Source of the DNA: a virus
Length of the DNA: 21,423 bases
IMG/VR virus record: IMGVR_UViG_3300009430_000014
Span: 1-21,423 of that record
Direction: 5' to 3' (one strand)
Shown: in pieces, positions 1 to 21,423 of the stretch
Layout of the letters: each line of letters opens with the position of its first letter
Numbering within the stretch: the first letter of the stretch is position 1
Position numbers and translations under genes: made by a program
Notes under the pieces: generated by a model
Database searches by the model: none
Seen by the model: the letters and a program-made list of their open reading frames with translations, nothing else
What the model was told of the DNA's origin: nothing

Positions 1-54
1 AGATCGAGAAGCGCAGTGAGATCGAGAAGCGCAGTGAGATCGAGAAGCGCAGTG
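1..54. repeat. 18-bp tandem repeat, three perfect copies
   Basis: The unit agatcgagaagcgcagtg occurs three times without a mismatch (1-18, 19-36, 37-54). The first six bases (agatcg) begin a fourth unit that then diverges. The array touches the window edge, so its full length is unknown. Each unit contains one GATC. In one frame it would encode the hexapeptide EIEKRS. It lies outside the inferred prophage, on the host side of the tRNA genes. Confidence 0.9.
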
Positions 55-152
55 AGATCGGTGAAAGTCGAAAGCAAATAAGCCAAAGAGTTCTTCAACT
101 TCATCAATTTTCGAGAGATCATTCTACCTACTACAAGGGGTCACCAGATTGA
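3..152 (+). CDS. Possible 3' end of a host gene with hexapeptide repeats
   Basis: This frame is open from the window edge to a TGA at 150-152. It reads (EIEKRS)x3, then EIGESRKQISQRVLQ, and ends in YYKGSPD. The first part is a charged helix-like repeat with a period of six residues, so it is not a standard heptad coiled coil. The start lies outside the window and I recognise no family. Another frame is also open through the repeat to about position 84, so coding is not proven. It could equally be a short non-coding repeat array upstream of the tRNA operon. Confidence 0.3.
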   Translation: MEKRSEIEKRSEIEKRSEIGESRKQISQRVLQLHQFSRDHSTYYKGSPD

Positions 153-197
153 AATAGGAGGTTTTTCGGTGAAAAGGATATTTTTTGTGTAAAGTTA

Positions 198-227
198 TTG
201 TAAGATTAAAAAATATACTTATCTTTG
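198..227 (+). promoter_or_regulatory. Bacteroidetes-type promoter for the tRNA pair
   Basis: TTG at 198-200 and TATCTTTG at 220-227 are separated by 19 bases. This fits the Bacteroidetes primary-sigma consensus (TTTG around -33, TAnnTTTG around -7). The predicted start lies a few bases downstream, about ten bases before tRNA-Phe. No other promoter-like match lies between the two tRNAs, so they are probably co-transcribed. Confidence 0.7.
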
Positions 228-244
228 CACCCGCAAACAAGAAA

Positions 245-317
245 GGTGCCATAGCTCAGTTGGTAGAGCAAAGGACTGAAAATCCTTGTGTCCCCGGTTC
301 GATTCCTGGTGGCACCA
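245..317 (+). tRNA. tRNA-Phe (GAA)
   Basis: A complete 73-nt cloverleaf. The acceptor stem GGTGCCA (245-251) pairs with TGGCACC (310-316), followed by discriminator A317. The D-arm contains AGCTCAGTTGGTAGAGC. The anticodon stem-loop is GGACTGAAAATCC with anticodon GAA. The T-arm has the canonical GGTTCGATTCC. CCA is not encoded after the discriminator. It is the first gene of a two-tRNA transcript. Confidence 0.96.
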
Positions 318-326
318 CTCTTAAAG

Positions 327-399
327 CGGAATGTAGCGCAGTTGGTAGCGCACTACGTTCGGGACGTAGGGGTCGGGCGTTCGAGTCGCCTCATTCCGA
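327..399 (+). tRNA. tRNA-Pro (CGG)
   Basis: A complete 73-nt tRNA. The acceptor stem CGGAATG (327-333) pairs with CATTCCG (392-398), then discriminator A399. The anticodon stem CTACG/CGTAG encloses loop TTCGGGA, anticodon CGG. The T-stem closes around TTCGAGT with one G-U pair. The phage-type integrase begins 128 bp beyond its 3' end in the same orientation, so this gene is the best candidate for the bacterial attachment site. If so, its 3' half is supplied by the prophage. Confidence 0.95.
357..399 (+). other. Candidate attachment site (attL) in the tRNA-Pro 3' half
   Basis: Tyrosine integrases of prophages often recombine within a tRNA 3' half and leave the integrase gene beside the rebuilt tRNA, as seen here. 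The interval from the anticodon loop to the discriminator base is given as the likely identity block. Its exact limits cannot be set because the other prophage end is outside the window. No second copy of the tRNA 3' end was seen in this window. Confidence 0.3.
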
Positions 400-411
400 C
401 TATTTGTCGTT

Positions 412-436
412 TAACTTGCTGATAAATAGCAAGTTA
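412..436 (+). terminator. Hairpin terminator after the tRNA pair
   Basis: TAACTTGCT (412-420) pairs perfectly with AGCAAGTTA (428-436) across a 7-nt loop GATAAAT. It is followed by a T-rich stretch (TTTGTGTTT). It lies 13 bp after tRNA-Pro and before the integrase, so it would end the tRNA transcript. The T tract is interrupted and efficiency is uncertain. If tRNA-Pro is the attachment site, the hairpin belongs to the prophage end. Confidence 0.5.
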
Positions 437-457
437 TTTGTGTTTAAATAAAGCACC

Positions 458-475
458 CGGGACGAAAACGGGACG
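458..475 (+). repeat. Direct repeat CGGGACG x2 before the integrase
   Basis: CGGGACG occurs at 458-464 and 469-475, separated by AAAA. The same seven bases occur in the tRNA-Pro anticodon arm at 360-366. Short direct repeats beside an integrase gene may be arm-type binding sites for integrase or excisionase, but nothing here proves binding. The 400-526 gap also holds a small inverted repeat, TTTTGC (494-499) with GCAAAA (507-512), just before the integrase start. Confidence 0.45.
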
Positions 476-526
476 GTACGTTTAACTGTTTGTTTTTGCA
501 TATCGAGCAAAAGCAAATAAAAAAAA

Positions 527-1681
527 ATGTCTACACTTAAAGAAATCCAATCTTACACGCTCCCAATACTACACGCTGGTAAAGAATGGTACATCGACTT
601 CTACTCGTTCGATCCTGCATCAAAAAGCATGCGCCGTAAAAAAATAAAGCTTAATCACATCAAAAAGACAACCGACAGGAAGCTTTATGCGAAAGAATAC
701 ATCAAAAGACTATCAGAGAAACTTATATTAGGATGGAATCCCTGGATAGAGCAGGAATCAAGTAGCGCATATCTTCTCTTCAAAGATGTGATAGATAAGT
801 ATCGGACTTATATAGCCAAAATGCTCAAGGATGGCCGATATCGGCCTGAAACATACAAATCATATACATCATACCTTAACAACATGATCGGGTTCAACGA
901 GAATAAACTAGTACCTATCACTTATATTTATCAGTTCGACAAAGATTTTTGCGTTCAATTGCTTGATGAAGTATATATCACGCGAGATAATACAGCATTT
1001 ACACGCGATAACTATTTAGGTTTTTTGAAATCATTCGTCAGCTTTTGTATGAATCACAATTACCTGACAAAGAATGTCACTGAAGGAATATCCAGTATAG
1101 GAAGGAGAGGAAAGAAAAAAATAAGAACGACATTAAATAATTCCGATCTTGCAAGACTAAATGATTACTTATCAGAAAATAACCCTTACTTCTTATTAGC
1201 TAGTTACATTTTATATTATTGTTTTATCCGGCCGGCTGAAATGAGTAAGCTGAGATTGTCTAATATAGATCTGCATAAGCAAACAATATACATCCCCGGT
1301 GACATCTCGAAAAACAAGAAAGATGCAACCATCACTCTCCCGGCCAAAGTTATACGATTGATGGTTGAGCTTAATATATTCAGTCACAACACTAATTATT
1401 ATCTATTTTCGGATGGTTTTAAGCCGGGTTCGACACAAAGAACGGAGAAAATATTTCGTGATTTCTGGGCTAATCATGTGCGTAAAGATCTTAAATTTTC
1501 AGAAAAATATAAATTTTATTCGCTCAAAGACACGGGCATAACGAACATGTTGAGACACTATGATACGTTGAGTGTTAGAGATCAGGCGCGACATAGCAGT
1601 ATTTTAATGACCGATATCTACACGCCTCATGACATACAGGAAGCAAACGATCTCATTAAGAACTACGATGGTGAGTTCTAA
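527..1681 (+). CDS. Tyrosine recombinase / phage integrase
   Basis: A 384-aa site-specific recombinase that would insert and excise the prophage at the neighbouring tRNA. The N-terminal third is basic and arm-binding-like. Residues about 83-185 form a SAM-like core-binding domain (FKDVIDKYRTYIAK...FLKSFVSFCMNHNYLTKN). The catalytic domain follows. Visible catalytic elements are Arg-I R235 (CFIRPAEMSKL), the beta-hairpin lysine K264/K265 (SKNKKDA), H356 (RHSS) and nucleophile Y365 (TDIYTPHD), nine residues after H356. Box II, usually HxxR, reads Y331-S-L-K334. The start codon follows a run of A residues, typical for this phylum. The gene stands alone on the + strand and faces the late operon across a shared terminator. 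Identification is firm; the recombination site is inferred from position. Confidence 0.95.
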   Translation: MSTLKEIQSYTLPILHAGKEWYIDFYSFDPASKSMRRKKIKLNHIKKTTDRKLYAKEYIKRLSEKLILGWNPWIEQESSSAYLLFKDVIDKYRTYIAKMLKDGRYRPETYKSYTSYLNNMIGFNENKLVPITYIYQFDKDFCVQLLDEVYITRDNTAFTRDNYLGFLKSFVSFCMNHNYLTKNVTEGISSIGRRGKKKIRTTLNNSDLARLNDYLSENNPYFLLASYILYYCFIRPAEMSKLRLSNIDLHKQTIYIPGDISKNKKDATITLPAKVIRLMVELNIFSHNTNYYLFSDGFKPGSTQRTEKIFRDFWANHVRKDLKFSEKYKFYSLKDTGITNMLRHYDTLSVRDQARHSSILMTDIYTPHDIQEANDLIKNYDGEF

Positions 1682-1710
1682 AATAAGCCGGATCAAAAGT
1701 CCGGCTTATT
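1682..1710. terminator. Bidirectional terminator between integrase and late operon
   Basis: AATAAGCCGGA (1682-1692) pairs perfectly with TCCGGCTTATT (1700-1710) around the 7-nt loop TCAAAAG. It begins one base after the integrase stop, and the stop codon of the opposing 85-aa gene lies in the loop. CTTTTC follows on the + strand and TTAG follows the stem on the - strand, so it can serve both convergent transcripts. Confidence 0.8.
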
Positions 1711-1950
1711 CTTTTCGTACATAACCCAATATGGCTGGCCAGATATGTATTTAGTCTGGTATCCAGATGAGATCAGAGCTTTAGCCACATCGGTTGCTCC
1801 AATATTAATCATCTCAGACATATCGTAAGCTAAATCCACGCTTGTTTTATATACTTGATCAATGACTGATCCAACAGGTAGATAATTCGTTGATATAAAA
1901 TCAGCTATAATCCTAGATTTAAAATCCTCTTTTTCTTCATTATGTTCCAT
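1693..1950 (-). CDS. Small protein of unknown function, last late gene
   Basis: An 85-aa acidic, soluble protein with no signal or membrane segment. It has a predicted helical N-terminus (EEKEDFKSRIIADFI) and a C-terminal part (ATDVAKALISSGYQTKYISGQPYWVMYEK) that resembles a small helix plus beta-hairpin fold. I recognise no family. It is the most distal gene of the late operon, 33 bp after the 593-aa tail gene, and its stop codon lies within the terminator loop. Position suggests a tail accessory or an unrelated cargo gene. Confidence 0.65.
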   Translation of the reverse strand: MEHNEEKEDFKSRIIADFISTNYLPVGSVIDQVYKTSVDLAYDMSEMINIGATDVAKALISSGYQTKYISGQPYWVMYEKNKPDF

Positions 1951-1983
1951 TTCTTTTTGGTGTTTGATTGGTTTTATACGTAA

Positions 1984-3765
1984 CTACATCGCATAGAAAG
2001 TACCTTCAATGCTTGTTGATAAACCTTTAGAAGTGATCTTATAGAGTAAGCTTTTACAGTAAAATTGTCTGTTATCAACAACAAATTCGTCCATCGGATT
2101 CAGAAATCTGTTATCCTCAAGACGAATAACATACTCTGTATCTGTATTAACAGATATATTTTCGGAATAGGCTCGCGCGTAAAAGCCATTAGGACCTAAT
2201 ATCGCTAATGTATCTGTATCGGATCCGATTTTGAAAAGTCTGTTATGTCCCATGCTCGCATCATATCGCACATAAGGAGAGATTGTACATTGAGGATAAG
2301 TCATCCGATCTAAATCATGCATAGGTACATCTTGATCCTCATACATCATCCATCCCAATAACTTAGCAGACCCTAGATATATTGATATAAATAGGTTAGA
2401 ATTATCTATTTCGTCTTGAGGTATCCCGCCTTCGATGGCCTCATATAGTTTTTTTTGCGCATCATCGGCTTTTCGGACATTTGACACGACTGGTACAAAA
2501 GCACCAACTCTTCCAGTATAGGGCTCAAATCCTCCGAGATCTACACGAGAAAGGAAATAGCTATTATCATAGATTTCAGCAGGGACTATCTTTAAATCGG
2601 ATTTATCATCAGATTGATCATCCAAATAACTTTTAAGATAATCAACCATTACTAATTGATTATTGCCATTTACAATAAAATATAAATTAGTAGATAAATC
2701 GTGAAAAATATAATACCCTTTGTATGTCACTATATCTATTTTAGAAAAGTTAGGGACATCTATGACCGTACATTTTTTAACAATCTCTGGATCTAATTCT
2801 TGATATTTATACCAGGAATCATTAGGTAAGCTATATGATACATTATTATATGTTATATATAGAGATTCTTTTTGGTCATATTTTATAGTTATATCATTGT
2901 GTACTTTATCACCTGATATTTCTATTTTATTATTAGCATTCTGATAGTACTTATAAGTATTAAGGATACGAATTTTCTTAGTTACTTTATTAACAAGAAA
3001 AACTACGTTAAACAACTTTTCTATTTCCGTAATAAAATCATCAATTACCCAATTCGGTACAATTTTATTATATTGTTTTGCATCATACCCATTCACTATT
3101 ATTAGTTTTCTGTACATCTCATTCTGCGCAAGAACATTCTCTTCGATATCATAACCCAAAGCTTGACATACTTTATCAATGAAAGAAAGAAGGTAGGGTT
3201 GAGCGACATATGTTGTACCGGCTTTATAGTTATATCCATTACGCGTATCCCATTCGATGTCGTTATATAAGACATCACTTTTAGGTGCCTGACCGTAATA
3301 AACATATGCACCTTTTTCTTTAATTACCGGACAACAGACGAACTCAACGTCAGGATAGAAATGATCTAATGAATAGAGAGCTAATTGTTCATCAATATCC
3401 GGTATCTCTCCAAGTTCTAATTCTCGCAAGGTTTTTTTTCCTGCAGATAAATAATTGAGTTCCGAATTTCCTGATACGAGTTGTATTTTAGCGATGCTGT
3501 CCTCTATTGATAAGATAATCTCAGTACCGTTAATGACAACCAGACCATCAACAATGAGCACAGCAGACCTATTTTTATGTTTAGTTATAGAATGTAATCT
3601 ATACATATGATTATAGATCTTAGCATTATTTTTATCTTTCAAAGAAAGATCAATATCATAGGTGTAATCTCCTTTTTTTGTAAAGAACGGGTTATTAACA
3701 TAGAAATCAACCTCAAAATCTTCAGGTAGATTAACCTTCATATTATCAATATATAATTCTGTCAT
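1984..3765 (-). CDS. Tail/baseplate structural protein
   Basis: A 593-aa protein overlapping the tape measure stop by 4 bp (ATGA). Being directly after the tape measure suggests a distal-tail or baseplate/hub component that joins the tube to the fibres. The N-terminus (LPEDFEVDFYVNNPFFTKKGDYTYDIDLSL) looks like the start of tail proteins I recall from Bacteroidetes prophages. Residues about 180-270 contain a helical hub-like part (PYLLSFIDKVCQALGYDIEENVL, then WVIDDFITEIEKLFNVVFLVN). The C-terminal ~100 residues are beta-rich. No enzymatic motif is visible. The structural role is inferred from order and appearance, and the precise tail position is unknown. Confidence 0.7.
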   Translation of the reverse strand: MTELYIDNMKVNLPEDFEVDFYVNNPFFTKKGDYTYDIDLSLKDKNNAKIYNHMYRLHSITKHKNRSAVLIVDGLVVINGTEIILSIEDSIAKIQLVSGNSELNYLSAGKKTLRELELGEIPDIDEQLALYSLDHFYPDVEFVCCPVIKEKGAYVYYGQAPKSDVLYNDIEWDTRNGYNYKAGTTYVAQPYLLSFIDKVCQALGYDIEENVLAQNEMYRKLIIVNGYDAKQYNKIVPNWVIDDFITEIEKLFNVVFLVNKVTKKIRILNTYKYYQNANNKIEISGDKVHNDITIKYDQKESLYITYNNVSYSLPNDSWYKYQELDPEIVKKCTVIDVPNFSKIDIVTYKGYYIFHDLSTNLYFIVNGNNQLVMVDYLKSYLDDQSDDKSDLKIVPAEIYDNSYFLSRVDLGGFEPYTGRVGAFVPVVSNVRKADDAQKKLYEAIEGGIPQDEIDNSNLFISIYLGSAKLLGWMMYEDQDVPMHDLDRMTYPQCTISPYVRYDASMGHNRLFKIGSDTDTLAILGPNGFYARAYSENISVNTDTEYVIRLEDNRFLNPMDEFVVDNRQFYCKSLLYKITSKGLSTSIEGTFYAM

Positions 3766-6700
3766 AAAGTACTATTTCTAGAGGCGTTAGTATTCATTTT
3801 ATCAACAAGATCCTGAGCTTCATTGATACCACCTTTTCCGCTAACGTAAGTCTCTGCGATTAGAGGTTCACTCAATCGATTACTTAATAAGTTAAGCACT
3901 ATTTGCATTTTTCGCATGAGTGCTACTTGCTCCGGATCCATACCTGAAGGAACGGGTATAACTGTTGTATTAATATTGTTGTGTGATTGTGATGCAGGAA
4001 GAACGGACGACACATCTGAAGCTGTCAGATTAGAGACACTTCCTGTACGTTGAGCATAGTCAATTAGATTAAATACAGGTCGCAAATTAGGATTGCGAAC
4101 GGCAAACCTGTTAGATATAAATTCATTGGAGTGAACAACACCCTGAGGTTTATCCCATTCACCATCAGGAGTAAAACCACCATCATAAAAGTTAGCAACA
4201 GCTCCCTTGGCAACACCAAAGGCTGCTTTAATTAGAGCTATTTCGGCAGCTGCTTTTGCGATCCCCCAAAATCCTAGCGTAGCAATATTCTTGACAGTAG
4301 TTTCAGCTATTGCCAGCGTAACAATATTTTCTAACGCTGACAATGACAATTGAATCGTTTTCTTGAGAAAATCTCCCAAACTAACTTCAGAATCAGTAAT
4401 CATCTCAGCAAACAATTCACCGAATTCAGAGGCAAAATCTTTCATCCAATCAAATTGCTGCGATAATTTATCCTTGTATTCCGATTGCGACTTCTCGAAG
4501 TCACTTATCTCAATTTGTTGTTTACTCTTAAGTAAGTTCAATCTTTCGTTTTCAGTAAGATCAGTTATTTCCAATCGTTCATTAATATAAGATAGCTGTA
4601 TATCCTTCAACTCATCAAAATATTCCCTCTCGTTAATTTGTCCAGCCAAACGTTTTTTATTCAGAGCAAAGATCTCAAGTTCTTCTGCACGCTCAAGACT
4701 ATCTACACGAGCCTTAAGTGCTTCCTCATTATCTTTTTTAATTTTCTCAGCATTCTTTTTTTCTTCCTCATTTTTTTTATCATCTATTTCCTTGATTTTT
4801 TCCATCATTTTGATTTTAGTATCAAGGATCTGGTTTAAGATATCCGTCCGCTGTTTAGGTTCCAATCCGGCAACTTTTAGTTGATCATTGAGCTGATCAA
4901 TCTCAAGCTGCTCCATTTTCTTATTAAAATCTTCTTGCGTTTTAATTTCTCCATCCAGATAATTATTCTTAATATCTGCGCGCTTTTTATTATATCGCGC
5001 TTCTATTGCATCCATTATAGGTTTATTCTTCTCACCGCCACCTGCATCAACAACAGTATCATCCCCAGTATTATCACCAACAATAGGACTTTTAATTTTG
5101 GGTGCTAAAGCCATAGAATTAAGATAGTAAGATTTTATTTTTTCAATTTGAGCATTAAGATCTTCCAACTCTTTCTGAGCATTAGTTAGCGATGCTTTCG
5201 TTGAATAATAATTAGCAGAACGTGCCATCGCAATATGACCTCCGATATCAGGTCCTTTAGGTTGTGGAGTATTCGAGATCTCTTTCAGGTTGTCTGAAAT
5301 CTGTGTGACTTTATCAGCTGCAGAAAATTGTTTTTCATATAATTCTTTAAGTTTAGCACGGGAAGCTTCCATTTTCAATTGCGCTTCTAAGGCTGTCATG
5401 TATTCATTGATAGCTTTCTTATTTTCATTAATAACTTTCCCCTCTTTAGATATTTCAGCCGTATAACCGGGCACAATAGACTTAAGATCCTTTATTGCCT
5501 TCAATCTCTTATCATTAGCAATATTTTCATTGTGTATCGAATCTATCAGCAGATCTATTTGTGATCTTTGGTCTGCCATTCCATCATTAACAGATTTACG
5601 GATATCAGCCATGTCTTTTTGCACCTTTACAGCAGCAGATGTTTTTCTTGTAAAGATTATAATTGCAGCTGTAACTGCTGTAACTAAAGCTGCTAATGCT
5701 GCATAAGGATTGAGTTTAGTAACTAAATTAAAAGCTACCATCGCACCACGCGCTTTGGACATTTGACCAGTAAGCAGGAAATAAGCGACCTGTAAGAGAT
5801 ATAGTCCGCCCTTAAGCGTTCCGGACATAACAGCACCTGCAGATTGTGCAATAGTTAATCTGTTTTGCCACATTGTAGCAATTTTAAGCGCAACATAGTA
5901 GGTCACAACCGTTGCACCAACTGCTGTCAATACTGCTCCATGCTTTATTAGTAAACTTGTTAAATCACCCAAAACCGATACAACGCTCGAAGCCCCGGAC
6001 AATAATGAGGTAACAATAGGTAGGAGTTCTTCTCCAAGTTGGTAGATACGTTCCTGGAATATTTTCTTCTGCTTTTCATTAATTGCTGTTAAATCGTTAT
6101 TCTTAACATTAAATTCATCGACAACAGATGTACCATCACGGAAAGCTTGAGCAGCTTGTACTTGAGTTGCACGGATCCTATCAACATTTGATGCAAGGCT
6201 AGATAAGACTTTTGCAGCACCGGCACCGTCCAATTTCATTTCATCGAAAATAGGTGCCAAAGCATTCATATCACCTCTTTTTTGCAGCGTTGTAAGGAAC
6301 TGTAATAAGGCTTCATTAGCATCTGTTTTAAGCAATTTCGTGAAGGAAGAAACTTCCATACCGGCTATTTTAGCCATTTTCTTAGGATCAGAAAACATCT
6401 TCATCATTACACCTTGCAGTGCTGTAGAAGAGACCTCTACTTGCTGCATATCTTGGTCTAGTACAGATGCATAAGATGCAAGAATCGGAATATCAAGTTT
6501 AGCCTGTTTACCAATACCGGCCATGCGCGCGGTAAAGTCGACCAAGAACTTTTCATCAGATGTCGTTGTACTTGCAAGTTGATTGACGACAGAGCCTATC
6601 GATAGCATTGAGCTTTTCAATCCCATCCGGTCAGCGTCACCAAACAACTTTGCTAATTTACCAATATTCTTAATCGCATCCTCGCCTAGATCCTCACCTA

Positions 6701-7289
6701 AAGAAGTACGAACGATATCACCAGCTTCAGCAAATTCAAGCAAATCTTTTTTGCCTTCAACACCAATCTTACCTGCATCAGATAATAATTTATTAAGTTC
6801 AATTCGTGCTGTCTTCGTATCCATCTTTTTAAGGTCCTCGTTGATGTCAACGACCTGATCACGCGTCATCCCTGTGTACTTCATTACATCAGAATATGCT
6901 GAATCAAGATCCAGAAAGTCGGATATTGATTTCTTTAGTGTATACAGAACTCCGGTTATTCCACCAACAAATGACAATACACCTCTTAGATATTTTCCGA
7001 ATCCGGACGATAGTTCAGAGAATTTATTATTGCTTTTCTCTGCTTCATTAGTGTTGTTTCTAATATTATCATTCGTTATCTGCAGCGATCTATTATGCTC
7101 AGATATAATGCTCTTCAGTGCCCTTATTTTCTCTCCAGCTTTTGTGTATTCTTCAGAGCCTACTGTCATTTTTTTCTGCACAGCTATGAGTCCACGCATC
7201 TCAGATTCAACAGACTTGATATCATTTTTAATAGGAGATCCATCCAAATAGAGATATACTCCACGTTTAACAACTTTATCTTTTGACAT
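3762..7289 (-). CDS. Phage tail tape measure protein
   Basis: A 1175-aa protein, the longest in the window. It fixes tail length and would enter the envelope with the DNA. The N-terminal ~100 residues are helical (ESEMRGLIAVQKKMTVG). A TP901-type core spans about 125-430 (LDSAYSDVMKYTGMTRDQV, GKIGVEGKKDLLEFAE, VEVSSTALQGVMMKMFSDP). Long hydrophobic helices lie near 430-470 and 535, and a charged coiled coil covers about 740-960. Near 1034-1058 it has FYDGGFTPDGEWDKPQGVVH, the DGG...G.VH motif common near tape measure C-termini. It overlaps the preceding gene by 14 bp and the next by 4 bp. The length of over 1100 residues points to a long, siphovirus-like or contractile tail; I saw no sheath gene. 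Confidence 0.93.
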   Translation of the reverse strand: MSKDKVVKRGVYLYLDGSPIKNDIKSVESEMRGLIAVQKKMTVGSEEYTKAGEKIRALKSIISEHNRSLQITNDNIRNNTNEAEKSNNKFSELSSGFGKYLRGVLSFVGGITGVLYTLKKSISDFLDLDSAYSDVMKYTGMTRDQVVDINEDLKKMDTKTARIELNKLLSDAGKIGVEGKKDLLEFAEAGDIVRTSLGEDLGEDAIKNIGKLAKLFGDADRMGLKSSMLSIGSVVNQLASTTTSDEKFLVDFTARMAGIGKQAKLDIPILASYASVLDQDMQQVEVSSTALQGVMMKMFSDPKKMAKIAGMEVSSFTKLLKTDANEALLQFLTTLQKRGDMNALAPIFDEMKLDGAGAAKVLSSLASNVDRIRATQVQAAQAFRDGTSVVDEFNVKNNDLTAINEKQKKIFQERIYQLGEELLPIVTSLLSGASSVVSVLGDLTSLLIKHGAVLTAVGATVVTYYVALKIATMWQNRLTIAQSAGAVMSGTLKGGLYLLQVAYFLLTGQMSKARGAMVAFNLVTKLNPYAALAALVTAVTAAIIIFTRKTSAAVKVQKDMADIRKSVNDGMADQRSQIDLLIDSIHNENIANDKRLKAIKDLKSIVPGYTAEISKEGKVINENKKAINEYMTALEAQLKMEASRAKLKELYEKQFSAADKVTQISDNLKEISNTPQPKGPDIGGHIAMARSANYYSTKASLTNAQKELEDLNAQIEKIKSYYLNSMALAPKIKSPIVGDNTGDDTVVDAGGGEKNKPIMDAIEARYNKKRADIKNNYLDGEIKTQEDFNKKMEQLEIDQLNDQLKVAGLEPKQRTDILNQILDTKIKMMEKIKEIDDKKNEEEKKNAEKIKKDNEEALKARVDSLERAEELEIFALNKKRLAGQINEREYFDELKDIQLSYINERLEITDLTENERLNLLKSKQQIEISDFEKSQSEYKDKLSQQFDWMKDFASEFGELFAEMITDSEVSLGDFLKKTIQLSLSALENIVTLAIAETTVKNIATLGFWGIAKAAAEIALIKAAFGVAKGAVANFYDGGFTPDGEWDKPQGVVHSNEFISNRFAVRNPNLRPVFNLIDYAQRTGSVSNLTASDVSSVLPASQSHNNINTTVIPVPSGMDPEQVALMRKMQIVLNLLSNRLSEPLIAETYVSGKGGINEAQDLVDKMNTNASRNSTL

Positions 7290-7806
7290 AGTTTTTCCTT
7301 ATTGTGATTTTATTAAGTTGGTTTAGGATGTCAGCCAAAGCAGCATCGCCATGAAATTCGCCGGCAATATCAGCAAGGTCGCTTATATTCTTCTCAATGG
7401 GACTGTCAAGCCAGTTAAGAGGCGTACGCTTGACAAAGCCAGGATGATGAATTACAGTTTTACGGATATCTTTATCCTTATCTCCACGCTTTTGCATATT
7501 GGCACGAAGTTGCTCATCGGACCATGCAGAATATCCGCGAGAAATGACACCATCTCTAACGACGTACCCACGTCCAGCGCCATACGCCCGGAATACACCA
7601 TAGCGATAAAACTGGAAGCCTAATGCAGATACATAGCCTTCATTAGCTTTCTTCCTGGTACGAGTAGATACATGTTTTTGAAGTTTTCCGGATGAATGGG
7701 TATTACTTGATACTATACTCACAGATACATCTCGAACTTTTGCAGTCCAATTAACTACCAAGCGGTTGTATTCCGCGACAGTCATAAAATGAGCGTTATC
7801 TGACAT
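7276..7806 (-). CDS. Possible tail completion / HK97 gp10-like protein
   Basis: A 176-aa basic protein just upstream of the tape measure and overlapping it by 14 bp. Residues about 20-80 have the order seen in tail-completion proteins: a helix, a Ser/Gly turn before basic strands (SSGKLQKHVSTRTRKK), then an aromatic/Gly strand (FQFYRYGVFRAYGAGRGYV). This is a weak resemblance, not a family match. The C-terminal half is helical (DIAGEFHGDAALADILNQLNK). The start used is the first ATG; MTVAEYN eight residues in is an alternative. A strong hairpin ends only 7 bp before the start codon, so translation depends on read-through from upstream. Confidence 0.6.
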   Translation of the reverse strand: MSDNAHFMTVAEYNRLVVNWTAKVRDVSVSIVSSNTHSSGKLQKHVSTRTRKKANEGYVSALGFQFYRYGVFRAYGAGRGYVVRDGVISRGYSAWSDEQLRANMQKRGDKDKDIRKTVIHHPGFVKRTPLNWLDSPIEKNISDLADIAGEFHGDAALADILNQLNKITIRKNYVKR

Positions 7807-7813
7807 AAAATAA

Positions 7814-7851
7814 AAGCCTTTAGATTTGATTTATGGCAAATCTAAAGGCTT
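7814..7851 (-). terminator. Perfect 15-bp hairpin, terminator or attenuator inside the late operon
   Basis: AAGCCTTTAGATTTG (7814-7828) and CAAATCTAAAGGCTT (7837-7851) are perfect complements with an 8-nt loop. Read on the - strand, the stem is followed by TTTATTTTATG, a U-rich tail, so it has the form of a Rho-independent terminator for the lysozyme transcript. It ends 7 bp before the next start codon (7806). No promoter fits between them. Confidence 0.7.
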
Positions 7852-7876
7852 ATAGCACGAATAAAAAGGACAAGTT

Positions 7877-8428
7877 TTAGCGGATGATCAACGATTCATT
7901 TCGAATCTTATCTGTGAATTGAATGTCGTTAAGTCTGTTAATCCAACCTTTTAGAAAGACTTTTTGCGTTGGATCTTGATCGCAAATATCTTTTACGAAA
8001 CGTATTCTTTCCGCCTTAATAATATCAAATAATCCTCGCGGATTAGCTGCATTCAGAGCATACAATGTCTTCTGACCGACAATTCCATCAACCGGTACAT
8101 TAAGAATGCGCTGAACATTTTTAATACCATGTACGCCTGAAGCCCATACCCAATCGACTACCAGGTTAGCAATAGATTGAGAGCGGATCTGGTCAGCTTT
8201 CCATCTATTCCAATAGTTCGTTACAAATACATGATATAGATCATCTACTGTAATAAACTTTAGGTCATCAGCATCGATGTCACCATCACCATCTTTGTCA
8301 TAACCACAGCATTTCCATGTTGATAGCGTAATACCCATGTTGGTTTTACCTCCTTTGTCGTTCTTGTGATCTGCCCAACCACCTTCCCATTTCCGAATGA
8401 AATCAAATAATAATGTTGCTTTTGCCAT
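7877..8428 (-). CDS. GH108-family N-acetylmuramidase (endolysin) with EF-hand-like loop
   Basis: A 183-aa peptidoglycan hydrolase that would cleave the glycan backbone at lysis. The GH108 signature is near the N-terminus: KWEGGWADHKNDKGGKTNMGIT, with E15 as the expected catalytic acid. Residues 44-55 (DKDGDGDIDADD) form an EF-hand/dockerin-like calcium loop inside the catalytic region. Residues about 102-150 (VQRILNVPVDGIVGQKTLYALN) match the peptidoglycan-binding part usually paired with GH108. There is no signal peptide, so release would need the holin-like protein encoded about 9.5 kb upstream in the operon. It follows the methylase by 56 bp. Family assignment is firm; calcium dependence is inferred. 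Confidence 0.93.
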   Translation of the reverse strand: MAKATLLFDFIRKWEGGWADHKNDKGGKTNMGITLSTWKCCGYDKDGDGDIDADDLKFITVDDLYHVFVTNYWNRWKADQIRSQSIANLVVDWVWASGVHGIKNVQRILNVPVDGIVGQKTLYALNAANPRGLFDIIKAERIRFVKDICDQDPTQKVFLKGWINRLNDIQFTDKIRNESLIIR

Positions 8429-8484
8429 AATAATTTAAGTTTATTAGGCAAAAGTGTAGGTTACTAAAGAAATTTAATAGGACA

Positions 8485-9294
8485 TCAAAATAAAGAGCCT
8501 TGAGTATTTCCGATATCATCATAATTGCATACCATCCATTCTTCTTGCTTTCTTCTATTTGTCTTAGATGCAGATATAGTCCGTTCTATGCTGTGAATTA
8601 CCCAATTATTATTATCAGCATAGCTTTTAATTAGATCCATCGGGAACATTGTGAGCATGAATTTTCCTTTTACATTACTCAATAATTCTAATAGATCAAT
8701 CAGATTTTGTTCATTGAAAGATCCTTCGTAATGGCCGCAATCAGAGTTAACGTATGGTGGATCCACAAAATGGAAAGCATCATTATTGTCATAACATTCA
8801 ATCACAGTTAGAGCATCACGGCTTTCAATAGTTACATTCTCAAGACGTTTACAAAGTAACTCTGTAAATTCATCTTTAGCATTCGATAGTTTTTTAGGCA
8901 TACCTCCCGAAAAGTCATATCCAAAAGATCCATCAAGTTTTGAAGCAAATGACGTTTTACAGAGCGTCCACACCGCCCATGCTCTTTGAGCTTGAGTGAA
9001 AAAATCTGAATAATTTAATATATGTACAGCATGAGCATGCACATCCCTAGAATGAAGCGTTTTATCTATTTCCGTTTTTAACTCTTGATAGTTAACCTTT
9101 GCCATCCAATAGAACGTTACTAAGTCCATATTGATATCATTAATAATCTCTGCATCAACAGGGTTTTTAGCGAATAGCACAGCAGCACCGCCACAAAAGG
9201 CTTCTGTATATAACTTATGTTGTGGAATAAGCGGCAATATATGCTGAAGCATTGTCTGTTTGCCACCATAATAAGAAATAGGTGTTTTCATCAT
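8485..9294 (-). CDS. D12-class DNA adenine N6-methyltransferase (Dam-like)
   Basis: A 269-aa enzyme transferring a methyl group from S-adenosylmethionine to adenine in DNA. Motifs: TPISYYGGK at residues 4-12, the SAM-binding YTEAFCGGAAV at 29-39, and the catalytic DPPY at 178-181 (FVDPPYVNS). This layout is D12/Dam-like, whose best-known target is GATC, but the target here is not proven. The ATG at 9294 (MMKTPIS) is preferred because it sits right before the first motif. An upstream in-frame ATG at 9393 would add 33 residues encoded by a palindrome and is probably not used. Placed in a late operon, it probably modifies phage DNA against restriction. The divergent hairpin RNA promoter begins 18 bp upstream of its start. 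Confidence 0.92.
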   Translation of the reverse strand: MMKTPISYYGGKQTMLQHILPLIPQHKLYTEAFCGGAAVLFAKNPVDAEIINDINMDLVTFYWMAKVNYQELKTEIDKTLHSRDVHAHAVHILNYSDFFTQAQRAWAVWTLCKTSFASKLDGSFGYDFSGGMPKKLSNAKDEFTELLCKRLENVTIESRDALTVIECYDNNDAFHFVDPPYVNSDCGHYEGSFNEQNLIDLLELLSNVKGKFMLTMFPMDLIKSYADNNNWVIHSIERTISASKTNRRKQEEWMVCNYDDIGNTQGSLF

Positions 9295-9312
9295 TATATA
9301 AAAATTAGTTAT

Positions 9313-9320
9313 TATCTTTG
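9313..9320 (+). promoter_or_regulatory. -7 box of a Bacteroidetes promoter for the hairpin RNA
   Basis: TATCTTTG is identical to the -7 box before tRNA-Phe. It points away from the methylase gene and against all late genes. A transcript would start about 5-7 bases downstream, the first bases of the hairpin. No clear TTTG lies at the expected -33 distance; only a T-rich stretch (TTTTC, 9285-9289) is near, so the upstream element is weak or absent. Confidence 0.55.
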
Positions 9321-9323
9321 CGG

Positions 9324-9460
9324 TCCTACCACATACGAAATGCGCCAACACACAGAAGAGGATATTAGCCCTCGGCTCTGCGTGTTGGCGCATTTATGTT
9401 TGTATGTGGTAGGATACTACAAACAAGTCGGGGGCTTTTTTTAACCCCCAAGCTTTTTTT
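9324..9460 (+). ncRNA. Candidate small RNA: long rod-like hairpin plus terminator
   Basis: The outer stem TCCTACCACATAC (9324-9336) pairs with GTATGTGGTAGGA (9402-9414). The inner stem AAATGCGCCAACAC (9338-9351) pairs with GTGTTGGCGCATTT (9382-9395). Next come CAGA (9353-9356)/TCTG (9377-9380) and GAGG (9358-9361)/CCTC (9370-9373) around the 8-nt loop ATATTAGC. The main irregularity is a 6-nt bulge at 9396-9401. The terminator at 9430-9460 follows, giving an RNA of about 115-135 nt. It is antisense to the late operon between the methylase and the ~101-aa gene. A 34-codon ORF (9340-9444) lies within it, starting at the inner stem, but translation is unsupported. Function unknown; it could also be a mobile palindromic element. 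Confidence 0.55.
9430..9460 (+). terminator. Rho-independent terminator of the hairpin RNA
   Basis: GGGGG (9430-9434) and CCCCC (9445-9449) enclose a T-rich 10-nt loop and are followed by AAGC and seven T residues (9454-9460). The T tract is on the + strand, so it ends transcription coming from the hairpin rather than the late operon. The last T bases overlap the reverse-complemented stop codon of the ~101-aa gene, so the two units converge here. Confidence 0.65.
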
Positions 9461-9764
9461 AATTATTCTCTGTATTGCTAGCTATGTAGCTTTCAGCCTC
9501 TTCTTTCGAATCGAAAAGTATAGCATCATACAAATACTTCTCAGTGTCTACAATTTGATTATCGAGTACAGCTATTTTATTAATTGCTTCATCTCGAGTA
9601 ATTAAATTATTAGAAGCGATATACTCATTCAGCAATTCTTCTGTATCGAACTCTGCTGAATCAAACCCTTTCCCAGGCGTACACTTACCTTTAAAATTTA
9701 TTTCCATAATTTGTATTATTCCATTTCTATGGACTACAATACAGTTTTTCGTTAATTCTACCAT
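9459..9764 (-). CDS. Small acidic protein of unknown function downstream of the fibre
   Basis: A 101-aa acidic protein from the ATG at 9764 (MVELTKNC), 14 bp after the fibre stop. A longer version would need a TTG at 9782 overlapping the fibre stop. The C-terminal half is helical (DEAINKIAVLDNQIVDTEKYLYDAILFDSKEEAESYI). A two-fold similarity is visible between DTEELLNEYIASNN and DSKEEAESYIASNT. There is no membrane segment or known motif. Small genes after tail fibres are often fibre assembly chaperones or accessory proteins; that is only a guess here. Confidence 0.6.
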   Translation of the reverse strand: MVELTKNCIVVHRNGIIQIMEINFKGKCTPGKGFDSAEFDTEELLNEYIASNNLITRDEAINKIAVLDNQIVDTEKYLYDAILFDSKEEAESYIASNTENN

Positions 9765-9778
9765 GATATATATTATTA

Positions 9779-12388
9779 TCAATTAGTTGTTACAGTAAAC
9801 CCTAAACCAGACAAATATGATCTAGCATTAGATGATAAAGCAGTAGGAGCTCCACAATTTCCCGTTAAATCAATCATCTTACTGCCAGTTGCAGTTTGTA
9901 CTTGCGCTGCAAGGTCAATTAGCAATTTATCAGTCATCGCTGAGGTAAATACGCCTACGGCTGGTTTTAATAATACAGTATCTACCATACTGGAAAATTT
10001 TAATCCCCCACTATATGTAACGTTGATTGAGTAGATACTCAATGATTCAATTATTCCTTTTAAACTTGCTAAATCGCCACTTATTGAACTAGAGCTACCC
10101 GATATTGTAATGCGAACAGTTCTTTCGGGAATATCTCTTAAATTCCCTGTTATTGTTGAGGGAGCATTAAGTAGTTGTAAAATCCTCAGTTTTTTTGGTA
10201 AATCAGATAAATCGCCCGAAATATTTGGGCATCTATTTAACGATAAATTTTCAAGGCTTTTTGGTAAATCTCTATACTGCCCAGATAATGATGTATTTAA
10301 AACACTTGCCATATTAAACCTTATTATATCTCTAGGTAAAGAAGACACAAAACCATATACTTCATTTCCTTCTGATATTGAAACCCCTGTGTTGTTTACT
10401 ACCTCGTTAGCTTCTATTACTGGCAAAGGACTATTTACACTATGTCCTGCCCCTTCTTGTTGTATTTTAAATAGATTATCAATTTCTATTTCAGCTTTAT
10501 TAACGTTTAATTTGAAAGCAACAACTGTTGAGATGTCTTTCGGTAAAAATGTACTTGACCCTATTTCTGAAAGAGTTGTTCTGTCAATAAACACACCGCC
10601 CCTAATTACGGCGTATCCTGATTTATTAGTCTGAAAACTGTAAGTACAATAACCAGAACCGTCCCCATTCTTTCTAAAACCGATATACTTCTTAAATGGC
10701 GCAATATAAGGTTCAGGTGTACAATTACCATAATTAATTGCAGGATTTCCGTTTGTAATTCCATCCAAATTGTTTTGTGTATCTAACCATTTAGATGCAG
10801 TAGCATTCTCGGGAAGTAATTCTACAACACAACCATCAGTAGCTTTATTTATCTTATCGGAATAAGTCAATCTGCTTAAATCTGGGCGACCCATATTATA
10901 ATAATAGTCTACATCAGATTGCAAAAAACCTCGTTTGAAAAATCTAAAAAGAGAAATATCCCCATTAACTCTATATCCAGAAAGGTTAATATTTAGATTG
11001 GCAGTATTTTTAATTAATGGAGTTAAATTGTATTTCGCTTCTGCGCTTAATTCCCCATTTATATAAATACTCTGAGTGTTATTATAAAATGTACATATTG
11101 CGTGATAGCATTTTCCTGAACTAATGGATGAAGTTAGTAGCTGATAATCTACTCCGTCAACCATCAATCTAAATTGAAGTCTGCTACCTGATTCAATAGA
11201 TATAACGAAACTATCTGCTCCGGTTCCAGGATTTATCTTACTTACTAAAATTCCTCGAGATGCAGGTGTTATTTTAAATAAAATCTCAAACGAAAACCCA
11301 TTATCTCCTGTTTTAAACAAGTCGTTATGGTTAACAACGACACCATCATCAATACCGTCGAATTTATACCCGAACGCTTTCCTCACTTGCCTATTATCAA
11401 GCATCCCATCCGCATCAAGTCCAGCGTATCCGTTTGCCTGATTCTTTTTAGAAGTACGCTCAACCGTGTTGGGTATTTGCCCATCAGGTATGGCACCAGT
11501 AGCATCGAGTGCAGGATAACCGTTAGCACGACCCTTTTCGGATACTGTCTGATAAGTATCTGGTAATTGAGCTTTCAGGAGTTTACCGGTGCCATCCAAG
11601 CCCGGATATCCGTTTGCCTGATTCTTCTTTGATGTACGCTCAACCGTGTTGGGTATTTGCCCATCAGGTATGGCACCAGTAGCATCGAGTGCAGGATAAC
11701 CGTTAGCACGACCCTTTTCAGAGATAGGCTGATAAGTATCCGGTAATTGAGCTTTCAGGAGTTTACCGGTGCCATCTAAACCCGGATATCCGTTTGCCTG
11801 ATTCTTCTTTGATGTACGCTCAACCGTGTTGGGTATTTGCGCATCAGGTATGGCACCAGTAGCATCGAGTGCAGGATAACCGTTAGCACGACCCTTTTCG
11901 GATACTGTCTGATAAGTATCCGGTAATTGAGCTTTTAATAGTTTACCGGTGCCATCCAAACCAGCGTATCCGTTTGCCTTATTCTTGTTAGCCGTCTTTT
12001 CAGCTAACTGAAAATCTTTATCCGAGATAAATACTCTCCACTCAGACACATTTGACCAGGAAGCTATATTACTTCCATTGAAGTATGCAATTACTTCACC
12101 GTTGTCGGATTGGAACTTTATAACACAACCTCCTACACGCAAACGAGCAGGTACAAGTGCTATAGCTTGATCTAAAGTGAATACAGGTGTACCGTCAGTA
12201 TTAACATGATACCTAGATACATTATACATTTCTGATCTGCTTGAGTCGTCCGCTTCCTGCTGTTTATTTACCATTTGCAGCATCTGCTCACCCACTAGGG
12301 TGTGAGTATTAGATTCAGGTAGCTCATTTTGCCGGATGAGATTAGCACCGGCAACCAATTGTTCATAAGATTGTGTACTCATATTCAT
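9779..12388 (-). CDS. Tail fibre / receptor-binding protein with repeat shaft, LamG and LRR-like domains
   Basis: An 869-aa virion protein, probably the host-recognition fibre. Residues 1-130 form an attachment region with WSNVSEWRVF near the end. Residues 138-328 form a shaft of seven 30-residue half-repeats, each starting ANGY(A/P)xLD, with QLPDTYQ and QIPNTVE spacers. Residues about 340-500 are a concanavalin-like LamG domain (FDGIDDGVVVNHNDLF, GFSFEILFKI, ISLFRFFKRGFLQSDVD), a fold often binding glycans. Residues about 680-845 form LRR-like repeats (LPKSLENLSLNRCPNISGDLSDLPKKLRILQLL). It starts one base into the previous stop codon. Glycan or surface binding is inferred. The shaft repeats are almost identical in DNA, unlike the rest of the gene. 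Confidence 0.88.
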   Translation of the reverse strand: MNMSTQSYEQLVAGANLIRQNELPESNTHTLVGEQMLQMVNKQQEADDSSRSEMYNVSRYHVNTDGTPVFTLDQAIALVPARLRVGGCVIKFQSDNGEVIAYFNGSNIASWSNVSEWRVFISDKDFQLAEKTANKNKANGYAGLDGTGKLLKAQLPDTYQTVSEKGRANGYPALDATGAIPDAQIPNTVERTSKKNQANGYPGLDGTGKLLKAQLPDTYQPISEKGRANGYPALDATGAIPDGQIPNTVERTSKKNQANGYPGLDGTGKLLKAQLPDTYQTVSEKGRANGYPALDATGAIPDGQIPNTVERTSKKNQANGYAGLDADGMLDNRQVRKAFGYKFDGIDDGVVVNHNDLFKTGDNGFSFEILFKITPASRGILVSKINPGTGADSFVISIESGSRLQFRLMVDGVDYQLLTSSISSGKCYHAICTFYNNTQSIYINGELSAEAKYNLTPLIKNTANLNINLSGYRVNGDISLFRFFKRGFLQSDVDYYYNMGRPDLSRLTYSDKINKATDGCVVELLPENATASKWLDTQNNLDGITNGNPAINYGNCTPEPYIAPFKKYIGFRKNGDGSGYCTYSFQTNKSGYAVIRGGVFIDRTTLSEIGSSTFLPKDISTVVAFKLNVNKAEIEIDNLFKIQQEGAGHSVNSPLPVIEANEVVNNTGVSISEGNEVYGFVSSLPRDIIRFNMASVLNTSLSGQYRDLPKSLENLSLNRCPNISGDLSDLPKKLRILQLLNAPSTITGNLRDIPERTVRITISGSSSSISGDLASLKGIIESLSIYSINVTYSGGLKFSSMVDTVLLKPAVGVFTSAMTDKLLIDLAAQVQTATGSKMIDLTGNCGAPTALSSNARSYLSGLGFTVTTN
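11405..11977 (-). repeat. 180-bp direct repeats (three units plus a partial) within the fibre gene
   Basis: Units at 11798-11977, 11618-11797 and 11438-11617, with a partial unit to 11405, keep an exact 180-bp period. For example, the block caaccgtgttgggtatttgc recurs at 11461, for the first time here, again at 11641, and at 11821. Each unit contains two related 90-bp halves, giving seven ANGY half-repeats in the protein. Differences form a mosaic: the outer units encode QTVSEKG and the middle one QPISEKG. This suggests recent duplication or gene conversion. Confidence 0.92.
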
Positions 12389-12918
12389 TAATTAAAAGTT
12401 TTATCAAACGTTTCATCGAAAGCACGATCTTCCAAAAATGCCTTCCTACAATTCTTGCCTTTATAAGGTATATCAATATTGAAAGGTGCTGAATATCCGT
12501 ACAGGGATAGATCTATATTCTGCACAGGATCAACATCTATTCCCTGGATAGAAAATGAAGCAAGAAAGCTATATTTCCGATCGCGCTTATCGATTACAAT
12601 CTGAGCAAATAATTCATCTATGATACGTTCGCACACTTTAGTGCGATTATCTATTTCCGTATAATCACCAGTATCAGAAATGTGATCAACGACCAATAGG
12701 TTGTAATCATAGCTCTTATGGTAGGATACATCGCTACCATCATAATGGTATGATCCTTGAGCGAGGATAACTGCAGGATAGCATAATACGCTATCAAGAG
12801 ACGTTTCCATCTCAGCTGTTGAGCATAGGAAATGTTTCTCGCCATTAGCTTCATGCCTAACATCCACATGCCTTCTACACAGATGCTCAATGTATTCTGA
12901 AAAATTAGTTATTTCCAT
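12388..12918 (-). CDS. Possible tail terminator/connector protein with FDETFDKTFN tail
   Basis: A 176-aa alpha/beta protein between the 265-aa protein and the fibre. Central segments (YPAVILAQGSYHYDGSD, NLLVVDHISDTGDYTEIDNRTKVCERIIDEL) and a later YGYSAPFNIDI resemble small phage neck or tail-terminator proteins by their alternation of strands and helices; I cannot name a family. It ends in AFDETFDKTFN, almost the same as the end of the 362-aa protein (SFDKTFDQTFD). The start overlaps the upstream gene by 14 bp. A virion role is inferred from operon position. Confidence 0.65.
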   Translation of the reverse strand: MEITNFSEYIEHLCRRHVDVRHEANGEKHFLCSTAEMETSLDSVLCYPAVILAQGSYHYDGSDVSYHKSYDYNLLVVDHISDTGDYTEIDNRTKVCERIIDELFAQIVIDKRDRKYSFLASFSIQGIDVDPVQNIDLSLYGYSAPFNIDIPYKGKNCRKAFLEDRAFDETFDKTFN

Positions 12919-13702
12919 TCTTGATAGCCTCCCTTATTCTACGATTCATTATTCGAAGAGCATCCGTCACAGGCATCGCCTGGTATTTAGACATATCAGG
13001 TATATGATCACCTACGAAACTGTCAAATATACTCAGCCAGTCTACCGATCGATTAATTTTATTATTACTCTTATTGTCACCATCACTTTCGGGGAAAAGG
13101 TGTATGTACGCTCTAGCTAACCAGCTCTTGATCATAATGTAATTCAAGAATATGGCATACTTAATTTCTTTATCAATCTTAGCAACTTCATGCACGCGAG
13201 AATCAATGTCAAGAGCTACGCACTTCTTATCATCGGATGTCAATACATAACGCTCATTATTCTTCATATACAGAGCTGCGATAAATAGATTCAGATAGTG
13301 ATCGTTGCTCTGATCGAGCACGTACTTACTAAAGAAGGTATCAACTGTCATAAATTGCTGTAAGCACATTCCCGACAATTTAGCACCTGGAGCTTGTAAT
13401 TTTGTTCCGGAAATTTTATCCAAGAAGAAATCAGAAAAAGGAATCCGAGCATCACGTACAAATTCGACCAACTCTATTAATTTATATTTATCGTATGATG
13501 ATAATTTAGATACGATAAGGCGAGGAAATTTATAGAAATCACGTAAAAATCGCTCGACAGAGTATTCACAGCTATAAAGTTTAGCAGCTGCAATAAATTG
13601 CTTAGGACTCAATTCTTTCCATCCTTCAGGAACGTCGATCTTTTTAGACCAACGGAATACCCTCCAATAGCAATAGGTATACTTGAGTTGTTTCATGCCC
13701 AA
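12905..13702 (-). CDS. Unassigned structural or assembly protein (265 aa)
   Basis: A mostly helical, aromatic- and Lys-rich protein between the DUF6712-like protein and the 176-aa protein, overlapping both (10 and 14 bp). The N-terminal part (WSKKIDVPEGWKELSPKQFIAAAKLY) is followed by long helices. A flexible Asn/Asp-rich linker (SDGDNKSNNKINRS) precedes a conserved-looking C-terminal block (WLSIFDSFVGDHIPDMSKYQAMPVTDALRIMN). This kind of helical protein in this place could be a tail assembly chaperone or a connector. I have no motif that decides it. Confidence 0.65.
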   Translation of the reverse strand: MGMKQLKYTYCYWRVFRWSKKIDVPEGWKELSPKQFIAAAKLYSCEYSVERFLRDFYKFPRLIVSKLSSYDKYKLIELVEFVRDARIPFSDFFLDKISGTKLQAPGAKLSGMCLQQFMTVDTFFSKYVLDQSNDHYLNLFIAALYMKNNERYVLTSDDKKCVALDIDSRVHEVAKIDKEIKYAIFLNYIMIKSWLARAYIHLFPESDGDNKSNNKINRSVDWLSIFDSFVGDHIPDMSKYQAMPVTDALRIMNRRIREAIKNGNN

Positions 13703-14727
13703 AAGGTTTTTTTATCATCATTATTCCTATCGAAAGCACTGGAAGAGCTACCTGTATAGTATTCAGGAAAAGATCTGCGAACAAACTTCATCAGTTGTGT
13801 GATGTAAGCTTGCATACTATCATCCGCTTGCTTGATCTGCAACTGCAGATATACGGGATCAACTAAAGCTTCTGATTCATCACTGTCAGCATTCGCTTTC
13901 AGGGAACTGAAATACAGCCCCCTATCCGTAAGACTACCAGGCTCGCACATTAGCCGCTTAACAGCACCAATTACAACCACGCGCACAGATCTCATTCTTA
14001 ATTCTTCAACCTTATCAATAAGATCTTTTTGTATACTAGTAGGATCTTTACACCAGGCAACCAATTGTTCATACAGAGCATCACCAAGATTAGTACGCAA
14101 TGTTTCCTCGCTTGCAAAATCAAAATGATTCTGCAAGCGTAAAAATAGTATCCGGCTAGAGTTGATAAAATATACCTTATCAACTTCAGCAGTAGATCTT
14201 ACTATTGAAGTTGACAACCGGCGATAAGTATCCGACTCCTTAAATTCAGGATACTTATTTATGTTGTTAACAAGAAAGTTAATAACTTCATCTAAAGCGT
14301 TAAACCCCTTGTTTTTAAAGTTTTTCTTTAGATTGTTTTCCTGATACTTATAAACCGGTTTAAAAGTACCATTTTCCGATTCTTGACGCTGGAATCCAGC
14401 ATCAGAGATACGAGTGTTTATTTCGTCATAATCGTACCAAAAAGCTAAATTAGCATTAGCACGCTGACAGAGCTGTAATAGCTCATAATCCTTTCTCTCT
14501 CTATCTGTAGCAGATTCACTTGCGGATCCTAAAACTGAAGGATCCGGACCGTACTTATATATTTCGATGAGTTCATTTGTCATCGACTCGCCCAATAAGG
14601 AGCGAATATATAGATTGAATGCGTTATTAAGAGATGGATAAACCGTCTCATACTTCATAGCTGCAGAAACCTTAATATGTTTCTTTAACTCTGCATTCTT
14701 TTCCCATTTTTCAGCACTGAATATCAT
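13693..14727 (-). CDS. DUF6712-like protein, putative head-tail connector
   Basis: A 344-aa soluble helical protein one base after the portal gene. The start (MIFSAEKWEKNAELKKHIKVSAAMKYETVYPSLNNA) and the following LLGESMTNELIEIY resemble what I recall of DUF6712 proteins in Bacteroidetes phages. Domain-level function of that family is not established to my knowledge. Its place directly after the portal suggests a connector, but a diverged head protein cannot be excluded since no capsid gene was found. The last 16 residues (SSAFDRNNDDKKTFWA) faintly echo the FDxTF tails of two other proteins. Confidence 0.7.
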   Translation of the reverse strand: MIFSAEKWEKNAELKKHIKVSAAMKYETVYPSLNNAFNLYIRSLLGESMTNELIEIYKYGPDPSVLGSASESATDRERKDYELLQLCQRANANLAFWYDYDEINTRISDAGFQRQESENGTFKPVYKYQENNLKKNFKNKGFNALDEVINFLVNNINKYPEFKESDTYRRLSTSIVRSTAEVDKVYFINSSRILFLRLQNHFDFASEETLRTNLGDALYEQLVAWCKDPTSIQKDLIDKVEELRMRSVRVVVIGAVKRLMCEPGSLTDRGLYFSSLKANADSDESEALVDPVYLQLQIKQADDSMQAYITQLMKFVRRSFPEYYTGSSSSAFDRNNDDKKTFWA

Positions 14728-14728
14728 A

Positions 14729-16087
14729 TTAGCTTAATATTCTTTTGGTACCGGAACCGGTATCAAGGGTTACTAAAATCGTATTACGGAATCTCAAATC
14801 ACAGTCTTTTACCCCATTGAGTTTGAGGTAAAGTTCAATCGGATCCAAAATGTTTTGTCGGTCAATCCACGCATTAGCAATATTAACAAGGAATGCTTCT
14901 CGAATATTACTACCTCCCTGATTACCTGCATAAGTACCGCCAGGCATACCGGCACCAAACACGTTAGGGTTAACCATCAACGAGAATAAGATCTCAGAGT
15001 TTGCAGCTGCTGAAGTAACTAAATTATCTGAACCTTTATATTTATTGTCTAGAGCCGTTATTTTCCACTCCTCTTCTATTTTCCCGTTCACTTCATTTAT
15101 GGCATAGTTAGTGAATAAAGGCTTCTCAGCATTTTCAACCCCACAAAGGTTTTGCTCAACCTTATCCATATAAGATTGAATTTCCTTTTTCCGAGCATCT
15201 GGTGTATCATAATCAGAGACCGGGAACTTTTTCTCCCAATATGAATACGGAATTTGAACATGCCATTTCCAAGTAATCTGATTTTTGTACGCTTTCTTTA
15301 GAAAAGTTGGAATGAGATGTGATATTTCTACCCACCCAGCAACATAGCTTGACCACCACACCGGTTCTCCGTATATGTCATCATTACTCCAACTATCACG
15401 AATAGGGTAAACAAAGCCTTTCTTAAGTTTTCCGGCAAACTTCAACACTTCAGCTTGCATCTCAGGATCGTACTCGCTTAAGACATCGAGTATATCGCAT
15501 TGTTCCAAGCTAGGAGAGCCTGGCCAATATCCAGATACGATACATTTTTCAAGTCCGCTGGAATCAGCGGATGTATATCTTCTATACAAAGCATTGATAG
15601 GATTAACACCGGCGAAAGAATTGCCTGCCATTGAAGGAATAAAGTGCACAGCACCATTTCCAAATTTCAGATAATCGCGCAACGTTTTCTCCATATAGCG
15701 TCTGACCACTCGAGACTGAAGGAATTCCCTTACACGATTATCAGTAATAGGCTTCAACACTTCATTCCCATTATCATCGTATCCATCTACTGTACAGGGA
15801 TAGATTCCTTGACCAATTGTCAGGTTTCGGAGGAACTTAAGCCCGGTATTTAATACGGATGTTGTTGAGATCTGCTTATCTGCCAATTGAGGAAAATCGT
15901 TACCATCACCCCAGGGTATCACTTGATACTTATCTAATGATATGAACTTATTTTGAGTCATATCATGTGGGTTAAGTATATTCTTCCTCGCAATTTCTTC
16001 GTTACTCGGACCGCCAACAGAGCTCACAAACATTTGCTGAGATGACATCATCAACGGAGTTCCTTCTTTATTGTATAGTATATCCAT
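14729..16087 (-). CDS. Phage portal protein, Bacteroidetes type
   Basis: A 452-aa protein expected to form the dodecameric ring at the capsid vertex through which DNA is packaged. Portal-like features: an N-terminal region with IPWGDGNDFPQLADKQISTTSVLNTGLKFL, the stem-adjacent block YRRYTSADSSGLEKCIVSGYW, the segment ITWKWHVQIPYSYWEKKFP, and a C-terminal Gly-rich block (LMVNPNVFGAGMPGGTYAGNQGGSNIREAF), the clearest signature of this portal type. It is preceded by the small Cys-rich gene (5 bp away) and followed at one base by the DUF6712-like gene. Length is usual for portals. Unusually, four genes separate it from the large terminase. Confidence 0.82.
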   Translation of the reverse strand: MDILYNKEGTPLMMSSQQMFVSSVGGPSNEEIARKNILNPHDMTQNKFISLDKYQVIPWGDGNDFPQLADKQISTTSVLNTGLKFLRNLTIGQGIYPCTVDGYDDNGNEVLKPITDNRVREFLQSRVVRRYMEKTLRDYLKFGNGAVHFIPSMAGNSFAGVNPINALYRRYTSADSSGLEKCIVSGYWPGSPSLEQCDILDVLSEYDPEMQAEVLKFAGKLKKGFVYPIRDSWSNDDIYGEPVWWSSYVAGWVEISHLIPTFLKKAYKNQITWKWHVQIPYSYWEKKFPVSDYDTPDARKKEIQSYMDKVEQNLCGVENAEKPLFTNYAINEVNGKIEEEWKITALDNKYKGSDNLVTSAAANSEILFSLMVNPNVFGAGMPGGTYAGNQGGSNIREAFLVNIANAWIDRQNILDPIELYLKLNGVKDCDLRFRNTILVTLDTGSGTKRILS

Positions 16088-16092
16088 ATCTA

Positions 16093-16368
16093 TTAAAGTA
16101 TTACTTTCATCTTATTATATTCAAGGATGTTATCAATATTAACCGGATAAATATGACCTTCAGGAGTACCCTTACAATCACAAGGCTGAATACCTCTAAG
16201 GCGATAATCTTTCATATTCATCTTACCCGCGCCACAGCAGTAACATTGAGGAATGAAATACAACTTACCAGCTTTCGTGACAAATTTCACAGAGAATATT
16301 CTTCGTTTACCATCCGGTAAAAAACGAATATCCATATCAGCCAACATTATATTACGTCTTATATCCAT
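16093..16368 (-). CDS. Small cysteine-rich, possibly zinc-binding protein
   Basis: A 91-aa basic protein with a CYCC motif (C42, C44, C45) and a CDC motif (C63, C65), 17 residues apart. Such clusters usually bind one zinc ion. The N-terminus (MLADMDIRFLPDGKRRIFSVKFVTKAGKLYFIPQ) looks like beta strands. It lies 2 bp after the 362-aa gene and 5 bp before the portal, so it is part of the late operon. A structural, packaging or nucleic-acid-binding role is possible; no family was recognised. Confidence 0.7.
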   Translation of the reverse strand: MDIRRNIMLADMDIRFLPDGKRRIFSVKFVTKAGKLYFIPQCYCCGAGKMNMKDYRLRGIQPCDCKGTPEGHIYPVNIDNILEYNKMKVIL

Positions 16369-16370
16369 AA

Positions 16371-17459
16371 CTAATCGAAAGTTTGGTCAAATGTCTTATC
16401 AAACGACCTATTATATAATTTATCAACTTTTTTAAAACGCTGTCGGTTATCACTCAAGCGATAAGATATAGAGTATCCTTTAGGTTCATTCCCACGATTA
16501 TTACTCTCCATATTGATATCGGTAATAGTGATCGGTATCAGTGTAGTAGGATCCTGGTAGATCCACACCTGATCCGACCGGATAATATCCTCGATAGACT
16601 CAATACCGGACTGATCGAGCGGACCGGTATATAGTTGGTGTGTCGCTACAGGATCGGTGAATATTTTGGAGTATGAATGCTTTATCTGAGCAAATTGAGC
16701 ATTCAGAGCGGTTGCGCTTTTAGTAATACCGGTAAAGGCGATTGTTTCAGGAACCCCAAAGCAATTGTTATATACAAGCCTTACTTCGTGTGGATATTCA
16801 CGCTTATCATTGATGTATTGTATCTTATCAACCACTTGATTTTCGCTTTCATTTGTAAGCGCATATACATCGTAATAAATAATATCATTTGCATCAATAT
16901 GGTATCCAGTTTCCGCATCTATCCAATCAGGAAGCACGGATAGAGAAACATTAATTGTACAGCAATATAATGTTTGAGAAAATTCTGCACGATAGTATCT
17001 AGGTATACCATCTTTAATATATGCTACTCCGACCTCTATAAAGTCTGCAGTAAAATCATATATTGATAGTATTTCTTGCCTCTTAATATTTGTTTTCTTT
17101 GTCTGATACCTGGTTAGAAATTTATCGTATAAATCAACTCCAAGAAGAACGCTAGAGTAATATAGTATTTGTGTATTATAGTTAACAACACCATCAACAG
17201 TGCTTCTTATTTCAAAAATCAATGATCTATCTTTGTTTTTTTGAGCGAACAACTGCGTTGAATCAAAAGTAAAATATTGGCTCAGGACATCACCGATACC
17301 ACTTATTATTACTTTTTTCTCAGAATTAGGGTGATAAATTTCGTCAAGCAACAACTTTTGTCCCACAGATATTCTCAGTGACACATTAGTTGTTACATTA
17401 TCGAATACAATATCTTCGTAATCGGCAACAAAAAACTTATATTTTAGATTAGCTACCAT
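16371..17459 (-). CDS. Putative tail/baseplate protein with FDKTFDQTFD tail
   Basis: A 362-aa beta-rich protein without membrane segments. Segments such as LLLDEIYHPNSEKKVIISGIGDVL and VRLVYNNCFGVPETIAFTG recall tail-associated proteins of Bacteroidetes prophages; I cannot name the family. It ends in NRSFDKTFDQTFD, a repeated FDxT tail shared with the 176-aa protein at 12388-12918. Its location between lysis-like genes and the portal is unusual for a tail protein. It overlaps the preceding gene by 7 bp. A head-decoration or connector role is an alternative. Confidence 0.65.
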   Translation of the reverse strand: MVANLKYKFFVADYEDIVFDNVTTNVSLRISVGQKLLLDEIYHPNSEKKVIISGIGDVLSQYFTFDSTQLFAQKNKDRSLIFEIRSTVDGVVNYNTQILYYSSVLLGVDLYDKFLTRYQTKKTNIKRQEILSIYDFTADFIEVGVAYIKDGIPRYYRAEFSQTLYCCTINVSLSVLPDWIDAETGYHIDANDIIYYDVYALTNESENQVVDKIQYINDKREYPHEVRLVYNNCFGVPETIAFTGITKSATALNAQFAQIKHSYSKIFTDPVATHQLYTGPLDQSGIESIEDIIRSDQVWIYQDPTTLIPITITDINMESNNRGNEPKGYSISYRLSDNRQRFKKVDKLYNRSFDKTFDQTFD

Positions 17460-17959
17460 TGATATACTCTGTAGTTTAGACCAAATACTATCCCTTTGTT
17501 AAAATAGTCATACCCAATTTTGTAAGTCCATTTGTTACGGCGATATCCGATCGACAAAAGCCTTAAATTGTAACCGAGATCTCCAGATATAATGAGCTCA
17601 TTATTATAGTTAATTTTGGGAATGATGATGTTGTAATCGTATGTTCGTCCGGAAATACGATTATTGAATATAGTATCTCTTGTAGATACATATCCAATAT
17701 TATCAGGAAGCTTCAACGTATCATCGTACACTAACCGGCTATAATAGTCACGTATGATTCCAGCTGTATCAACATTTACAGGTATGGTGGTCCGGATCAC
17801 GCTTTGAACCTTTATAGTATCACGATGTACCTTCCCTACAATTGGTATAAAAGAGTGTTTGATCTTAGTTTGCCGGCTACCTAACTGATAACCGGCGCAC
17901 CAAGATACAACCGCAACAACGATAACAATAACACCAAACAACCAAACGTTTCTTTTCAT
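17453..17959 (-). CDS. Membrane-anchored beta-rich protein, possible spanin-like lysis accessory
   Basis: A 168-aa protein with one N-terminal membrane helix (residues about 5-25, WLFGVIVIVVAVVSWCAGYQLG) preceded by KR, so the rest would face the periplasm. The periplasmic part has a Thr/Val-rich stretch (DTIKVQSVIRTTIPVNVDT) and ends in three short amphipathic strands, the last being GIVFGLNYRVYQW. It is 1 bp after the holin-like gene. Similar membrane-anchored proteins next to holins in Bacteroidetes prophages have, as far as I recall, only DUF names. A spanin-like link between inner and outer membrane is possible; nothing proves it. Confidence 0.65.
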   Translation of the reverse strand: MKRNVWLFGVIVIVVAVVSWCAGYQLGSRQTKIKHSFIPIVGKVHRDTIKVQSVIRTTIPVNVDTAGIIRDYYSRLVYDDTLKLPDNIGYVSTRDTIFNNRISGRTYDYNIIIPKINYNNELIISGDLGYNLRLLSIGYRRNKWTYKIGYDYFNKGIVFGLNYRVYQW

Positions 17960-17960
17960 T

Positions 17961-18506
17961 TCATTTCTTCTTCTTAAGTAAATCGATTACACTTAACCAC
18001 CGCTCTTTAATTGCAGTAATGAGCGCATCTTTAGGTTTACCGTCAATTACGCTGAGATTTTCTAATATAGATGTCATATACTCGACCAAAAAATAAGTAA
18101 GAACAGCTAATTTGACAAAATCAAAAAAATAGCTACCTAGAGCGTACATCCATCCAGTATGAGCAGCGCAATCCATAGCAAAAGAGTGCACAATAAAGAT
18201 GATCGTTAGCCACACACAAATTTTTATCACACACCGAGAAAATTTAAAACTGTCGAATGACTCTTTACGCTTTGCCAACGAAGCTTTGAGACCCGTCCAA
18301 GTCTCAATTAATATTGCGATAAACATCGCAAAAGCAAGAATAGGACCGATACCCAATATGGAGGTAATGATTCCAGTAACGATAGACAGCGGTATCGTAA
18401 CATTTTGGATATCGTACTTGAAAGATGGACAGACCGAAAGCAAAAATTCTTTTCCGTTCTCGAAGCCGTACGTTCCGCACAGCCAATGCAAATAACTTCT
18501 TATCAT
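17961..18506 (-). CDS. Phage holin family protein
   Basis: A 181-aa protein with three hydrophobic segments at about 37-68, 92-111 and 118-142. A charged loop (KASLAKRKESFDSFKF) lies between the first and second, and a Lys-rich C-terminus (LLKKKK) would be cytoplasmic. The layout matches the phage holin family common in Bacteroidetes prophages; the loop after ETWTGLKAS is typical. It would form lesions in the inner membrane and release the GH108 lysozyme. The lysozyme gene is far downstream, but the possible spanin-like partner follows directly. It is the first gene after the long non-coding gap. Confidence 0.8.
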   Translation of the reverse strand: MIRSYLHWLCGTYGFENGKEFLLSVCPSFKYDIQNVTIPLSIVTGIITSILGIGPILAFAMFIAILIETWTGLKASLAKRKESFDSFKFSRCVIKICVWLTIIFIVHSFAMDCAAHTGWMYALGSYFFDFVKLAVLTYFLVEYMTSILENLSVIDGKPKDALITAIKERWLSVIDLLKKKK

Positions 18507-18752
18507 ATAAGTTAAGGTTTAGGTTAATAACTAAAGCAAGACAAAATAAGCTACAATTATCGGCAAGTAATAGGACAAAAAAACAGCAGCATAAGTAATT
18601 TGTTAACAAAAGCCAATAAAAATGGTAACAGCTGATACATAATAAATTAAGCAAATAACTAGAACCAATAAGCCGCTTTGTCTCACGTTTTACCCAACCG
18701 CACCCTATCCGCATTCGCACCATTTTTCGCAAAAAGTAAGGAAATATGACAA
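18507..18752 (-). other. Non-coding gap between large terminase and holin
   Basis: With the terminator it totals about 296 bp, the largest gap in the late operon. Its - strand is T-rich. No clear TAnnTTTG box in the right orientation was found; TATTTTG upstream of the holin is one base short. A T-rich - strand frame gives a hydrophobic ORF running into the holin gene in another frame, which I consider a shadow. It may hold a diverged promoter for the genes downstream, or the remains of a lost gene. Confidence 0.5.
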
Positions 18753-18775
18753 AGCCACACCCCACGGGTATGGCT
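18753..18775 (-). terminator. Weak hairpin terminator after the large terminase
   Basis: On the - strand AGCCATACCC pairs with GGGTGTGGCT (one G-U pair) around a GTG loop. It begins 27 bp after the terminase stop and is followed by TTTGTCATATTTCC, which is only moderately T-rich. It could separate packaging from downstream late genes or act as an RNA-processing site. Confidence 0.45.
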
Positions 18776-18802
18776 CACTTTTGTAACTATGATATTGATT
18801 AT

Positions 18803-20527
18803 TTATATTCGCGCATCGACAAATGAATACGACTTAAGGATGAGATGTCCGTACTTGATCCACACCCGCTTATCAACTGCATCACCAAAATGCGTTGCTT
18901 CTTCAGGAAGGATTGATTTGTTTCGTTCGCTACGTTTATCCTTAGCGAACCTTCCGTCACGATCCTCAACGACACGCGTATTATTCATTGAGATAAGCGT
19001 ATACTTGCACTTACTTCCATTGAATCGCTTACGAGGAAATCGGTTATCTTTTTCGGCAAGGATACTTGCCCACAGCAAATATTTCTCATGTTGCGGTGGT
19101 TCAATTCCGCGGTGAGTCTTCTGTTCAACCGTCCAACCTTTCTTGATCAGACGCTCGACAGCGATCTCGTTATATGTTTTTTTGTTATTGGCACGATGAG
19201 CATCACCATACTTATCGCGATAGAACACGACATGCTTCTTAGAATGATTGCGGTAATAATCGCAAAACTTATCTATCAAAGCATTAATCATTGTGTCATC
19301 CTCTTCATCACGCTTGACAAAGAACTCATTGATGTTGTTATCAATAGTATAAGGAGTAATCAGTTTCGTCACAAAGTCAAAGTTTCGTTCTTGCCCAACT
19401 TCCATGAATGAAGCTGTCGAGCCCCAGTCACATGTTAATTCAATGGCACGGTTAGGATCGCAATCAAGATCCCGGCGACTGTCATTATTATTGGCCAGCT
19501 CAGACCAATTGTAATTATTATCTTCAGCAAAGTCCCGTATATAACTGTCGTTCGTTGCGTTATAATATACGTGTCGCTCATCGATGCTGTAATAGCAGCT
19601 ATCAATCTTCTCAATATAAAAGTTAAGGATTTCAATCATGAAGCTGAGCTTATCCATCAACTTATACATATTAATGATATAGCTCATACCAACATTCGCA
19701 ATGTTATCAAAGATGGATCCAAGAATAAATAATATACCATCATTACTCACGAATGGAGTAATTGTCCGCCGCAAGCGAATTGTTTCGTTCCATAGTTCCT
19801 TATAGAGTTTTACGTCTTTAGCAATAGCGGCTTCAATAAGTTGTAGTTGCAACCGTACGATTTTATTCCATACCTCGAACAATCGCACACCCCTTTCCTT
19901 CTCATAGTAGGTTGATGGTTCAAGCAACCATTTCTGTTCAGGAACATATGGCATCGAAGATAGAAAAGTATTTCCATGATGTTTCCAAACCGGATCCTTA
20001 CTCTTTTTACCAAAGATATGTTCATTACCTCTGTTAGTAGGCGCGACTTCTTGGTCGAACTTTTCTTTATTCAGAGTGAGAGCTTCATCCGTGATATTGT
20101 AATCTGCATTAGGTCCACGCGAATTACCATCTTGAGTTAAGAGATACAAGCAATGACCATTACTAAAAGTAATGCAATGGTCATAACTCATTATCTGTTC
20201 ATATGGACGATACCATCCATCAGGTGGTCGTCGGCAAACAACATAATCGCCAATCTTTGTTTTTTCATCGTACCTTTTATAGCCTAATTGCTCAAGCATT
20301 TTAAAAGTAGAAGGAAGCGTTTTAGTAAGAGCTTGACCAAAGGTAGACTGTGCCAATGTTGTCACTCCACGCGGCATGATCCGGACATTCTCATCCACTT
20401 CACTACCATTTATAAATGATTTACCCGTACCACGCGAATAGATAACATACTTCGTTTTCGCGCGCATCAGCATAATTGCTGCTTGAGCAGGGTTAACATT
20501 CAACGTTTCCTCCCAGCTATCTTCCAT
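18803..20527 (-). CDS. terL: Terminase large subunit
   Basis: A 574-aa packaging motor and nuclease. The ATPase domain has a Walker A-like SRGTGKS at 31-37 and a Walker B-like YNITDEAL with D147/E148. A helical insertion lies at about 210-300. The RNase H-like nuclease has acidic residues D367 (CDWGS), D438 (YRDKYGDAH) and D549 (HFGDAVDKRVW). The start at MEDSWEE leaves one base after the preceding stop; an ATG seven codons upstream (20548) would overlap that gene by 20 bp and is the alternative. It works with the small terminase two genes upstream and the portal. Length and motif order are normal. Confidence 0.92.
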   Translation of the reverse strand: MEDSWEETLNVNPAQAAIMLMRAKTKYVIYSRGTGKSFINGSEVDENVRIMPRGVTTLAQSTFGQALTKTLPSTFKMLEQLGYKRYDEKTKIGDYVVCRRPPDGWYRPYEQIMSYDHCITFSNGHCLYLLTQDGNSRGPNADYNITDEALTLNKEKFDQEVAPTNRGNEHIFGKKSKDPVWKHHGNTFLSSMPYVPEQKWLLEPSTYYEKERGVRLFEVWNKIVRLQLQLIEAAIAKDVKLYKELWNETIRLRRTITPFVSNDGILFILGSIFDNIANVGMSYIINMYKLMDKLSFMIEILNFYIEKIDSCYYSIDERHVYYNATNDSYIRDFAEDNNYNWSELANNNDSRRDLDCDPNRAIELTCDWGSTASFMEVGQERNFDFVTKLITPYTIDNNINEFFVKRDEEDDTMINALIDKFCDYYRNHSKKHVVFYRDKYGDAHRANNKKTYNEIAVERLIKKGWTVEQKTHRGIEPPQHEKYLLWASILAEKDNRFPRKRFNGSKCKYTLISMNNTRVVEDRDGRFAKDKRSERNKSILPEEATHFGDAVDKRVWIKYGHLILKSYSFVDARI

Positions 20528-20528
20528 C

Positions 20529-20744
20529 TTACCAGCGATTAAAAACAATGCAATTTACACCATCCTGAGTAGTGCACCTAGGATCCTGTTCTACACGCTC
20601 GACAAGCTCTTTCAGATCTGACGGAAAGAACTTCTTGCTTACCTGTGCAACAATATACGACTTATCAACGGTGACAATGTCTATTTTTTTATGGTCCATC
20701 AAAAGCGAAACTAATCGCTTATTCACAATTTTATTTTTTGCCAT
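20529..20744 (-). CDS. Small protein between the terminase subunits
   Basis: A 71-aa basic protein (MAKNKIVNKRLVSLLMDHKKIDIV...QDGVNCIVFNRW), 10 bp after the small terminase and 1 bp before the preferred large terminase start. It has a helical N-terminus and strand-like C-terminus, no membrane segment and no known motif. Position suggests a packaging accessory, but no function can be assigned. Confidence 0.6.
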   Translation of the reverse strand: MAKNKIVNKRLVSLLMDHKKIDIVTVDKSYIVAQVSKKFFPSDLKELVERVEQDPRCTTQDGVNCIVFNRW

Positions 20745-20754
20745 ATCATATAAA

Positions 20755-21342
20755 TTAAGAGTTCAATAATTCTTCTGCTTGTTGGTCGTCGATAGGCTCA
20801 AACATCGCATCAACCAGTTCTTTAACATCAGCATCAGGAAGTTTGCGAATAGCATCCAAGCTAACATTGAGGGGTTGACCGTTATTGTTAACCTGAATAT
20901 AAAAGGTATTTTTCTCCATTCGCCGTGGATCCTCTGAAGTAATAGGTTTCTCGCCAACCATCAACATGAGTGTCTTTTTAGCATTATTCCACTCTTTGAG
21001 GTTCCCGCTTATTTTAGCCTGGCGAATCAATTCTATCTGATCTTTGATTTGCCATGCAAACCAAAAATCCCAGTCGAACGAGTGTTGTGTTTTAAAGAGT
21101 TCTTTAGCCAAAGCGATATCTTTCCGTATTTGCGTCCTGGTAATACGATACTTTGCCAGCATCATATTCACAATATGCGTTTCATTCGGATAGTCATCCA
21201 AGAGCCGGGCTATTTGCAGCACACGATTAAACTGAAGCTTCAGTTCTTCAGGAAGCGGTGAATTCTCAGGATCAATAATGTGAGCCTGTATCAATTCATG
21301 ATTCTGTTCTACAAGAGATTTCCGACCGTGTTGCTTCATCAT
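20755..21342 (-). CDS. Putative terminase small subunit
   Basis: A 195-aa protein upstream of the large terminase. Residues about 52-88 (DYPNETHIVNMMLAKYRITRTQIRKDIALAKELF) form a helix-turn-helix-like region as used by small terminases to bind the packaging site. A central helical part (FWFAWQIKDQIELIRQAKISGNLKEWNNAKKTLMLMVG) would drive oligomerisation. The acidic C-terminus (LPDADVKELVDAMFEPIDDQQAEELLNS) could contact the large subunit. It overlaps the upstream partial ORF by 4 bp (ATGA). The call rests on position and fold-like pattern; a regulator is the alternative. Confidence 0.72.
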   Translation of the reverse strand: MMKQHGRKSLVEQNHELIQAHIIDPENSPLPEELKLQFNRVLQIARLLDDYPNETHIVNMMLAKYRITRTQIRKDIALAKELFKTQHSFDWDFWFAWQIKDQIELIRQAKISGNLKEWNNAKKTLMLMVGEKPITSEDPRRMEKNTFYIQVNNNGQPLNVSLDAIRKLPDADVKELVDAMFEPIDDQQAEELLNS

Positions 21343-21423
21343 GATAACTCAGCGATCTTATAATCTATCCGCTCAATCAACTGTGTTAGAGATTCCACTT
21401 TCTTAAGATATTTCACACGCTTA
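21339..21423 (-). CDS. 3' end of a gene upstream of the small terminase (partial)
   Basis: The frame is open from the window edge to a TGA at 21339-21341 that overlaps the small terminase ATG (ATGA). The visible end reads KRVKYLKKVESLTQLIERID followed by YKIAELS, a charged coiled-coil-like helix. Short coiled-coil proteins often sit just before terminase genes in phages and can be late regulators, but too little is visible to assign this one. Confidence 0.6.
   Translation of the reverse strand, partial: KRVKYLKKVESLTQLIERIDYKIAELS

Follow-up and report, generated by a model that had tools for sequence, protein, structure and literature searches.

A candidate phage small RNA with two pseudoknots, and its relatives beside sigma factor genes in Bacteroidota

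The DNA analysed here, a viral stretch of 21,423 bp (IMG/VR record IMGVR_UViG_3300009430_000014; hereafter the window), carries its late region on the minus strand. Two tRNA genes (245–399) lie directly before a gene for a tyrosine-type integrase (527–1681), and this is likely to be the attachment region. At 9313–9460 on the plus strand, the box TATCTTTG is followed by a long rod, by GGGGGC with seven T residues, and by a second C5/T7 combination. As the preliminary description of this DNA had claimed, box, rod and U-tract can all be read on the plus strand, and the gene map agrees that the neighbouring late genes are all on the minus strand. The features of the locus are the following.

8485–9294, minus strand: divergent D12-class N6-adenine DNA methyltransferase, 269 aa (Pfam PF02086, PHROG phrog_56).
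9313–9320, plus strand: −7 promoter box TATCTTTG (TAnnTTTG, sigma-ABfr type), from sequence, homologues and the consensus in PMC7366714.
9323–9442, plus strand: the putative RNA itself, ∼120 nt, from fold, parse and covariance models R1 and R2.
9325–9336, plus strand: P1 5' strand CCTACCACATAC, pairing with 9402–9413 (outer stem, 12 bp).
9340–9351, plus strand: P2 (rod) 5' strand ATGCGCCAACAC, pairing with 9382–9393 (inner stem, 12 bp).
9352–9381, plus strand: apical region with a small local helix, P3 (GAGG/CCTC), a competitor of PK1 (fold).
9368–9377, plus strand: PK1 5' strand GCCCTCGGCT, in the apical loop, 10 bp with 9426–9435 (swap test).
9382–9393, plus strand: P2 3' strand GTGTTGGCGCAT (fold, parse, swap test).
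9398–9404, plus strand: PK2 5' strand GTTTGTA, its last three bases common with P1, pairing with 9418–9424.
9402–9413, plus strand: P1 3' strand GTATGTGGTAGG (fold, swap test, alignment pair counts).
9418–9424, plus strand: PK2 3' strand TACAAAC (RNAalifold, swap test).
9426–9435, plus strand: PK1 3' strand AGTCGGGGGC, directly 5' of the U-tract (parse, swap test, alignment).
9430–9460, plus strand: second, competing GGGGG/CCCCC hairpin with a further T7, perhaps a fail-safe terminator (sequence, fold).
9436–9442, plus strand: U7 tract, with the PK1 helix the proposed pseudoknot terminator (sequence, homologues).
9459–9782, minus strand: convergent 107-aa ORF, end of the tail module, no family above cut-off.

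The methylase reading frame (8485–9393) is uninterrupted across the hairpin. Homologues of the protein align from residue 1–2 of the reading that begins at 9294, so this is most likely the start, and the extension to 9393 an artefact that arises because the hairpin contains no stop in this frame. On the plus strand, an open frame of 75 aa (9217–9444) runs across the element. An ATG ORF of at least 30 aa is present in just 13 of 76 homologues, which makes coding unlikely; it was rejected, in keeping with the earlier view that the unit has no good protein-coding explanation.

The TAnnTTTG promoter is of the host type and, as expected of a bacterial small RNA gene with a promoter of its own, TANNTTTG occupies the promoter position in 75 of the 76 homologues; in the single exception the model start had been placed too far upstream, and TATCTTTG is there after all. 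A weak −33 box had been seen as limiting confidence. This is no objection, given that in another member of the Bacteroidetes the −33 motif was not confirmed and TAnnTTTG was (PMC7366714). Judged by the promoter position, the 5' end of the RNA would lie at ∼9323–9325; the 3' end would fall within the U-tract. The covariance models match the window at 9317–9444 (R1) and 9317–9443 (R2).

The minimum free energy of the element is −70 kcal/mol as against −34.4 ± 3.5 for 200 shuffled sequences (z −10.2), none of which equals it, and the fold agrees with the imperfect rod-like hairpin described earlier. A local hairpin in the apical region accounts for −8.5 kcal/mol, and RGG..CCY pairing resembling P3 can be recognized by eye in most relatives. 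In one branch (L032, L034, L035, L036, L072, L075 and L077) each P2 arm is itself dyad-symmetric (GGTGCNNNNNCACC-like), the rod being palindromic twice over.

Rfam 15 contains no family that reaches the gathering threshold for the window, the phage relatives or the chromosomal relatives; elsewhere in the searched sequences it recognizes tRNA and RT-17/RT-3 only. For the window, lowering the bar to E values of up to 10 yielded nothing meaningful. Permissive matches below threshold to microRNA models, Methylobacterium-1 and FopS were judged to be chance matches to a strong hairpin. BLASTN of the window element against phages and plasmids returned A+T-rich noise only, and a search for the exact pattern of the P2 arm four chance-like matches. 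As the stems diverge too fast for BLASTN, relatives were sought through neighbouring genes and covariance. The divergent D12 methylase served as anchor for 45 viral loci and 52 loci in genome assemblies, most of which display a TAnnTTTG box and then a rod of quite different sequence, divergent from the methylase. By means of a descriptor parse this architecture was recovered at 62 of the 98 methylase loci, including 49 non-redundant ones; the taxa concerned are Phocaeicola, Bacteroides, Alistipes, Porphyromonas, Alkaliflexus, Capnocytophaga and a Sphingobacteriales MAG. When only the conserved 3' end, TAACRGGCCGGGGGCTTTTT, was used for scanning, 55 further viral stretches came to light, and the covariance model R1 has matches in genomes, both phage-type and chromosomal. 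The Bacteroidetes homologues that the preliminary description had proposed to look for thus exist in numbers.

Stem sequences are highly divergent among these homologues and their pairing is preserved: in a 76-row alignment the core pairs of P1 are kept in 98.6% of cells, with both sides varying at every pair. Uncompensated changes had been named beforehand as the observation that would speak against an RNA; the stem changes seen are compensated. The rod description holds for the stems, but it missed two conserved pseudoknots, PK1 and PK2. Along the strand the order is P1 5', P2 5', PK1 5' (in the apical loop), P2 3', PK2 5', P1 3', PK2 3', PK1 3' and the U-tract. The PK1 duplex, −17.5 kcal/mol in the window, is formed by GTCCCCAGC/GCTGGGGAC in L021, by GTCCTCCGT/ACGGAGGAC in a Capnocytophaga copy and by ACGCCGTAGA/TCTACGGCGT in L087; PK2 reads GTTTGTA/TACAAAC in the window and GTAAGTA/TACTTAC in L004.

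An alignment-free swap test compared the complementarity of each element's own strands with that of strands exchanged between elements. The z values were 27.5 for P1, 32.9 for P2, 14.6 for PK1 and 12.5 for PK2, none of 5000 permutations being as good, as opposed to −0.3 and −0.7 for two control strand combinations. In the 76-row alignment, which was fitted to a model with P1 and a short P2 helix, the pseudoknots being left out, and in which some 17 rows are antisense partial matches that contribute noise, covariation of the given structure was 0.390 versus 0.124 when shuffled and 0.037–0.066 when slid; the swap and shuffle controls leave sequence relatedness in. The main PK1 helix is paired in 94% of cells, with compensatory changes. 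The corresponding value for PK2 is 67%, its columns being partly out of register, and PK2 therefore rests on the swap test and on RNAalifold, which picked this helix unprompted from a 20-sequence alignment (A1). An A-C pair on the plus strand is a G-U pair on the opposite strand. G-U pairs exceed A-C pairs by 100 to 30 overall and by 44 to 4 in PK1 (p = 5e-10), P2 being devoid of strand bias (20 to 18); this excess points to the plus strand as the folded strand under selection. The putatively transcribed strand carries a conserved secondary structure, as looked for in a small RNA gene, and a rod with two pseudoknots is the predicted anatomy that comparative sequence analysis shows.

Two alternatives meet this evidence directly. 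The first is that the element acts purely as DNA, as a mobile palindrome, cruciform, terminator or binding site. The long inverted repeats and the site between convergent units would suit such a role; the strand-specific wobble bias, the conserved promoter, the one-sided U-tract and pseudoknot pairing across the element do not, and the element occurs as one copy in one place per phage. A DNA element of this kind is scarcely credible, and the mobile palindromic element entertained earlier is not supported, in view of the single copy at a fixed phage locus and the strand-specific constraint. The second is an ordinary prophage small RNA that base-pairs with host or phage mRNA targets through its loops or 3' strand. 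It would have, as here, its own promoter and terminator, and the G/C-rich 3' strand and apical loop are possible seeds. However, loop and 3' strand co-vary, which indicates internal pairing, the stems diverge freely and no conserved single-stranded seed was recognized, so that a role of this sort is unlikely.

There is, by contrast, strong support for the proposal of a candidate new phage small RNA, from the promoter in 75 of 76 homologues, the compensated stems, the wobble bias on the plus strand and the lack of an Rfam family. The RNA class is new in the sense that it falls outside every described RNA family tested, a new mechanism not being claimed as demonstrated, and no description of it was found in the open-licence papers searched. 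The hairpin is probably a small-RNA gene of an undescribed, doubly knotted family in phages of gut and oral Bacteroidota.

Termination would involve one of the pseudoknots. The preliminary description had proposed a GGGGG/CCCCC terminator with seven T residues. Such a hairpin is present (GGGGGC-TTTTTTT-AA-CCCCC, then a second T7 at 9454–9460), with −9.3 kcal/mol weaker than PK1 (−17.5 kcal/mol), but the conserved T-tract is the one at 9436–9442, directly after GGGGGC. CCCCC downstream is indeed a partner for GGGGGC, but in homologues its partner lies 5', in the apical loop. Nearly all homologues, chromosomal ones included, have the U-tract directly behind the PK1 3' strand; since this strand immediately precedes U7, the terminator helix would be the pseudoknot itself. 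A downstream hairpin that could serve as a fail-safe was counted in 66 of 70 cases, but with 55 expected from shuffles this count does not speak for its conservation. In the chromosomal copies, read by eye, the downstream hairpin was not seen, and PK1 may therefore be the sole terminator stem there. The element is presumably transcribed, with termination at the U-tract.

The neighbourhood of the RNA in phages is strikingly conserved. A D12 methylase lies within 3.2 kb upstream on the opposite strand in 62 of the 71 RNA-found phage loci with enough flank, a figure that is not a count of independent events because many loci are close relatives; eight of the remaining nine have a Mor-like gene, and two of these eight also ThyA. 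Speaking against the explanation favoured below, not all methylase loci carry the RNA, and some RNA loci are without a methylase in the stored flank. The methylase start codon is only ∼20–60 bp from the −7 box of the RNA. Downstream, phage loci harbour a convergent gene on the minus strand and no plus-strand gene behind the RNA. At ∼2600 in L127 an IS21-type transposase gene, recognized by eye, is situated just behind the RNA on the plus strand.

This arrangement invites the interpretation that the RNA is a cis-encoded regulator of the methylase module, antisense to the late or methylase leader, which limits the DNA methylase in the lysogen. The mom module of phage Mu, a loose analogue, is kept under tight control. 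The fixed divergent position beside a D12 methylase or a Mor-ThyA-methylase module and the short distance to the start codon favour this interpretation, and in view of the conserved neighbourhood the earlier suggestion of control over the divergent methylase keeps some merit. Yet the RNA lies upstream of the start region rather than over it, selection acts on plus-strand RNA structure, and antisense pairing would need no two pseudoknots. Furthermore, many methylase loci are without the RNA, and the chromosomal relatives have no divergent methylase. A regulator of the methylase module is thus doubtful, although it is the main rival of the explanation favoured below, and an exclusive methylase-specific function is weakened further by the Mor-like nearest neighbour in hankyphage-type loci and by the chromosomal copies.

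In hankyphage p00 (BK010646.1, 40532–40693; L186, 2139–2300) the RNA occupies a stretch devoid of annotation. In p00 and BKO1-TP1 its neighbours are, on one side, the Mor-like/ThyA/D12 methylase module and, on the other, DUF4376 together with the reverse transcriptase of a diversity-generating retroelement (DGR). The DGR has an RNA of its own, RT-3 (Rfam RF03068), at a separate locus between the hankyphage reverse transcriptase gene and the template repeat. RT-3 and RT-17 (RF03020) lie at reverse transcriptase genes in phages that also have the RNA described here, at most a few kb from it; the latter differs from RT-3 in locus and strand and is also present in phages without a retroelement. 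A DGR as a necessary link was discarded, as a reverse transcriptase lies within 3 kb in only 42 of 78 cases, and identity with a DGR RNA is not borne out, the reverse transcriptase not being beside the RNA in the window or in many relatives. RT-17 matches at L006 1933–2026, L007 1924–2017 and L012 770–859, a few kb from the element, are probably part of a retroelement.

The relatives in bacterial chromosomes have a different setting. R1 matches in five genomes, which are all five genomes of one Bacteroidales family in the collection searched, disclosed a locus with rubrerythrin/PerR on one side of the RNA and an ECF sigma gene on the other; in two stored stretches an AspRS-like gene comes next. 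In these copies (L177, L179, L181, L182 and L184, at ∼1500–1640) P1 has the sequence TCTCACTTAC, as in many phage copies. A covariance model built from the five chromosomal copies alone, R2, finds further copies in G268, G175, G097 and, four times, G287. It also finds phage RNAs, L007 with the best E value (4e-14) and the window with an E value of 2.6e-5 in 399 kb; the phage model and the chromosomal model thus detect each other's copies reciprocally.

All chromosomal copies that were read are followed on the same strand, after 16–42 nt, by a gene for an ECF sigma factor or for a small protein resembling sigma region 4. Pfam identified ECF sigma factors (Sigma70_r2/r4) in two proteins tested and Sigma70_r4_2 at or below cut-off in three, two sigma-like downstream proteins being below it. 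The L193 protein has no Pfam match and resembles sigma region 4 by eye only; that of L199 is sigma-like by eye, its gene start being uncertain. The four RNA copies of G287 (L191, L194, L195 and L196) each precede a sigma-region-4-like protein of 100–164 aa, one of them cut by the contig end, and the set looks like a paralogous RNA-protein cassette.

The chromosomal order of promoter, pseudoknotted RNA, terminator and a protein of 120–170 aa resembles toxI-toxN, and the phage copies have the RNA without the protein. This could suggest a type III, ToxIN-like RNA antitoxin or its mimic, a pseudoknotted RNA that neutralizes a protein and that phages would carry on its own. Phage PhiTE harbours such a pseudo-ToxI, an RNA mimic of a type III antitoxin (PMC3475682), and there too a phage pseudoknot RNA is related to a bacterial RNA placed upstream of a gene behind a terminator. 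However, ToxI consists of short pseudoknot units repeated in tandem and is partnered by the ribonuclease ToxN, whereas here one knotted rod of 120 nt has sigma-like partners. The window and all relatives read contain a single unit with no ToxI-like repeats, and no ToxN/CptN/TenpN-type toxin is encoded downstream, where phages have the convergent gene and chromosomes Sigma70 domains. A ToxIN-like antitoxin is improbable on these grounds; pseudo-ToxI is the nearest precedent for the idea, not for the RNA family.

The chromosomal copies also bear on a structural role in packaging or virion assembly. Conservation in unrelated phages, close to the tail end of the late module, and a compact knotted fold would be in keeping with it, and like the pRNA of Phi29 this is a small structured phage RNA with loops that might pair between molecules. 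The pRNA has another architecture and no match here, and relatives beside chromosomal sigma genes have no virion to build. Moreover, the RNA is common to transposable hankyphages and integrase phages, in which packaging is likely to differ. A structural RNA is accordingly very improbable.

The explanation that best accommodates these observations, and that is held to be probable as a whole, is a new RNA class with a pseudoknot terminator, trans-acting in phages and a sigma-gene leader in hosts. RNA polymerase would start at the TAnnTTTG promoter and produce an RNA of ∼120 nt, which would fold into the rod (P1 and P2) closed by PK1 and PK2. The PK1 3' strand would pair back to the apical loop, with the U-tract next to it, the pseudoknot helix serving as terminator stem; both RNA ends would be buried in the knotted fold. 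In chromosomes, where the context in front of sigma genes is observed, the alternative pairings of the apical loop in P3 and in PK1 may constitute an attenuator of the sigma gene. Pseudoknot riboswitch attenuators of the preQ1 and SAM-II type likewise have a pseudoknot near the 3' end of the leader and mutually exclusive pairing; they differ in that no known aptamer family matches here, the terminator stem would be the long-range pseudoknot, and phage copies have no downstream gene.

In phages, the action in trans mentioned in the preliminary description is favoured, as their copies lead into no plus-strand gene. A stable trans RNA may bind a host factor, either as a decoy of whatever reads the host leader or as a regulator of the DNA-modification module. 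Engagement of a host factor is suggested by the absence of a downstream gene, by conservation of fold over sequence and by the tie of the host form to sigma-like regulators; the role as decoy or trans-regulator is put forward tentatively. Somewhat more speculative is the idea that the pseudoknot-terminator RNA is a switchable sigma-gene leader in bacteria, captured by phages as an independent RNA that vies for the factor in question and accompanies their DNA-modification genes.

A promoter mimic like 6S RNA had also been considered. 6S RNA is, as here, a long rod with an internal open region tied to transcription; two conserved pseudoknots and pairing of a terminator with an apical loop are not known among its features. 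The 6S models found no match in the window at E values of up to 10 or in the chromosomal relatives at up to 5, and Bacteroides has a separate 6S RNA of its own (PMC7366714), and membership of the 6S family is not supported. Bacteroidota possess no obvious homologues of Hfq and ProQ (PMC7366714), and an RNA class of unusual architecture, common to diverse Bacteroidota phages and chromosomal sigma loci, points to an undescribed RNA-protein partnership. Hankyphages rank with the commonest temperate phages in the human gut, one estimate placing them in about half of people (PMC6199706), and this conserved gene has so far been unannotated in spite of that abundance. For the hankyphage of B. thetaiotaomicron jmh43, an inducible repressor knock-down and RNA-seq have been published (PMC12135933), the main text containing no mention of a small RNA; this phage is a ready model in which the question can be tested directly.

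If the RNA were a decoy, a leader would be expected in the phages' own hosts, but few genomes proved to contain the chromosomal form. In the Phocaeicola family (41 genomes) R2 detected phage-type copies only and not the chromosomal form. The RNA was detected in 21 of 393 genomes from the order of Phocaeicola and in 2 of 148 from that of Capnocytophaga; among 149 genomes from the phylum to which a treponeme-like MAG belongs, a weak control, there was none. Two contigs assigned to other lineages, L057 (Lachnospiraceae MAG) and L077 (Spirochaetia MAG), bear a Bacteroidota-type RNA with the methylase and are likely to be mis-binned. One 58-kb contig, IMGVR_UViG_2921101260_000002, accommodates two copies of the RNA (L142 and L147), perhaps in neighbouring prophages.
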